Under the pieces are notes generated by a model. That model was not told the DNA's origin. It ran no database searches and saw only the letters and a program-made list of their open reading frames with translations. DNA of 64,000 nt from assembly GCF_006539725.1 (NCBI RefSeq), contig NZ_BJNO01000003.1:186001-250000 (forward strand). The letters are read 5' to 3'. The translations under genes were made by a program, and so were the position numbers. Source of the DNA: Klebsiella terrigena (GTDB taxonomy: Bacteria; Pseudomonadota; Gammaproteobacteria; Enterobacterales; Enterobacteriaceae). Of the stretch, positions 1-64,000 are shown piece after piece. Every line of letters begins with the position of its first letter. The first letter of the stretch is position 1.

Positions 1-192
1 TGCGGAGCCATCGTCGGCTCTCTCTCCGGCGGCATGATGATGGCGATGAATTTCTCATTCGATACCCTGTTTTTCGTCATCGCCGTTCCGGCCGCGATTA
101 GCGCAGGAATGCTGATTTTGCTGACCCTGGTTGTCCGCAATCCGATTACCGTACCCGACGCGCTGCCCTCCGCGGGCATCGTGAATAAATAA
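1..192 (+). CDS. mhbT: 3' end of MFS transporter, probably 3-hydroxybenzoate transporter MhbT (partial)
   Basis: The window opens inside a reading frame that runs from base 1 to a TAA at 190-192 and encodes the last 63 residues. They contain two hydrophobic stretches separated by a short loop (a GGMMMAMNF segment, then an Ala/Leu/Ile-rich segment), as in the last two helices of a 12-TM major facilitator, and a short polar tail ending in VNK. The stop lies 11 bases before mhbD, with that gene's ribosome binding site (AAGGAG) overlapping it, so the genes are co-transcribed. In the described Klebsiella mhbRTDHIM cluster the gene before mhbD is mhbT, which imports 3-hydroxybenzoate. The family and name are inferred from position and hydrophobicity only. 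Confidence 0.7.
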
Positions 193-203
193 GGAGAACA
201 ATC

Positions 204-1241
204 ATGTCTCAGCACGCAACGGAAGTTACCGGCGGTCGCCAGCAGTTTTATGAGCATATCTCGGGCCAGAACCTGACGCCTTTGTGGGAGTCGCTGCATC
301 ATCTGGTGCCGAAAACGCCGAACGCCAACTGCGCGCCGGCCTACTGGAATTATCAGGAAATTCGCCCGCTGCTGCTGGAAAGCGGCCGGCTGATTGGCGC
401 CAAAGAAGCGGTGCGTCGGGTGCTGGTGCTGGAGAACCCGGCCCTGCGCGGCCACTCCTCCATTACCTCCTCGCTGTATGCGGGTTTACAGCTGATCATG
501 CCCGGCGAGGTGGCGCCGAGCCATCGGCATAATCAGTCGGCGCTGCGCTTTGTCGTGGAGGGCGAAGGGGCCTTTACCGCCGTCGACGGCGAGCGCACGG
601 CGATGCGTCCCGGCGACTTTATTCTCACCCCGCAGTGGCGCTGGCACGACCACGGCAACCCCGGCGATGAGCCGGTTATCTGGCTCGACGGCCTCGACCT
701 GCCGCTGGTGAACTATCTGGGCTGCGGCTTTGCCGAAGATTACCCTGAGGATCAGCAGCCGGTCACCCGCAAGGAGGGCGACTATCTGCCGCGCTACGCC
801 GCCAACATGCTGCCGCTGCGCCACCAGGTGGGCAACTCCTCGCCGATCTTTAACTACCGCTATGACCGCAGCCGCGACGCGCTGCATGAATTGACCAAAA
901 TGGGCGCCGCCGACGAGTGGGACGGCTACAAAATGCGCTACGTCAATCCGCTCACCGGCGGCTACCCGATGCCATCAATGGGCGCTTTCCTGCAGCTGCT
1001 GCCCAAAGGCTTTAGCTCGCGGACCGCGAAAACCACCGACAGCACTATCTACCACGTCGTCGAAGGGAGCGGGCAGGTTACCGTCGGCGAGCAAACCTTT
1101 ACCTTCCAGGCGAAAGACATCTTCGTGGTGCCGACCTGGCACGGCGTCTCTTTCACCGCAGCGCAGGAGACGGTGTTATTCAGCTTCTCGGACCGCCCGG
1201 TCCAGGAAACCCTCGGCCTGTTCCGCGAAGCGCGTTACTAA
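204..1241 (+). CDS. mhbD: Gentisate 1,2-dioxygenase
   Basis: Cytoplasmic Fe(II) ring-cleavage enzyme that converts gentisate and O2 to maleylpyruvate. The 345-residue protein has the bicupin layout of the family. The N-terminal cupin carries the metal-binding HRH motif (His107, His109) with a further His pair near 148-150 (WRWHDHG). A second cupin at about 260-330 contains [11 protein letters not shown] and PTWHGVSF. The ATG follows an AAGGAG at good spacing. It is the second gene of a same-strand run with mhbT, mhbH, mhbI and mhbM, which together take 3-hydroxybenzoate through gentisate to fumarate and pyruvate. Expression is expected to depend on MhbR, a LysR-type regulator that would lie upstream of the window. 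Confidence 0.95.
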
Positions 1242-1257
1242 TAATAAGGACTCGATC

Positions 1258-1956
1258 ATGACTCAATACGTTTTTGCTCCCCAGGCCCCGGTTACCGTTC
1301 CCGTTGTCGGCAGCGAGGAGCAGTTTCCCGTGCGCCGCGTCTACTGCGTGGGGCGTAACTATGCCGCTCACGCCCGTGAAATGGGCTTTGATCCGGACCG
1401 CGAGCCGCCGTTTTTCTTCTGTAAACCGGCCGATGCGGTGGTGGCGGTAGCCGCAGGCGAAACCCTCGATTTGCCCTATCCGGCGCAGACGGACAACTAC
1501 CACTACGAAATCGAGCTGGTGGTGGCGATCGGCAAGCGCGGCAGCGATATTCCGCTGGAGCAGGCTCACGACTATATCTGGGGCTACGCGACCGGCCTCG
1601 ATATGACCCGCCGCGACCGCCAGATGGAGATGCGTCAGATGGGGCGTCCGTGGGAAATCGGCAAGGCGTTCGATCTCTCCGCGCCGATTGCGCCGCTGCA
1701 CAGAGCGGATAGCGTGGCGGTTAATGAGGCGGCGATTTGGCTGCAGGTAAACGGTGAAGACCATCAGCGCAGCGATATTCGCCATCTGATCTGGTCGGTT
1801 AACGAAACCATCAGCTACCTCTCCGGCTTCTTCGAGCTGCAGCCCGGCGACCTGATTTTCACCGGCACCCCGGAAGGCGTTGGCGCGGTGGTGAAAGGGG
1901 ATGTGATTAACGGCGGCGTGGATGGACTGACGCCCATCGCCGTGCGCGTGGCGTGA
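1258..1956 (+). CDS. mhbH: Fumarylpyruvate hydrolase (FAH family)
   Basis: Last step of the gentisate pathway: hydrolysis of fumarylpyruvate to fumarate and pyruvate in the cytoplasm. The 232-residue protein has the fumarylacetoacetate-hydrolase fold signatures: [11 protein letters not shown] near residue 30, the metal-binding segment [11 protein letters not shown] near 82-92, a [14 protein letters not shown] stretch near 107-120, and the C-terminal [11 protein letters not shown] motif near 200. Length is usual for single-domain FAHD1-like hydrolases. The ATG is preceded by AAGGA, and the stop lies 8 bases before mhbI, so translation is likely coupled. Confidence 0.93.
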
Positions 1957-1964
1957 GGTGAGCG

Positions 1965-2609
1965 ATGAAGCTGTACAGTTTTTTCAATAGCTCCGCTTCA
2001 TACCGGGTGCGTATCGCCCTGGCGCTGAAGGGGATCGACTACCAGAGCGTGGGCGTCAATATTCGTATCGGCCAGCAAAACGCCCTCGAGTATCGGCGGC
2101 TGAATCCGGTCGGGCTGGTGCCTGCGCTGATGACCGACGAGGGCGAATCCCTGGGCCAGTCGCTGGCGATCGCCGACTGGCTCGACCGGCACTATCCGCA
2201 GACGCCGCTGTTGCCCCAGCAGGATCCGGCGCGGATGCGGGTGCTGGAGATCGTCTACGCCATCGCCTGCGATATTCATCCGATTAATAACATGCGCGTT
2301 TTGCGCTACCTTAGCGATGAGCTGAAGGTGAGCGAAGAGGACAAGCAGCGCTGGTATGCGCACTGGGTCCAGCAGGGGCTCAGCGCGGTGGAGCAGCTGC
2401 TGCGCCACGCCCGGTCCGGCGCGTTTTGCGTCGGCGAGACGCCGACGCTGGCCGACTGCTGCCTGGTGCCGCAGTGGGCCAACGCTCAGCGCATGGGCTG
2501 CGACCTGAGCCACTATCCGCGCTGCCAGGCGGTCTATGACGCCTGTACCCGGCTTCCGGCGTTTATCGCCGCCGCGCCGGAAAATCAACAAGACAAAATT
2601 CCGGCTTAG
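1965..2609 (+). CDS. mhbI: Maleylpyruvate isomerase (GST zeta-type)
   Basis: Isomerises maleylpyruvate to fumarylpyruvate between MhbD and MhbH. The 214-residue protein has the zeta-class glutathione S-transferase pattern: a thioredoxin-like N-terminal domain with the SSASYRVRIAL active-site segment (residues about 9-19) where the catalytic Ser and glutathione-binding residues of this family lie, the NPVGLVPAL loop near 48-56, and an all-helical C-terminal domain. Other gentisate pathways use a thiol-independent or mycothiol isomerase; the GST-type sequence here points to glutathione as cofactor, which is family knowledge and not proven for this protein. The start follows GAGGTGAGCG at suitable spacing. 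Confidence 0.93.
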   Translation: MKLYSFFNSSASYRVRIALALKGIDYQSVGVNIRIGQQNALEYRRLNPVGLVPALMTDEGESLGQSLAIADWLDRHYPQTPLLPQQDPARMRVLEIVYAIACDIHPINNMRVLRYLSDELKVSEEDKQRWYAHWVQQGLSAVEQLLRHARSGAFCVGETPTLADCCLVPQWANAQRMGCDLSHYPRCQAVYDACTRLPAFIAAAPENQQDKIPA

Positions 2610-2620
2610 GGGGACAGAGC

Positions 2621-3814
2621 ATGGCGAAAGTGACGCGAGCAACGATTGTCGGCGGGGGAATTGGCGGCGCGGCGACGGCGCTCTCCCTGGCGCGCCAGGG
2701 CATCAAGGTGATGCTGCTGGAGAAGGCCCATGAGATCGGCGAAATTGGCGCCGGGATCCAGCTTGGCCCCAACGCCTTTTCGGCGCTGGATAGCCTGGGC
2801 GTGGGCGAAATTGCCCGCCAGCGTGCCGTCTTCACCGATCACATCACCATGATGGATGCGGTGAACGGCGAAGAGGTGGTGCAGATTAAAACCGGGCAGG
2901 CCTTCCGCGACCATTTTGGCGGCCCCTACGCGGTTATCCACCGGGCGGATATTCACGCCACCGTCTGGGAAGCAGCGTTAACCCATCCCGACGTCGAGTA
3001 CCGCACCTCAACCCAGGTGGTGGATATCCGCCAGAGCGCCGACGAGGTAACGGTCTATGACGATCGCGGCAACGTCTGGACCGCGGATATCCTGATCGGC
3101 TGCGACGGCGTGAAGTCGGTGGTTCGCCGGAGCCTGCTGGACGACACGCCGCGGGTCACCGGCCACGTGGTGTACCGGGCGGTGGTGGAAGCGGCGGATA
3201 TGCCGGAGGATTTGCGCATCAACGCGCCGGTGCTGTGGGCCGGGCCGCACTGCCATCTGGTGCACTATCCGCTGCGCGGCGGCAAGCAGTACAACCTGGT
3301 GGTGACGTTCCACAGCCGCCAGCAGGAGGAGTGGGGCGTACGCGACGGCAGCAAAGAGGAGGTGCTCTCCTACTTCCAGGGGATCCATCCGCGCCCGAGG
3401 CAGATGCTGGATAAACCCACCTCGTGGCGGCGCTGGTCCACCGCCGATCGTGAACCGGTCGAGAAGTGGGGCAATGACCGTATCACTCTGGTCGGCGACG
3501 CGGCCCATCCGGTGGCGCAGTATATGGCCCAGGGCGCCTGCATGGCGCTGGAAGATGCGGTCACCCTTGGCAAGGCGCTGGCGCACTGCGACGGCGATGC
3601 CGCCCGCGCGTTCGCGCTGTATGAATCGGTGCGAATTCCGCGCACCGCGCGCATCGTCTGGTCAACTCGTGAAATGGGGCGGATCTACCACGCCGCAGGC
3701 GTGGAGCGTCAGGTGCGCAACCTGCTGTGGAAGGGCAAAACTCAGGCCGAGTTCTATCGCGGCATCGAGTGGCTGTACGGCTGGAAGGAAGATAACTGCC
3801 TGCAGCCGCGCTAG
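2621..3814 (+). CDS. mhbM: 3-hydroxybenzoate 6-monooxygenase
   Basis: FAD-dependent aromatic hydroxylase that converts 3-hydroxybenzoate to gentisate with NADH and O2, the entry step of the pathway. The 397-residue sequence shows the three fingerprints of class A flavoprotein monooxygenases: the dinucleotide-binding GGGIGG (residues 11-16), the GCDG motif (160-163) and the second FAD motif LVGDAAHP (Asp293). It is the last gene of the operon and is followed by a terminator at 3877-3904. Related salicylate hydroxylases share these motifs; the operon context with gentisate genes favours the 3-hydroxybenzoate 6-hydroxylase call. Confidence 0.93.
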
Positions 3815-3876
3815 CGCAGGCTGCCGCGGCGCCGGCGGCGGGAAAACCCGCACGGAGCCCTTTCAACCGGCACGGA

Positions 3877-3904
3877 GAGGCGCTAACATAGCGCCTCTTT
3901 TTTT
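3877..3904 (+). terminator. Intrinsic terminator closing the mhb operon
   Basis: Perfect 8-bp stem (GAGGCGCT, five-base loop, AGCGCCTC) followed directly by seven T residues. It lies 62 bases after the mhbM stop and only about 20 bases before the dusC start. Confidence 0.9.
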
Positions 3905-3923
3905 CCGGGCAATGAATAACAAT

Positions 3924-4856
3924 ATGCGGGTATTACTGGCGCCGATGGAAGGCGTGCTCGATTCGCTGGTGCGCGAGCTGCTGACCGAAGTCAACGATTA
4001 CGATCTGTGCATCACCGAATTTTTGCGCGTGGTGGACCAGCTGCTGCCGGCGAAATCGTTCTACCGACTCTGCCCGGAGCTGCATCACCACAGCCGGACG
4101 CCTTCCGGAACCCGCGTGCGCGTGCAGCTGCTCGGGCAGTATCCGCAGTGGCTGGCGGAGAACGCCGCCCGGGCGGTGGAGCTCGGCTCGTGGGGCGTTG
4201 ACCTGAACTGCGGCTGCCCGTCTAAGCTGGTTAACGGCAGCGGCGGTGGCGCGACGCTGCTGAAGGATCCGGAGCTGATTTATCGCGGCGCGAAGGCCAT
4301 GCGTGAAGCGGTCCCAGACCACCTGCCGGTGACGGTAAAAGTGCGCCTCGGCTGGGACAGCGGCGAGCGGCGGTTTGAAATTGCCGACGCCGTACAGCAG
4401 GCGGGCGCCAGCGAGCTGGTGGTTCACGGACGCACCAAAGAAGAGGGCTACAGGGCGGAGAGCATCAACTGGCAGGCGATCGGCGAGATCCGCCGCCGTC
4501 TGACGATCCCGGTGGTGGCCAACGGCGAAATCTGGGACTGGCAGAGCGCGCAGGCGTGCCTGGCGGCCACCGGCTGCGACTCGGTGATGATCGGTCGGGG
4601 AGCGCTGAACGTGCCGAACTTAAGCCGGGTGATAAAATATAACGAACCGCGCATGCCGTGGCCGCAGGTCGTGCTGCTGCTGCAAAAATATACCCGTCTG
4701 GAAAAGCAGGGCGATACCGGCCTCTATCACGTGGCCCGCATCAAGCAGTGGCTCAGCTATTTACGTAAAGAATATACCGAAGCGCTGGGGGTATTTAATG
4801 AGATCCGTACCCTAAAAACCTCTGCCGAAATTGCCGCGGCTATCGCCCGTTATTAA
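3924..4856 (+). CDS. dusC: tRNA-dihydrouridine(16) synthase
   Basis: FMN-dependent enzyme that reduces uridine 16 of tRNA to dihydrouridine. The 310-residue protein starts [13 protein letters not shown], as in E. coli DusC, and keeps the TIM-barrel landmarks: the catalytic-cysteine motif NCGCPS (Cys98), [14 protein letters not shown] near 170 and ANGEIWD. The frame is open far upstream into mhbM, but homology points to the ATG at 3924; an ATG four codons earlier (3912) is possible. No good ribosome binding site is visible and the start sits almost on the mhb terminator, so the promoter must lie within or upstream of that hairpin. The C-terminal 20 residues differ from E. coli. Confidence 0.93.
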
Positions 4857-4865
4857 TCTCAGGAG

Positions 4866-4881
4866 TGTTAATTGGCTCACA
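4866..4881 (+). promoter_or_regulatory. Putative CRP site upstream of the beta-glucoside operon
   Basis: TGTTA-N6-TCACA matches the CRP consensus TGTGA-N6-TCACA in 9 of 10 core positions. It begins 9 bases after the dusC stop, in the only promoter space available to the porin-bgl operon. A weak promoter candidate (TTGATG at 4905, TGATAT at 4929) follows. Beta-glucoside operons are typically CRP-activated; binding here is inferred. Confidence 0.5.
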
Positions 4882-4953
4882 GATTATTACTTAGGAAGTT
4901 CCTGTTGATGGGAATTTCATTAAGGGAGTGATATTGTGCCGTTCTAATATTCA

Positions 4954-5026
4954 GGGTTGCTACTGATTACAGGCAAAACCTAAGCACTTCCGCCAGTCGT
5001 GGTGGGGAGTGCTTAGGTTTTTTTTT
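4954..5026 (+). promoter_or_regulatory. RAT antiterminator site plus terminator 1 (before porin)
   Basis: A BglG-family ribonucleic antiterminator target (4954-4980, GGGTTGCTACTG then ACAGGCAAAACC) overlaps the left arm of an intrinsic terminator: 13-bp perfect stem (4976-4988 with 5008-5020) and a run of nine T. The two structures share the AAACC bases and are mutually exclusive, the standard design of BglG/LicT/SacY switches. Bound antiterminator would allow reading into the porin gene. The rest of the dusC-porin gap (5027-5213) is AT-rich and shows no further element I can name. Confidence 0.88.
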
Positions 5027-5213
5027 GCCTTCAATTTATGGAGATTTTAGTTATTAAATAAAACAATGAGTTGTAAATAAAGGTGCGATGCGGCTAAGCG
5101 GTTTAATGACCGACAACGCCCTTTTCTCCAAAAATAAAAAAATAAAATAAAAACGGGCAACTTTATTGCCTGCGGACAGCTATTACCTTTACTCAGTCAG
5201 GTTGGATATATCT

Positions 5214-6578
5214 ATGAACGACAAAAAAATAAATCGCCTGTTCTCTCTGCTGGCATTTTCACTATTGACGCCGGCGGCGTTGGCTGCCGAAACGCCGGCG
5301 TGGAACGGTAGCGTATTAGGTTTTGAAAACCCGCAAAAAGGGCTGCTGGGTGATATGGCAGGCATTCGCCCAATACTTACCGATCTGGGATTTAATTATA
5401 ACCTCGGCTATCTCAATGAAATGGGCTATAACGCCGGCGGCGGCTATAACCATGATAAGCATCTGGCCTATATCGACCAGCTGGCGCTGACCTTTAACCA
5501 GGATCTTGAGCGCTGGACCGGGATCCCCGATGCGCGCATCGAAGGGAATATCGTCAACCGTAATCACGACGACAATCTGACCACCAGGCGGCTGCAGGAT
5601 CCGCGGGTTAACTTTAACGATCTCTCCCAGGAGAGCTGGGGCGGGCAGTCCATCACCCGCCTCGGCTGGCTCACCTTCGCCCGCAGCTTTGACGACCGGC
5701 GCCTGACCTGGCGAATCGGCATGATGAACAAAGTGCAGACGTTCGATCAGATCATTCCCTGCGACTTCCAGCTGCTCTCGCAGTGCGGCGGTAAATCCGC
5801 CAACTCGCTGACGTGGAATAACTGGAACGTGCATACCTGGGGGACCACCTTCGAATATAAGCTGATGCCGATGCTCACCCTGAAGGGCGGGGTGATGGAG
5901 CAGAACCCGCAGGCCGCTTCCCGCAGCCACGCGTGGAGCTGGTCGACGAAGGGCAGTAAAGGCGTGCTGCTGCCGCTGGAAATTGAGGCTCGTCCGATGA
6001 TTAACGACCTGCCTGGCGCCTATAACCTCGGCGTGCTGTTCACCAACGCGCCGCAGAGCGATCTCTATTACGGCAAATCCGGCGGCCCCGGCGCGACGGA
6101 CCCCGACGGCTATGCTCAGCATAACCGGACCTGGTTCCTGTACGGCGGGCTCAACCAGCAGGTCACCCGGCACGCCGACGATCCTGAGCGCGGCATGAGC
6201 CTGTCGCTGAGCGGCAGCTACAGCGACCAGCGCAGCAACTATATCCATACCGCCGTGGCCGCCTCGATGCGCTATCGCGGCCTGTTTGACGCCCGACCGG
6301 CGGACTGGATCGGCTTTGGCCTGACCTGGATGGATATGAGCGACAGCTACGCCCGCAATCAGCGCTATATGAACCAAATCAGCGGGGCCACGAACGACTA
6401 CGATGCCAGCTATCAGCCGGTGGCCGGGCATTCGCTGAACGCCGAACTCTACTATCGCTTCCGCCCGATTTCCTGGCTTGAGCTGCAGCCAGGCCTGCAG
6501 TACTGGCACCGTCCCGGCGGCATCGCCGAGACCCAGGATGCGTGGGTTGTGGAGTGGAAGACGGTGGTCACTTTCTAA
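5214..6578 (+). CDS. OprB-type carbohydrate-selective porin
   Basis: Outer-membrane channel expected to admit beta-glucosides. The 454-residue precursor from the ATG at 5214 has a clear signal peptide (MNDKKINR, hydrophobic core, cleavage after AALA before AETP). The mature part has the aromatic-rich alternating pattern of a beta-barrel, with motifs typical of OprB porins (GWLTFARSFDDRRLTWRIG, WNVHTWGTTFEY, a C-terminal EWKTVVTF ending in Phe). The frame is open 16 codons upstream, but those residues would precede the signal peptide and are unlikely to be translated. It stands first in the operon with its own RAT/terminator. In E. coli bgl the porin BglH is last and of the LamB type, so both position and family differ here. 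Confidence 0.85.
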   Translation: MNDKKINRLFSLLAFSLLTPAALAAETPAWNGSVLGFENPQKGLLGDMAGIRPILTDLGFNYNLGYLNEMGYNAGGGYNHDKHLAYIDQLALTFNQDLERWTGIPDARIEGNIVNRNHDDNLTTRRLQDPRVNFNDLSQESWGGQSITRLGWLTFARSFDDRRLTWRIGMMNKVQTFDQIIPCDFQLLSQCGGKSANSLTWNNWNVHTWGTTFEYKLMPMLTLKGGVMEQNPQAASRSHAWSWSTKGSKGVLLPLEIEARPMINDLPGAYNLGVLFTNAPQSDLYYGKSGGPGATDPDGYAQHNRTWFLYGGLNQQVTRHADDPERGMSLSLSGSYSDQRSNYIHTAVAASMRYRGLFDARPADWIGFGLTWMDMSDSYARNQRYMNQISGATNDYDASYQPVAGHSLNAELYYRFRPISWLELQPGLQYWHRPGGIAETQDAWVVEWKTVVTF

Positions 6579-6675
6579 AAAACGCCGCGGCGATACGCTG
6601 TTAGCCGCGATCTGTATCACGTTTTTTTGCCTGGGTAGTTGAGACAAAGAAAGAAGTTGCTACAGTGCTGGAGTT

Positions 6676-7589
<914 letters not shown>

Positions 7590-7608
7590 CCTCCAGCGAC
7601 CAAAAATT

Positions 7609-7678
7609 GGATTGTTACTGCATAACGCAGGCAAAACCTGAGCGCGACGCCATCCGGCGTTGTTCTCGGGTTTTTTTT
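7609..7678 (+). promoter_or_regulatory. RAT antiterminator site plus terminator 3 (before bglF)
   Basis: The RAT at 7609-7638 (GGATTGTTACTGCATAACG then CAGGCAAAACC) is nearly identical to the E. coli bgl target. It overlaps a terminator whose outer stem pairs 7634-7642 with 7665-7673 (one G-T wobble), has an inner stem GACGCC/GGCGTT, and ends in a long T run. It lies in the bglG-bglF gap, as in E. coli. Confidence 0.9.
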
Positions 7679-7686
7679 TATTTTAA

Positions 7687-11004
<3,318 letters not shown>

Positions 11005-11052
11005 GCCGCTCGGCGGCCCGCAGGTTCCGGGCCGCCAGCCGGTTACGCCGGC

Positions 11053-11787
11053 TTACGCCGGCTTACGCGCGCGCAGTAAAAAGATCATCGGCCGCTCTTT
11101 TTCTTCATCGAGGCCCGGCTGGGCGGCAATTTGCGCCGCCGTCGGGCCCCACTCATCAAGATATTCAATCACGAAGCCAGCGGCAACCAGCAGGTTTATC
11201 CAGCTGGCGAGCTTACGGTGCTGTTTTTTTACCCCATCGGCAAACCAGTTGCTGATGCGCTCACCCTCCTGCTGATAGTGGCTGACCGGCCAGCTTTTCT
11301 GCCCCTCGGCATCTTCCTGCCAGCCCTGACGCAGCGGCGCGGTGTAGACCGGATGTTCGGCGGAAAAGAGCAGCGTGCCCCCCGGGGTCAACGCCTGATA
11401 AACGGTGGCGAACAGCGGGGCCACGTCCGGCAGATAGTGCAGGGCCAGCGAGCTGTAGACCAGCTCGCAGCCGTTGGCGGGCAGCGTCAGGGTTTGCAGA
11501 TCGGCGCAGCGGTAGTCAATATCCTGACCCTCGCTCATTTCGCGCGCGCGTTCGAGCATGCGGCTGGAGATATCCAGCCCGCTCACCTGTGCCGCGCCCT
11601 GGTCGCGAGCCCAGCGGCAGAACCAGCCGTAGCCGCAGCCGAGATCAACCACCCGCAGGCCGGATAGCGGCGGCAGCATCTGCTGAATGGCGGGCCACTC
11701 CGGCGCGCCGTCAAGGCCCTTCACCGAACGGTCGAGGGTCGCGTAGCCGGCGAAAAAGCTCGGATCATCGTAAATATTCTGGCTCAT
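11053..11787 (-). CDS. Class I SAM-dependent methyltransferase, substrate unknown
   Basis: The 244-residue cytoplasmic protein has a Rossmann methyltransferase core: motif I VVDLGCGYGWF near residue 48, the acidic residue ending strand 2 in SGLDIS, motif post-II YRCADLQTL, and ALTPGGTLLFSAEHP for motif III. A UbiE/YafE-like small-molecule methyltransferase is plausible but the substrate cannot be read from sequence. ATG 11787 is chosen because GGAG precedes it at five bases; an in-frame GTG two codons upstream exists. The gene converges on bglB with about 48 bases between, where a short GGCTTACGCC direct repeat runs into its stop codon. Confidence 0.8.
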   Translation of the reverse strand: MSQNIYDDPSFFAGYATLDRSVKGLDGAPEWPAIQQMLPPLSGLRVVDLGCGYGWFCRWARDQGAAQVSGLDISSRMLERAREMSEGQDIDYRCADLQTLTLPANGCELVYSSLALHYLPDVAPLFATVYQALTPGGTLLFSAEHPVYTAPLRQGWQEDAEGQKSWPVSHYQQEGERISNWFADGVKKQHRKLASWINLLVAAGFVIEYLDEWGPTAAQIAAQPGLDEEKERPMIFLLRARKPA

Positions 11788-11912
11788 GTTCACTCCGTGA
11801 ATTCATTTATTTATTTTTAACCATATGATTTGGCTAGCCACACGCTTTACTTAACGGCGCGAAGGCAATTAATTTATTATACCCGACCTTATTAAGTAAT
11901 CTGACCTATCTC

Positions 11913-13352
11913 ATGAACCTGAATCTGAGCAAACGCGTTATCGCCGGGCTGCCCCTGGTCATTGCGCTGGCCGGCTGCGCGCCGTCACACGATACCGGCA
12001 CTGCGCCGCAGCAGCAGACACCTGCCTCCCATGTGGCAACGGAGCTGCCTGCCAGCGTGAAAAACGGCTGGCCGCACGACAGCTGGTGGCAAGAGTACCG
12101 CGATCCGCAGCTGAACAGCCTGATTCAGCGCGCCTTAGCCAACGCGCCGGATATGCAGATTGCCGACCAGCGGATAAAGCTGGCGGAAGCCCAGGCGCGG
12201 ATGTCGCAGGCCAACCTTGGCCCGGAGATGGACTTTTCCGCCAACGTTGAGCGGCAGAAAATGTCCTCAGAGGGGCTGATGGGGCCTTTCGCGACCGATA
12301 CCGATGGCAACACCGGGCCGTGGTACACCAACGGCACCTTCGGCCTGACGGCGGGCTGGGATCTGGATCTGTGGGGGAAAAATCGCGCGCTGGTGAAGGC
12401 CCGCATAGGTGAAGTGAAGGCACAGATAGCCGAGCAGGCGCAAACCCGGGAGCTGCTGGCCAGCAGCGTGGCACGCCTCTACTGGCAGTGGCAGACCGAG
12501 GCGGCGGTGAAAAACGTGCTGCAGCAGCTGAAGGATGAGCAGAACAATATCGTCAGCGTCGATCGCGCGCTGTACCAGCGTGGGATCACCAACTCGGTTG
12601 AGGGGGCGGAGAACGATATCAACGTCAGCAAAACCGATCAGCATCTGGCCGATGTCACCGGCAGCATGAAGGAGATTGAGGCGCGTCTGATGGCCTTAAC
12701 CAACAGCCAGAGCCGGGCGCTGAACCTCCGTCCGGCGCCTCTGCCTGCCGTCAGCACGCAGATGCCAACCGAACTGGGCTACGAGCTGCTGGCGCGCCGC
12801 CCGGATCTGCAGGAGGCGCACTGGTATATCGAAGCCTCTTTAAGCGAGGTGGATGCGGCGAAAGCGGCGTTCTATCCGGATATTAACCTGATGGGCTTCC
12901 TGCAGCAGGATGCCCTGCACTTAAGCGATCTGTTCCGCCACTCGGCGCAGCAGATGGGGCTGTCAGCGGGCCTGACGCTGCCTATTTTTGATAGCGGCCG
13001 CCTGAACGCCAACCTGGATATCGTCAGCGCGCAGAACAATCTGTCGGTGGCAAAGTATAACAAAGCGGTCGTTGACGCGGTGAATCAGGTAGCGAAGGCG
13101 GCGAGCCAGGTAGAGACCCTGATGGAGAAAAATCAGCAGCAGCAGCAGGTCGAAAAAGACGCCCGGCGGATGGTGGATCTGGCGCAGGCGCGGATGAACG
13201 CCGGGATCCTGCCGGGTTCGAAAGTGAGTATGGCGAAGCTGCCGGCGCTCGAAGAGCGGATTTCCGCGCTGCGCCTGCACGGTCAGTGGCTGGACGCCAA
13301 CATTCAGCTGACCTCTGCGCTGGGCGGCGGCTACCGCCAGGCCGCGAAGTAA
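11913..13352 (+). CDS. mdtQ: Outer-membrane efflux lipoprotein MdtQ (NodT/OprM type)
   Basis: TolC-like outer-membrane factor for a tripartite efflux pump. The 479-residue precursor has a lipoprotein signal with lipobox ALAGC (Cys22). Two OEP repeats follow, with family motifs WWQEYRDPQLNSLIQRAL near 55-72, ELLARRPDLQEAHWYIEAS near 290 and AAFYPDINL, plus a coiled-coil segment rich in Gln near 400. The gene is broken in E. coli K-12 MG1655 but intact here. No partner membrane-fusion or pump gene lies next to it, so the pump it serves is unknown. Position between dusC and yohD matches E. coli once the bgl insertion and the methyltransferase are discounted. Confidence 0.88.
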   Translation: MNLNLSKRVIAGLPLVIALAGCAPSHDTGTAPQQQTPASHVATELPASVKNGWPHDSWWQEYRDPQLNSLIQRALANAPDMQIADQRIKLAEAQARMSQANLGPEMDFSANVERQKMSSEGLMGPFATDTDGNTGPWYTNGTFGLTAGWDLDLWGKNRALVKARIGEVKAQIAEQAQTRELLASSVARLYWQWQTEAAVKNVLQQLKDEQNNIVSVDRALYQRGITNSVEGAENDINVSKTDQHLADVTGSMKEIEARLMALTNSQSRALNLRPAPLPAVSTQMPTELGYELLARRPDLQEAHWYIEASLSEVDAAKAAFYPDINLMGFLQQDALHLSDLFRHSAQQMGLSAGLTLPIFDSGRLNANLDIVSAQNNLSVAKYNKAVVDAVNQVAKAASQVETLMEKNQQQQQVEKDARRMVDLAQARMNAGILPGSKVSMAKLPALEERISALRLHGQWLDANIQLTSALGGGYRQAAK

Positions 13353-13395
13353 TCCCCTTTTCCCCGGCGGCGAAGACGCCGGCCGGGGCGCCCGT

Positions 13396-13965
13396 CTACT
13401 CTTTCCTTTGCGCCTCGCGGCGCTTCAGCCACCAGTGCGCGGCGAGCACCAGCACAACCGCAAGGATCAGCCAGACTGCGTGCTTGAGATGACCATCAAG
13501 ATGATGCAGCCACGGGCCAATGGCTTCTCCCCCCAGGTAGCCGAGGGTGGTGAACAGCAGCGCCCAGACGATCGCCCCGAGGATATTGAGCGGCATAAAG
13601 ACCTTCGGCGGCAGGCGGCTGGCGCCGATCAACAGCGGGCCGATGATGCGAAAGCCGTACATAAAGCGCGTCCCGATGACGAACAGATAGGGGCGGCGCT
13701 GGATCATGCGCTGCGCCTTACGGATCCGCGCCTGTTGGCGGGAAAAGCGTCGCAGCAGCCGGCCGCCAAAGCGCCTGCCGAGCAGGTACAGCAGCTGATC
13801 GCCAATCATCCCGCCGAGCGCCACGGAAATGACCACCAGCGGAAACTTCAATAAGCCCTGATGCGCCGCCACTCCGCCAAGGAGGGTGATCGTTTCGCCT
13901 TCCGCTATGCTGCCGATGACCAGCGCAGCGTAGCCATAATGGGAAATCAGGTTATTGATATCCAT
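13396..13965 (-). CDS. yohD: DedA-family inner-membrane protein YohD
   Basis: The 189-residue multi-pass membrane protein has the DedA/SNARE-associated signature, including GGMIGDQLLYLLGRRFGG, the FVIGTRFMYGFRIIGPLLIGAS segment with conserved Arg residues, and a basic C-terminal tail. DedA proteins act in phospholipid handling and proton-motive-force homeostasis; the role of YohD is unsettled. The start at 13965 (MDINNLISHYGYAAL) matches E. coli and has GGAGGGAG ten bases upstream; the longer frame adds nine residues without a signal. It converges on mdtQ, with a GC-rich inverted repeat between them. Confidence 0.92.
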   Translation of the reverse strand: MDINNLISHYGYAALVIGSIAEGETITLLGGVAAHQGLLKFPLVVISVALGGMIGDQLLYLLGRRFGGRLLRRFSRQQARIRKAQRMIQRRPYLFVIGTRFMYGFRIIGPLLIGASRLPPKVFMPLNILGAIVWALLFTTLGYLGGEAIGPWLHHLDGHLKHAVWLILAVVLVLAAHWWLKRREAQRKE

Positions 13966-14204
13966 ACAAAAAATTCTCCCTCCTCGCGGCATCGTTCCGG
14001 TAGCGCCGGCGCGCGGCCTGTGCCCGGCCCGACTGCCAGTCTTACCCGTCCTGAATGACGTGACGTTTTGACCCTAAAGCCTAAGCATACACCCTGGCGC
14101 TTAAAATGAGGTTAAGTGCCTTTTTATCGCTGTACACAAAATAATCTCTCAGGGTGAATTATACTTGTATCACTGCTGTACGAAGCCGTGACAAGGGGGA
14201 CGAT

Positions 14205-14792
14205 ATGAACCATGTCTGGGGACTCTTCTCTCATCCGAATCAAGAGATGAGCGTTATCAAGAGCGAAAACGAAACGATTTCGCATCACTACACGCACCAC
14301 GTGCTGGTCATGGCGGCGGTTCCGGTTATCTGCGCGTTTATTGGCACCACGCAGCTGGGCTGGAACTTCGGCGATGGCACCGTGATAAAACCGTCGCTGT
14401 TTACCGGGCTGGCGCTCGCGGTGCTGTTTTATGCCGTGATGCTCGCCGGGGTGGCGGTGATGGGGCGGGTCATCTGGTGGATGGCGAGAAGCTATCCGCA
14501 GCGGCCCTCGCTAAAACGCTGCATGGTGTTTGCAGGCTACGTCGCGACGCCGCTGTTTTTAAGCGGGATCGTGGCGCTCTATCCGCTGGTGTGGCTGTGC
14601 GCGTTTGTCGGCACGGTGGCGCTATTTTACACCGGCTACTTGCTCTATCTCGGGATCCCAACCTTCCTGAGTATCAATCGTGAAGAGGGGCTAAGCTTTG
14701 CCAGCTCCACCCTCGCAATCGGGGTGCTGGTGCTGGAAGTGCTGCTGGCGATAACCGTTATCCTGTGGGGCTACGGATACCGGCTGTTCTAA
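14205..14792 (+). CDS. yohC: YIP1-family inner-membrane protein YohC
   Basis: 195-residue membrane protein with five or six hydrophobic segments, very close to E. coli YohC throughout (for example [18 protein letters not shown] and [15 protein letters not shown]). It belongs to the Yip1/YohC group of unknown function. The start is the ATG at 14205 behind AAGGGGG; the open frame 17 codons upstream is not supported by homology. A 14-bp stem-loop follows its stop. Confidence 0.9.
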
Positions 14793-14800
14793 CAACATAC

Positions 14801-14834
14801 ATTGCCAGCATAAATGGATTTTTATGCTGGCAAT
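14801..14834. repeat. Perfect 14-bp inverted repeat between yohC and pbpG
   Basis: The arms 14801-14814 and 14821-14834 (ATTGCCAGCATAAA and its complement) are separated by TGGATT. The hairpin starts 8 bases after the yohC stop. There is no T run, so it may be an mRNA 3'-end stabiliser or a processing site instead of a simple terminator. Confidence 0.8.
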
Positions 14835-14967
14835 GCAGCATTTGCTCACTATTCTTATTAGCCAGGCGCGGCCGTGGCGCGGTATGATTGCTCCCGCCAG
14901 CGTCGTTTTTGCTTCAGCGCCGCAGCGTACGTACAAACGTGCAAAAATACTTTTCAGAATGCTCACC

Positions 14968-15915
14968 ATGCCGAAATTTCGAGTTTCTTTGCTCAGCCTG
15001 ACTTTGCTGCTGGCTGTTCCTTTTGCGCCCCAGGCGATAGCAAAAACCCCCGCGACCCTTCACGCCATGCAGCCGGATATCGCTTCCGGTAGCGCGATGA
15101 TTGTCGATCTTGCGAGTAAAAAAATTGTCTACCAGAGCCAGCCGGATCTGGTTCGCCCGATGGCCTCCATCACCAAAGTGATGACCGCCATGGTGGTTCT
15201 TGATGCCCATCTGCCGCTGGATGAGATGCTGAGCGTGGACATCAGCCATACCCCGGAAATGAAGGGGATCTATTCGCGCGTGCGCCTGAACAGCCAAATC
15301 AGCCGCCGCAACATGCTGCTGCTGGCGCTGATGTCTTCAGAAAACCGCGCCGCCGCGAGCCTCGCTCACCATTACCCCGGCGGCTATGACGCCTTTATTC
15401 GCGCGATGAACGCCAAGGCGCAGGCGCTGGGCATGACCCATACCCGCTACGTTGAACCGACCGGCCTGTCGATTCACAACGTCTCCACCGCGCGCGATCT
15501 GACCAAACTGCTGATTGCTACCGAGCAGTATCCGCTGATCGGCCAGCTGAGCACCACCAAAGAGGATATGGCCACGTTCGCCCAGCCGGCCTACACGCTG
15601 CCGTTCCGCAACACCAACCACCTGGTGTATCGCGATAACTGGAATATTCAGCTGACCAAAACCGGCTTTACCAACGCCGCAGGCCACTGCCTGATCATGC
15701 GCACGGTGATTAATCAGCGCCCGGTGGCGCTGGTGGTGATGGATGCGTTTGGCAAATATACGCACTTTGCCGACGCCAGCCGCCTGCGGACGTGGATTGA
15801 GACCGGGAAGGTGATGCCGGTTCCGGCTTCCGCTCTGAGCTATAAAAAGCAGCGTGAAGCGCAGATGGCGGATGCGATGCTGAAAGGCGGCGCGCAGACC
15901 GCGCAGAACGATTAA
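14968..15915 (+). CDS. pbpG: D-alanyl-D-alanine endopeptidase PBP7/8
   Basis: Periplasmic penicillin-binding protein that cleaves D-Ala-meso-DAP cross-links in peptidoglycan. The 315-residue precursor has a signal peptide ([25 protein letters not shown]) and all three catalytic motifs of S11 peptidases: SITK (Ser67-Lys70), SEN (124-126) and KTG (231-233). The ATG at 14968 matches E. coli PBP7; the frame is open a further 48 codons upstream through the yohC hairpin, which is not a credible coding extension. Confidence 0.94.
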
Positions 15916-15935
15916 TCGGACGCCAGGCTTTGCCC

Positions 15936-15973
15936 AAAGCGCCGGCTCGGGGATTGCCCGTCCCGGCGCTTTT
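15936..15973. terminator. Bidirectional terminator, pbpG and GNAT gene
   Basis: 10-bp perfect stem (AAAGCGCCGG at 15936-15945, CCGGCGCTTT at 15963-15972) with A/T runs at the ends. It lies between the convergent pbpG and acetyltransferase genes and can serve both. Confidence 0.75.
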
Positions 15974-16017
15974 GCGCTCTCCCCGCAGGCGACGCCGCTG
16001 CGGGTTCTCGCCCAAAT

Positions 16018-16572
16018 CTACTCCGGGATCGTCAGGTCGCCGTCGCCAAGCCGGCGCTGCATAATCAGCGTATCCCGCCAGTCGCCCATCTTGTAGCCCA
16101 CGCTGCGCAGCTGTCCCGCCACGCTAAAGCCAAATTTCTTGTGGATCGCCAGCGAGCCGGCGTTATTGTGCCCGTCGCCGATGATCGCCAGCATCTGCCG
16201 CCACGGCCCCTGCTCGCACTTCGCGATGAGCTGCGACAGCAGGGCGCTGCCGATGCCGCGTCCGCCCATGCCTGATTCGACGTAAATCGACTCTTCAAGG
16301 GTGTAGCGATAGGCCGGGCGAGGGCGGTAAAAGGTGGCGTAGCAGTAGCCGACGATGGACCCACGCCACAGCGCCACCAGCCACGGAAGGCCGTTGTCGC
16401 GTACGGTTTTAATCCGCTTGCGCATTTCGTCGACGGTGGGGGGAATATCTTCAAAGGAGGCGCGCCCGTTGAGGACGTGCCAGACGTACAGCGCGGCGAT
16501 GGCGTGAGCATCATCGGGCAGGGCTTCGCGGATTTCTAATTCAGCGCTGTGTAACATATCCGCTTCGGACAT
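16018..16572 (-). CDS. GNAT N-acetyltransferase, phosphinothricin-acetyltransferase-like
   Basis: The 184-residue cytoplasmic protein has an acetyl-CoA-dependent N-acetyltransferase fold. It resembles the PAT/MddA subgroup: AIAALYVWHVLNGRASFEDIPPT near the N-terminus, TLEESIYVESGMGGRGIGSALL (the Q/RxxGxG/A acetyl-CoA loop) in the middle, and NAGSLAIHKKFGF in motif B. Family members acetylate phosphinothricin, methionine sulfoximine or similar amino acids; the natural substrate here is unknown. ATG 16572 is chosen because AAGGAG lies seven bases upstream; the frame extends 21 codons further without support. Confidence 0.82.
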   Translation of the reverse strand: MSEADMLHSAELEIREALPDDAHAIAALYVWHVLNGRASFEDIPPTVDEMRKRIKTVRDNGLPWLVALWRGSIVGYCYATFYRPRPAYRYTLEESIYVESGMGGRGIGSALLSQLIAKCEQGPWRQMLAIIGDGHNNAGSLAIHKKFGFSVAGQLRSVGYKMGDWRDTLIMQRRLGDGDLTIPE

Positions 16573-16671
16573 GGTGGGGCTCCTTAAGCCAGGTTTACCG
16601 GGGACGCGTTTTCTTCGGCATGCAGCGTAATACATAACCCCGGTAGATGAATAGCCCCGGCAGGGATCGTT

Positions 16672-16709
16672 CTTCGGCCTGCTTGCCCGCGGGCGAAGTC
16701 AGGCCGAAG
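16672..16709 (-). terminator. Inverted repeat downstream of dld
   Basis: The arms CTTCGGCCTG (16672-16681) and CAGGCCGAAG (16700-16709) are perfect, with an 18-base GC-rich spacer. It starts 24 bases past the dld stop on that strand. Only a weak T tract is present, so terminator function is probable, not certain. Confidence 0.5.
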
Positions 16710-16732
16710 ACGTTCGCGGTTAGCCTCTGCGC

Positions 16733-18469
16733 CTACGAGGCGCTGCCGTCGCTCTCCTGGCGCTCGCCCCAGTATTTTTGCTTGCTGGTTTTGCCGATCC
16801 CCGGGTTCATGCTGTTGGTCGGGTCGTTCTGGCGGTAGAACTGCTTTAAGCTCTCCGGCGCTTCGTAAAGATGCCCGACGTTGTGCTCGGCGGGATACTG
16901 CGCGCCGCGCGCTTTTAGCAGCTCCAGCATTTTCTCCTTCAGCGCGTGGGCATCCACGCCTTTCTTAACGATGTAGTCCTGGTGGAAGACGTGGCACATA
17001 AAGTGGCCGTAATAGAGCTTATAGACCAGCTGGTTGTCGATTTCGGCCGGCAAATGCTCAAACCACTCGGTGTCGTTGCGGCGCAAGGCGATATCCAGCG
17101 CCAGAATATCCTCCACCTCGTCGGCGTGAACGGCCTGGTAGCGGATGGCGGCACCCGCCGCGGCGAAGCGGTGCAGGAACGCCTTGCTGCCTTCCTCCGC
17201 CGTGCAGACGAAGAAATCGCCCTCGGCCTCTTTAAAGTACTCCGTCAGCCACGCCTGGGCTTCCTCGACGCCGTCGCCCGCCATCTTCAGCAGCAGGTGG
17301 TGCTCATATTTATCGCGCCAGGTTTTCATTCGCTCCGGCAGGTGCGCCGGGAAAACGTGACCGATTTTTTGCATAAAGCGGTCGGTGAAATGCGGCTTAA
17401 ACAGCGGCACTTTCTCCAGCATCGCGTCGGTGCGGCCCTTCATGGTGAAGAAGAACGGCATTTTGTCGGTGCCGAGCTTGTCGATCATCAGGAAGGTGTC
17501 CTTGCCGTAGCGCTCGGCGATATCGTAGATATCGCGATGCATATACTCTCCCGCCACCGGCAGGTTGTTAAATTCAGCAAGAATATGGCGGCGGATTTCG
17601 GTCAGCACTTCAGGCCTGTTACTGCCGATATAAAACACCTGCTGGCGCTTTTCTGCCGGGAAGGTGTCGAGACGGGCGGCAAATACCGCCAGCTTGCCGG
17701 CGCAGCCCGAAGACTCAAACAGGCGGTCGGGGTCGGCGTTGTAGCGCGCCGGCGTGTCGGCGGTCACGTCGCGCACGCGGGTGACGTAATCATGATCGTG
17801 GGCGTGGCGGCCGTCGTGCAGGACGTCTTCATCCTTAATGCGATCGTCGTCGAGACGGCTGAGGATCTGCTCCGGCGTGGTGCCGAGATCGATGCCCAGG
17901 TGGTTAACCAGGCGCAGCCTGCCGCTCTCATCAATCTGCGCAAACAGCGACATCTCGGTATAGGCCGGGCCGCGCTGAACCAGCGAGCCGCCAGAGTTAT
18001 TGCAGATACCGCCGATAACCGATGCGCCGATGCAGGAGGAGCCAATCACCGAGTGCGGCTCGCGGCCAAACGGCTTCAGCGCCTTCTCCAGCGAATAGAG
18101 CGTGGTGCCAGGGAAGGCCAGCACCTGCTCGCCTTTACCCAGCAGATGCAGCTTGTCGAGGCGCAGGGTGCTGATAATCACGATCTCGCGATCGTAATCG
18201 TTGCCGCTGGGGGTGGAGCCTTCGGTGAGGCCGGTATTCGCCGCCTGCATGAGAATAATTTTATCGGCCTCCACGCAGGCGCTCAGCACCCGCCAGAGTT
18301 CCAGCAGCGTTCCCGGAAAAACCACGGCCAGCGCGTCGCCGTGGCCGGAGCGGAACCCTTTGCGATAGCGCTGGGTTTTGGCCGGATCGGTGAGCAGATG
18401 CGAGGAGCCAACCAGTCGCGCCAGCTCTGTCAGAAATGCGTTGTTTTGGGGTGTTGCTGCAGATGACAT
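16733..18469 (-). CDS. dld: Quinone-dependent D-lactate dehydrogenase
   Basis: Peripheral inner-membrane FAD enzyme that oxidises D-lactate to pyruvate and passes electrons to quinone. The 578-residue protein follows E. coli Dld closely: FAD-binding segment IILMQAANTGLTEGSTPSGNDYDR near 75-98, VIGSSCIGASVIGGICNNSGGSLVQRGPAYTE near 140, the membrane-binding and cap region, and PTNSMNPGIGKTSK at the C-terminus. ATG 18469 has AAGGAG six bases upstream; the 20 extra in-frame codons are not homologous. It is divergent from bglX with a 289-bp intergenic region that holds promoters for both; a TATACTT hexamer at about 18619 is a possible bglX -10. Confidence 0.96.
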   Translation of the reverse strand: MSSAATPQNNAFLTELARLVGSSHLLTDPAKTQRYRKGFRSGHGDALAVVFPGTLLELWRVLSACVEADKIILMQAANTGLTEGSTPSGNDYDREIVIISTLRLDKLHLLGKGEQVLAFPGTTLYSLEKALKPFGREPHSVIGSSCIGASVIGGICNNSGGSLVQRGPAYTEMSLFAQIDESGRLRLVNHLGIDLGTTPEQILSRLDDDRIKDEDVLHDGRHAHDHDYVTRVRDVTADTPARYNADPDRLFESSGCAGKLAVFAARLDTFPAEKRQQVFYIGSNRPEVLTEIRRHILAEFNNLPVAGEYMHRDIYDIAERYGKDTFLMIDKLGTDKMPFFFTMKGRTDAMLEKVPLFKPHFTDRFMQKIGHVFPAHLPERMKTWRDKYEHHLLLKMAGDGVEEAQAWLTEYFKEAEGDFFVCTAEEGSKAFLHRFAAAGAAIRYQAVHADEVEDILALDIALRRNDTEWFEHLPAEIDNQLVYKLYYGHFMCHVFHQDYIVKKGVDAHALKEKMLELLKARGAQYPAEHNVGHLYEAPESLKQFYRQNDPTNSMNPGIGKTSKQKYWGERQESDGSAS

Positions 18470-18758
18470 GATCCACTCCTTGTGGTGGGACAAAAAATTC
18501 TGCACTAAGAATAGCGCTTTGTATGACAATTTGGTGCAAGAATGTTGCGAAAAATCAGAGCAGAAGCCGAGCTTTCTACAGGCGTCTCGCCTATGTTTAT
18601 GGCAAACTGCGGTTTTTATTATACTTGTCGCCTACAAGCTGCGCGCCGCCGGCCTCGCCCTTTACGGGCCGGCGTCGGGACGACGAGCGCCGCAGTTCGA
18701 AATTGATAAAGTATAGGTTTCGCCAAAATCCTCGCTACTGGAAGAAAGAGAGATAACC

Positions 18759-21056
18759 ATGAAATGGCTCTGTACTGTAGGCCTCGCCGTTAGCCTGGCG
18801 CTGCAACCCGCGCTGGCGGATGAACTGTTCGGCAACCATCCTTTGACTCCGCAGGCGCGGGATGCCTTCGTCAGCGAACTGCTGAAGAAAATGACGGTGG
18901 ACGAAAAGATAGGCCAGCTGCGGCTGATTAGCGTCGGGCCGGATAACCCGAAAGAGGCGATCCGCGAGATGATCAAAGAGAGCCAGGTCGGGGCTATCTT
19001 TAACACCGTGACCCGCTCGGATATCCGCGTGATGCAGGACCAGGTGATGCAGCTCAGCCGGCTGAAAATCCCGCTGTTCTTCGCCTACGACGTGCTCCAC
19101 GGTCAGCGCACCGTCTTCCCGATTAGCCTTGGCCTGGCCTCCTCCTTTAACCTCGACGCGGTCAATACCGTCGGGCGTATTTCGGCCTATGAAGCCGCCG
19201 ACGATGGCCTCAACATGACCTGGGCGCCGATGGTGGATGTCTCCCGCGATCCGCGCTGGGGACGCGCTTCTGAGGGCTTTGGCGAAGATACCTATTTAAC
19301 CACCATGATGGGCAAAGCGATGGTGGAGTCGATGCAGGGCAAGAGCCCGGCGGACCGCTACTCGGTGATGACCAGCGTGAAGCACTTCGCCGCCTACGGC
19401 GCGGTGGAGGGCGGTAAAGAGTACAACACCGTCGATACGAGCCCGCAGCGCCTGTTCAACGACTATATGCCGCCGTACAAAGCGGGGCTGGATGCCGGCA
19501 GCGGCGCGGTCATGGTGGCGCTTAACTCGCTCAACGGCACCCCGGCCACCTCCGACGCGTGGCTGCTAAAAGAGGTGCTGCGCGACGACTGGGGCTTTAA
19601 GGGCATTACCGTTTCCGACCACGGGGCGATCAAAGAGCTTATCAAGCACGGCGTTGCCTCCGACCCGGAAGACGCGGTGCGCGTGGCGCTGAAGTCCGGC
19701 ATCAATATGAGCATGAGCGACGAGTACTACAGCAAATACCTGCCGGATCTGGTGAAGTCCGGCAAGGTGACGATGGCGGAGCTGGACGACGCGACGCGCC
19801 ACGTGCTTAACGTCAAATACGACATGGGCCTGTTCAACGATCCATACAGCCACCTGGGGCCGAAGGAGTCAGATCCGCAGGACACCAACGCCGAAAGCCG
19901 CCTGCATCGTAAAGAGGCCCGGGAAGTGGCGCGCGAAAGCCTGGTTCTGCTGAAAAACCGTCTCGAGACGCTGCCGCTGAAAAAATCGGGCACCGTGGCG
20001 GTCATCGGGCCGCTGGCCGACAGCAAGCGCGACATGATGGGCAGCTGGTCGGCGGCGGGCGTTGCCGACCAGTCGGTTACCGTACTCTCCGGGATTAAAA
20101 CGGCGCTCGGCGATCGCGGCAAGGTGCTTTACGCCCGCGGTGCCAACGTGACCGACGATAAAGGCATCGTCGATTTCCTCAACCTGTATGAGAAAGCGGT
20201 GCAGGTCGATCCGCGCTCGCCGCAGGCGATGATCGACGAGGCGGTGGCCGCCGCGAAGCAGTCCGACGTGGTCGTCGCGGTTGTCGGCGAAGCGCAGGGG
20301 ATGGCGCACGAGGCCTCCAGCCGCACCGATATCACGCTGCCCAAGAGCCAGCGCGACTTAATCAGCGCCCTCAAAGCCACCGGTAAACCGCTGGTGCTGG
20401 TGCTGATGAACGGCCGCCCGCTGGCACTGGTCAAAGAGGATCAGCAGGCTGACGCGATGCTGGAGACCTGGTTTGCCGGCACCGAAGGCGGCAACGCCAT
20501 TGCCGACGTGCTGTTTGGCGACGCCAATCCGTCCGGCAAGCTGCCGATGTCGTTCCCGCGCTCGGTCGGGCAGATCCCGGTCTACTACAGCCACCTCAAT
20601 ACCGGTCGTCCTTACAACGCCGACAAGCCGAACAAGTACACCTCGCGCTACTTCGACGAGGCCAACGGCCCGCTCTACCCGTTCGGCTACGGCCTGAGCT
20701 ACACCACCTTTAGCGTCTCTGACGTCAAAATGTCGGCACCGACCATGCAGGCCGACGGCAGCGTGACCGCCAGCGTGCAGGTGACCAATACCGGCAAGCG
20801 CGAAGGGGCCACGGTTATCCAGCTGTACCTGCAGGACGTGACCGCCTCGATGAGCCGTCCGGTGAAAATGCTGCGCGGCTTCAAGCGCGTCACGCTCAAG
20901 CCGGGCGAGACGCAAACCGTCAGCTTCCCGATTGAGGTTGACGCCCTGAAGTTCTGGAACCAGAAAATGAAATACGCCGCCGAGCCGGGCAAATTCAACG
21001 TCTTTATCGGCGTCGATTCCGCCCGCGTGAAGCAGGGCGAGTTTGAATTGCTCTAG
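18759..21056 (+). CDS. bglX: Periplasmic beta-glucosidase (GH3)
   Basis: Periplasmic hydrolase of beta-linked glucosides, 765 residues as in E. coli. It has a signal peptide (cleavage near QPALA-DE), the GH3 N-terminal barrel with nucleophile Asp287 in TVSDHGA, the KHFAAYG motif near 210, the alpha/beta sandwich domain (VVAVVGEAQGMAHEASSR), and a C-terminal fibronectin-III-like domain (VQVTNTGKREGATVIQLYLQD). It is followed by a strong terminator. It supplies a periplasmic route for beta-glucoside use beside the PTS operon at 5-11 kb. Confidence 0.96.
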   Translation: MKWLCTVGLAVSLALQPALADELFGNHPLTPQARDAFVSELLKKMTVDEKIGQLRLISVGPDNPKEAIREMIKESQVGAIFNTVTRSDIRVMQDQVMQLSRLKIPLFFAYDVLHGQRTVFPISLGLASSFNLDAVNTVGRISAYEAADDGLNMTWAPMVDVSRDPRWGRASEGFGEDTYLTTMMGKAMVESMQGKSPADRYSVMTSVKHFAAYGAVEGGKEYNTVDTSPQRLFNDYMPPYKAGLDAGSGAVMVALNSLNGTPATSDAWLLKEVLRDDWGFKGITVSDHGAIKELIKHGVASDPEDAVRVALKSGINMSMSDEYYSKYLPDLVKSGKVTMAELDDATRHVLNVKYDMGLFNDPYSHLGPKESDPQDTNAESRLHRKEAREVARESLVLLKNRLETLPLKKSGTVAVIGPLADSKRDMMGSWSAAGVADQSVTVLSGIKTALGDRGKVLYARGANVTDDKGIVDFLNLYEKAVQVDPRSPQAMIDEAVAAAKQSDVVVAVVGEAQGMAHEASSRTDITLPKSQRDLISALKATGKPLVLVLMNGRPLALVKEDQQADAMLETWFAGTEGGNAIADVLFGDANPSGKLPMSFPRSVGQIPVYYSHLNTGRPYNADKPNKYTSRYFDEANGPLYPFGYGLSYTTFSVSDVKMSAPTMQADGSVTASVQVTNTGKREGATVIQLYLQDVTASMSRPVKMLRGFKRVTLKPGETQTVSFPIEVDALKFWNQKMKYAAEPGKFNVFIGVDSARVKQGEFELL

Positions 21057-21095
21057 TTCGGGCCGGCGCGATGCGCCGACTTTGCTCCTCTATCA

Positions 21096-21120
21096 GGCCG
21101 GGTAACCGGCCTTTTCTTTT
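21096..21120 (+). terminator. Intrinsic terminator after bglX
   Basis: GGCCGG, GTAA loop, CCGGCC, then TTTTCTTTT. It lies 40 bases after the bglX stop. Confidence 0.85.
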
Positions 21121-21196
21121 CCTTTCATCGCGCATTTGGGCTACTCTTTTCTCTTAAGCTTCTGTAAATGGAGCGCAAATTAAAGAGGGATGCGGG

Positions 21197-22114
21197 ATGA
21201 GGATTGCAAGCAAATGGTCGGGCGCGCTGGCGCTGGCAGCCCTGGTGAGCCTTCCGCTGCAGGCGGCGGAGCCGGTTAAAGTGGGCTCAAAAATTGACAC
21301 CGAAGGGGCGCTGCTGGGCAATATTATTTTGCAGGTTCTTGAGAGCCACGGCGTAAAAACGGTGAACAAAATTCAGCTCGGCACCACGCCGGTGGTGCGC
21401 GGCGCCATTACCGCGGGCGAATTAGATATTTACCCTGAGTATACCGGCAACGGAGCCTTCTTCTTTAAGCAGGAGAACGACCCGGCGTGGAAAAACGCGC
21501 AGCAGGGTTATGAGAAGGTCAAAACCCTGGACGCCGAGAAGAATAAGCTCATCTGGCTAACGCCCGCGCCGGCCAACAACACCTGGACCATCGCCGTGCG
21601 TCAGGATGTGGCGCAAAAAAATCATCTCACTTCGCTGGCCGACCTGAGCGGCTATCTGCAAAAGGGAGGCGAATTTAAGCTGGCGGCCTCCGCGGAGTTT
21701 ATCGAACGTCCGGATGCGCTCCCGGCCTTTGAAAAGGCCTACGATTTCAAGCTTAATCAAAGCCAGCTGTTGTCGCTGGCCGGCGGCGACACGTCGGTGA
21801 CCATCAAGGCGGCGGCGCAGCAGACTTCCGGCGTCAACGCGGCGATGGCCTACGGGACCGACGGGCCGGTGGCCGCGCTCGGGCTGCAAACGCTGAGCGA
21901 CCCGAAAGGTGTGCAGCCGATCTACGCCCCGGCGCCGGTCGTGCGCGAAGCGGTGCTGAAGGCCTATCCGCAGATAGCACAGTGGCTGCAGCCGGTCTTC
22001 GCCAGCCTTGACGAAAAAACGCTGCAGCAGCTCAACGCCAGCATTGCGGTGGAGGGGCTGGACGCGAAGAAAGTTGCCGCAGACTATCTGCAGCAAAAAG
22101 GGCTGTTGAAGTAG
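21197..22114 (+). CDS. osmF: Glycine betaine ABC transporter, periplasmic binding protein
   Basis: YehZ/OsmF, the solute-binding part of the YehZYXW importer. The 305-residue precursor has a signal peptide ending near LQAA-EPVK and an OpuAC-type ligand-binding domain (VKVGSKIDTEGALLGNIILQVLESHG, GELDIYPEYTGNG, VNAAMAYGTDGPVAALGLQ). The E. coli system is RpoS-dependent and has low affinity for glycine betaine. The gene starts a tight four-gene run with yehY, yehX and yehW, each overlapping or nearly touching the next. Confidence 0.93.
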   Translation: MRIASKWSGALALAALVSLPLQAAEPVKVGSKIDTEGALLGNIILQVLESHGVKTVNKIQLGTTPVVRGAITAGELDIYPEYTGNGAFFFKQENDPAWKNAQQGYEKVKTLDAEKNKLIWLTPAPANNTWTIAVRQDVAQKNHLTSLADLSGYLQKGGEFKLAASAEFIERPDALPAFEKAYDFKLNQSQLLSLAGGDTSVTIKAAAQQTSGVNAAMAYGTDGPVAALGLQTLSDPKGVQPIYAPAPVVREAVLKAYPQIAQWLQPVFASLDEKTLQQLNASIAVEGLDAKKVAADYLQQKGLLK

Positions 22115-22120
22115 GTTTTG

Positions 22121-23278
22121 GTGGCTATTCGTTGCTATAACCGCGTTTCGCTGCTGCTGGCACTTTTACTGCTGATGATGGTGGCGCTGCCGTTTGTTAA
22201 CTATGCGCCGAACCGGCTGCTCTCCGGCGAGGCGCGCTGGCTGTGGCAGAGCTGGCCGTGGCTGGCCGCCGCGCAGCTGGGCATGGCGGCGGCCGTCCTG
22301 CTGCTTTGCGCGCTCCCCGGGCGCTTACCGCTGCTGTTAACTTTCCTGATAGCCGATGCGCTGCTGCCGCTGCTGTGGTACGGCGGCGGGCAGGCGGCGC
22401 TGCAGCTGGCGCAAAGCGGGTCGTCGCTGGCGCGCACGTCGCCGGGCAGCGGCCTGTGGCTGTCGCTGGCGCTGTGCCTGCTGCTGGCCAGCGATGCGAT
22501 ACGGCGCCTGACGGCACGCACCCTGTGGCGCTGGTTGCTCAATGCGCAAATCTGGCTCATTCCCTGCGTCCTGCTGGCGACGGGGAGGCTTGACTCGCTC
22601 TCGCTGCTAAAAGAGTACGCCAACCGCCAGGATATCTTTGACGATGCCCTGCGCCAGCACGTGCTCCTGCTGCTCGGTACGCTGCTGCCCGCTCTGCTCA
22701 TCGGCGTACCGATGGGCGTGTGGGTCTGGCGGCAGCCGCGCTGGCAGGCGTCGGTGTTTACCTGCCTCAACGTCATTCAAACTATCCCTTCGGTGGCGCT
22801 CTTTGGCCTGCTGATCGCGCCGCTTGCCGGCCTGACGCGCCGCTTTCCCGCGCTGGCTGAGGCCGGCATCTCCGGCACCGGAACGGCGCCCGCGCTGATT
22901 GCGCTGGTGCTCTACGCGCTGCTGCCGCTGGTGCGCGGCGTGGTCACCGGTCTGCAGCAGGTGCCGCGCGAAGCGCTGGAAAGCGCGGCGGCGATGGGCA
23001 TGAGCGCTTTCCAGCGTTTCTGGCAGGTACAGCTGCCGCTGGCGCTGCCGATACTGCTGCGCAGCCTGCGGGTGGTGAGCGTACAAACCGTCGGTATGGC
23101 GGTGGTGGCGGCGCTGATCGGCGCCGGGGGATTTGGCGCCCTGGTCTTCCAGGGCCTGCTCAGCAGCGCGCTGGACCTGGTGCTGCTCGGGGTGATCCCG
23201 ACGATCGCACTGGCGGTGGTGGTGGATGCGCTTTTTGCGCTGTGGGGCGCGTTGCTAAAAGGAGAGGCCGGTGATTGA
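22121..23278 (+). CDS. yehY: Glycine betaine ABC transporter permease YehY
   Basis: Inner-membrane subunit, about 385 residues. It has N-terminal hydrophobic segments unique to YehY and a C-terminal binding-protein-dependent permease domain whose EAA loop appears as [27 protein letters not shown]. The start is GTG at 22121 or the TTG one codon before; no ATG fits. It begins 6 bases after the osmF stop and overlaps yehX by 8 bases. Confidence 0.92.
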
Positions 23279-24218
23279 ATTTGACGGCGTAAGCAAATCG
23301 TTTGCCGGGCAGCCGGCGGTGAAAAACCTCAACCTGCATCTGCGGGAAGGGGCATTCTCGGTGCTGATCGGCACCTCCGGTTCGGGCAAGTCGACCACCC
23401 TGAAGATGATCAACCGGCTGGTCGAGCACGACAGCGGCACCATCCGCTTCGCCGGCCAGGATATTCGCGAGCAGCCGGTGCTGGCGCTGCGTCGGCGGAT
23501 GGGCTATGCCATCCAGTCGATAGGCCTGTTTCCCCACTGGACGGTGGCGCAGAATATCGCCACCGTTCCGCAGCTGCAGAAGTGGCCGCGCCAAAAAGTG
23601 GATGCGCGGGTTGATGAGCTGATGGCGCTGCTGGGGCTGGAGGCTACGCTGCGGGCGCGCTATCCGCATCAGCTTTCCGGCGGCCAGCAGCAGCGGGTTG
23701 GCGTGGCGCGGGCGCTGGCGGCCAATCCGGAGGTGCTGCTGATGGACGAACCCTTCGGCGCGCTCGATCCGGTGACCCGCGAGGCGCTGCAGCAGGAGAT
23801 GATCCGCATTCACCGGCTGCTGGGGCGCACCATTGTCCTGGTCACCCACGATATTGACGAGGCGCTGCGGCTGGCGGACCACCTGGTGCTGATGGACGGC
23901 GGGGAAGTGGTGCAGCAGGGGAAACCGCTGCAGATGCTGCTGCAGCCGAAGAACGACTTTGTTGAGACCTTTTTTGGCCGCAGCGAGCTTGGCGTGCGCC
24001 TGCTGTCGCTGCGCGGCGTCGGCGACTATCTGCGTCGCGATGAACGTCTCGCCGGCGATACCCTCAACGTGGCGATGACGCTGCGCGAGGCGCTGTCGCT
24101 GTTCGTGGCCCACCGCCGCGAGGTGCTGCCGGTGGTGGATGAACGGGGAGTCGCCTGCGGGACGCTGCACTTCGCCGATCTGCTGCGCGAGGGGGTTCGA
24201 CATGAAGGCTCTGCGTGA
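23271..24218 (+). CDS. yehX: Glycine betaine ABC transporter ATPase YehX
   Basis: The 315-residue ATP-binding subunit has Walker [10 protein letters not shown] near 37-45, signature [15 protein letters not shown] near 137, Walker [14 protein letters not shown], and a C-terminal CBS-like segment ([23 protein letters not shown]), as in OpuCA-type osmoprotectant ATPases. The start is GTG, overlapping the yehY stop. Its last codons overlap the yehW start by 17 bases. Confidence 0.93.
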
Positions 24219-24939
24219 TCCGCTGCTGTGGCTGCTGGCGCTGTTTATCGCCATTCTGCTGGCGCTTCCCTACAGCACGCCGCTGTTTAGCGCCCTGTTT
24301 CCGGAGCTGCCGCGCCCGGTCTATCAGCAGCAGAGCTTTCTGGCCCTGACCCTCGCCCACTGCTGGCTGGTGGCGCTCTCCAGCCTCGCGGCAACGCTTA
24401 TCGGCGTAGGCGCGGGGATTGCGGTAACCCGCCCCGCGGGCCGCGAATTTCGCCCGCTGGTGGAGACCATTGCCGCCATGGGGCAGACCTTTCCGCCGGT
24501 GGCGGTGCTGGCGATTGCGGTTCCGGTGCTGGGGTTTGGCTGGGAGCCGGCGCTGATTGCGCTGGCGCTGTACGGCATTCTGCCGGTGCTGCAGGGCACA
24601 CTAGCGGGCCTGAGCGCGGTGCCCTCGGGGGCGCTTGAGGTAGCGCAGGGAATGGGGATGACCGGCTGGCAGCGGCTGGTAAAAGTCGAGCTGCCGCTGG
24701 CGGCGCCGGTGATGCTGGCCGGTATTCGCACTTCGACGATCGTCAATATGGGGACGGCGACGATTGCCTCAACCGTCGGGGCCAATACGCTCGGCACGCC
24801 GATCGTCATTGGCCTGAGCGGGTTTAATACCGCCTATGTACTGCAGGGGGCGCTGCTGGTGGCGCTGGCGGCGATCGTGGTCGATCGCGGGTTTGAGCGG
24901 CTGAATCAGCGAATCAGCCGACACCGCCGCGAACGATAA
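24202..24939 (+). CDS. yehW: Glycine betaine ABC transporter permease YehW
   Basis: The 245-residue inner-membrane permease keeps the conserved EAA region ([30 protein letters not shown]) and [18 protein letters not shown] near the end. ATG 24202 ([15 protein letters not shown]) matches the E. coli start; the frame is open upstream inside yehX. Its 3' end overlaps the antisense small gene yohO by 26 bases. Confidence 0.93.
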
Positions 24940-25027
24940 AGGAGTAACCGGCAAGCATAACGCCGCTGATCCCGCCGATAGCCATAAATAAGAACAGGGT
25001 AATAACCGCAATTTTTGCTGGCTTCAT
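24914..25027 (-). CDS. yohO: Small membrane protein YohO
   Basis: A 37-codon gene starting [19 protein letters not shown] and ending with a short Arg/Gly tail. It closely matches my recollection of E. coli YohO (35 residues, [19 protein letters not shown]...), including the GVMLAGY core. One hydrophobic helix, residues about 6-31, predicts a single-pass inner-membrane peptide of unknown function. GGAGCC lies a few bases before the ATG. Its 3' end is antisense to the end of yehW, and it is transcribed in the same direction as mlrA but downstream of that gene's stop. Confidence 0.85.
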
Positions 25028-25086
25028 AATAGGCTCCTGATGTTAACGGGGCGATTATACGGTGAAGCGCAGGTGTTAATGAAACA

Positions 25087-25818
25087 TTAATTGCTATTTA
25101 GCCAGATAACGCGCCCCTGCTGCTGCCACTCCAGCAGCTGCTCCTGATCGGCGGAAGCGGGCGTTTCACCGCACCACACCAGCAGGGTGCTCTCGGGGAA
25201 CAGCTCCGGGCGAATCTGCGTCAGCGAGTGGGCGACGACGTCGACCCGCCAGCCCTGTTCGCTGGCCACCCAGCCCTCCAGCCACAGCCGGGCGATGTCG
25301 CCGCTGTTCCAGCCCACCACCAGCGCGTGGCTGCCGGGGTGCTTCCAGGCGCTGGCGAGGTTCTGCGCAATATGGTTGATGAGGATCCCGTCGAGAATGC
25401 CGCGCAGCGCGATAAGCGTTGGTTGAGGGCTGAGCAGGCGATGGCGTAAAGGAACGAAGAGGTGGTTGACCAGGGTGTGCGCCGGATAGCTGTGGCTGCG
25501 CTCTTTAATCCACGTGCGTAAGCGATGGTAGCTGCCGTCGTGGAGCAGCGTCAGCACGATCTCCTGCTGTTCGCGCCAGCCGCCTTGCTCCTGCGGGTCG
25601 CTGTCGGCGAGCAGCGTTTTGACTTTTCCTACCTGAACGCCGGAGTCAATCCAGCGCTTAATTTCACGGATGCGGTCAATTTCCTGCTCGTTGAACAGGC
25701 GGTGGCCGCCGTCGGTACGCTGAGGTTTAAGCAGTCCGTAGCGCCGCTGCCAGGCGCGAAGCGTGACCGGGTTAACATCGCAAAGCTGGGCCACTTCACC
25801 AATCGTATAAAGCGTCAT
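25087..25818 (-). CDS. mlrA: MerR-family regulator MlrA
   Basis: The 243-residue regulator has an N-terminal MerR helix-turn-helix (LYTIGEVAQLCDVNPVTLRAWQRRYGLLKPQRTDGGHRLFNEQEIDRI, residues 2-50). Its C-terminal part resembles the fold of B12-binding light-sensing MerR proteins but without an obvious cobalamin His motif. In E. coli and Salmonella MlrA activates csgD and curli in concert with diguanylate cyclases. The csg genes are outside this window, so its target here is unknown. It is divergent from btsS. Confidence 0.93.
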   Translation of the reverse strand: MTLYTIGEVAQLCDVNPVTLRAWQRRYGLLKPQRTDGGHRLFNEQEIDRIREIKRWIDSGVQVGKVKTLLADSDPQEQGGWREQQEIVLTLLHDGSYHRLRTWIKERSHSYPAHTLVNHLFVPLRHRLLSPQPTLIALRGILDGILINHIAQNLASAWKHPGSHALVVGWNSGDIARLWLEGWVASEQGWRVDVVAHSLTQIRPELFPESTLLVWCGETPASADQEQLLEWQQQGRVIWLNSN

Positions 25819-26031
25819 CTCTTCCCCTCCCGCAGAATTCTCCTCCCTATAACTGTAGAAGCTGTTTGTGGAAGGGGAAATATTTGCTCATTTTTTGTGC
25901 TGCCAAAAGAGAGCGAGGCGCTAAGAAGTGTGATCGCGGCCATGAATGTTCATTTTCTTGTAGCGCTTCAAAGAAAGATTTTCCCCGGCGGTGTATGTTA
26001 CGCGCTTTCAGGTGATGTGTGGTCTGCGGGT

Positions 26032-27720
26032 ATGTACGAGTTCGATCTGGTGTTGCTGCTGCTTCAGCAGATGTGCGTCTTTTTAGTCATCGCGTGGCTG
26101 ATGAGCAAGACGCGGCTGTTCATCCCCCTGATGCAGGTTACCGTCCGTCTGCCGCACAAGCTGCTGTGCTACGTCACCTTCTCCATTTTCTGCATTCTCG
26201 GGACCTACTTCGGCCTGCATATCGAAGACTCTATCGCCAATACCCGGGCCATCGGCGCGGTGATGGGCGGCCTGCTCGGCGGGCCGGTGGTCGGTGGCCT
26301 CGTCGGGCTGACCGGCGGGCTGCACCGCTACTCGCTTGGCGGCATGACCGCGCTAAGCTGCATGGTTTCCACCATTGTTGAAGGGCTGCTTGGCGGGCTG
26401 GTGCACAGCATCCTCGTCAAGCGCGGGCGGCCGGATAAGGTCTTTAGCCCGCTGACCGCCGGGGCGATCACCTTCTTTGCCGAACTGGTACAGATGATGA
26501 TCATCCTGCTAATCGCGCGCCCGTTTCAGGACGCCCTGCATCTGGTGCAGAGCATTGCCGCGCCGATGATGGTTACCAACACCGTTGGCGCCGCGCTGTT
26601 TATGCGTATCCTGCTCGATAAGCGGGCGATGTTTGAAAAATACACCTCGGCGTTTTCCGCCACCGCGCTGAAGGTCGCGGCCTCGACGGAGGGGATCCTG
26701 CGCCAGGGGTTTAACGAAGAGAACAGCATGCGGGTGGCGCAGGTGCTTATCCAGGAGCTGGATATCGGCGCGGTAGCGATTACCGATCGCGACCGGCTGC
26801 TGGCCTTCACCGGCATTGGCGACGATCACCATCTGCCCGGCAAGCCGATCTCCTCCCTCTACACCCAAAAGGCGATCGACAGCGGGGAGGTGGTGTATGC
26901 CGACGGCAACGAGGTTCCCTATCGCTGCTCAATCCATCCGCACTGCAAGCTCGGCTCGACGCTGGTGATCCCGCTGCGCGGCGAGAACCAGCGGGTGATT
27001 GGCACCATCAAGCTGTATGAGGCCAAGAACCGGCTGTTCAGCTCAATCAACCGCACGCTGGGCGAGGGGATTGCCCAGCTGCTGTCGGCGCAAATTCTTG
27101 CCGGGCAGTATGAGCGCCAGAAGGCGCTGCTCACCCAGTCGGAAATTAAGCTGCTGCATGCCCAGGTTAACCCCCATTTTCTGTTCAACGCCCTCAATAC
27201 CCTGAAGGCGGTGATCCGCCGCGACAGCGACCAGGCCGGCCAGCTGGTGCAGTATCTGTCGACCTTCTTTCGCAAGAACCTGAAGCGGCCGTCGGAGATT
27301 GTCACCCTGGCGGATGAGATTGAGCATGTGAACGCCTACCTGCAGATTGAAAAGGCGCGTTTCCAGACCAATCTACAGATTCAGATGCTGGTGCCCGAGG
27401 CGCTGGCGCATCACCAGCTGCCGGCGTTTACGCTGCAGCCGATCGTTGAAAACGCCATTAAGCACGGCACCTCGCAGCACCTTGGGGTGGGCGAGATTAT
27501 CATTCGCGCCAGCCAGGATGAGCGCTGGCTGCAGCTGGATATCGAAGATAACGCCGGGCTCTATCAGGCCAATCCGGACGCCAGCGGACTCGGTATGAGC
27601 CTGGTGGACCGGCGGCTGCGGGCGCGATTTGGCGCCGAGTGTGGAATTACCGTGACCTGTGAAGCCGAGCGCTTTACCCGCGTTACGCTGCGACTGCCCG
27701 TGGAGGAGAGCGCGTGTTAA
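26032..27720 (+). CDS. btsS: Pyruvate-sensing histidine kinase BtsS (YehU)
   Basis: LytS-type sensor kinase of the BtsSR system, which responds to extracellular pyruvate in E. coli. From ATG 26032 the protein is 562 residues: about six transmembrane segments in the first 190 residues (5TM-5TMR_LYT), a GAF-like domain (about 215-350), and a His_kinase domain with the phospho-acceptor His382 in [13 protein letters not shown], then the ATPase N-box [11 protein letters not shown] and a [12 protein letters not shown]-box. The frame is open 169 codons further upstream but that part is antisense to mlrA and not homologous. It overlaps btsR by 7 bases. Confidence 0.95.
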
Positions 27721-28433
27721 AAGTACTAATAGTTGATGATGAGCCGCTGGCGCGTGAAAACCTGCGGATCCTGCTGGAAGCGCAGAGCGATATCGAGGTC
27801 GTGGGCGAGTGCGGTAACGCCGTTGAGGCGATCGGCGCGGTGCACAAGCTGCGCCCGGACGTGCTGTTCCTCGACATCCAGATGCCGCGCATCAGCGGGC
27901 TGGAGATGGTCGGCATGCTCGACCCGGAGCATCGGCCCTATATCGTGTTCCTGACCGCCTTCGACGAATATGCGGTTAAGGCGTTCGAGGAGCACGCGTT
28001 TGACTATCTGCTCAAGCCGATTGAGGGCGCGAGGCTGGATAAAACCCTCGCGCGCCTGCGCCAGGAGCGCAGCCTGCAGGATATCTCGCTGCTCGACGAC
28101 GCCCGGCAGGCGCTGAAGTATATTCCCTGCAGCGGGCATAGTCGGATCTGGCTGCTACAGATGGAGGACGTGGCGTTTGTCAGCAGCCGGATGAGCGGTA
28201 TCTACGTCACCGACAGCGAAGGGAAGGAGGGCTTTACCGAGCTGACCCTGCGCACCCTCGAGAGCCGAACGCCGCTGCTGCGCTGCCACCGCCAGTATCT
28301 GGTCAATATGGCCCACCTGAAGGAGATCCGTCTCGAGGAGAACGGCCAGGCCGAGCTGCTGATGCGCGCCGGGCATACGGTGCCGGTCAGCCGTCGCTAC
28401 TTAAAAAGCCTGAAAGAGGCGATTGGTCTGTAA
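27714..28433 (+). CDS. btsR: LytTR response regulator BtsR (YehT)
   Basis: The 239-residue regulator has a receiver domain (1-120, phospho-acceptor Asp54 in LFLDIQMP, Lys in [13 protein letters not shown]) and a C-terminal LytTR DNA-binding domain (about 140-237, ending [14 protein letters not shown]). In E. coli BtsR activates the pyruvate transporter gene btsT (yjiY). The start is GTG, inside the end of btsS, so the pair is translationally coupled. Confidence 0.95.
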
Positions 28434-28486
28434 AACGGCAGAATCGTGGTAGACTTAGCGCCAGTATTTTTCATCATGAAGGCATT

Positions 28487-28957
28487 ATGATCAGCAACGA
28501 TATCCTACGTAGCCTGCGCTACACCTTGAAAACCAATAATGATGGCCTGGTGCGTATTTTTGCGCTCGGCGATTCCGTCGTCAGCGCAGAGCAGCTGGTA
28601 CCGTGGCTGAAAAAAGAGGATGAGGAAGGCTTCCAGCGCTGCCCGGATATCCTTCTGTCGATCTTCCTCAACGGTCTGATTTACGATAAACGCGGTAAAG
28701 ATGAGTCCGCACCGCCGCTGGCGGTGGAGCGTCGGGTGAATAACAATATCGTGCTGAAAAAGCTGCGTATTGCCTTCTCCCTGAAGACCGACGACATTCT
28801 CGCCATTCTGACCCAGCAGCAGTTCCGCGTCTCGATGCCGGAAATTACCGCCATGATGCGCGCGCCGGAGCATAAAAACTTCCGCGAGTGCGGCGACCAG
28901 TTCCTGCGCTATTTCCTGCGCGGTCTGACCGAGCGCGTTCACGCCGCTAAAGCCTGA
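28487..28957 (+). CDS. yehS: DUF1456 protein YehS
   Basis: 156-residue cytoplasmic protein of two similar halves: residues 1-70 (NDILRSLRYTLKTNNDGLVRIFALG) and 85-150 (NNIVLKKLRIAFSLKTDDILAILTQ). This duplicated DUF1456 arrangement is what YehS has in E. coli. Function unknown. It follows btsR in conserved order but with 53 bases between, enough for its own promoter. Confidence 0.9.
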   Translation: MISNDILRSLRYTLKTNNDGLVRIFALGDSVVSAEQLVPWLKKEDEEGFQRCPDILLSIFLNGLIYDKRGKDESAPPLAVERRVNNNIVLKKLRIAFSLKTDDILAILTQQQFRVSMPEITAMMRAPEHKNFRECGDQFLRYFLRGLTERVHAAKA

Positions 28958-28973
28958 GTTTCAGCCTCAGGCA

Positions 28974-29001
28974 GCCCGGCTGGCGCAACGCTTAGCCGGG
29001 C
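28974..29001. repeat. REP-like palindrome between yehS and yehR
   Basis: GCCCGGCT and AGCCGGGC arms with a TGGCGC-containing loop are typical of an enterobacterial REP/PU unit. It sits between convergent genes, the usual location, and could stabilise the yehS mRNA end. Confidence 0.6.
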
Positions 29002-29007
29002 GATGAC

Positions 29008-29469
29008 CTACTTCACTTCCTGAAAACCCTGCTCTTCGAGTAATTTTGTCGACACCGACATCGACACGAACTGCCGCGAGCAGTCGGTAAACATCGATCC
29101 CGGCAGCTTGCACAGCTCGCTGATTTTCGCCTCGCTAAAATCGACGCTCAGATGCTCCAGGGCATAGCTGTCTTTGTAGTCGATGGTCTGCTCCACGCCC
29201 TTTATGCTGCGATAAACGCTGCTCATCGGTTCAATAATCGCCCGCGCCTGCTCTTTATTGCTGGCGCCGATGGTTTTATAGGGGATGGTGTTGTTGGCAT
29301 CCTGGCGCAGCACCTTGTCGCCATCATAATAGTAGGTAAAGCTGAGCTCGACGCCTTCGGCCGCGCGGTTAAAGGCTTTGCTCTGCTCTTTTTTGTTGTC
29401 GCAGCCGGCCAGCGCCGTGGCAAGCAGAGCGGCGACGGCGATTGCGGTCAGCCTGTGTGTGTATTTCAT
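29008..29469 (-). CDS. yehR: DUF1307 lipoprotein YehR
   Basis: The 153-residue precursor has a lipoprotein signal and lipobox ALAGC (Cys22). The body matches E. coli YehR in pattern (YYYDGDKVLRQ, IPYKTIGASNKEQA, IKGVEQTIDYKDSYALEHLSVDF, GFQEVK end). It is probably anchored in the outer membrane; role unknown. Two extra cysteines (in SELCKLPG and TDCSRQ) could form a periplasmic disulfide and are absent from E. coli YehR as I remember it. Confidence 0.85.
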   Translation of the reverse strand: MKYTHRLTAIAVAALLATALAGCDNKKEQSKAFNRAAEGVELSFTYYYDGDKVLRQDANNTIPYKTIGASNKEQARAIIEPMSSVYRSIKGVEQTIDYKDSYALEHLSVDFSEAKISELCKLPGSMFTDCSRQFVSMSVSTKLLEEQGFQEVK

Positions 29470-29582
29470 CCCGGTTCCCTGTGTTGGTATGTATACCGTT
29501 CCGTTGTCAGAATAGCGTATTGAGTATTGTTCTTATCCGCGAGGGGTGCAAATAAAAGCGCCCGTCCGGGCGGGCGACAGGC

Positions 29583-29612
29583 AAAAAAACGCTGCCGGGG
29601 CAGCGTTTTTCG
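29583..29612 (-). terminator. Terminator downstream of metG
   Basis: Perfect 9-bp stem (AACGCTGCC at 29588-29596 and GGCAGCGTT at 29599-29607) flanked by seven A on the left, which become a T run for the minus-strand metG transcript, and five T on the right. Confidence 0.85.
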
Positions 29613-29618
29613 CGGAGA

Positions 29619-31652
29619 TTATTTGACCTGTTGGCCAGGCTGGGCGCCGCTGTCCGGGCTGAGCAGGAAGATATCTTTCCCGCCAGGACCCGCCGCCATC
29701 ACCATCCCTTCGGAGATGCCGAAGCGCATTTTGCGCGGTGCGAGGTTCGCCACCATCACCGTCAGGCGGCCAATCAGCGCCTGCGGATCGGGGTAGGCGC
29801 TGCGGATGCCGGAGAAGACGTTGCGCTTCTCGCCGCCGATATCCAGCGTCAGGCGCAGCAGCTTGTCGGAACCGTCGACGAATTCGGCGTTTTCAATCAG
29901 CGCGATGCGCATATCGACTTTGGCAAAATCATCAAAGGTGATGGTTTCCTGCAGCGGATCGTCCGCCAGAGGGCCGCTGACCGGTGCGGAGAGCGCCTTC
30001 ACCTCTTCCTTCGATGCTTCTACCAGCGCCTCAACCTGCTTCATTTCGATGCGGTTATACAGCGCTTTGAAGGTGTTGACCTTATGCGCCAGCAGCGGCT
30101 GCTGAACGGCATCCCAGCTCAGTTCGCTGTTGAGGAACGCTTCGGCGCGGGCGGTCAGCTGCGGCAGCACCGGCTTGAGCCAGGTCATCAGCACGCGGAA
30201 CATATTCAGGCCCATGGTGCAGATCGCCTGCAGATCGGCATCGCGGCCCTCCTGTTTAGCGACTACCCACGGCGCCTGCTCGTCAACGTAGCGGTTTGCC
30301 ACGTCGGCCAGCGCCATGATTTCACGGATGGCCTTACCGTACTCGCGGCTGTCCCAGGCTTCGCCAATGCTTGCTGCCGCATCGGTGAAGGTTTGATACA
30401 GCGCCGGGTCCGCAAGCTCAGCCGCCAGCATGCCGTCGAAACGTTTGGCGATAAAGCCGGCGTTGCGCGATGCGAGGTTAACCAGCTTGTTGACGATGTC
30501 AGCATTCACGCGCTGAATGAAGTCTTCGAGGTTCAGGTCGATATCGTCGATGCGCGAAGAGAGCTTGGCGGCGTAGTAGTAGCGCAGGCTGTCGGCATCA
30601 AAGTGGTTCAGCCAGGTGCTGGCCTTGATGAAGGTACCGCGCGATTTAGACATCTTCGCGCCGTTGACCGTCACGTAGCCGTGAACGAACAGGTTGGTTG
30701 GCTTGCGGAAGCCGCTGCCTTCCAGCATCGCCGGCCAGAACAGGCTGTGGAAGTAGACGATATCCTTGCCGATAAAGTGATACAGCTCGGCGTCAGAGTC
30801 TTTCTTCCAGTAGGCGTCAAAGCTTTCGCTGTCGCCGCGCTTGTCGCACAGGTTTTTGAATGAACCCATGTAGCCGATCGGCGCGTCCAGCCAGACGTAG
30901 AAGTATTTGCCCGGCGCGTTGGGGATTTCGAAGCCGAAGTACGGCGCATCGCGGGAGATGTCCCACTGCTGCAGGCCAGACTCGAACCACTCCTGCATCT
31001 TATTCGCCACCTGCTCCTGCAGCGCGCCGCTGCGGGTCCACGCCTGCAGCATCTCGCTAAAGGAGGGCAGGTCGAAGAAGAAGTGCTCGGATTCACGCAT
31101 CACCGGCGTCGCGCCGGAAACCACCGATTTCGGCTCGATAAGCTCGGTCGGGCTGTAGGTCGCGCCGCACACTTCGCAGTTATCGCCGTACTGATCCGGT
31201 GATTTGCATTTCGGGCAGGTTCCCTTCACAAAACGGTCAGGGAGGAACATCCCTTTTTCCGGATCGTAGAGCTGAGAGATGGTGCGGTTTTTAATAAAAC
31301 CGTTCTCTTTCAGGCGCGAGTAGATAAGCTCCGACAGCTCGCGGTTTTCGTCGCTGTGGGTGGAGTGGTAGTTATCGTAGCTAATGTCGAAACCGGCAAA
31401 ATCGGTCTGGTGCTCCTGACTCATCTCGCCAATCATCTGCTCCGGAGAGACGCCAAGCTGCTGAGCTTTCAGCATGATCGGCGTGCCGTGGGCGTCATCG
31501 GCGCAGATGAAGTTGACCTCGTGGCCGCGCATTCGCTGGTAACGGACCCAGACATCAGCCTGGATGTGCTCCAGCATGTGGCCGAGGTGGATTGAGCCGT
31601 TGGCGTACGGCAGTGCGCACGTTACCAGAATTTTCTTCGCGACTTGAGTCAT
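29619..31652 (-). CDS. metG: Methionyl-tRNA synthetase
   Basis: Class I aminoacyl-tRNA synthetase, 677 residues as in E. coli. It has the HIGH-type motif HLGH in [12 protein letters not shown] near residue 22, a zinc-binding knuckle ([18 protein letters not shown], about 145-162), the KMSKS loop in [10 protein letters not shown], and the C-terminal tRNA-binding (Trbp111-like) domain from about 575 ([26 protein letters not shown]). ATG 31652 ([19 protein letters not shown]) matches E. coli; the frame is open 38 codons upstream into the metG-apbC promoter region without support. Confidence 0.97.
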
Positions 31653-31805
31653 AGTGAGCATTACATCTTCTGTTGTAAAAAGGGCTTCCGATATTACCAA
31701 AAGGGCACTGGGTGCGCCATAAATGGCTGACCATATATGGATAATCCTCAGCTGTGATAAACTCAATCATTACTGAAAGCATCTCATAACAACAAAGGAG
31801 TCGGG

Positions 31806-32915
31806 ATGAATTCGCAATCCCAGGCCAAATCCCCCGAACGTCTACGCGCGATGGTCGCCGGAACGCTGGCTAATTTTCAGCACCCCACTTTGAAGCATAA
31901 TCTCACCGCGCTGAAGGCGCTGCACCACGTTGCCTGGCTGGACGACACCGTGCATATCGAAATTCAGATGCCGTTCGTCTGGCATAGCGCTTTTGAAGCC
32001 CTGAAAGAGCAGTGCAGCGCCGAGCTGCTGCGCATTACCGGCGCGCAGGCTATCGACTGGAAGCTGACGCACAGCATCGCCACCCTGAAGCGGGTGAAAA
32101 ACCAGCCGGGCGTTAACGGCGTGAAGAATATTATTGCCGTGAGCTCCGGCAAGGGCGGCGTCGGCAAATCGTCTACGGCGGTTAACCTCGCGCTGGCGCT
32201 GGCGGCGGAAGGGGCGAAGGTCGGTATTCTCGACGCCGATATTTACGGCCCGTCGATTCCTACCATGCTGGGCGCTGAAGATCAGCGTCCCACCTCGCCG
32301 GACGGCACCCATATGGCGCCGATTATGAAATTCGGCCTCGCCACCAACTCCATCGGCTATCTGGTGACTGACGAGAACGCCATGGTGTGGCGCGGCCCGA
32401 TGGCCAGTAAAGCGCTGATGCAGATGCTGCAGGAGACGCTGTGGCCGGATCTCGACTACCTGGTGCTGGATATGCCGCCGGGCACCGGCGACATTCAGCT
32501 GACGCTGGCGCAGAACATCCCGGTAACCGGCGCGCTGGTGGTCACCACGCCGCAGGACATCGCGCTAATCGATGCCAAAAAGGGCATCGTGATGTTCGAA
32601 AAAGTGGAGGTGCCGGTGCTGGGCATCGTGGAGAACATGAGCATGCATATTTGCAGCAACTGTGGTCACCATGAGGCTATCTTTGGCACCGGCGGTGCGC
32701 AGAAGCTGGCGGAAAAATATCACACCCAGCTGCTCGGCCAGCTGCCGCTGCACATTCATCTGCGCGAGGACCTGGATAACGGGACCCCGACGGTGATCGC
32801 CCGCCCGGAAAGCGAGTTTACCGATATCTATCGCCAGCTGGCAGGGCGCGTAGCGGCCCAGCTCTACTGGCAGGGTGAGGTTATCCCCAGCGAGATCGCC
32901 TTCCGCGCGGTGTAA
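31806..32915 (+). CDS. apbC: Iron-sulfur cluster carrier ApbC/Mrp
   Basis: Cytoplasmic P-loop ATPase that carries and transfers Fe-S clusters. The 369-residue protein has a MIP18-like N-terminal domain (about 1-90), the deviant Walker A SSGKGGVGKSS near 115, a DADIYGPSIPTMLG switch, and the cluster-binding CSNC pair in MHICSNCGHHEAIFG near 283-286. It is divergent from metG across 153 bp. AAAGGAG precedes the ATG. Confidence 0.95.
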   Translation: MNSQSQAKSPERLRAMVAGTLANFQHPTLKHNLTALKALHHVAWLDDTVHIEIQMPFVWHSAFEALKEQCSAELLRITGAQAIDWKLTHSIATLKRVKNQPGVNGVKNIIAVSSGKGGVGKSSTAVNLALALAAEGAKVGILDADIYGPSIPTMLGAEDQRPTSPDGTHMAPIMKFGLATNSIGYLVTDENAMVWRGPMASKALMQMLQETLWPDLDYLVLDMPPGTGDIQLTLAQNIPVTGALVVTTPQDIALIDAKKGIVMFEKVEVPVLGIVENMSMHICSNCGHHEAIFGTGGAQKLAEKYHTQLLGQLPLHIHLREDLDNGTPTVIARPESEFTDIYRQLAGRVAAQLYWQGEVIPSEIAFRAV

Positions 32916-32931
32916 GCGTCGCGGATAAAAC

Positions 32932-32987
32932 AACGCCCGGGACTTCGCTGCGCCATGCGGGAGCAGCAGAAGGACCGGGCGTTTTTC
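32932..32987. terminator. Terminator between apbC and rcnB
   Basis: AACGCCCGG (32932-32940) pairs with CCGGGCGTT (32975-32983), then TTT. The 34-base loop contains a smaller GC-rich hairpin. It can stop apbC transcription and possibly rcnB from the other side. Confidence 0.65.
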
Positions 32988-33014
32988 GTGGCGGCAAGCG
33001 GCCGCTAAGCACAA

Positions 33015-33332
33015 TCAGTGCTGGTAGAAAATCTCGCCGTCGTAAATTTTGACAATTTTGCCTTCCGGCTCGGTGACCAGCACGTAGCTGCCGCCCATAT
33101 AGGTCCAGTGGGTGTTGGCGTCTGGCGCCGGCAGGTGGCGCTGCTGCCACTGCTTAATGGTGTACTCCGGGGTCATATACAGCGGCGGTACGCTATCGCC
33201 GACGCGAAACTGCTGGAAGTCGGAGGTCACGCCGTCCAGCTCATATTTCTGCAGATCGGCGGCGGAGACCGACCCAACTGCGCAGGTGCCGGCCAGCAGT
33301 ACGCCCAGAAGCATCATTTTTGTTTTACGCAT
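33015..33332 (-). CDS. rcnB: Periplasmic nickel/cobalt homeostasis protein RcnB
   Basis: The 105-residue precursor has a signal peptide (cleavage near VSAA-DLQ). Its mature domain matches RcnB: KYELDGV, FRVGDSVPPLYMTPEYTIKQWQQRHLPAPDANTHWTYMGGSYVLV, ending YDGEIFYQH. In E. coli RcnB tunes Ni/Co export by RcnA and is encoded beside rcnA and rcnR. Neither partner is adjacent here, so the gene stands alone. ATG 33332 gives the proper signal peptide; the frame extends 19 codons further without a signal. Confidence 0.88.
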   Translation of the reverse strand: MRKTKMMLLGVLLAGTCAVGSVSAADLQKYELDGVTSDFQQFRVGDSVPPLYMTPEYTIKQWQQRHLPAPDANTHWTYMGGSYVLVTEPEGKIVKIYDGEIFYQH

Positions 33333-33508
33333 AAATTCCTCATTATTATCCTGGACACAAAATCGCAGCCTCGTATCATTCCGAAGCATGAGGGCGATGG
33401 CAAGTACTGGTTGATTAAAAATGTAAGCAAACGATGGTGCCGATTACGCGATTCAGCAAACCGCGCCTGTTTTAGGAAAAGTCCGGGGATCCGGAGGTGG
33501 GAGTGAAT

Positions 33509-34423
33509 ATGTTCAGGCTGGAAGATCTGACGTTATTTGTCCGCGCGGCGGCGTTGGGCAGCTTTAGCGACGCGGCGCGGGAGGTCGGGCAGCAGCCGGC
33601 GCAGGTGAGCGCGGCGATTAAGCGTCTGGAGACCACGCTGAATATCCGCCTTTTTGCCCGCTCAACCCGCAGCCTGCGCCTGACCCCCGAAGGGGAGACC
33701 TGGCTGCCCTATGCCACGCAGATGCTCGATACCCTGCACGCCGGGCTGCAAAAGATTCAGCTGCCGGATGACCAAATCCGCGGCACGCTGCAAATTGCGG
33801 TGCCCTCCGACCTCGGGCGTAACCTGCTGCTGACCGTGTTTCGCGGATTTCGCCAACGCTACCCGGAGCTCAGGCTGCGTATCCTGTTCTCCGATCACCG
33901 CACCGACGTGTTTAAAGATCCGGTCGACGTGGCCTTTCGCTACGGCGATAACGACGACGCGTCGTTTATCTCGCTGCCGGTGGCGGCGGAAAACCGCCGG
34001 GTGCTGGTGGCTTCCCCGGCGTGGATCGCCGAACACGGTGAACCGCAAACCCTGGAGGAGCTGGCGCAGCGTAACGCTCTGCTGTACGTGCTGCGCGGCA
34101 GGCAGTTCGATCGCTGGCCGTTAAGCCTGGCGGGTGAGGTTCAGCATCTGCAGGTTTCTGGCGTTATCGTCAGTGACGATGCGGAAGTGATTCGCCGCCT
34201 GGCAATTGCCGGGGAGGGGTTTGCCTACAAGTCCTGGCTCGACGTCAGCGACGATATTCGCGCCGGGCGGCTGCAGGTCCTGCTGCCGCAGTATCAGGGC
34301 GACCGGGTGCCGCTGAATATGATTTGCCCGCACCGCAAGCAGCTCTCTGCCGCGGTGCGTTTGCTGTATGAAGAGGTGAAGGCCCGCTGCGAGGCGCTGC
34401 ACAACCAGCGCCCGGCGCCCTAG
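33509..34423 (+). CDS. LysR-family transcriptional regulator
   Basis: The roughly 304-residue protein has an N-terminal winged helix-turn-helix (MFRLEDLTLFVRAAALGSFSDAAREVGQQPAQVSAAIKRLETTL) and a type-2 periplasmic-binding-like effector domain. It resembles the CrgA/DsdC-like subgroup with RLTPEGETWLPYA. Start candidates are ATG 33509 and GTG 33503, both behind the GGAGGTGGGAG stretch. It ends tail-to-tail with, and overlaps by 4 bases, the purine permease gene, so it may regulate that locus, though it is not divergent from it. Target unknown. Confidence 0.82.
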   Translation: MFRLEDLTLFVRAAALGSFSDAAREVGQQPAQVSAAIKRLETTLNIRLFARSTRSLRLTPEGETWLPYATQMLDTLHAGLQKIQLPDDQIRGTLQIAVPSDLGRNLLLTVFRGFRQRYPELRLRILFSDHRTDVFKDPVDVAFRYGDNDDASFISLPVAAENRRVLVASPAWIAEHGEPQTLEELAQRNALLYVLRGRQFDRWPLSLAGEVQHLQVSGVIVSDDAEVIRRLAIAGEGFAYKSWLDVSDDIRAGRLQVLLPQYQGDRVPLNMICPHRKQLSAAVRLLYEEVKARCEALHNQRPAP

Positions 34424-35763
34424 TGCCTGACCAGGGTCGCGAAGTAGTAGACCAGCGGAATCGCGAGGATCCACAGCCCTAACGGGATCTCGCGCCACTT
34501 TCCGGCCACGCTCTTAATCACCACGTAGAACAGCAGCCCGCCGGCGATGCCAGTACCGAAGCTGTTGGCAATCAGGGTGATCATCACCATCATCAGCACC
34601 GGCAGCCCGTCGGTAAAGTTGGCTAAATCGACCTTGCGCAGGCCGCTGAACATATTCAGGCCAATCAGGATCAGCGCCGGCGCGGTGGCCTCTTTGGGGA
34701 TCATCAGCGCAATCGGGGTAAACAGCAGCATCAGCAGGAACATCACCGCCGCCGCCAGCGCCGTCAGCCCGGTCTTACCGCCGGCTTCGGCCGCCGCGGA
34801 GGACTCAATCAGCGCGGTGGCCGCCGGAATGCCGACCCACGGCCCGATGGCCGCAGCAATGGAGTCAACCATAAACGGCCGGTTGATGTGCACCATATTG
34901 CCCTCTTCATCCAGCAGTCCCGCCTCGCCGCCTACCGCCAAAGTGGTTCCCATGGTGGAGAAAAACTCGGAGGCGAAAAAGATAAACAGAAACGGCAGAA
35001 AGGCGATATTCAGCGCGCCGAGCATATCGACGTGGCCGAGGACCGGCGTCAGCGAGTGCGGCATGGCGATAAAGCTGGTCGGCAGCCGGGTGACGCCGAA
35101 CGGGATCCCGACAAGGGTGGCAACGAGGATCGCCCACAGGATCGCACCCGGAATGCGCCGCGCCTGCAGCGCAATGGCGAGAAACAGGCCGCACAGCGCT
35201 ACCAGCGCGCCGGGGGAGAGGAAGTCGCCGAGCATCAGGGCGTTGGTTTTCGCATTCGCCAGCACCAGGCCGGCGTTGCGAAAGCCGAGAACCGCCACGA
35301 ACAGCCCGATGGAGGCGGTAAGCCCCAGCTTGATCGACTGCGGCACCGAGCGGGTCACCACCTCGCGCAGGCCGAATTTGGTCAGCAGGAAGAACAGAAT
35401 CCCGGACCAGCAGGCGATGCCGAGGCCGATTTGCCAGCCGATGCCTTCGCTCCCGGCGAGGGTGACGCCCACCAGCACCGACCCGCCGATGCCGGGGCCG
35501 ACGATAAACGGCAGGTTCGCGTAGAACGCCATCAGCAGCGTGCCGGCGACGAAGACCAAAATGGTTCCGGTAGTGACCGCGCCTTTATCCATTCCGCCAA
35601 CCGCCAGCAGGCCGGGGATCACCACCAGCAGATAGGCGGCGGCGAGAAAGCCGGTGACCCCCGCCAGGCACTCGGTGCGCAGCGTGCTGCCGCGGGAGTA
35701 GAGGGCAAATCGCCGTTCCAGCCAGCGGCTCCGGGTTGATGCAGGAAGCGTGTTGTCAGCCAT
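34420..35763 (-). CDS. NCS2-family purine permease, probably adenine
   Basis: 447-residue inner-membrane protein of the AzgA/AdeP group (YicO/PurP-like): TECLAGVTGFLAAAYLLVVIP near the start, the family segment GPGIGGSVLVGVTLAGSEG where AzgA proteins usually have GMGLNAFF, and ATALIESSAAAEAGGKTGLTA near 315-335. It lies 2 bases after the adenine deaminase stop, so it is co-transcribed with ade and likely imports adenine (E. coli has the same yicO-ade pairing). The GMGLNA motif is replaced by GPGIGG, which may alter specificity. Confidence 0.85.
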   Translation of the reverse strand: MADNTLPASTRSRWLERRFALYSRGSTLRTECLAGVTGFLAAAYLLVVIPGLLAVGGMDKGAVTTGTILVFVAGTLLMAFYANLPFIVGPGIGGSVLVGVTLAGSEGIGWQIGLGIACWSGILFFLLTKFGLREVVTRSVPQSIKLGLTASIGLFVAVLGFRNAGLVLANAKTNALMLGDFLSPGALVALCGLFLAIALQARRIPGAILWAILVATLVGIPFGVTRLPTSFIAMPHSLTPVLGHVDMLGALNIAFLPFLFIFFASEFFSTMGTTLAVGGEAGLLDEEGNMVHINRPFMVDSIAAAIGPWVGIPAATALIESSAAAEAGGKTGLTALAAAVMFLLMLLFTPIALMIPKEATAPALILIGLNMFSGLRKVDLANFTDGLPVLMMVMITLIANSFGTGIAGGLLFYVVIKSVAGKWREIPLGLWILAIPLVYYFATLVRH

Positions 35764-35765
35764 TA

Positions 35766-37571
35766 TCAGGCTCCGTGATTATTGTTGTGGGTATGCTCCG
35801 GGGTTTCCCGGCAGGCTATCAGCGGGTCGACGATCCGGCGGGTGGTGCCGTCGGTCAAGCCCAAATCGGTCAAATGTGGCCCGGCGTTGCAGGCGAGGCA
35901 GGTCCCCTCGATGGCCTTAAACACCCGGTACGGCGGCTCCCAGTCGGCAATTTCGGCGCTCAGGTCGCGCAGCTCGCGGAACTGGCGCGCCAGCTCCGCT
36001 GCCGGCAGGTCGGAAAGCATTCCGGCAATCGGCATGGCGACGTGGGCCAGAATCTCCCCCCGCTGCGCCAGCGCCATGCCGCCGCCGGAGGCGATCAGCC
36101 GGTTGGCGGCCCGCGCCATCTCTTCGGCGTCTCGCCCGAGCACCACGAGGTTGTGCGAGTCGTGGGAGTAGCTGGTGGCAATCGCCCCGCGCAGCTCGCC
36201 CCAGCCCTCAAGCAGGGCAATCTGCGGCGTCGCCTGATGGCGACCGTGGCGGTGCTTGACCCAAATCAGGCTGAAGCCGTCGGGCAGCTGGACTTTGCCG
36301 TCGCGGATCTGCACCTCGACTTCTCCCCACTGCGTAAAGCGCGCGCCGCGAATATGCCGCAGGCGGGCAACGCCGTGGTGAATACCGCCCACCTTAAGGA
36401 TAAAGTCGTCGGCGCTCAGCGGCGCAAGCTGCAGGGTATCGCGCGGCGGCGTGACGCCGGTGGCCGGTGGAATGGGCTGGCGCAGCTGTCCGTTCCGGGC
36501 AATTAGCTTCCCGGCAACGTAGACCTCGCGCGCCTGCAGCTTGTCCAGTTCGGGAAACACCACCAGGTCCGCGCGGCGACCGGCGGCAATCAGGCCTAAA
36601 TCATGGCGCTGCATGCGGATCGCTGCGTTCAGCGTAGCGAAGCGCAGGGCATCGGTGGCCGGCAGGCCGTGTCCGATCAGCAGGTTGAGCAGGGCGATAA
36701 TGCCGCCTTTTTCCAGCAGCATATCCGGCGGCACGTCGTCGGTGCAGACGGTGATCTGCGAGGAGAGGTGCGGCAGGGTTTTCAGCGCCTTGACGATATC
36801 CTCCAGCAGATAGGGGTGCGAGCCACGAATCTGCAGCGTCAGGCCGGCGCGCAGCTTTTCCAGCGCATCCTCCGCCGAGGTGAGTTCATGATCGGAGGTG
36901 ACGCCGGCGGCCAGATAGGCCTGCAGGTCCGCGCCGTTCAGCCCGCGGGCGTGGCCTTCAATCAGCTTGCCGCTGTCCAGGCCCGCCTGGACTATCTCCT
37001 GCATCCGCTCGCTGGCGTGCAGCACGCCGTGCATGTCCATCACTTCCGCCACGCCGCGCACCTCCGGCCACGCCAGCATAGTGGTCATCTCCGCGCCGGC
37101 AAAATCGGCGCCGGACATCTCCAGCCCGGGCGTGGACGGGACGCTGGAAGGGGCGGCGACCATCACCTCCAGCGGCAGATTGCGGCTGGCGGCAACGGCG
37201 TAGCGCACGCCCTCCACGCCGAGCACGTTGGCCAGCTCGTGCGGATCCCAAAATACCGCCGTGGTGCCCTGGGCGAGGACGATTTCCGCGTAGCGCTCGG
37301 GGGGGAGATGGGAGCTTTCGAGATGGACGTGGGTATCCATCAGCCCTGGGGAGAGGTAGGCGCCCTGCAGGTCGCGGGATTCAGCGGCGTCGCTGCGGCT
37401 GCCGCGCGGATGGACGCTGGCAATCATCTCGCCGACGATGCCGACGTCGGCGGCGCGGAGTTCCCCGGTGACCGTATCAACGATCTGCCCTCCGGTGAGT
37501 AACAGGTCGAACGGCAATTCGCCCCGGGCGGCCTGGACGGCGCGGCGGCGGTTTTCAGCACTGCTGGACAT
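35766..37571 (-). CDS. ade: Adenine deaminase
   Basis: Metal-dependent amidohydrolase that converts adenine to hypoxanthine and ammonia. The 601-residue protein has the amidohydrolase motif GLMDTHVHLESS near 76-87, HE in WDPHELANVLG, EGHARGLNG near 210, SDHELTSAEDA and TDDVPPDML for the metal-binding Asp, and a C-terminal adenine-deaminase domain. It is slightly longer than E. coli Ade (588). It is the first gene of an ade-permease operon, divergent from a second LysR gene across 115 bp. Confidence 0.94.
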   Translation of the reverse strand: MSSSAENRRRAVQAARGELPFDLLLTGGQIVDTVTGELRAADVGIVGEMIASVHPRGSRSDAAESRDLQGAYLSPGLMDTHVHLESSHLPPERYAEIVLAQGTTAVFWDPHELANVLGVEGVRYAVAASRNLPLEVMVAAPSSVPSTPGLEMSGADFAGAEMTTMLAWPEVRGVAEVMDMHGVLHASERMQEIVQAGLDSGKLIEGHARGLNGADLQAYLAAGVTSDHELTSAEDALEKLRAGLTLQIRGSHPYLLEDIVKALKTLPHLSSQITVCTDDVPPDMLLEKGGIIALLNLLIGHGLPATDALRFATLNAAIRMQRHDLGLIAAGRRADLVVFPELDKLQAREVYVAGKLIARNGQLRQPIPPATGVTPPRDTLQLAPLSADDFILKVGGIHHGVARLRHIRGARFTQWGEVEVQIRDGKVQLPDGFSLIWVKHRHGRHQATPQIALLEGWGELRGAIATSYSHDSHNLVVLGRDAEEMARAANRLIASGGGMALAQRGEILAHVAMPIAGMLSDLPAAELARQFRELRDLSAEIADWEPPYRVFKAIEGTCLACNAGPHLTDLGLTDGTTRRIVDPLIACRETPEHTHNNNHGA

Positions 37572-37686
37572 AACAACTCCGGCACAAGGATAATGGCGCT
37601 ACTCTAGGGGCACAGCAAACGTTTGCCCAGATGAATAAATTTATCGCCCGATAAGCTCGGGTTATTCTGCCTACTCACCCTCAGCG

Positions 37687-38619
37687 ATGGATAACATGAC
37701 CGAACCCTGGCAGCGGCTGCCCGCGCTTTCTCTTAAGCAGCTCCAGTATTTTGTTACCCTGGCGCAGCTGCGTCACTTTACCGATACCGCCAACCGGCTG
37801 GCCATCAGCCAACCGGCGCTGAGCAGCGCGCTGCGCCAGGTTGAAGCGGTGCTCGGCGGCAGGCTGGTGAACCGCACCGCCTCTTCGGTCACGCTGACCG
37901 AACTGGGCGCGGCGATCCTGCCCCACGCGCAGCGCGTGCTGAGCGTGGCCCAGCTGGCGTTTCAGGATATGCAGCAGATTGTTGAAGCCGGCGGCGACGG
38001 CACGGTGCGCATCGGCCTGATGCCGTCGGTCAGCTCGCTGCTTTTTCCCCTGCTGCCGCAGACCCTGGCCGAAACCTTTCCGCGCCTGCGGGTCGAGTTT
38101 CACGATCGGGCCAACGACGCGCTGGTGCGCGAGCTGCTGAGCGGGCAGATTGATTTCGCCGTGGGCGCCATCGACAGTTCGATCCCCGCAGAGCTGCAGG
38201 TCTATCCGCTGCGCGAGGACCCGTTTGTGGCGGTGCTGCACGGCGACGATCCGCTCGCCGGTCAGCCGCATCTGCCGTGGAAGCTGCTGGCTGGCCGCGA
38301 TATCGCGGTGTTCTCGAAGGGCAATATCCAGCGGCTGGTGGGGGCGCTGGCGGAGAGCCATCGCCTGATGCTGAATACGCGCTATCAGGTGGACTATATC
38401 GAAACGCTGTATGGCCTGGTGCGCTCGCGCCTGGCGATAGCCATTCTTCCCGAGCTCTATACCACCCACTTATGCGATCCGCAGCTGAAGATAGCCCAGC
38501 TGCAGCAGCCAGCGCTGAGCCGCACCGTGGCGCTGATGCGCGGGCCGCAGACGCTACCGCCGCTGATTGAGTCGAGCTTCGCGTTGCTGCTGAGTTCGCT
38601 GCGGGAAGTGAATCCCTGA
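37687..38619 (+). CDS. LysR-family regulator divergent from ade
   Basis: The 310-residue regulator has an N-terminal HTH (LKQLQYFVTLAQLRHFTDTANRLAISQPALSSALRQVEAVLGGRLVNR, about 14-62) and an effector domain. It is close to the CynR/CbbR-like group. A divergent position relative to ade-permease is the usual layout for a LysR activator of that operon, so it is the best local candidate. ATG 37687 is used; a second ATG three codons later is equally possible, and neither has a strong ribosome binding site. A GCAGGTGC/GCACCTGC hairpin (38653-38675) follows the gene. Confidence 0.85.
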   Translation: MDNMTEPWQRLPALSLKQLQYFVTLAQLRHFTDTANRLAISQPALSSALRQVEAVLGGRLVNRTASSVTLTELGAAILPHAQRVLSVAQLAFQDMQQIVEAGGDGTVRIGLMPSVSSLLFPLLPQTLAETFPRLRVEFHDRANDALVRELLSGQIDFAVGAIDSSIPAELQVYPLREDPFVAVLHGDDPLAGQPHLPWKLLAGRDIAVFSKGNIQRLVGALAESHRLMLNTRYQVDYIETLYGLVRSRLAIAILPELYTTHLCDPQLKIAQLQQPALSRTVALMRGPQTLPPLIESSFALLLSSLREVNP

Positions 38620-38840
38620 TCGGCCGGACGGGGCCTGCGCGAGCGACTTACGGCAGGTGCTTAATCAGCACCTGCGCATGGTGGTAAACGGACATAGCCC
38701 ACTTCGGTTGGTTATCTGCGAAATCACTATTCCCACAGCTAATCTTGTGCCCGGGGCGGTGGGGAAAGCAAATTGAGATGTGCGCGCAAGGGCAGGGGAA
38801 GCAGGGCGGGAAGCGCAGGGGGCGGTCGCGGGAAATGGCC

Positions 38841-38875
38841 AAAAAAATCCCCCGCGACCGGCGGCCTCGGGGGAT
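38841..38875 (-). terminator. Intrinsic terminator of alkylsulfatase gene 1
   Basis: ATCCCCCG (38847-38854) pairs with CGGGGGAT (38868-38875). On the minus strand the stem is followed by seven T. It is 15 bases past the stop. Confidence 0.88.
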
Positions 38876-38889
38876 GATAATCGGCTCAG

Positions 38890-40866
38890 TTACGGAGTAA
38901 CGATATTGAACCAGAACTCAAACTTGTCCATGTAGCTCAGCATTTCGTCCAGCTTCGCAGCATTACCGGTAATTTTCACCTCACCCTGATCAACCGCCTG
39001 CTTCAGCGTCTCTTGCTTGAGGATAATCTTGTTCAGCGTATCGCGATCGAGGGTGATGTTGGCATCCGCGTTGTCGGCGACCGCGTTGGCGGTGTGGTTC
39101 AGGACGCCGTTTTCCAGCTCCAGCTTGTACTTGCCGCCGTCTTTACCCAGATCGACGTTGAGAATCGCCTTCGCCGCGCCGGCTTTTTCGCCGTTAATAT
39201 GCACGCCCAGGTAGTCGAAGAACATTTCCGGGGTCATCGCGCGGACGGTATCCGGGCTGGCGGTGTTCGGCGTTGGCAGCTTCTGCACGCCGTTACGCAG
39301 CTCCTGCGCGCCGGTGAGGTAGAAGTTACGCCAGGTGCCGGCTTCCGCCTGGTAGCCCAGCTGCTCCAGCGCATCCGCTTCGAGGTTCCGCGCGTCCTGG
39401 TTTTGCGGGTCGGCGAACACCACTTTGCTGGTGACCTGCGCCACCCAGCGATAGTTACCCTGGCGGTAATCCTCTTTGGCTTTGCTCAGGATATTGCCGG
39501 CGCCGCCCATATATTCGACAAACTTCTTCGCAGCCTGCTCGGGCGGCAGCTCGTCGAGGGTAGCCGGGTTGCCGTCGAACCAGCCGAGATAGTACACGTA
39601 GGTGGCCTTGACGTTGTGGCTGACGGAACCGTAGTAGCCCCGGCTTGACCACTGCTTCTCCAGCGCTTCCGGCAGCTTGAAGTTAGCGGCAATTTCGTCG
39701 CGGGTCAGGCCTTCGTTAGCCATGCGCAGGGTCTGGTCGTTGATATAGCGATACATGTCGCGCTGGCCTTTCATCAGCTTAACAATGTTGTCGTTGCCCC
39801 AGGTCGGCCAGTGGTGCTGTGCGATAATCACGTCGGCGTCGCTGCCCCAGCGGTCGATGGCGGCGTTGATATATTTCGACCACGCCAGCGGATCGCGGAT
39901 TTTTGCGCCGCGCAGGGAGTAGGTGTTGTGCAGCGTGTGGGTCACGTCTTCCGCCGCTTCGATCATTTTCTTCTCTTTGACGTACCACAGCATTTCCGAC
40001 GGGGCCTCAGAGCCCGGCGCCATCATGAAATCGTAGGTCAGGCCATCAATCACCTCTTCCTGCCCGGTTTTAGTGATGTAGTTTGTCGGCTGGATCAGCG
40101 TAACGGTACCGGCGGAGGTGGTGGTACCCAGACCCGCGCCAACCTGACCTTTCGCGTCGGGCTTGAGCAGGTTGCCGTACATATAGCTGGCGCGGCGGCT
40201 CATCGCCGTACCGGCCATGATATTTTCCGAAACCGCTTCTTTCATAAAGCCGTCCGGCGCGTAGATTTTGACTTTGCCCGACTTCACGTCGGCTTCGTCA
40301 ACCACGCCGCGAATGCCGCCGTAGTGGTCAACGTGGCTGTGGGTGAACAGCACCGCGACCACCGGCTTCTTGCCGCGATTGGCGTAGTAGAGGTCCAGCC
40401 CCTCTTTGGCCGGTTCGGCGCTCAGCAGCGGATCGATGATGGTAATGCCTTTATCACCTTCGATAATGGTCATGTTGGAGAGGTCGAGGTTGCGAATCTG
40501 GTAAACGCCGTCGGTGACCTTGAACAGACCGCCGATATTAATCAGCTGGGACTGGCGCCACAGGCTAGGGTTAACGCTATCCGGAGACTTTTGGCCTTCT
40601 TTAACGAAGTCGTATTTCGCCGGATCCCAAATAACGTTGCCCTGTTCGCCTTTAATCATGCTCGACGGCAGCGCGGCGATGAAGCCTTTATGCGCGTTTT
40701 CAAAATCGGTTTTATCGGCAAACGGCAGCTTGTTGTACAGCGCGCTATTGGCCTGACGGGTGGCAGGCGTCGCATCGTTCGGCTGAACCTGCGCAAAAGC
40801 GGAAGCGGACAGCGAAACCAGAACACCGGCCATCGCCAGGTGTTTAGCAATCTGATTTAATTTCAT
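38890..40866 (-). CDS. Exported alkyl/aryl-sulfatase, SdsA1/YjcS type (copy 1)
   Basis: Predicted periplasmic zinc hydrolase of primary alkyl sulfates such as SDS. The 658-residue precursor has a signal peptide (cleavage near SAFA-QVQ), a metallo-beta-lactamase domain with the THSHVDHYGG motif (His176, His178, Asp180, His181), a central helical dimerisation domain, and a C-terminal SCP2-like domain (NVDLGKDGGKYKLELENGVL, about 560-658). This is the domain order of Pseudomonas SdsA1. AGAGGT precedes the ATG. The enzyme is nearly the twin of the gene at 41754-43730. A single upstream gap of 211 bp separates it from a divergent regulator. Confidence 0.9.
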   Translation of the reverse strand: MKLNQIAKHLAMAGVLVSLSASAFAQVQPNDATPATRQANSALYNKLPFADKTDFENAHKGFIAALPSSMIKGEQGNVIWDPAKYDFVKEGQKSPDSVNPSLWRQSQLINIGGLFKVTDGVYQIRNLDLSNMTIIEGDKGITIIDPLLSAEPAKEGLDLYYANRGKKPVVAVLFTHSHVDHYGGIRGVVDEADVKSGKVKIYAPDGFMKEAVSENIMAGTAMSRRASYMYGNLLKPDAKGQVGAGLGTTTSAGTVTLIQPTNYITKTGQEEVIDGLTYDFMMAPGSEAPSEMLWYVKEKKMIEAAEDVTHTLHNTYSLRGAKIRDPLAWSKYINAAIDRWGSDADVIIAQHHWPTWGNDNIVKLMKGQRDMYRYINDQTLRMANEGLTRDEIAANFKLPEALEKQWSSRGYYGSVSHNVKATYVYYLGWFDGNPATLDELPPEQAAKKFVEYMGGAGNILSKAKEDYRQGNYRWVAQVTSKVVFADPQNQDARNLEADALEQLGYQAEAGTWRNFYLTGAQELRNGVQKLPTPNTASPDTVRAMTPEMFFDYLGVHINGEKAGAAKAILNVDLGKDGGKYKLELENGVLNHTANAVADNADANITLDRDTLNKIILKQETLKQAVDQGEVKITGNAAKLDEMLSYMDKFEFWFNIVTP

Positions 40867-40974
40867 TAAATGACCTCTTAGATTATTTGAGCCGAAATCA
40901 ATAATAAATATGATACGGCTAATGCAAATGCGGACTCATTACCGGCTATTGTAAGTGGAATAGATGGCGTTAAT

Positions 40975-40990
40975 AGTCCCATATGGGACT
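40975..40990. promoter_or_regulatory. 16-bp perfect palindrome between alkylsulfatase 1 and its divergent regulator
   Basis: AGTCCCATATGGGACT is a perfect palindrome. It sits 109 bases before the sulfatase start and 88 bases before the regulator start, in the shared promoter region, and is a strong candidate operator. Confidence 0.6.
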
Positions 40991-41077
40991 GCCTGGAAAA
41001 TAACAACGGTAGGCCTCGAATCCACGCCGGACTCGCTGCTATACTGAGCTTACGGCAGAATGGAGTGAGGGCATGCG

Positions 41078-41713
41078 GTGAATTTTCAGGAAATACACGG
41101 CTATTACAGCACGTTAGAGATTGATAGCTATCTGGATGAAATCATTCAGGAAGGCGAGGTCGTTTCGTTGCCTGCCAATAAAAAATTAGAAGTCAAGGCT
41201 GGCTATATTTATTTTTGTACTGGCGGTTCTTTATCAATATTAATGCCGGAGAACGGTCTTAATATCGGGAATAGCATTGAGCATATGCCGATTGGCCTAA
41301 TGGAAAGATACTGCCCGCTGGCTAAGTTTGAATATATGGGAAGCGCGCCGGTCAGGCTTATTAAAATATCCTATGAGGCGTTTGACCGTATCTTTATCCA
41401 AAATAATCCGCAGCGCGTGCAGGAGCTGGCGACGATTCTGGTGTATATGACTATTTTCACCATCGACCTGCATAACGAGCGTCGGCAGCTGACCAGCTAC
41501 CAGACCATCCGGCCGATGCTGTTTCGCTATCTCTACCGGCAGAATACGCATGAGGGTGAAAATGAAGGCCTGGCGCTGTTTATCATCAAGCGAACCAATC
41601 TTTCGCGGACCCACGTTTTCCGGGTGCTTGCCGACCTCAAGGCCGGGGGCTACATCACGATGGCAAGAGGAAAGCTGGTGTCTATCGACCGGGCGCTGCC
41701 CGAGGAGTATTAG
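41078..41713 (+). CDS. IprA/YaiV-like winged-helix regulator
   Basis: 211-residue cytoplasmic protein with a cyclic-nucleotide-binding-like N-terminal barrel (about 15-120) and a C-terminal helix-turn-helix (about 170-205, IIKRTNLSRTHVFRVLADLKAGGYITMARGKLVSIDR). The end closely follows E. coli YaiV/IprA (GKLISINRLPSEY), and the whole resembles the Crp/Fnr fold without the cAMP-binding signature. The start is GTG at 41078 behind GGAGTGAGGG. An ATG-CGG-TGA mini-frame overlaps this start. It lies between, and probably regulates, the two alkylsulfatase genes. Base composition is more AT-rich than its neighbours. Confidence 0.75.
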   Translation: MNFQEIHGYYSTLEIDSYLDEIIQEGEVVSLPANKKLEVKAGYIYFCTGGSLSILMPENGLNIGNSIEHMPIGLMERYCPLAKFEYMGSAPVRLIKISYEAFDRIFIQNNPQRVQELATILVYMTIFTIDLHNERRQLTSYQTIRPMLFRYLYRQNTHEGENEGLALFIIKRTNLSRTHVFRVLADLKAGGYITMARGKLVSIDRALPEEY

Positions 41714-41722
41714 CGCAGAGAA

Positions 41723-41748
41723 ACCCCGCGACCGGAGGCCGCGGGGGT
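41723..41748. terminator. Shared GC-rich hairpin between regulator and alkylsulfatase 2
   Basis: CCCCGCG (41724-41730) pairs with CGCGGGG (41740-41746). The loop ACCGGAGGC resembles that of the alkylsulfatase 1 terminator. Only short A/T flanks are present, and it probably serves both converging genes. Confidence 0.6.
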
Positions 41749-41753
41749 GAGGT

Positions 41754-43730
41754 TTATGGCGTCACAATGTTGAACCAGAACTCGAACTTGTCCATGTAGC
41801 CCAGCATTTCATCCAGCTTCGCCCCGTTACCGGTGACCTTCACTTCACCCTTATCTTCAGCCTGTTTCAGCGTTTCTTCTTTCAGGATGATTTTGTTCAG
41901 GGTCGCACGGTCCAGCACGATAGTGGCATCCGCATCTTTCGCTTCGGCCTTAGCGGTGTGGTTCAGCACGCCGTTTTCCAGCTCCAGCTTATACTTGCCG
42001 CCGTCGTTGCCGAGGTCGATGTTGAAGACCGCTTTGGCTTTACCGGCTTTCTCACCGTTGATGTGTACCGCCAGATAGTCAAAGAACATTTCCGGGGTCA
42101 TCGCGCGGACGGTATCCGGGCTGGCGGTGTTCGGCGTCGGGCCTTTCACCACGCCGTTGCGCAGCTCCTGCGCGCCGGTGAGGTAGAAGTTGCGCCACGG
42201 ACCGGATTCAGCCTGGTAACCCAGCTGCTCCAGGGCATCCGCTTCCAGATTACGCGCCTCCTGGTTTTTCGGGTCGGCGAAGACGATTTTGCTCACCACC
42301 TGGGCTACCCAGCGGTAGTTACCCTGGTCATAGTCCTCTTTGGCCTTCTTCATGATGGCGTCGGCGCCGCCCATGTAATCAACAAACTTTTTAGCCGCTT
42401 CTTCCGGCGGCAGTTCGTCGAGGGTGGCCGGGTTGCCGTCAAACCAGCCGAGGTACAGCACGTAGGTGGCCTTCACGTCGTGGCTGACGGAACCGTAGTA
42501 GCCGCGGTTGGCCCAGGTGTGCGCCAGACTGTCCGGCAGCTTGAATTTGGCGGCAATTTCGTCGCGGGTCAGCCCTTCGTTAGCCATGCGCAGGGTCTGG
42601 TCGTTGATGTAACGATAGAGGTCACGCTGGCTCTTCAGCAGGTTGACGACGTTTTCGTTGCCCCAGGTCGGCCAGTGGTGCTGAGCCATGATGATCTCAG
42701 CTTTGTCGCCCCAGCGAACGATCGCTTCGTTGATATATTTCGACCACGGCAGCGGCTCGCGGATTTTGGCCCCGCGCAGGGAGTAGGTGTTGTGCAGGGT
42801 ATGGGTGACGTCTTCCGCCGCTTCGATGAGCTTCTTCTCTTCGATATACCACAGCATTTCAGACGGTGCTTCAGAGCCCGGCGCCAGCATAAAATCATAG
42901 GTCAGGCCGTCGATAACCTCTTTCTGGCCGTCTTTTTCAATGATGTTGGTCGGAGCAATCAGGGTCACGGTACCGGCGGAGGTGGTGGTCCCCAGCCCAG
43001 CGCCTACCTGGCCGGTAGCTTCCGGCTTCAGCAGGTTGCCGTACATATAGCTGGCGCGACGGCTCATGACGTTACCGGCCATGATGTTTTCCGCCACGGC
43101 GGCTTCCATAAAGCCGGCCGGCGCATAGACTTTCACTTTGCCCGACTTCACGTCGGCTTCATCAATGACGCCGCGCACGCCGCCGTAGTGGTCAACGTGG
43201 CTGTGGGTGTAGATAACGGCCACCACCGGCTTCTTGCCACGGTTTTTGTAGTACAGGTCCATGCCCACTTTCGCGGTTTCAGCGGATACCAGCGGGTCAA
43301 CGACGGTAATGCCTTCTTTACCTTCGATGATGGTCATGTTGGAGAGATCGAGGTTGCGGATCTGATAGACGCCTTCGGTCACTTCAAACAGGCCGCTGAT
43401 GTTAATCAGCTGAGACTGACGCCACAGGCTCGGGTTGACGGTATCCGGCGCCTTTTCCCCTTCTTTGATGAAGGCGTACTGCTGAGGATTCCAGACGACG
43501 TTGCCCTGTTCGCCTTTGATGACATCGCCAGGCAGAGCGGCAATAAAGCCTTTATGCGCGTTGCTAAAATCGGTGTTGTCGGAGAAGGGCAGCTGGTTGT
43601 AAAGGGCATCGTTTGCCTGTTTGGTGGCGGCGGTCGCTTCTTTGGGGGAGGTATCAGCCCAGGCGGAAAGGGCAAAGGTCGATAGCACCCCGGCTAACGC
43701 CATTCCCTTTACTATTGGTGTCAATTTCAT
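41754..43730 (-). CDS. Exported alkyl/aryl-sulfatase, SdsA1/YjcS type (copy 2)
   Basis: 658-residue paralogue of the gene at 38890-40866, with about four in five residues identical by eye and no alignment gaps noticed. It has its own signal peptide (MKLTPIVKGMALAGVLSTFALSAWA), the same THSHVDHYGG metal site at 176-181, and the same C-terminal SCP2-like domain. ATG 43730 is preferred because it gives the signal peptide and has GAGG upstream; the frame is open 30 codons further. Differences cluster in the signal peptide and the C-terminal domain (for example GPTPNTAS against LPTPNTAS). It has its own promoter region with different cis elements, so the copies may be expressed under different conditions. 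Confidence 0.9.
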   Translation of the reverse strand: MKLTPIVKGMALAGVLSTFALSAWADTSPKEATAATKQANDALYNQLPFSDNTDFSNAHKGFIAALPGDVIKGEQGNVVWNPQQYAFIKEGEKAPDTVNPSLWRQSQLINISGLFEVTEGVYQIRNLDLSNMTIIEGKEGITVVDPLVSAETAKVGMDLYYKNRGKKPVVAVIYTHSHVDHYGGVRGVIDEADVKSGKVKVYAPAGFMEAAVAENIMAGNVMSRRASYMYGNLLKPEATGQVGAGLGTTTSAGTVTLIAPTNIIEKDGQKEVIDGLTYDFMLAPGSEAPSEMLWYIEEKKLIEAAEDVTHTLHNTYSLRGAKIREPLPWSKYINEAIVRWGDKAEIIMAQHHWPTWGNENVVNLLKSQRDLYRYINDQTLRMANEGLTRDEIAAKFKLPDSLAHTWANRGYYGSVSHDVKATYVLYLGWFDGNPATLDELPPEEAAKKFVDYMGGADAIMKKAKEDYDQGNYRWVAQVVSKIVFADPKNQEARNLEADALEQLGYQAESGPWRNFYLTGAQELRNGVVKGPTPNTASPDTVRAMTPEMFFDYLAVHINGEKAGKAKAVFNIDLGNDGGKYKLELENGVLNHTAKAEAKDADATIVLDRATLNKIILKEETLKQAEDKGEVKVTGNGAKLDEMLGYMDKFEFWFNIVTP

Positions 43731-43773
43731 TGGAATCCTCATGATTTTTCGGTGATTCACTCGGTAATATCGA

Positions 43774-43790
43774 TGTGACAACGGGTCACA
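43774..43790. promoter_or_regulatory. Inverted repeat TGTGAC-N5-GTCACA upstream of alkylsulfatase 2
   Basis: Perfect 6-bp arms spaced by AACGG, between the predicted promoter and the start codon of the minus-strand gene. It looks like a CRP site with one extra spacer base (TGTGA-N7-TCACA), so CRP binding is doubtful; another regulator is possible. Confidence 0.45.
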
Positions 43791-43809
43791 CTTTGTAACG
43801 CTTGCTAAA

Positions 43810-43837
43810 ACTATAACCACTTGTTTACATTGATCAA
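43810..43837 (-). promoter_or_regulatory. Predicted sigma-70 promoter for alkylsulfatase 2
   Basis: On the minus strand, TTGATC (43832-43837) and TATAGT (43810-43815) are spaced by 16 bases, about 80 bases before the ATG. The rest of the gap to 44137 is AT-rich. It holds a 33-codon open frame (MSLLLQRTRFLSGG..., starting near 43996) and a doubled ATAGTGAC (near 44053 and 44073), neither of which I can assign. Confidence 0.5.
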
Positions 43838-44137
43838 GTTTATGGTTACAAAAATATTTATTTAGTTAATAAATTACTACTTTAGTACTAGATTTGTTGC
43901 CGGGCGTTTCTATGGCATGGGGTATCTTTCAGGCAGCAGAACGAAGGCCGTCTGGCCCAACAATGTGCTAAGGAGCCGCGGCTGCAGGAAAACAGCATGA
44001 GCCTGCTGCTCCAAAGGACGCGCTTTTTGTCTGGGGGATTAGCTGAGGTTCACATAGTGACCAGGCAAGATATAGTGACAACGCTAAAATTAATTAAGAA
44101 ATAAAGGGTCTTATAGATCCCTAAGCCCCGTTAACTA

Positions 44138-44581
44138 TTAAAACTCTCTGGCGAGGGTAAGGTAGCCATTAAATCTGATGGAACACTCATCTTTATTCAT
44201 AAGGCTGGAGGCAATGAATATATCTTTCATGCCCCGGGCGTTGGTGTAGGTATATTTTGCGGTAATGGACTGAGCGTTGTTCTCATAGTAGCTGGAGAAA
44301 TAATCCCTCACGGGAATTGTCGCCAGGCCTTTATCAATACTTTCTTTATGGTCCCTTTTAGCCAGCGATTCTGCATAGAGTTCTGATACGGTTGCCGTAT
44401 TGATTACCTCTACCGTCGTTTTATCTCTTTGAATCGCGGCTGGATCGATTTTTAAATCCTTGGAGATAGCGTCAAACAGGGATAATTCCATTGACGCACC
44501 CACGGAAGCGCAGCCGAGACCGTCAGCATAAGAAGCGGGGTGAACCGCAGCCAGGGTGAAAATGAGTGCTTTTTTCATCAT
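44138..44581 (-). CDS. Small secreted protein of unknown function
   Basis: 147-residue precursor with a signal peptide (MMKKALIFTLAAVHPASYA) and a periplasmic body with two cysteines (in GLGCASVG and KDECSIRF) likely to form one disulfide. The C-terminal half (ITAKYTYTNARGMKDIFIASSLMNKDECSIRFNGYLTLAREF) looks like a compact beta domain. I recall similar enterobacterial proteins carrying the label 'Shiga toxin A subunit', but no ribosome-inactivating catalytic motif is visible and I do not support that name. GGAAG precedes the ATG. The AT-rich composition and surrounding genes suggest an accessory patch. Confidence 0.65.
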   Translation of the reverse strand: MMKKALIFTLAAVHPASYADGLGCASVGASMELSLFDAISKDLKIDPAAIQRDKTTVEVINTATVSELYAESLAKRDHKESIDKGLATIPVRDYFSSYYENNAQSITAKYTYTNARGMKDIFIASSLMNKDECSIRFNGYLTLAREF

Positions 44582-44594
44582 TTTTAATCTTCCA

Positions 44595-44828
44595 CTACCA
44601 GAGTTTTATCGCTACTGGCCGCAACGATCTGACTCCAGGACTATTCCCCGCGTTAGCGGAAAGACGATTAAAGGCCGGTTGGTCACAATCTTTATCATTC
44701 AATGGGTCAGCTGTATTCAGATAAACGCTATGCGAGTTTACTTTATAAAACCCAGTCATTCGTCGCTCCCTTATGACCATTATAGCCACTCCATTATTCG
44801 TCATATTTTGTGTTGTTTTGAGTGTCAA
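44595..44828 (-). CDS. Hypothetical 77-codon frame, possibly a remnant
   Basis: Open frame ending 13 bases before the secreted-protein gene on the same strand. Inner starts exist, for example at MTGFYKVNSHSVYLNTADPLND. There is no signal peptide, no recognised domain, and a basic Ser/Pro-rich end (SPGVRSLRPVAIKLW). It could be a real small gene, a decayed gene, or chance. The following 44829-45207 stretch holds no convincing gene; it contains only the 10-bp palindrome AGTCCGGACT near 44883 and a 17-codon frame at about 45124. Confidence 0.25.
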   Translation of the reverse strand: MTLKTTQNMTNNGVAIMVIRERRMTGFYKVNSHSVYLNTADPLNDKDCDQPAFNRLSANAGNSPGVRSLRPVAIKLW

Positions 44829-45207
44829 TCGTACACGTGTGCGGCCGTTATCAGGAATGGAGATTTCAGGGAAAGCTCTGAAAGTCCGGACTCTCGCTCC
44901 GGGGCAGCGCTTAAAATCGAAGGGCTTAAGTTAACTTGTATGGCCTATTAAGCGGATCTAAATCCACGGCCATCAGAAGCGCATCAGGACAATATCTTTT
45001 GTCATCCGGAGTTGCATTGACCAGCTGATAATCAGAACTTTCCCGGAAAAAATATTTCCTCTATTTGATTGCATAGTAGTACGATAAATGACCAATGTCA
45101 TTGCAGAGTAGAGGGATTTTGAATGCCTGTAAATGAGACTATGAGCCTAAAGAGTCTGATTACTCATTGCTCCTAAGATACGCAAGTGTGATGAAGGGAT
45201 TTCCGGC

Positions 45208-45549
45208 ATGAAGAGATTAACTATTCTACCTTTAGTTTTCCTTCTTTCCGGTTGCCCTGGCGGTAATCCTGCACCACACCCCAGAACGACATTTATCAAT
45301 GGCGAACATCTTTGTTTCAGTGAAGATAATAAAGATGTATTGAACTATTACACTATTGATACAAGTGAAAACGGTAAAATAGGAACAGTGGTTAGCTCTG
45401 GTTATAATAAATTAAATTCTTCTTATCCGGATAATTGTATCAATGTGAAATGGAAGAATAATCACACCTATGCGATCAACTATGGGTTAAATAATAAAAA
45501 ATATGTTCATGAATTTTTTATTGACGGCAATGGAAAGTTAACCAAATAA
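45208..45549 (+). CDS. Putative T6SS immunity-type periplasmic lipoprotein
   Basis: 113-residue precursor with a lipoprotein signal and lipobox LLSGC (Cys16) followed by PGG. The mature part is a small Asn/Lys-rich beta domain with two further cysteines (EHLCFSE and DNCINVKW). This pattern (GCPG after the lipobox, a Cys pair, about 110 residues, AT-rich) is that of the group annotated in Klebsiella and relatives as putative T6SS immunity periplasmic lipoproteins. No T6SS effector or structural gene is adjacent, so it would be an orphan immunity gene. The call rests on pattern memory, not a search. Confidence 0.55.
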   Translation: MKRLTILPLVFLLSGCPGGNPAPHPRTTFINGEHLCFSEDNKDVLNYYTIDTSENGKIGTVVSSGYNKLNSSYPDNCINVKWKNNHTYAINYGLNNKKYVHEFFIDGNGKLTK

Positions 45550-45559
45550 GGAGGGCTGA

Positions 45560-45788
45560 ATGTCAGTACCAGCTTACGATGACGCATGGATGAAACCGAA
45601 GAAAGAAGGATAGAAGACGCAATAAAATAACCCTTAACGGTAATTCGCTACGTAGTTCTGCATTGCCGTCCAGTAGCGGCAATGCGCCAGCGTACACGTT
45701 GCATCCTATATTCAATCTGAGATTTGATACATTCTTACCGCACACCATCGGCAGCGATTCAAGTGCTCAATCTTCACCGGGTGGATAA
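45560..45788 (+). pseudogene. Frameshifted small gene after the lipoprotein
   Basis: An ATG at 45560 with AAGGAGGG upstream opens MSVPAYDDAWMKPKKEG and meets TAG at 45611. In the next frame (+1) a continuous stretch runs to TAA at 45786-45788, ending FDTFLPHTIGSDSSAQSSPGG. Removing one G from the GAAGGATAG sequence near 45607-45610 would join both parts into a 75-residue protein (joined around KKEDRRRNKITLNG). The start is 10 bases after the lipoprotein stop, so the two would be co-transcribed. Either the gene is broken by a one-base insertion, the base is a sequencing error, or the frame is shifted during translation. Function unknown. Confidence 0.5.
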
Positions 45789-45940
45789 GATAAAGGCGCT
45801 TCGGCTCCTTTTTCCAGTTTGGTGGGGGCAAAAAAGGGTCAGATACCTTTCTAAGGCGAAGAAGCGATAACCACAAGGGCGCGCTTGCATCAGCCAGCCA
45901 CTTCCCCTAATCTGGCAAAAAGTACAGAGATTCAATCTAC

Positions 45941-46030
45941 ATGACTCGGGGTGCCCTTCTTTGTGAAGGCTGAGAAAAACCCGTACCACCTGATCTGGAT
46001 AATGCCAGCGTAGGGAAGTCAGAGACCACA
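45941..46030 (+). promoter_or_regulatory. TPP riboswitch (THI element)
   Basis: The leader contains the conserved thiamine-pyrophosphate aptamer pieces in order: ACTCGGGGTGCC, GGCTGAGA, then ACCTGATCTGGATAATGCCAGCGTAGGGAAG. It lies just upstream of thiM and is expected to lower thiMD expression when TPP is plentiful, probably by blocking translation initiation. The region from 45789 to the aptamer holds the promoter but shows no clear consensus hexamers. Confidence 0.95.
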
Positions 46031-46067
46031 AGGTCGTTGCTTCTTCATCGCCTGGCTGGAGCAAACG

Positions 46068-46844
46068 ATGCAAGCTGAGCCACTGAACCCCGCGCATATC
46101 GCGCATCTGCAACATCTTTTTCGCCGCCACTCCCCTCTTATTCACTGCATGACCAACGACGTGGTGCAGACGTTCACCGCCAACGTTCTGCTGGCGATTG
46201 GCGCTTCCCCCGCGATGGTGATTGACCCGCAGGAGGCCAGCCAGTTTGCTGCCATCGCCGATGCGCTGCTGATTAACGTCGGCACCTTAACCGTCGATCG
46301 CGGCGCCGCCATGCGCGCGGCTGTCTCCAGCGCGCAGCGGGCGGGCAAGCCGTGGGTGCTGGACCCGGTTGCGGTCGGGGCGCTCACGCTGCGCAGCGAA
46401 TTCTGTCGTGACCTGCTAACCCAGCAGCCGGCCGCCGTTCGCGGCAACGCCTCGGAAATTATGGCCCTGGCGGGGATGAGCGGCGGCGGGCGCGGGGTCG
46501 ATACTACCGATACCGCGGCGGCGGCGCTGCCGGCCGCCCGGGCGCTGGCGCGTCAGCTGAATACGGTGGTGGCGGTGACCGGCGAGGTGGATTACGTCAC
46601 CGACGGCCAGCGCACGCGCGCCGTCAGCGGCGGGGATCCCCTGATGACCCGCGTTGTTGGCACCGGCTGCGCCCTGTCTGCGGTGGTTGCTGCCAGTACG
46701 GCGCTGCCCGGCGACCGGCTGGAAAACGTCGCGGCGGCCTGTGGCCTGATGAAGCTGGCAGGCGGGCGGGCTGCTCGTCAGGGCGGCCCGGGCAGCTTTA
46801 CCCCGGCGTTCCTTGATGCGCTCTATGGGGAGGAGCAGCAATGA
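46068..46844 (+). CDS. thiM: Hydroxyethylthiazole kinase
   Basis: Thiamine salvage enzyme that phosphorylates 4-methyl-5-(2-hydroxyethyl)thiazole. The 258-residue protein keeps [14 protein letters not shown] near 26-39, the DPVAVGAL loop, [11 protein letters not shown], and the catalytic [13 protein letters not shown] segment near 205. It lies under the TPP riboswitch and overlaps thiD by ATGA. Confidence 0.95.
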
Positions 46845-47641
46845 AGCGAATCAATGCCTTAACGATTGCCGGCACCGATCCCAGCGGCGGTGCGGGCATT
46901 CAGGCCGATCTTAAAACCTTCTCCGCCCTCGGGGCCTACGGCTGCTCGGTGATCACCGCGCTGGTGGCGCAGAATACCCGCGGCGTGCAGTCGGTGTACC
47001 GCATCGAGCCTGACTTTGTTGCCGCCCAGCTGGACTCGGTGTTCAGCGACGTCCGTATCGATACCACCAAGATTGGCATGCTGGCGGAGACGGATATCGT
47101 TGAGGCCGTGGCGGAGCGGCTGGCGCGCTATCGGATCGCCAACGTGGTGCTGGATACGGTGATGCTGGCGAAAAGCGGCGATCCGCTGCTGTCAGCATCG
47201 GCGGTGGCGACGCTGCGCACCCGGCTGCTGCCGCAGGTTTCGCTGATAACGCCTAACCTGCCGGAGGCCGCGGCGCTGCTGGATGCGCCGCACGCACGCA
47301 ATGAAAAAGAGATGCTCGAGCAGGGCCGGGCGCTGCTGGCGCTGGGCTGCGGCGCGGTGCTGATGAAGGGTGGTCATCTCGATGATGCCGAAAGCCCGGA
47401 CTGGCTCTTTAGCGCCGAAGGCGAGCAGCGCTTCACCGCCCCGCGGATCCTCACCAAAAATACCCACGGCACCGGCTGTACGCTCTCTGCCGCGCTGGCC
47501 GCGCTGCGCCCGCGCTACGACAATTGGGGACAAACCGTCGCCGAGGCCAAAGGCTGGCTCTCCGCGGCGCTGGCGCAGGCGGATTCGCTGGAGGTGGGGC
47601 AGGGGATTGGCCCGGTGCATCATTTCCACGCCTGGTGGTAA
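46841..47641 (+). CDS. thiD: HMP/HMP-phosphate kinase
   Basis: Phosphorylates hydroxymethylpyrimidine and its monophosphate for thiamine synthesis. The 266-residue ribokinase-fold protein has [17 protein letters not shown] near 11-27, the TPNLPEA segment, and [14 protein letters not shown] near 208 with the catalytic Cys. Its start is coupled to the thiM stop. Confidence 0.95.
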
Positions 47642-47682
47642 GCCTGATATACTGACGCCAGATTTCAGTCAGGAAAAGACAA

Positions 47683-48429
47683 ATGGAACAGGCGCATACC
47701 CGGTTGATTCACCAGCTCGTTGAACGCATGGCCGCGGAGGATAACGCGCCGCTGTACATCAGGTTTGCCGACACCATCAAAGACGCCGTGCGCAGCGGCT
47801 GGCTGGAAAACGGCAATATCCTGCCCGGCGAGCGCGATTTGAGCCAGCTCACCGGCGTGTCGCGCATCACCGTGCGCAAGGCGCTGCGGATGCTGGAAGA
47901 TGAAGGCGTGGTCACCCGCGCCCAGGGCTACGGCACTCGGGTTAACAATATTTTCGAGTATTCGCTGAAGGAGGCGCGCGGCTTTACCCAGCAGGTTGTG
48001 CTGCGCGGCAAAAAGCCCGACACCCTGTGGGTCAACAAGCGGATCGTCAAATGCCCGGAGGAGGTCGCGCAGCAGCTGGCGATTGCCGCCGGCAGCGACG
48101 TGTTTATGCTCAAGCGCATTCGCTACGTGGATGACGCGGCGGTATCGCTCGAGGAGTCGTGGGTGCCCGCGCACCTTATCCACGACGTCGAGGCTATCAG
48201 CGTCTCGCTGTACGACTACTTCCGCAGCCAGCAGATCCTCCCCCAGCGCACCCGCTCCCGGGTCAGCGCCCGCATGCCGGATGCCGAGTTTCAGTCGCAT
48301 ATTCAGATGGATAGCGCGATCCCGGTGCTGGTGATCAAACAGGTTGCCCTCGATCAGCACCAGCACCCTATCGAATACAGTATTAGCTACTGCCGCAGCG
48401 ATCTATACGTCTTTGTGTGCGAGGAGTAG
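47683..48429 (+). CDS. yegW: GntR/HutC-family regulator YegW
   Basis: The 248-residue regulator has an N-terminal winged helix (about 22-90, GNILPGERDLSQLTGVSRITVRKALRMLEDEGVVTRAQGYGTRV) and a C-terminal UTRA effector domain (about 100-245). Length and synteny match E. coli YegW. It converges on yegV, overlapping its 3' end by 27 bases. It probably controls the yegTUV operon; the inducer is unknown. Confidence 0.88.
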   Translation: MEQAHTRLIHQLVERMAAEDNAPLYIRFADTIKDAVRSGWLENGNILPGERDLSQLTGVSRITVRKALRMLEDEGVVTRAQGYGTRVNNIFEYSLKEARGFTQQVVLRGKKPDTLWVNKRIVKCPEEVAQQLAIAAGSDVFMLKRIRYVDDAAVSLEESWVPAHLIHDVEAISVSLYDYFRSQQILPQRTRSRVSARMPDAEFQSHIQMDSAIPVLVIKQVALDQHQHPIEYSISYCRSDLYVFVCEE

Positions 48430-49368
48430 GGTTTCGCGATCCGGGGCGCAGTCGCCGCCACGGTGGCTGACCACCCATGCCGCCACCGCATTCCCCAGCG
48501 TCACCGCCTCCTGCAGGCTCCAGCCGGCGGCAAGTCCGGCCAGGGTGCCGCCCGCGTGGCTGTCCCCGGCGCCGATGGTATCGACCACCGTCGCCGGGAA
48601 GGCCGCGACCTCACCGCAGGCCTGCGGGCTGAAATACCACGCGCCTTCTTTATCCAGGCGGACGATTAGCGGAGCGCCGTACTTCTTCAGCCATGCGGCG
48701 CCGAACTCGCTTACCTCGGCGGAGAAGCCGTTGGCCTCGGCGGCAATCAGCGCCTCCTGACGATTAACGGAAACCAGCGGCTTCAGCGCCATCAGGCGCG
48801 CCATTAATGCCGCGGGGATATCGGCAATGCGCGGACCAAAGTCGATAAACGGCGTGACGTGACGCTGCTTCTCCAGCCACGCCACCAGCCGCTCGCCGCT
48901 GGGGGAGGCCAGCTGGTAGCCGGAAAGATAGACCAGGGCGCTGGGCCCGGCGCTGAGCGGCGTGAGCCAGTCGTCGCACCACTGGTTTTCGACGCCGCTG
49001 AAGGACATAAACGTGCGCTCCCCGTCCGGCTCCACCAGCGCCAGGCACCAGCCGTTATCGCCGCTGGCGCGGGTGATAACGCTGGTTATCCCCTCCTGCG
49101 CCAGGCGATTGCGGATGATGTCTGCCCACACGCCTTCGCCGATGGGCAGCGCGTTTTGCGCCGCGATGCCCAGCCTTTTTAGCGCCACCGCAATATTCAG
49201 GGCGCAGCCGCCAACGTTGACGCTCTGCTGCTGCAGCTCGATATCGCAGCCGCGCCACGGCAGGGCGTAGGCGTCGGCAATGACGTCGATCACCGCGGCC
49301 CCGATAACCGTCACCGGTCGGGCGGCGTTGAGGGTGGCGAGCTTATCGCTCAGCTGACGGCTATTCAT
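48403..49368 (-). CDS. yegV: PfkB-family sugar/nucleoside kinase YegV
   Basis: The 321-residue kinase has the ribokinase signatures GAAVIDVIADAY near the N-terminus, GGCALNIAVALKRLG near 53-67, and the catalytic DTIGAGDSHAGGTLAGL near 265. Together with YegU (ADP-ribosylglycohydrolase) and YegT (nucleoside-type MFS transporter) it forms a tight operon, which suggests uptake and processing of a nucleoside or ribosylated compound. That assignment is inference from the trio. Confidence 0.9.
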   Translation of the reverse strand: MNSRQLSDKLATLNAARPVTVIGAAVIDVIADAYALPWRGCDIELQQQSVNVGGCALNIAVALKRLGIAAQNALPIGEGVWADIIRNRLAQEGITSVITRASGDNGWCLALVEPDGERTFMSFSGVENQWCDDWLTPLSAGPSALVYLSGYQLASPSGERLVAWLEKQRHVTPFIDFGPRIADIPAALMARLMALKPLVSVNRQEALIAAEANGFSAEVSEFGAAWLKKYGAPLIVRLDKEGAWYFSPQACGEVAAFPATVVDTIGAGDSHAGGTLAGLAAGWSLQEAVTLGNAVAAWVVSHRGGDCAPDRETLLLAHKDV

Positions 49369-50369
49369 TGCGCCTCCCGCTGCTGGCGGTAACGGCTGAG
49401 CGCGTCGGCGTAGCGCGTGAAGTCGAGCCTGTTGACCTCGTCCAGACGCGCTTTGAGCCGGCTATCGATGGCCGATATGCCGTTTAGCGCCCCGCAGATG
49501 GCGGTAGCCATCGCGCCGATGGTGTCGGTATCGCCGCCAAGGTTGGCGCAAAGCACGGCGCAGCGGTTAGGGTCGGTTCCGGCAAGCTCAACCATCGCCA
49601 CGGCGCAGGGTACGGATTCGATAGTGCTGGTTCCGGCCCCCACCAGCTGATAAAGCTGCTCGCAGGCGGACTCGACTCCACCCGCGCCGCGAACGGTGCG
49701 CAGCGCCAGCTCAATGCGCAGGGCCAGCGAGGCGCTAAAGGTGGTGGTGCGCAGCTGCTGGGCGTGCCCGGCGATGGCCGGTAGCGCGTCGGCGATGGCG
49801 GACCAGCTTGCGCCGTCAACGGCGCGTGAGATGGCCCAGGCGATGACCGTCGCGCCGGCGATGGCTAAATCAGATTTATGCGTCGGGCTGGAGGCGGCGG
49901 CGACCTCGTGAATAAAGGCGTCGAGGTCGCCGGTCGGCAGCAGGCATCCCAGCGGCGAGGCGCGCATGGCCGCGCCGTTGGTCACCCCGTTATTCTCCAG
50001 CTCGCTCACCGGCGTGCCGCGGCGAATGGCCTTGAGGGCGATTTTCGACGTCGGCCCGAGGACGTTTTTATTAAAGGCGTCAAACTCCTCCGCCCAGCGC
50101 AGGATGTGGCGACCGATGGTATCGGGAACAATCCGCCCGTCGCACTCGATGATGGCATCGGCGAGGCACAGGGCCATCGAGGTGTCGTCGGTGAACTCGG
50201 CCTCGGCAAAGTAACAGGCGGCATTGTTTTCCGCCGGACCTGGCAGGAAGCGGTCGATCCAGCCGAAATGGGCCTTCACCCGCGATCTTGGCCATAGCTC
50301 CGACGGCATGCCCATCGCATCCCCTAACGCCTGCCCGTAAAGGGCTCCGAGAATACGTTCTGCTTTCAT
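49365..50369 (-). CDS. yegU: ADP-ribosylglycohydrolase-family protein YegU
   Basis: The 334-residue protein (same length as E. coli YegU) has the DraG-type fold: GALYGQALGDAMGMPSE near 8-24, EFTDDTSMALCLADAI near 57-72 with the paired metal-binding Asp residues, and GGDTDTIGAMATAICGAL near 278-295. Family members remove ADP-ribose from proteins or small molecules; the substrate here is unknown. Its ends overlap both neighbours by ATGA, so translation is coupled with yegT and yegV. Confidence 0.92.
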   Translation of the reverse strand: MKAERILGALYGQALGDAMGMPSELWPRSRVKAHFGWIDRFLPGPAENNAACYFAEAEFTDDTSMALCLADAIIECDGRIVPDTIGRHILRWAEEFDAFNKNVLGPTSKIALKAIRRGTPVSELENNGVTNGAAMRASPLGCLLPTGDLDAFIHEVAAASSPTHKSDLAIAGATVIAWAISRAVDGASWSAIADALPAIAGHAQQLRTTTFSASLALRIELALRTVRGAGGVESACEQLYQLVGAGTSTIESVPCAVAMVELAGTDPNRCAVLCANLGGDTDTIGAMATAICGALNGISAIDSRLKARLDEVNRLDFTRYADALSRYRQQREAQ

Positions 50370-51643
50370 TTGACTTCCTCTTGTGTAAGCGCAGCATCCT
50401 GCGTATCGATGTCAATGGTGGTGATCTCCTTATCCGACTCGCGGAAGAACACCATGAACAGGACGGCGATAACGGCAATCATTATGGCGCCGAACGTCCA
50501 CATCCCAGCCCAGTTAAAGGTATGGCCGTTAACCGGCGTCGGGTAGGCAAACATTTTCTCCATCATCACGCCGCCGAGGCGGTAGCCCAGCAGGCTGCCG
50601 AATCCCTGACAGCAGAGGGTGATTAGCCCCTGGGCGGCGTTGCGCATCGCCACCGGCGCCTTTTTATCGACGTAGATATAGGCGGTGACGTAATAGAAGT
50701 CGTAGCTGACGCCGTGCAGCAGAATACCGAGGAACATCAGCGTATAGGTGAAATAGTTATCTGCCGCGCCGTAGACGAAAAAGCCGTAGCGGATAGCGGC
50801 GGTAATAAGACCAAGCAATAGAACCTTTTTAATACCAAAGCGCTTGGTGAAGAACGGCAGCGCCAGCATAAAGAAGATTTCAGAGAACTGGCCGAGAGTC
50901 ATCCAGCCGGTGGCATTTTTCATTCCCGATTCACTGAGATAGCCGTTGGCAAAGATGTAGTAGAAGGCCAGCGGCATGGCGAAGAGGAACGAGCAGAAGA
51001 AAAAGACGAGGAAGTTCCTGTCGCGCAGCATGATCAGCGCGTCCAGCCCCAGCATCACCTTCAGGCTCAGCTTGCCGGTGCTCTTCGGCGGCGTATCCGG
51101 CAGGCACAGCGCAAAAATCCCCAGCACCAGCGAGCTTCCCGCGGCGATCAGCAGCGGTACGTTAGTGGGCGAGATATCACTCAGGCCGAGCATTCCCGGC
51201 AAGAAGCCGCACACCAGGCCGGAGCCGATCCAGCCGATGGTCCCCATGACCCGAATGCGCGGGAAATCGCGCTCGACGTCGGCAACGTTGGAAAAGGCGA
51301 TGCTGTTGGTTAGGGCGATGGTCGGCATGTAGGTGAGCGAGTAGGCCAGCAGCAGCGGGAAGAAGCCGCTGAAAGTGGTCTGCTGCGCGGCGAAGTACAT
51401 CAGTATCGCCCCGGCGAACATCAGAATCGCCAGCACTTTTTGCGCGGAGAAGAAGCGGTCCGTCAGCGAGCCGACCAGCACCGGGGAGAGAATAGCGGCG
51501 ATGGCGGTACAGGCATAGGACCAGCCAATTTCGCCGGCGCTGAAGCCGCTTTTGCTCAGCCACAGCCACAGGGGAACAAACCACGCTCCCCAGATAAACC
51601 ACTCAACGAACATCATGAACGACAGCTTTGCTGTAGTTTTCAT
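50366..51643 (-). CDS. yegT: Nucleoside:H+ symporter-family MFS transporter YegT
   Basis: 425-residue, 12-helix inner-membrane transporter nearly identical to E. coli YegT, including MKTTAKLSFMMFVEWFIWGAWFVPLWLWLSKSGFSAGEIGW at the start and the NupG/XapB-type body. ATG 51643 matches E. coli; the frame is open 23 codons further without support. It is the first gene of yegTUV, divergent from fbaB across 250 bp. Confidence 0.93.
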   Translation of the reverse strand: MKTTAKLSFMMFVEWFIWGAWFVPLWLWLSKSGFSAGEIGWSYACTAIAAILSPVLVGSLTDRFFSAQKVLAILMFAGAILMYFAAQQTTFSGFFPLLLAYSLTYMPTIALTNSIAFSNVADVERDFPRIRVMGTIGWIGSGLVCGFLPGMLGLSDISPTNVPLLIAAGSSLVLGIFALCLPDTPPKSTGKLSLKVMLGLDALIMLRDRNFLVFFFCSFLFAMPLAFYYIFANGYLSESGMKNATGWMTLGQFSEIFFMLALPFFTKRFGIKKVLLLGLITAAIRYGFFVYGAADNYFTYTLMFLGILLHGVSYDFYYVTAYIYVDKKAPVAMRNAAQGLITLCCQGFGSLLGYRLGGVMMEKMFAYPTPVNGHTFNWAGMWTFGAIMIAVIAVLFMVFFRESDKEITTIDIDTQDAALTQEEVK

Positions 51644-51893
51644 TTGGAGATCCTTCATGACAGGTAAGGTACGCATTGAGAGTACCACTTGATAATACCT
51701 TTGAAATACCATTGGGGCGATTGTTTGAGCAAGCTAACACTTTTTCGTATCTGAATCGTGCCAGCAGAAGTTGCTGAAAAAATGCGATCCCGGCTGGAAA
51801 ATCTGCTAAGTCGGTACCAGGCTTAACCTGCCCAAAAAAGTTGGGTCAGGATAATTGACGCCGGCTGCGGCCGGCCTTACGGGAGTTATTGCT

Positions 51894-52946
51894 ATGACTG
51901 ATATTACGCAGTTGCTTGGCAAAGATGCCGACAGCCTGTTACAGCACCGTTGTATGACTATTCCAGCCGATCAGCTCTATTTACCGGGAGCGGATTACGT
52001 CGACCGGGTGATGGTTGATAACAATCGTCCGCCGGCGGTGCTGCGTAATATGCAGACCCTGTACAATACGGGGCGCCTGGCCGGCACCGGCTACCTGTCG
52101 ATCCTGCCGGTTGACCAGGGCGTGGAGCACTCGGCGGGCGCCTCTTTTGCCGCCAACCCGCTGTACTTCGATCCGAAAAATATCGTTGAGCTGGCGATTG
52201 AAGCCGGCTGTAACTGCGTGGCGTCAACCTACGGCGTGCTGGCCTCGGTATCGCGCCGCTACGCGCACCGCATTCCGTTCCTCGTTAAGCTGAATCACAA
52301 CGAGACCCTGAGCTACCCGAACACCTTCGACCAGACGCTGTACGCCAGCGTTGAGCAGGCCTTTAATATGGGCGCGGTGGCGGTGGGCGCGACCATCTAT
52401 TTCGGTTCCGAAGAGTCGCGGCGCCAGATAGAAGAGATCTCCGCGGCGTTCGAGCGCGCGCACGAGCTGGGGCTGGTCACCGTGCTGTGGGCCTATCTGC
52501 GCAATCCGGGATTTAAGAAAGATGGCGTCGATTATCACGTTTCCGCCGATCTGACCGGGCAGGCTAACCACCTCGCGGCGACCATTGGCGCGGATATCGT
52601 GAAGCAGAAAATGGCGGAAAATAACGGCGGCTATAAGGCGGTTAACTTCGGCTATACCGACGACCGCGTCTACAGCAAGCTGACCACCGACAACCCGATC
52701 GACCTGGTTCGCTACCAGCTGGCGAACTGCTATATGGGGCGGGCGGGGCTGATCAACTCCGGCGGCGCGGCAGGGGGCGAAACGGACCTGACCGATGCCG
52801 TCCGCACGGCGGTCATCAACAAGCGCGCCGGCGGCATGGGGCTGATCCTCGGACGTAAAGCCTTCAAAAAATCGATGGCCGACGGCGTGAAGCTGATCAA
52901 CGCCGTGCAGGACGTCTATCTCGACGGCAAGGTAACCATAGCCTAG
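51894..52946 (+). CDS. fbaB: Class I fructose-bisphosphate aldolase
   Basis: DhnA-type class I aldolase, 350 residues, near-identical to E. coli FbaB. The Schiff-base lysine is Lys237 in [15 protein letters not shown]. Other landmarks are [15 protein letters not shown] near 67 and [14 protein letters not shown]. The enzyme cleaves fructose-1,6-bisphosphate and is favoured during gluconeogenic growth. ATG 51894 behind GGGAG is the homologous start. Confidence 0.96.
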
Positions 52947-52950
52947 GCAT

Positions 52951-52984
52951 GTCTTTTGTGTCTTTTGTGTCTTTTATGTCTTTG
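52951..52984 (+). repeat. Short tandem repeat GTCTTTTGT
   Basis: About three and a half copies of a 9-base unit (GTCTTTTGT, GTCTTTTGT, GTCTTTTAT, GTCTTTGAAT) right after the fbaB stop, T-rich on the coding strand. They may act in fbaB transcript ending or simply be replication slippage. Confidence 0.75.
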
Positions 52985-53258
52985 AATGTCGTTTATCGAA
53001 TGCTCTGAAGCCAGCTGAAACCGCGGGTGTTGTCGGCCTCAAAATCGCTGAGACGCTGCCGACAGGCCGGGGCAGCCCGCATGGATGCGGGCTGAGGCCG
53101 TGATTTCGGCCCGATTCGACGCCTTTTGGTCCCTGAACGTCGTTTATCGAATGCTCTGAAGCTGGCTGAAACTGCTGGTGTTGTCGGCCTCAAAATCGCT
53201 GAGACGCTGGCGGCAGGCCGGGGCAGCCCGCATGGATGCGGGCTGAGGGCCGTGATTT
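52984..53258. repeat. Two direct copies of a ~123-bp intergenic repeat
   Basis: Copy 1 (52984-53106) and copy 2 (53135-53258) share long identical runs, including CGTTTATCGAATGCTCTGAAG, GTTGTCGGCCTCAAAATCGCTGAGACGCTG and GGGGCAGCCCGCATGGATGCGGGCTG. Each contains an internal palindrome, CAGCCCGCATGGATGCGGGCTG. Copy 1 lacks 15 bases after GTGATTT that copy 2 keeps before CGGCCCGA. The pair looks like a mobile, non-coding Klebsiella-type repeat inserted twice. ORFs across it are shadows. Confidence 0.85.
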
Positions 53259-53351
53259 ACAGGGACGTTACCTCGGCCCGACCCGACAGCCTGACGGCAT
53301 CGGTCGAAGGGACCGCGCAGCGGCGATTTTGGCTGGCCGGAGCCCGGGGGT

Positions 53352-53383
53352 ACAGGGGGCGGCGGCGATGGGCCGCCCCCTGT
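53352..53383. repeat. 12-bp perfect GC-rich hairpin
   Basis: ACAGGGGGCGGC (53352-53363) and its complement (53372-53383) with an 8-base loop. It is a very stable structure with no T run, inside the fbaB-rbtK repeat block. Confidence 0.75.
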
Positions 53384-53432
53384 GCGCTCCCTGCGCTTTG
53401 GGAAACATGGGGCAGGGAAACCGCCGGGGAGC

Positions 53433-53645
53433 GCAACATCCTGCGGAGCAAGAAAATATCCTCCACCGTGGCGACCACCAAACCTTATGTGACGGCAACG
53501 GGCTGCAACATCCTGCGCAGCAGGAAAGTATCCTCCGCCGTGGCTACCACGAAACACCAAACCTCATGTGACGGCAATGGGCTGCAACATCCTGCGCAGC
53601 AGGAAAATATCCTCAGCCGCGGCGACCGCCAAACCTCAGGGAGCC
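53433..53645. repeat. Three tandem copies of a 72-79-bp unit
   Basis: The unit starts GCAACATCCTGCGCAGCAGG at 53433, 53505 and 53584 and continues AAAATATCCTC, CCGTGGCGACC, CCAAACCTCATGTGACGGCAA; copy 2 has about seven extra bases and copy 3 is cut short. The block ends about 40 bases before the rbtK stop. No protein or RNA family is recognised. Confidence 0.85.
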
Positions 53646-53685
53646 AGACCGACTCCTCCTTAAACCCACCGAACGCCACCCGCCG

Positions 53686-55293
53686 CTACTCCCTTATCAG
53701 CCTTGCCGTCTTCTGCAAAGCCAAATAAGCCTCATAGCGACGCTGGTGAACCCCCTGATACTGCGTCGCGCTGCCATAGGTCCTGTCCACCCGCGTAAAC
53801 CGCTTCATCGCCTCCGGCAGCGACGCGCAAACCCCGCCGGCAACGGCGCCAAGAATCGCCGAACCCAACAGCACCGGCTCGCTGCACTCGGTGCTCATCA
53901 CCGGGATCCCGCAGGTATCGGCCAGCAGCTGGCGAACCAGCGGATGCTGCCCCGCGCCGCCGCTAATCACGATATTCTCGCTGCGCACGCCGCAGGCCTC
54001 CTGGGCATCAAGGATCTGCCGCAGGCCGTAGCCGATACCGCACAGCCCGGCCACGTACAGCGCCAGCAGATTATCGATATCCCCTTCCATTCCCAGCCCG
54101 GCAACGATTGCCCTGGCGCCAGGATCCGCCAGCGGGGCGCGGTTGCCTAAGAATTCGGGCACCACGTGCAGGCCGGCGGCGAGGTGTACCGCCTCGGAGG
54201 GGCTCTCCAGGCAGGCCAGCACCCGGTCCGCGAGATAGACCGGCAGCGGCAGCCCGGCCTCCTGCGCCAGCTGGCGGGCCTCGTGCGCCGCCGGATGGAA
54301 GCTCAGCAGCCGGTCGATAGCGGCGCCGGCCGCGCTCTGGCCGCCTTCATTAAGCCAGAAGCCCGGCACCATCGCCGAGTAGTACGGACCCCAGACGCCG
54401 GGTACGAAGATGGCCTCCTGCGAGGTGGTCATGGTGCAGGAGGAGGTGCCGAACACGTAGGCCATATTGCTGAGCGCGCCGTCGAGCACCCCAACGGTGC
54501 CAATGCCGCCAGCGTGGGCGTCAATCATGCCAACCGCCACCGGCGTTCCGACGGGCAGGCCCATCTGCTGAGCGGCGATGGCGGTAAGGCCGCTGCCGCA
54601 GGGCGTTCCCGGATCGACAATGCGCTGGCCGATGCGCGCAAAGTCTTCATCCGCCAGCTCGGCGAGCCCAATCTGGCGGAAGTAGTCGGCATCCCAGCGC
54701 TGCTCGTGGGCCAGATAGGTCCATTTACAGGTAACGGTACAGACCGAGCGGGCCTCGTCGCCGGTGGCGCGCCAGGTCAGGTAGTCTGCGAGGTCAAAAA
54801 AGTGTCGCGCCTGCCGATAAGTCTGCGGGCGGTTCTCCTTCAGCCACAGTATCTTCGGCGTCTCCATCTCCGGCGAGATAATGCCGCCGACGTACTGCAG
54901 CACCGGATGGCGGGTGGCGTTAATCTTTTCCGCCTGCCCGGTCGCGCGGTGATCCATCCAGACGATAATGTCGCGGTTAGGGTCTTCTGAAGGACCTACC
55001 GCCAGCGGCGCGTCGTTTTCACCGACCACCACCAGCGAACAGGTGGCGTCGAAGCCAATGCCCGCCACCGAGCCCGGCGCGGTGCCGGCGCGCGCGATCG
55101 CGGTTTTAATACAATCGCACACCGCCTGCCAAATCTCGCTGCTGGATTGTTCAACCATGCTGCCCGCGCTGCGAAAGAGGGTAATCTCCCGCGTCGCGTG
55201 GGCGAGCAGTTCACCATTGAGGTTGAAAATGCCCGCCCGCACGCTGCCCGAGCCGACATCGACGCCAATAATGGTTGGTGTATCGCAGTTCAT
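53686..55293 (-). CDS. rbtK: D-ribulokinase of the ribitol operon (FGGY family)
   Basis: The 535-residue kinase phosphorylates D-ribulose to D-ribulose-5-P. It has the FGGY/FGGY-like N-terminal phosphate loop IIGVDVGSGSVRAGIF near 8-23, DIIVWMDHRATGQAE, the catalytic Asp in GMIDAHAGGIG, and a C-terminal ISGGAGQHPLVRQLLAD segment. It lies 32 bases after rbtD on the same strand. Klebsiella ribitol loci usually carry the transporter rbtT next to these genes, but here the kinase is last and a repeat block follows. The L-ribulokinase family is the main alternative; the rbtD neighbour decides. Confidence 0.9.
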   Translation of the reverse strand: MNCDTPTIIGVDVGSGSVRAGIFNLNGELLAHATREITLFRSAGSMVEQSSSEIWQAVCDCIKTAIARAGTAPGSVAGIGFDATCSLVVVGENDAPLAVGPSEDPNRDIIVWMDHRATGQAEKINATRHPVLQYVGGIISPEMETPKILWLKENRPQTYRQARHFFDLADYLTWRATGDEARSVCTVTCKWTYLAHEQRWDADYFRQIGLAELADEDFARIGQRIVDPGTPCGSGLTAIAAQQMGLPVGTPVAVGMIDAHAGGIGTVGVLDGALSNMAYVFGTSSCTMTTSQEAIFVPGVWGPYYSAMVPGFWLNEGGQSAAGAAIDRLLSFHPAAHEARQLAQEAGLPLPVYLADRVLACLESPSEAVHLAAGLHVVPEFLGNRAPLADPGARAIVAGLGMEGDIDNLLALYVAGLCGIGYGLRQILDAQEACGVRSENIVISGGAGQHPLVRQLLADTCGIPVMSTECSEPVLLGSAILGAVAGGVCASLPEAMKRFTRVDRTYGSATQYQGVHQRRYEAYLALQKTARLIRE

Positions 55294-55325
55294 AGAGCCA
55301 TCCTTTAGCCAGCCTGATTGAAGAG

Positions 55326-56075
55326 TTAGAGATCCACGCTGTTAGGCAGGATAACGAGGTCGCGCACGGTGACGTTCTTCGAGCGGGTCACCATAAACAG
55401 CACGGATTCAGCTACCTCAATCGGCTGCATCAGGCTGCCGTTGGCCAGCGCCTCCTCCATTTTTTCTTTCGGCCAGTCATCGAGCAGAGCGGTCACCACC
55501 GGGCCAGGCAGGACCGCGCCGACGCGTACGCCGTACTGCGACACCTGACGGCGGGTAGTGTGCACGAAGGCCTGAACCGCGAATTTCGAGGCGGTGTAGA
55601 TAGGCTCCCAGATAACCGGCACCATCCCGGCGATGGAGCTGGTGAAGATGATATCGCCGGACTTCTGTGCGATCAGGTGCGGCAGTACGCTGCGCACGCT
55701 GCGAAAGGCGGCGTTGGTGTTGAGATGCAGCACGCGATCCCACACGTCCGGATCGCCTTCGGCCACCGGCCCGCCGATATAGGCGCCGGCGTTGGCGTGG
55801 AAGATATCCAGCCCGCCCGCCAGCTTAAGAATGCCGGGCAGAATATTATCGACCTGTTCGCCCTGCATCAGATCCACCTGCAGGGCAAAGGCGTTTTCGC
55901 CCAGTTCGGCCACAATCTTATTGAGCTTTTCGCCTTCGCGGTCGATCAGCACCACCTTCGCGCCCGCCGAGAGCAGGGTTTTGGCGCATTCAAGGCCGAT
56001 ACCGGAAGCCGCGCCGGTCACCGCAGCGACTTTACCATTGAGAGAAGTATTCATAGAGGATACAGAGTGGTTCAT
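55326..56075 (-). CDS. rbtD: Ribitol 2-dehydrogenase (SDR)
   Basis: NAD-dependent short-chain dehydrogenase, 249 residues, oxidising ribitol to D-ribulose. The glycine motif TGAASGIG is at 20-27, NAG at 95-97, and the catalytic Ser146/147-Tyr160-Lys164 set lies in SSIAG and YTASK. It is very close to the classic K. aerogenes ribitol dehydrogenase ([13 protein letters not shown] end). ATG 56075 follows GAAGGA by seven bases; a GTG five codons upstream lies inside that ribosome binding site and is unlikely. It is divergent from rbtR. Confidence 0.95.
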
Positions 56076-56155
56076 TTTATAATCCTTCACCGAGTCTATT
56101 TTGGTAAATCGATCTGGCCCGCAATAAGCCGGGACCAGCGTTGGAGTCAGGCACT

Positions 56156-56172
56156 AAATCTTGCTAAGATTT
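56156..56172. promoter_or_regulatory. Inverted repeat AAATCTT-GCT-AAGATTT upstream of rbtD
   Basis: Perfect 7-bp arms with a 3-base spacer, about 80 bases before rbtD. It lies on the rbtD side of the divergent region, near an AT-rich ATATAAATAAAT stretch that could be the rbtD -10 region. Candidate regulatory site. Confidence 0.45.
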
Positions 56173-56250
56173 TGAATATCAGCATCATTTATTTATATAC
56201 GCTGGATACTGAGCGGCGTGCGACCTGGCGCGCCGGGGAGCATAGTGGTA

Positions 56251-56294
56251 GCTCAATCGATGAAGCTAATGTGCGCCAGCTTCATCGATTGAGC
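56251..56294. promoter_or_regulatory. Paired LacI-type operators (17-bp inverted repeat) in the rbtD-rbtR region
   Basis: The arms 56251-56267 and 56278-56294 are perfect inverted copies (GCTCAATCGATGAAGCT) with a 10-base spacer. Each arm contains a 12-bp near-palindrome TCAATCGATGAA centred on CG, the hallmark of LacI-family operators; the two CG centres are 28 bases apart. The site lies 49 bases before rbtR and about 175 before rbtD. RbtR binding is inferred. Confidence 0.65.
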
Positions 56295-56342
56295 AAGTGG
56301 GTAAATTAACAGCGAAATGAATTTGTGACGCAAGTTGGGAAA

Positions 56343-57353
56343 ATGAAAAAAATCACTATCTACGATCTGGCGGAATTATCCGGCGTCTCGGCAAGCGCGG
56401 TCAGCGCGATCCTCAACGGCAACTGGAAAAAGCGCCGTATCAGCGCGAAGCTGGCGGAGAAGGTTACCCGGATTGCCGAAGAGCAGGGCTATGCGATCAA
56501 CCGCCAGGCCAGCATGCTGCGCAGTAAAAAATCCCACGTGATCGGCATGATCGTCCCTAAATATGATAACCGCTACTTCGGATCGGTGGCCGAAAGCTTT
56601 GAAGAGATGGCGCGCGAGCGCGGCCTGCTGCCGATTATTACCTGTACCCGTCGGCGCCCGGAGCTGGAGATTGAAGCCGTGAAGGCGATGCTCTCATGGC
56701 AGGTGGACTGGGTGGTGGCGACCGGGGCGACCAACCCGGACAAAATTACCGAGCTGTGCCAGCAGGCGGGCGTGCCAACCGTCAACCTTGACCTGCCGGG
56801 CACCATTGCGCCGTCGGTGATTTCCGATAACTACGCCGGGGCGCGGGCGCTGACCGATAAAATCCTCGACAACAGCCTGCGCCGGCACGGCAGCCTCGCA
56901 CCGCTGACCTTCGTCGGCGGACGCAGCAGCGACCACAACACCCTTGAGCGCCTGCGCGGCTTTCACGACGCGCATCGGGCGCGCGGCCTGAGCGTACCGG
57001 CGGAAAATATTCTCGCCCCCGGCTACTCGAAAGGCAAAGTTGAGGCCAGCATGCAGGCCCGCTTCGGCGCGCCGGATGAGCATCTGCAGGGCTTCTTCGT
57101 CAACTCCACCATCTCGCTTGAAGGGGTCGTCCGCTGGCTGGCCCAGCGGGGCCTGACCGGCACCGGGCAGCCGCCGATGGGCTGCTTCGACTGGGATCCC
57201 TTCGTCTATCTGCTGGGGCACGATATCGACATGGTTCAGCAGAACGTGCCGGCAATGCTGGAGGCGGTGTTCGGCATTATCGATTCCGGCGATGCCGCTA
57301 AGCAGCTGGTCGAAATTCCGCCGCTGCTGATCGGCAGCCGGGAGCTTATCTGA
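56343..57353 (+). CDS. rbtR: LacI-family repressor of the ribitol operon
   Basis: 336-residue repressor with an N-terminal LacI helix-turn-helix (KKITIYDLAELSGVSASAVSAILNGNWKKRRISAKLAEKV, 2-42), hinge segment (INRQASMLRSKKSHVIGMIVP) and sugar-binding domain. The usual hinge is altered (MLRSKKS instead of LRTGRT-like), and GNWKKRR replaces the usual GN-x-RVS. ATG 56343 (MKKITIYDL) is preferred to an in-frame start six codons upstream. It is divergent from rbtD and convergent with dalR. Ribitol or D-ribulose is the likely inducer by context. Confidence 0.85.
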   Translation: MKKITIYDLAELSGVSASAVSAILNGNWKKRRISAKLAEKVTRIAEEQGYAINRQASMLRSKKSHVIGMIVPKYDNRYFGSVAESFEEMARERGLLPIITCTRRRPELEIEAVKAMLSWQVDWVVATGATNPDKITELCQQAGVPTVNLDLPGTIAPSVISDNYAGARALTDKILDNSLRRHGSLAPLTFVGGRSSDHNTLERLRGFHDAHRARGLSVPAENILAPGYSKGKVEASMQARFGAPDEHLQGFFVNSTISLEGVVRWLAQRGLTGTGQPPMGCFDWDPFVYLLGHDIDMVQQNVPAMLEAVFGIIDSGDAAKQLVEIPPLLIGSRELI

Positions 57354-57367
57354 GCGCCGCGCGGGCG

Positions 57368-58309
57368 CTAGCGCGTTAGCAGCCAGCGGGCGGTGTGTTC
57401 ATCGGTCACCAGGCCGTTGATCCAGCCGCCTTTCAGCGCGGCCAGAATCGCCGGACGCTTGTATTCGCCGCAGGCCACCGCAATGCGCGGGCAGCGGTTG
57501 TGGCGGATATCGTAGCTGGTGATCATCTGGTTGATATTGCTCTCCACCACGCCGCCTTCGGCATCAATAAAGCGGCCGAGGATCTCGCCGATCCCGCCCT
57601 GCGCCGTCAGCTCGTCCAGCTGCGCCTGATTAATAAATCCGTCCTTGAAGATCGGGCTCTGCGTGCCCAGCGGGCCAATGCCGACGAAAATCACGTCCGC
57701 CTGCTGCGCGACGCCCGACACGCTCTGAAACAGCCGGCTGGTGCACCACATCCGGTGCTCGTCCGCCGTTTGCGCGTAGCGCGGCGCCGGCCACTGGTAA
57801 TATTTGGCCTGAATTTTCCGCGCCAGCAGCAGGGGAACGTCGTCGTAGTAGTTGCACTGTCCGTCGGCATCCATCGCGCTTATCAGCGCCACGCAGCGGG
57901 TGTTGAAGCTGTCGAAATCGATGCGCTGCATGGTTTTCTTCAGCGTCAGCCCGGAGCCAATGCCGATAATTTTGGCCTTATCGTCCTGCAGATAGCGGGC
58001 CATCAGCTGGTAGCAGCCGAACGACACGCTGTCGAGGGTGCTCTCCTCGCTGTAGGCCGGGACGATATTGCAGTCGATAAGCTGATATTTCTCCTGCAGC
58101 AGCTGGGCGTAGTCGAGGCAGTTTGCTACCGGATGATGTAGCCCAATCGAGACGATGCCTTCCTCTTTCGCCGCGGCAATCAGCCGCTGGACTACCGGCC
58201 TTGAGGTGCCGAGCTGGCTGGCTATCTCGCTCTGATTCTGGCCGGCAATGTAGTACATCCACGCGGCGCGGACCTTCTGGTCCAGCCTGATGTCATCTTC
58301 TTTACTCAC
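57368..58309 (-). CDS. dalR: SorC-family repressor of the D-arabinitol operon
   Basis: 313-residue regulator with an N-terminal HTH (QNQSEIASQLGTSRPVVQRLIAAAKEEGIVSI, about 23-54) and a sugar-binding domain (GIGSGLTLKKTMQ, VIFVGIGPLGTQSPIFKDGFI). The start is GTG 58309 (MSKEDDIRLDQKVRAAW) behind AGGCAGGG; nine further in-frame codons have no ribosome binding site. It is divergent from dalD across 227 bp. Described Klebsiella DalR has this family and size. Confidence 0.9.
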   Translation of the reverse strand: MSKEDDIRLDQKVRAAWMYYIAGQNQSEIASQLGTSRPVVQRLIAAAKEEGIVSIGLHHPVANCLDYAQLLQEKYQLIDCNIVPAYSEESTLDSVSFGCYQLMARYLQDDKAKIIGIGSGLTLKKTMQRIDFDSFNTRCVALISAMDADGQCNYYDDVPLLLARKIQAKYYQWPAPRYAQTADEHRMWCTSRLFQSVSGVAQQADVIFVGIGPLGTQSPIFKDGFINQAQLDELTAQGGIGEILGRFIDAEGGVVESNINQMITSYDIRHNRCPRIAVACGEYKRPAILAALKGGWINGLVTDEHTARWLLTR

Positions 58310-58536
58310 GGTTCCCTGCCTTAAGTTTGCGGCCACGGTGAGACGTTCGTCTTTCTGCAGGCCCGCTGATGTTGACTGTTAGCAGCATTTTGGCCGCGGC
58401 TCAGAAAACAGGCAAGCTTTTGCTCTGATTTGGTCATTTGTAATTTGTTTGGGTAATTGTTCTTTTGTGATCTACGGCTCTTAATTGGGTCAAATGATCA
58501 TCTACAGTGAGCCACATCACTCAAGGAGATCAGAAT

Positions 58537-59904
58537 ATGAATCAGCAATACACATGGCTTCACATCGGTTTGGGTTCTTTTCACCGTGCGCATCAGGCGT
58601 GGTACCTGCATCGCCTGATCGCCAGCGGCGATAAACGCTGGCATATCGCGGCAGGCAACATTCGCGATGATGCCGAGCAGGTGGTACAGGCGCTGGCCGC
58701 GCAGGGCGGGCGCTACGTGCTGGAGACCGTCAGCCCGGAAGGCGAGCGCGAATATGAAGAAATCACCTCTATCCAGAAGCTGCTGGCGTGGCAGAAGGGG
58801 CTGCAGCCGCTGATTGACGAAGGGGCCAACCCGCAGACTAAGGTGATTGCCTTCACCGTGACCGAAGGGGGCTACTACCTCAATACCGGCCATCGCCTGG
58901 AGACCAGTAACCCCGATCTGCTTGCCGACCTGCAGGGCGACTGCAAGACCATTTACGGCACCATCGCGCGTATTCTGGAAAAGCGCATGACAGATAACGC
59001 CGGGCCGCTGACCCTGCTGAACTGCGATAACGTCCGCCACAACGGCGAGCGCTTTCACGACGGGCTGGTGGAGTTCCTGCAGCTAACCGGCAGGCAGGCG
59101 CTGGTCGAGTGGCTGGCGGCGAATGCGAACTGCCCGAACACCATGGTTGACCGCATCACGCCGCGACCGGCGGCGGATCTGCCGGCGCGCATCAAAGCGC
59201 AAACCGGCATTGACGATAGGGCGCCGGTGATGGGCGAAAGCTTCATTCAGTGGGTGGTGGAGGATAATTTCCGCGCCGAACGGCCGAACCTGGAAGCCGT
59301 TGGCGTCGAGATGGTGGACTCGGTTATCCCTTACGAAGAGGCGAAAATCCGCGTTCTCAACGCCTCGCACAGCTGCATCGCCTGGGCGGGCACCCTGATC
59401 GGCCAGCGCTATATCCACGAAAGCACGCTCACCGGGTTCATCTACGCCATTGCCGATCGCTACGTCACCGAAGACGTGATCCCGTGCCTCGGCGATAACG
59501 GTATCGACCTCGCGACCTATCGCGATGTGGTGCTCAAGCGCTTTACCAACCCCTACATCCAGGACACCAACCAGCGGGTGGCGGCGGACGGCTTCTCTAA
59601 AATCCCGGCGATGATCGCCCCGACCCTGCAGGAGTGCTACCAGCGCGGCGCGCGTCCGGAGGCGACGGCGATGCTCCCGGCGCTGTTCTTCGTCTTTATG
59701 GAGCAGTGGCATAAGGGAACGCTGCCGTATCAATACCAGGACGGGATCCTCGACGCGCAGGCGGTGCACGAGATGTTTGAGGCCAGCGACCCGATCGCCG
59801 TCTACGCCAAAGACCGGGCGCTGTTCGGCGCGCTGGCGGAGAACGAGGACTTCCTGGCGCTGCTGCGCGAGAAGATTGCCGCAGTTTATACGCTGATTAA
59901 GTAA
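58537..59904 (+). CDS. dalD: D-arabinitol 4-dehydrogenase
   Basis: 455-residue polyol-specific long-chain dehydrogenase that oxidises D-arabinitol to D-xylulose with NAD. It has the N-terminal [19 protein letters not shown] segment, [18 protein letters not shown], and the catalytic K-x4-N-x2-H set in [14 protein letters not shown] near 275-288. ATG 58537 has AAGGAG eight bases upstream. An AGTGA-N6-TCACT inverted repeat (58506-58521) lies immediately before this ribosome binding site. It is the first gene of dalDKT. Confidence 0.95.
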
Positions 59905-59913
59905 GAGGTGGCT

Positions 59914-61377
59914 ATGTACTTAGGGATCGATCTTGGCACGTCGGAAGTGAAAGCGCTGGTCATTGACGAGAACAACGACGTCGTCGCCAGCCATAGCGCA
60001 CCGCTGAGCATTCAGCGGCCCCATCCTCACTGGTCAGAACAGGCGCCGCAGGCGTGGTGGGAAGCCACGGAATATCTGATGACCACCCTGCGGGAAAAGT
60101 GCGGCCCTCACTGGTCGGCCATCAAGGCGATTGGCCTTTCGGGGCAGATGCACGGCGCGGTGCTGCTGGACGAGCGCGGGGAGGTGATCCGCCCGGCAAT
60201 TCTGTGGAACGACACCCGCTGCGCCGACGAGTGCCGCGAGCTTGAGGAGGCTGCCCCCGAGCTGCACCAGGTGGCGGGAAACCTGGCGATGCCGGGGTTT
60301 ACCGCGCCAAAACTGCTGTGGGTGCGCCGCCACGAGCCGGCCAACTTCCAGCGCACGGCGACGGTGATGCTGCCGAAGGATTATCTCCGCTACCGGATGA
60401 CCGGCCGCAAAATCTCCGACATGTCGGACGCCGCCGGGACGCTGTGGCTGGACGTGGCGAAGCGCGACTGGTCCGATGCGCTGCTGGACAAGTGTGGCCT
60501 GTCGCGCAGCCATATGCCGACGCTGGTCGAAGGCTGCGAGGTCTCAGCAACCCTCGATCCGCAGGTGGCGGAGCGCTGGGGGCTGAACGCGTCGGTGGTG
60601 GTGGCCGGCGGCGGGGGCGATAACGCGGTCAGCGCCATTGGCGTTGGGGCGGTCTCGCCGGGCGATGCCTTTATCTCGCTCGGGACCTCCGGCGTGCTGT
60701 TCGTGGTCACCGACACCTATCGTCCGGCGCCGCAGTCGGCGGTTCACGCCTTCTGCCACGTGCTGCCGAACCTGTGGCATCAGATGAGCGTGATGCTCAG
60801 CGCCGCCAGCTGCCTGCAGTGGTTCTGCCGTCTCACCAGCACTACCGAGGTTGCTCTGCTGGAGGAGATTGCCCAGCTCAGCGAGGAGGAGAAAGCCAGT
60901 GCGCCGTTCTTCCTGCCGTACCTTTCCGGCGAACGCACCCCGCATAACGACCCCGACGCTCGCGGGATGTTTTGGGGGATGACGCACTCCAGCCTGCGCG
61001 CGCAGCTGGGCTACGCGGTGCTGGAGGGCGTGAGCTTTGGCATCAACGACGGCCTGCAGGTGCTGAAGGAGAGCGGCACGCGAATTGAGCAGTGCTCGCT
61101 GGTCGGCGGCGGCGCCCGAAGCCCGTTCTGGGCCCAGCTGCTGGCGGATATTCTCGCGATGCCGGTGGTCACTCACAAAGGGGGCGAAACCGGCGGCGCG
61201 CTGGGGGCCGCGCGGCTGGCCTGCCTGGCGGCAGGGAAACCGCTGGCCGCGGTGTGCGAAAAGCCGGAAGTCTGGCAGACCTGGCGCACAACGCCGGCCC
61301 GCCATCAGGCACTGATGCAGCGCTATGCGCAGTTTAAAGCCTTATATCTCAACGACCTGAATTACCGTCAGCGCTAA
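59914..61377 (+). CDS. dalK: D-xylulokinase of the D-arabinitol operon
   Basis: 487-residue FGGY kinase that makes D-xylulose-5-P. The phosphate loop is MYLGIDLGTSEVKALVI (1-17), HWSEQAP with WWEAT follows, GLSGQMHGAVLLDERG lies near 75, the catalytic Asp is in GGGGDNAVSAIGVGAV near 233, and the C-terminal LVGGGARSPFWAQLLADI motif is present. ATG 59914 matches described DalK; a GTG two codons before is in frame. It lies 9 bases after dalD. A stem-loop with GTTC-GGCCGC/GCGGCC-GAAC arms (61401-61439) separates it from dalT. Confidence 0.95.
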   Translation: MYLGIDLGTSEVKALVIDENNDVVASHSAPLSIQRPHPHWSEQAPQAWWEATEYLMTTLREKCGPHWSAIKAIGLSGQMHGAVLLDERGEVIRPAILWNDTRCADECRELEEAAPELHQVAGNLAMPGFTAPKLLWVRRHEPANFQRTATVMLPKDYLRYRMTGRKISDMSDAAGTLWLDVAKRDWSDALLDKCGLSRSHMPTLVEGCEVSATLDPQVAERWGLNASVVVAGGGGDNAVSAIGVGAVSPGDAFISLGTSGVLFVVTDTYRPAPQSAVHAFCHVLPNLWHQMSVMLSAASCLQWFCRLTSTTEVALLEEIAQLSEEEKASAPFFLPYLSGERTPHNDPDARGMFWGMTHSSLRAQLGYAVLEGVSFGINDGLQVLKESGTRIEQCSLVGGGARSPFWAQLLADILAMPVVTHKGGETGGALGAARLACLAAGKPLAAVCEKPEVWQTWRTTPARHQALMQRYAQFKALYLNDLNYRQR

Positions 61378-61510
61378 ATATCAATAACATACCCTAACGA
61401 GTTCGGGCCGCGGGAAGGCAAGGCGCCTGCGGCCTGAACGATGAGGGGTAGAACAACCGCTCCGGTGGCGTCATCGGAGCGAACTCCTGTACCCTGCAAA
61501 CGAGGTCATT

Positions 61511-62788
61511 ATGTCCGCAACCAATAAACAGTGGCTCGGTCTGCCCCTGAATCTGATATGGGGATACATTGCTATCGCCGTGTTTATGACCGGCGACGGT
61601 TTCGAGCTGGCTTTTCTCTCGCACTATATCAAAGAGCTGGGCTTCACCCCGGCGCAGGCCTCTTTCGCCTTTACGCTGTACGGCCTGGCCGCCGCGCTCT
61701 CGGCGTGGATTTCCGGCGTGGTGGCGGAGATCATCACCCCGCAGAAAACGATGATGATCGGCTTCGTGCTGTGGTGCGTGTTCCACGTTCTGTTCCTGAT
61801 TTTTGGCCTCGGACACGCTAACTATCCGCTGATCCTGCTGTTCTACGGCATTCGCGGCTTTGCCTATCCGCTGTTCCTCTACTCGTTCATCGTGGCGATT
61901 ATTCACAACGTCAAAAGCGACAGCGCCAGCTCGGCGCTGGGCTGGTTCTGGGCGGTCTATTCCATCGGCATCGGCGTGTTCGGCAGCTACATCCCGAGCT
62001 TTACCATCCCGCATATCGGCGAGCTCGGCACGCTGTGGCTGGCGCTGGCGTTCTGCATCACCGGCGGCGTCATCGCGATGGTCGCGCTGCGCAAAATCGA
62101 AACGCCGCGGCATATGCAAAACCTGACCACCCGCGAGAAGTTTGCCGAGCTGGGCCGCGCGGTCACGCTGCTCTACAGCAATCGCAATATTCTGCTCTCC
62201 AGCATGGTGCGTATTATCAACACCCTGTCGCTGTTCGGCTTTGCGGTCATTATGCCGCTGATGTTTGTTGACGAGCTGGGCTTCACCACCTCGGAGTGGC
62301 TGCAGGTGTGGGCGGTGTTCTTCTTCACCACCATTTTCTCCAACGTGCTGTGGGGGATCCTCGGCGAGAAGCTGGGCTGGATCAAAGTGGTGCGCTGGTT
62401 TGGCTGCGTCGGCATGGCGCTGTCGAGCCTCGCTTTCTACTACATTCCGCAGCACTTCGGGCATAACTTCGCCATGGCGCTGATCCCGGCGGTTGCGCTG
62501 GGGATCTTTGTTGCCGCCTTCGTGCCGATGGCCGCCGTGTTCCCGGCGCTTGAGCCAAAGCATAAAGGGGCGGCCATTTCGGTCTATAACCTGTCGGCGG
62601 GGCTCTCCAACTTCCTCGCCCCGGCGATAGCGGTGGTCCTGCTGCCGTACTACAGCACCATCGGGGTGGTCATCGCCTACACCGCGCTGTACGTGCTGGC
62701 GTTCTTCCTCTGCGCGTTTATCCGCGTCGAGCAGCCGGGCTTTAGCCAGCAGCCGGCCGGCAGCGGTAAAAGCGTCGAATTTTCCTGA
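61511..62788 (+). CDS. dalT: D-arabinitol transporter (MFS)
   Basis: 425-residue, 12-helix inner-membrane major facilitator. It starts MSATNKQWLGLPLNLIWGYIAIAVFMTGDGFELAFLSHYIKELGFTPAQ and has the motif-A-like loop GVVAEIITPQKTMM after helix 2. It is the described DalT/RbtT type of pentitol:H+ symporter, and its place after dalK supports D-arabinitol. The 133-base gap with a hairpin could lower its expression relative to dalDK. As the only pentitol transporter gene in the locus it may also serve ribitol. Confidence 0.93.
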   Translation: MSATNKQWLGLPLNLIWGYIAIAVFMTGDGFELAFLSHYIKELGFTPAQASFAFTLYGLAAALSAWISGVVAEIITPQKTMMIGFVLWCVFHVLFLIFGLGHANYPLILLFYGIRGFAYPLFLYSFIVAIIHNVKSDSASSALGWFWAVYSIGIGVFGSYIPSFTIPHIGELGTLWLALAFCITGGVIAMVALRKIETPRHMQNLTTREKFAELGRAVTLLYSNRNILLSSMVRIINTLSLFGFAVIMPLMFVDELGFTTSEWLQVWAVFFFTTIFSNVLWGILGEKLGWIKVVRWFGCVGMALSSLAFYYIPQHFGHNFAMALIPAVALGIFVAAFVPMAAVFPALEPKHKGAAISVYNLSAGLSNFLAPAIAVVLLPYYSTIGVVIAYTALYVLAFFLCAFIRVEQPGFSQQPAGSGKSVEFS

Positions 62789-62839
62789 TGAGAGTCTACG
62801 GGTCGCGTGAGCAATATCGCGGCCCGCCTGAGGTGGATG

Positions 62840-63502
62840 ATGAGTATTAAAGCGGTAATTTTTGACATGGACGGCGTGCTGATTGACTCGGAAGGTCTAT
62901 GGCGCCAGGCGCAGATGGAGGCCCTGGCATCGCTGGGCGCGACGGTCAGCGTCGAGGAGTGCGAAACCTTGACCAAAGGCAAGCGGCTGGACGACATTGC
63001 GCGCATCTGGTGCCGCCACTGCCGGCTCAGCGTCGCGCCGCAGCGCCTGCAGCAGACTATCCTGCAGCGGGTCACCGGCCTGATTACCGCCAGCGGCGAG
63101 GCGATGGAGGGGGTCAATGACGCCTTAGCCCATTTCCGCCGCTGCGGCTATAAGATTGCGCTGGCGACCTCCTCGTCCCATCAGGTTATTGCCGCCGTGC
63201 TGGATAAGCTCGCCCTGCGCCCCTGGTTCGACGCGATCTCCAGCGCCGACGACGAAGCGTGGGGCAAGCCGCACCCGGCGGTCTACCTCTCAACCCTGCG
63301 CAAGCTCAACCTCCGCGCGGAGCAGTGTCTGGTTATCGAAGATAGCGCCAGCGGCTTTCAGGCCGCCCGGGCCGCGGGTATTCCGACGATAGCGGTAGCT
63401 GAAGATTGCCAGCACCCGCAGTTCCAGGGGGCGGTTGCCCGCCATCACTCCCTCACCGAGCTGCTGCTGTCGCGCGACCAACGCGTTAAGGCGGCCGGAT
63501 AG
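62840..63502 (+). CDS. HAD-family sugar phosphatase, HxpB/YniC-like
   Basis: The 220-residue haloacid-dehalogenase phosphatase has all four motifs: FDMDGVLIDSE (nucleophile Asp9, acid Asp11), the motif II Ser in LATSSSHQV, Lys in GKPHPAVYL, and VIEDSASGFQAA. The closest match I recall is the hexitol phosphatase/2-deoxyglucose-6-P phosphatase group. ATG 62840 is chosen because GAGG lies six bases upstream; ATG 62837 and upstream GTG starts are in frame. It follows dalT by 51 bases and might be part of the same transcript, giving a detoxifying pentitol-phosphate phosphatase; that link is inference. Confidence 0.85.
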   Translation: MSIKAVIFDMDGVLIDSEGLWRQAQMEALASLGATVSVEECETLTKGKRLDDIARIWCRHCRLSVAPQRLQQTILQRVTGLITASGEAMEGVNDALAHFRRCGYKIALATSSSHQVIAAVLDKLALRPWFDAISSADDEAWGKPHPAVYLSTLRKLNLRAEQCLVIEDSASGFQAARAAGIPTIAVAEDCQHPQFQGAVARHHSLTELLLSRDQRVKAAG

Positions 63503-63512
63503 TTCCGAACCG

Positions 63513-63573
63513 ATGAGCGCAGGATCCCTGGAGGTGTAAACGGTCGGTTTATCTCTTTTCTGCGCTCATTTTT
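63513..63573 (+). terminator. Terminator after the HAD phosphatase gene
   Basis: ATGAGCGCAG (63513-63522) and CTGCGCTCAT (63560-63569) form a perfect 10-bp stem with a 37-base loop, followed by TTTT. Confidence 0.6.
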
Positions 63574-63617
63574 CACGCTTTTCCCTTGGCGATCGCCTTC
63601 ACATTTCCTCTCCCTTT

Positions 63618-63633
63618 TGTGAAAACAATCACG
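63618..63633. promoter_or_regulatory. CRP-like site upstream of the enolase-superfamily gene
   Basis: TGTGA-N6-TCACG matches the CRP core in 9 of 10 positions, with flanking T and A-rich bases. It lies 186 bases before the ATG, in a 316-base gap with no gene. Confidence 0.65.
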
Positions 63634-63715
63634 TCCTGTCGTGCCGATGCCCAAAATTCGGTCGTTGCATAGCGGAATTTGTCCGAGGCAGTGTTAATGA
63701 TTTGTGCTTAGATTA

Positions 63716-63740
63716 ATAATTGAAACGCTTTTTCAATTAT
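63716..63740. promoter_or_regulatory. 25-bp palindrome upstream of the enolase-superfamily gene
   Basis: ATAATTGAAA (63716-63725) and TTTCAATTAT (63731-63740) are perfect arms separated by CGCTT. It sits 79 bases before the ATG, between the CRP-like site and the gene, where a repressor would bind. Its regulator is outside the window. Confidence 0.65.
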
Positions 63741-63818
63741 ATGAACTCATTCACCATGCTTATCAGTTGGGCGAATTTTGGCCATATGGGTTCAGGTGCA
63801 TCGTACTAAGGACAAAGA

Positions 63819-64000
63819 ATGAAAATTGAATCTGTAAACGTCACCGTTTTTCACTATCCCACCCGGCGGGTTGCCGATAGCGCCGGGCACTCCCACCCGG
63901 GAGCGGAAGGGCTGGCGAAAATGGCGATGCTGACCATCACCGCCGATGACGGCACCCAGGGCTACGCCTTCGCGCCGCCGGAAGTGGTGCGCCCGTTTGT
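63819..64000 (+). CDS. Enolase-superfamily (mandelate racemase/muconate lactonizing) protein, 5' part
   Basis: The first 60 codons of a gene that runs off the window: MKIESVNVTVFHYPTRRVADSAGHSHPG, a segment with MAMLTITADDGTQGYAFAPPEVVRPF. This is the N-terminal capping domain of a sugar-acid dehydratase or racemase of the mandelate-racemase subgroup. The catalytic barrel residues are not in view, so the substrate is unknown. AAGGACAAAG precedes the ATG. Confidence 0.8.
   Translation, partial: MKIESVNVTVFHYPTRRVADSAGHSHPGAEGLAKMAMLTITADDGTQGYAFAPPEVVRPF

Follow-up and report, generated by a model that had tools for sequence, protein, structure and literature searches.

A putative regulatory switch at one of two adjacent alkylsulfatase genes in Klebsiella terrigena

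Two alkylsulfatase genes, here called A and B, lie in the window (the whole stretch of 64,000 nucleotides of Klebsiella terrigena DNA that we analyzed) with a small regulator gene between them. We believe, with a probability of about 0.72, that this is a two-gene switch in which the regulator would act as a Crp-type dimer on a palindrome and activate A only, with B expressed independently. Read this way, a gene that had no name becomes a switch that can be tested: its DNA site is defined, and the locus supplies both the gene that should respond and one that should not. No operator for this branch of the HTH_46/IprA-like proteins turned up in the open-licence papers that we covered; the palindrome would be the first.

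Two alkylsulfatase genes at one locus

Alkylsulfatases A (38890..40866) and B (41754..43730) are both on the minus strand and both 658 amino acids long, and the regulator gene (41078..41713, plus strand, GTG start) encodes 211 amino acids. The sequence-only reading was thus right about two open reading frames of equal length on one strand with a small regulator gene between them. The regulator gene is divergent from A, with 211 bp between the genes, and convergent with B, with 40 bp between them. A permease-adenine deaminase-LysR group flanks the three genes on one side and thiM-thiD on the other. The LysR gene (37687-38619) faces the adenine deaminase gene, and we disfavor it as a sulfatase regulator because it stays with ade in genomes that lack A.

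Both proteins score above the Pfam cut-offs for PF00753 (Lactamase_B), PF14863 (Alkyl_sulf_dimr), PF14864 (Alkyl_sulf_C) and PF02036 (SCP2). Both carry the HxHxDH zinc motif and classify as alkylsulfatase family S3, and their N-termini, judged by eye, are Sec-type signal peptides. Seven residues (H176, H178, D180, H181, E287, E306 and H351), which we take to be the zinc ligands by SdsA1 numbering plus 7, are invariant in 74/74 aligned relatives. We infer that both enzymes would be exported and would cleave alkyl sulfates in the periplasm. The Pfam domains, its place in clade A of our trees and PDB entry 7tl5 point to the SdsA1/S3 type for A; the Pfam domains, tree and upstream alignment suggest that B is an older paralog of this type without the operator.

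The two genes are alike, as had been noticed, but "very high similarity" overstates an identity of 80.1% in DNA and 80.4% in protein. The count of synonymous and non-synonymous changes that had been proposed for the pair gave dN 0.127 and dS 0.757. Compared with their K. aerogenes counterparts (NG86), A had dN 0.042 and dS 0.853, and B had dN 0.033 and dS 0.746. Both genes are under purifying selection.

A first tree, of 76 proteins, had a single branch (SH-aLRT 88 with a quick method) that set all 22 sulfatases divergent from the regulator apart from the others; B was placed in a separate, larger group that includes genes of plasmids and of genomes lacking the regulator. Three of the 79 distinct sulfatases had been dropped from this tree (two distant, one truncated). 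For a second tree, we removed two distant outgroups (L027 and L029) and added a complete protein from G083 and the fragment L123; here all 24 regulator-divergent sulfatases were on one side of a branch and the 52 others on the other, with a support of 89. Support of 88–89 for clade A is moderate, below the tool's 95 mark. In both trees every sulfatase divergent from the regulator belongs to clade A and no other sulfatase does. Fifteen residues are clade-specific and would predict any difference between A and B in their preference along a chain-length series of alkyl sulfates. Since A and B fall in separate clades that each span several genera, the pair appears to be two old paralogs in one place and not a local duplication, so the earlier description of a duplicated enzyme does not hold. 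That A and B arose by recent tandem duplication within Klebsiella is suggested by their equal length, shared strand and adjacency, and their dS of 0.757 is not above the dS between species, although base composition or patchy gene conversion may explain part of this low value. Against it, besides the separate multi-genus clades, A is nearer to the A-type genes of genera such as Enterobacter and Kluyvera than to B, and we consider this origin almost certainly wrong. We also looked at gene conversion between A and B; the signal was weak and patchy and inseparable from base composition.

Alkylsulfatase genes had been described as usually single. Among 20 genomes of the genus, however, ten have a B-type gene (one of them, G018, with an in-frame stop), seven have an A-type gene and six have both; G002 has a B remnant only. 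The survey for the three-gene unit, which had also been suggested, found A-regulator-B in 5/20 genomes, so the set is not confined to a single isolate. The sequence-only reading had named a point against itself, that one copy might be a recent duplication, not under selection and confined to single isolates; this is ruled out. The complete set is at the same chromosomal place in G009, G014, G019 and K. aerogenes. G004, G017 and G018 have B alone where the window has all three genes, and in G007, A and the regulator adjoin ade-LysR with B elsewhere in the genome. A and the regulator may either have been inserted beside B or have been lost from some species.

No plasmid record covered at least 80% of the query. 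A mobile plasmid unit was rejected: the record with the fullest match, LR134127, carries metG, thiM and fbaB and looks chromosomal. The sulfatases of G001, taken as K. aerogenes, are identical to those of this record. A megablast search of 20,395 E. coli records gave no match.

The regulator and its palindrome

The regulator scores 53.2 bits against Pfam HTH_46 (PF15977, cut-off 29.3), which is a winged helix. It had been labeled IprA/YaiV-like, but against the NCBIfam equivalog model for IprA (NF008810, cut-off 359) it reaches 37.1 bits, over the last 73 residues only, and one of the five HTH_46 genes of this genome, distinct from the regulator, is itself of the IprA type (L187). We reject the IprA identity, and by sequence the regulator is best placed in a separate HTH_46 subfamily. 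Its predicted structure has a beta-roll, a long dimer helix and the winged helix in one chain and tests as a member of the Crp/Fnr superfamily, so the model predicts the whole Crp fold. Cys79 was considered as a branch-specific sensor; it is conserved, yet it is present in other branches of the regulator tree too.

The regulator is present in the same 7/20 genus genomes as A. Among 295 genomes of the family, 12 have a match to it of at least 49% identity, and 10 of these have a divergent sulfatase. The remaining two are G274 (the same locus as L129), which kept the operator, and G102, which has neither a sulfatase nor a site within 2 mismatches. In named genomes we found 23 loci. Nineteen were at least 54% identical to the regulator, and 18 of these (all except L129) have a divergent sulfatase; the four paralog loci at 44–48% identity have none. 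In 17/19 of the named loci, none of ade, LysR and thiM lies within the 5 kb covered. Because the pair is found in differing neighborhoods outside the Klebsiella group, A and the regulator behave as a unit, and B is a neighbor in a few species only. Clade B genes often occur where the regulator is absent. Regulator distances match A distances (r 0.93, Mantel p 0.0002), which shared species history would likewise predict.

Between A and the regulator is a perfect 16-bp palindrome, AGTCCCATATGGGACT (40975..40990), our putative operator. It is the sole exact copy in the genome, and one other place matches at 2 mismatches. It is kept across several enterobacterial genera: in 19/19 of the named orthologous loci it lies at 0–2 mismatches 95–142 bp upstream of the regulator, and the rest of the 194,477 bases of these loci has no further site within 3 mismatches. 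With up to 2 mismatches allowed, 14/15 regulator-bearing genomes have it versus 1/15 without the regulator. In the 400 bp upstream of B, even the best match has at least 5 mismatches. The same was seen for non-A sulfatases with enough upstream DNA, where 56 of 57 are at 5 or more mismatches. The exception is L029, a 42% identical alkylsulfatase of G007, which is a genome with the regulator. Its site is AATCCCATTTGGGACT, 107 bp before the ATG. We regard this site as a suggestive operator candidate that was found post hoc; the best -10-like hexamer there lies at a distance other than 21 nt. Other operator-like sites in regulator-bearing genomes (C17 in this genome, G037, G059 and two in G205) were rejected; a reversed-pattern control gave 0–2 matches per genome, so these scattered sites are at chance level.

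On the A side, a -10-like hexamer (TACAAT, 40948..40953, minus strand) lies 21 nt from the palindrome. The distance is 21 nt in 18 of 24 A promoters and 22 nt in the other six, which puts the center of the palindrome near -41.5 if the predicted -10 is right; this would be the class II activator position of Crp/Fnr proteins. None of the A promoters has a recognizable -35 (best 1–4 of 6), and both the spacing and the poor -35, read from the predicted -10, would fit a class II layout. The regulator gene has an extended -10-like element, TGCTATACT (41037..41045, plus strand), whose distance from the palindrome varies between loci from 38 to about 69 nt, whereas that of the A element is fixed. B has an unrelated conserved block (GGTTATA..) containing a -10-like TATAGT (43810..43815, minus strand), with a -35-like TTGATC (43832..43837, minus strand) read 16 nt away. 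A loose form of the block is found in 24/31 B-type genes, not all at the same position. The earlier observation that A and B have differing upstream DNA is borne out.

A candidate switch and its alternatives

The conserved palindrome, its center predicted near -41.5 on the A side, together with the predicted Crp fold, makes it most likely that the regulator activates A alone. We envision that it would bind 40975-40990 as a Crp-type dimer, respond to some state or ligand connected with sulfate esters, and activate A from -41.5 as a class II activator, without repression. An unrelated promoter of its own would drive B. In this scheme, A would be induced and B expressed more constantly. Different promoters and purifying selection on both genes make differential expression the likely reason for having two genes. 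This part of the sequence-only reading, including its local and so far unnamed regulator, fits what we found.

The regulator might conceivably repress A, sitting on the palindrome over the -35 and released by a sulfate ester or a related signal. The palindrome does overlap the expected place of the -35, and divergent repressor-target gene pairs are common. However, A promoters have no recognizable -35 and would therefore be weak without an activator, and a fixed 21–22 nt to the -10 with a Crp fold suits class II activation better, so we find repression unlikely. The palindrome could instead serve the promoter of the regulator itself, with A as a passenger. Every named locus has it 95–142 bp before the start of the regulator gene, which would fit, as would paralogs with related sites at similar distances, and L129, which holds the regulator and the site without a sulfatase, speaks somewhat for it. 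We think it quite improbable because the spacing of the palindrome varies relative to the -10 of the regulator and is constant relative to that of A.

Control of both flanking sulfatases by one local regulator, as had been proposed, would account for the order A-regulator-B in a quarter of the genus genomes (5/20). But the operator and the divergent partner belong to A only. B is convergent with the regulator, its upstream 400 bp lack the site as described above, its type is common without the regulator, and in G004, G017 and G018 it occupies the same chromosomal place with neither A nor the regulator. We consider joint control very improbable, and in this form the claim is not supported.

Related regulators and known systems

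Activation of A alone may be one case of a wider pattern. A second HTH_46 gene of this genome, on C18, is divergent from a PF00884 sulfatase that is followed by a maturase-type radical-SAM protein, and the site between the HTH_46 gene and the arylsulfatase is AGTCCCTTAAGAGACT. There are five such HTH_46-arylsulfatase divergons in four genomes (G000, G001 twice, G002 and G007). AGTCC-N6-GGACT is found at 0–1 mismatches in the ten fixed bases in 5/5 of them versus 2/57 control upstream regions. A -10-like hexamer lies 29 nt from the site in 5/5, which puts the center near -49.5; the promoter layout therefore differs from that of A, and a center there is not a class II position. A paralog beside a PfkB kinase has a related site with 1 mismatch, and paralogs beside DUF1254 proteins also have related sites. 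Sulfatases of a third type also have HTH_46 genes nearby (L135-L138, L161). The regulator tree, from which one of 39 intended proteins (L211, internal stop) was left out, has alkyl and aryl regulators as separate groups with IprA on the other side; regulators of this family may thus have been paired with sulfatases on more than one occasion.

From these sites, it is likely that members of this regulator family, which has been little studied, share an operator code. More tentatively, and with somewhat less than an even chance in our view, AGTCC-N6-GGACT would be a common code of the Crp-fold HTH_46 family, serving as a private switch of two unrelated sulfatase folds in a local sulfate-ester regulon. 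If true, zinc alkylsulfatases and FGly-type arylsulfatases would belong to an enterobacterial regulon with its own signal beside the known sulfur regulators. The control of alkyl- and arylsulfatases would be linked, which bears on surfactant breakdown by Klebsiella and relatives. K. aerogenes arylsulfatase is said to have been described by Murooka in 1990 as sulfur- and tyramine-regulated.

A divergent local Crp-type switch is a known kind of arrangement. As in Crp/Fnr class II promoters, the center of the palindrome would be near -41.5 for A, the predicted fold of the regulator is full-length, and the palindrome is a 16-bp 5-6-5 dyad. Its half-site, AGTCC/GGACT, differs from those of CRP (TGTGA) and FNR (TTGAT). 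IprA (YaiV) shares the HTH_46 winged helix, and the IprA-type protein of the same genome is 52% identical to the regulator over the last 48 residues, but IprA is on the opposite side of the regulator tree and has different neighbors.

Among the enzymes, the best PDB sequence match of A is 7tl5 (1317 bits; 1195 for B). Both sulfatases are nearer PSdsA (4nur; 993 bits for A, 1016 for B) than E. coli YjcS (4pdx; 687 bits for each). SdsA1, PSdsA and YjcS (sulfatase family S3) have all three domains and the zinc motif in common with A and B; what differs here is that two distinct subclades adjoin, one with a private divergent regulator. SdsA1-SdsB1 of Pseudomonas is an alkylsulfatase with an adjacent dedicated regulator, as here, but SdsB1 is LysR-type and the regulator here is HTH_46 with a predicted Crp fold. 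Pseudomonas C12B likewise has two alkyl sulfatases, of which P2 is inducible and P1 constitutive (PMC3920027). P1 and P2 are known from enzyme work, whereas the corresponding roles of A and B are read from promoters, and here the genes are adjacent.

Further alkylsulfatases and a possible regulon member

In genome G007, which has the regulator, we found an operator-like site (locus L184, 5149-5164) 107 bp 5' of a 42% identical alkylsulfatase, and this gene is possibly a second regulon member. The genome of the window has a third alkylsulfatase, present only as a C-terminal remnant of 119 residues that is 87% identical to alkylsulfatase B (locus L149, G000:C6:118000-130000, positions 5506-5862). 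Near gene B itself, the product of window positions 45208-45549 matches NF045617 with 76.5 bits and is a putative periplasmic lipoprotein of T6SS immunity.

A further alkylsulfatase type lies close to another HTH_46 lineage in loci L135-L138 and in plasmid locus L161. An outer-membrane beta-barrel gene accompanies the pair in L135 and L161, and L161 also carries a FadL-type transporter annotation.

Loci and their record labels

There is a case (L129, G274:C11) where the head-to-head sulfatase is gone, yet the regulator and operator are retained; the record is titled Chryseobacterium and the locus itself is of enterobacterial appearance. LR134127.1 (L089) is labelled K. aerogenes plasmid 7, but because it carries metG, thiM and fbaB it appears to be chromosomal DNA.

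HTH_46 paralogs beside other enzymes

HTH_46 paralogs are head-to-head with a PfkB-type kinase in three loci (L186, L203 and L205), and the intergenic region of L186 has an AGTCC-N6-GGAGT site. In the genome of the window, another paralog is divergent from arylsulfatase-type and radical-SAM maturase-type genes (L189, G000:C18:94000-104000, positions 4475-8472), with AGTCCCTTAAGAGACT in the gap that separates it from the arylsulfatase-type gene.
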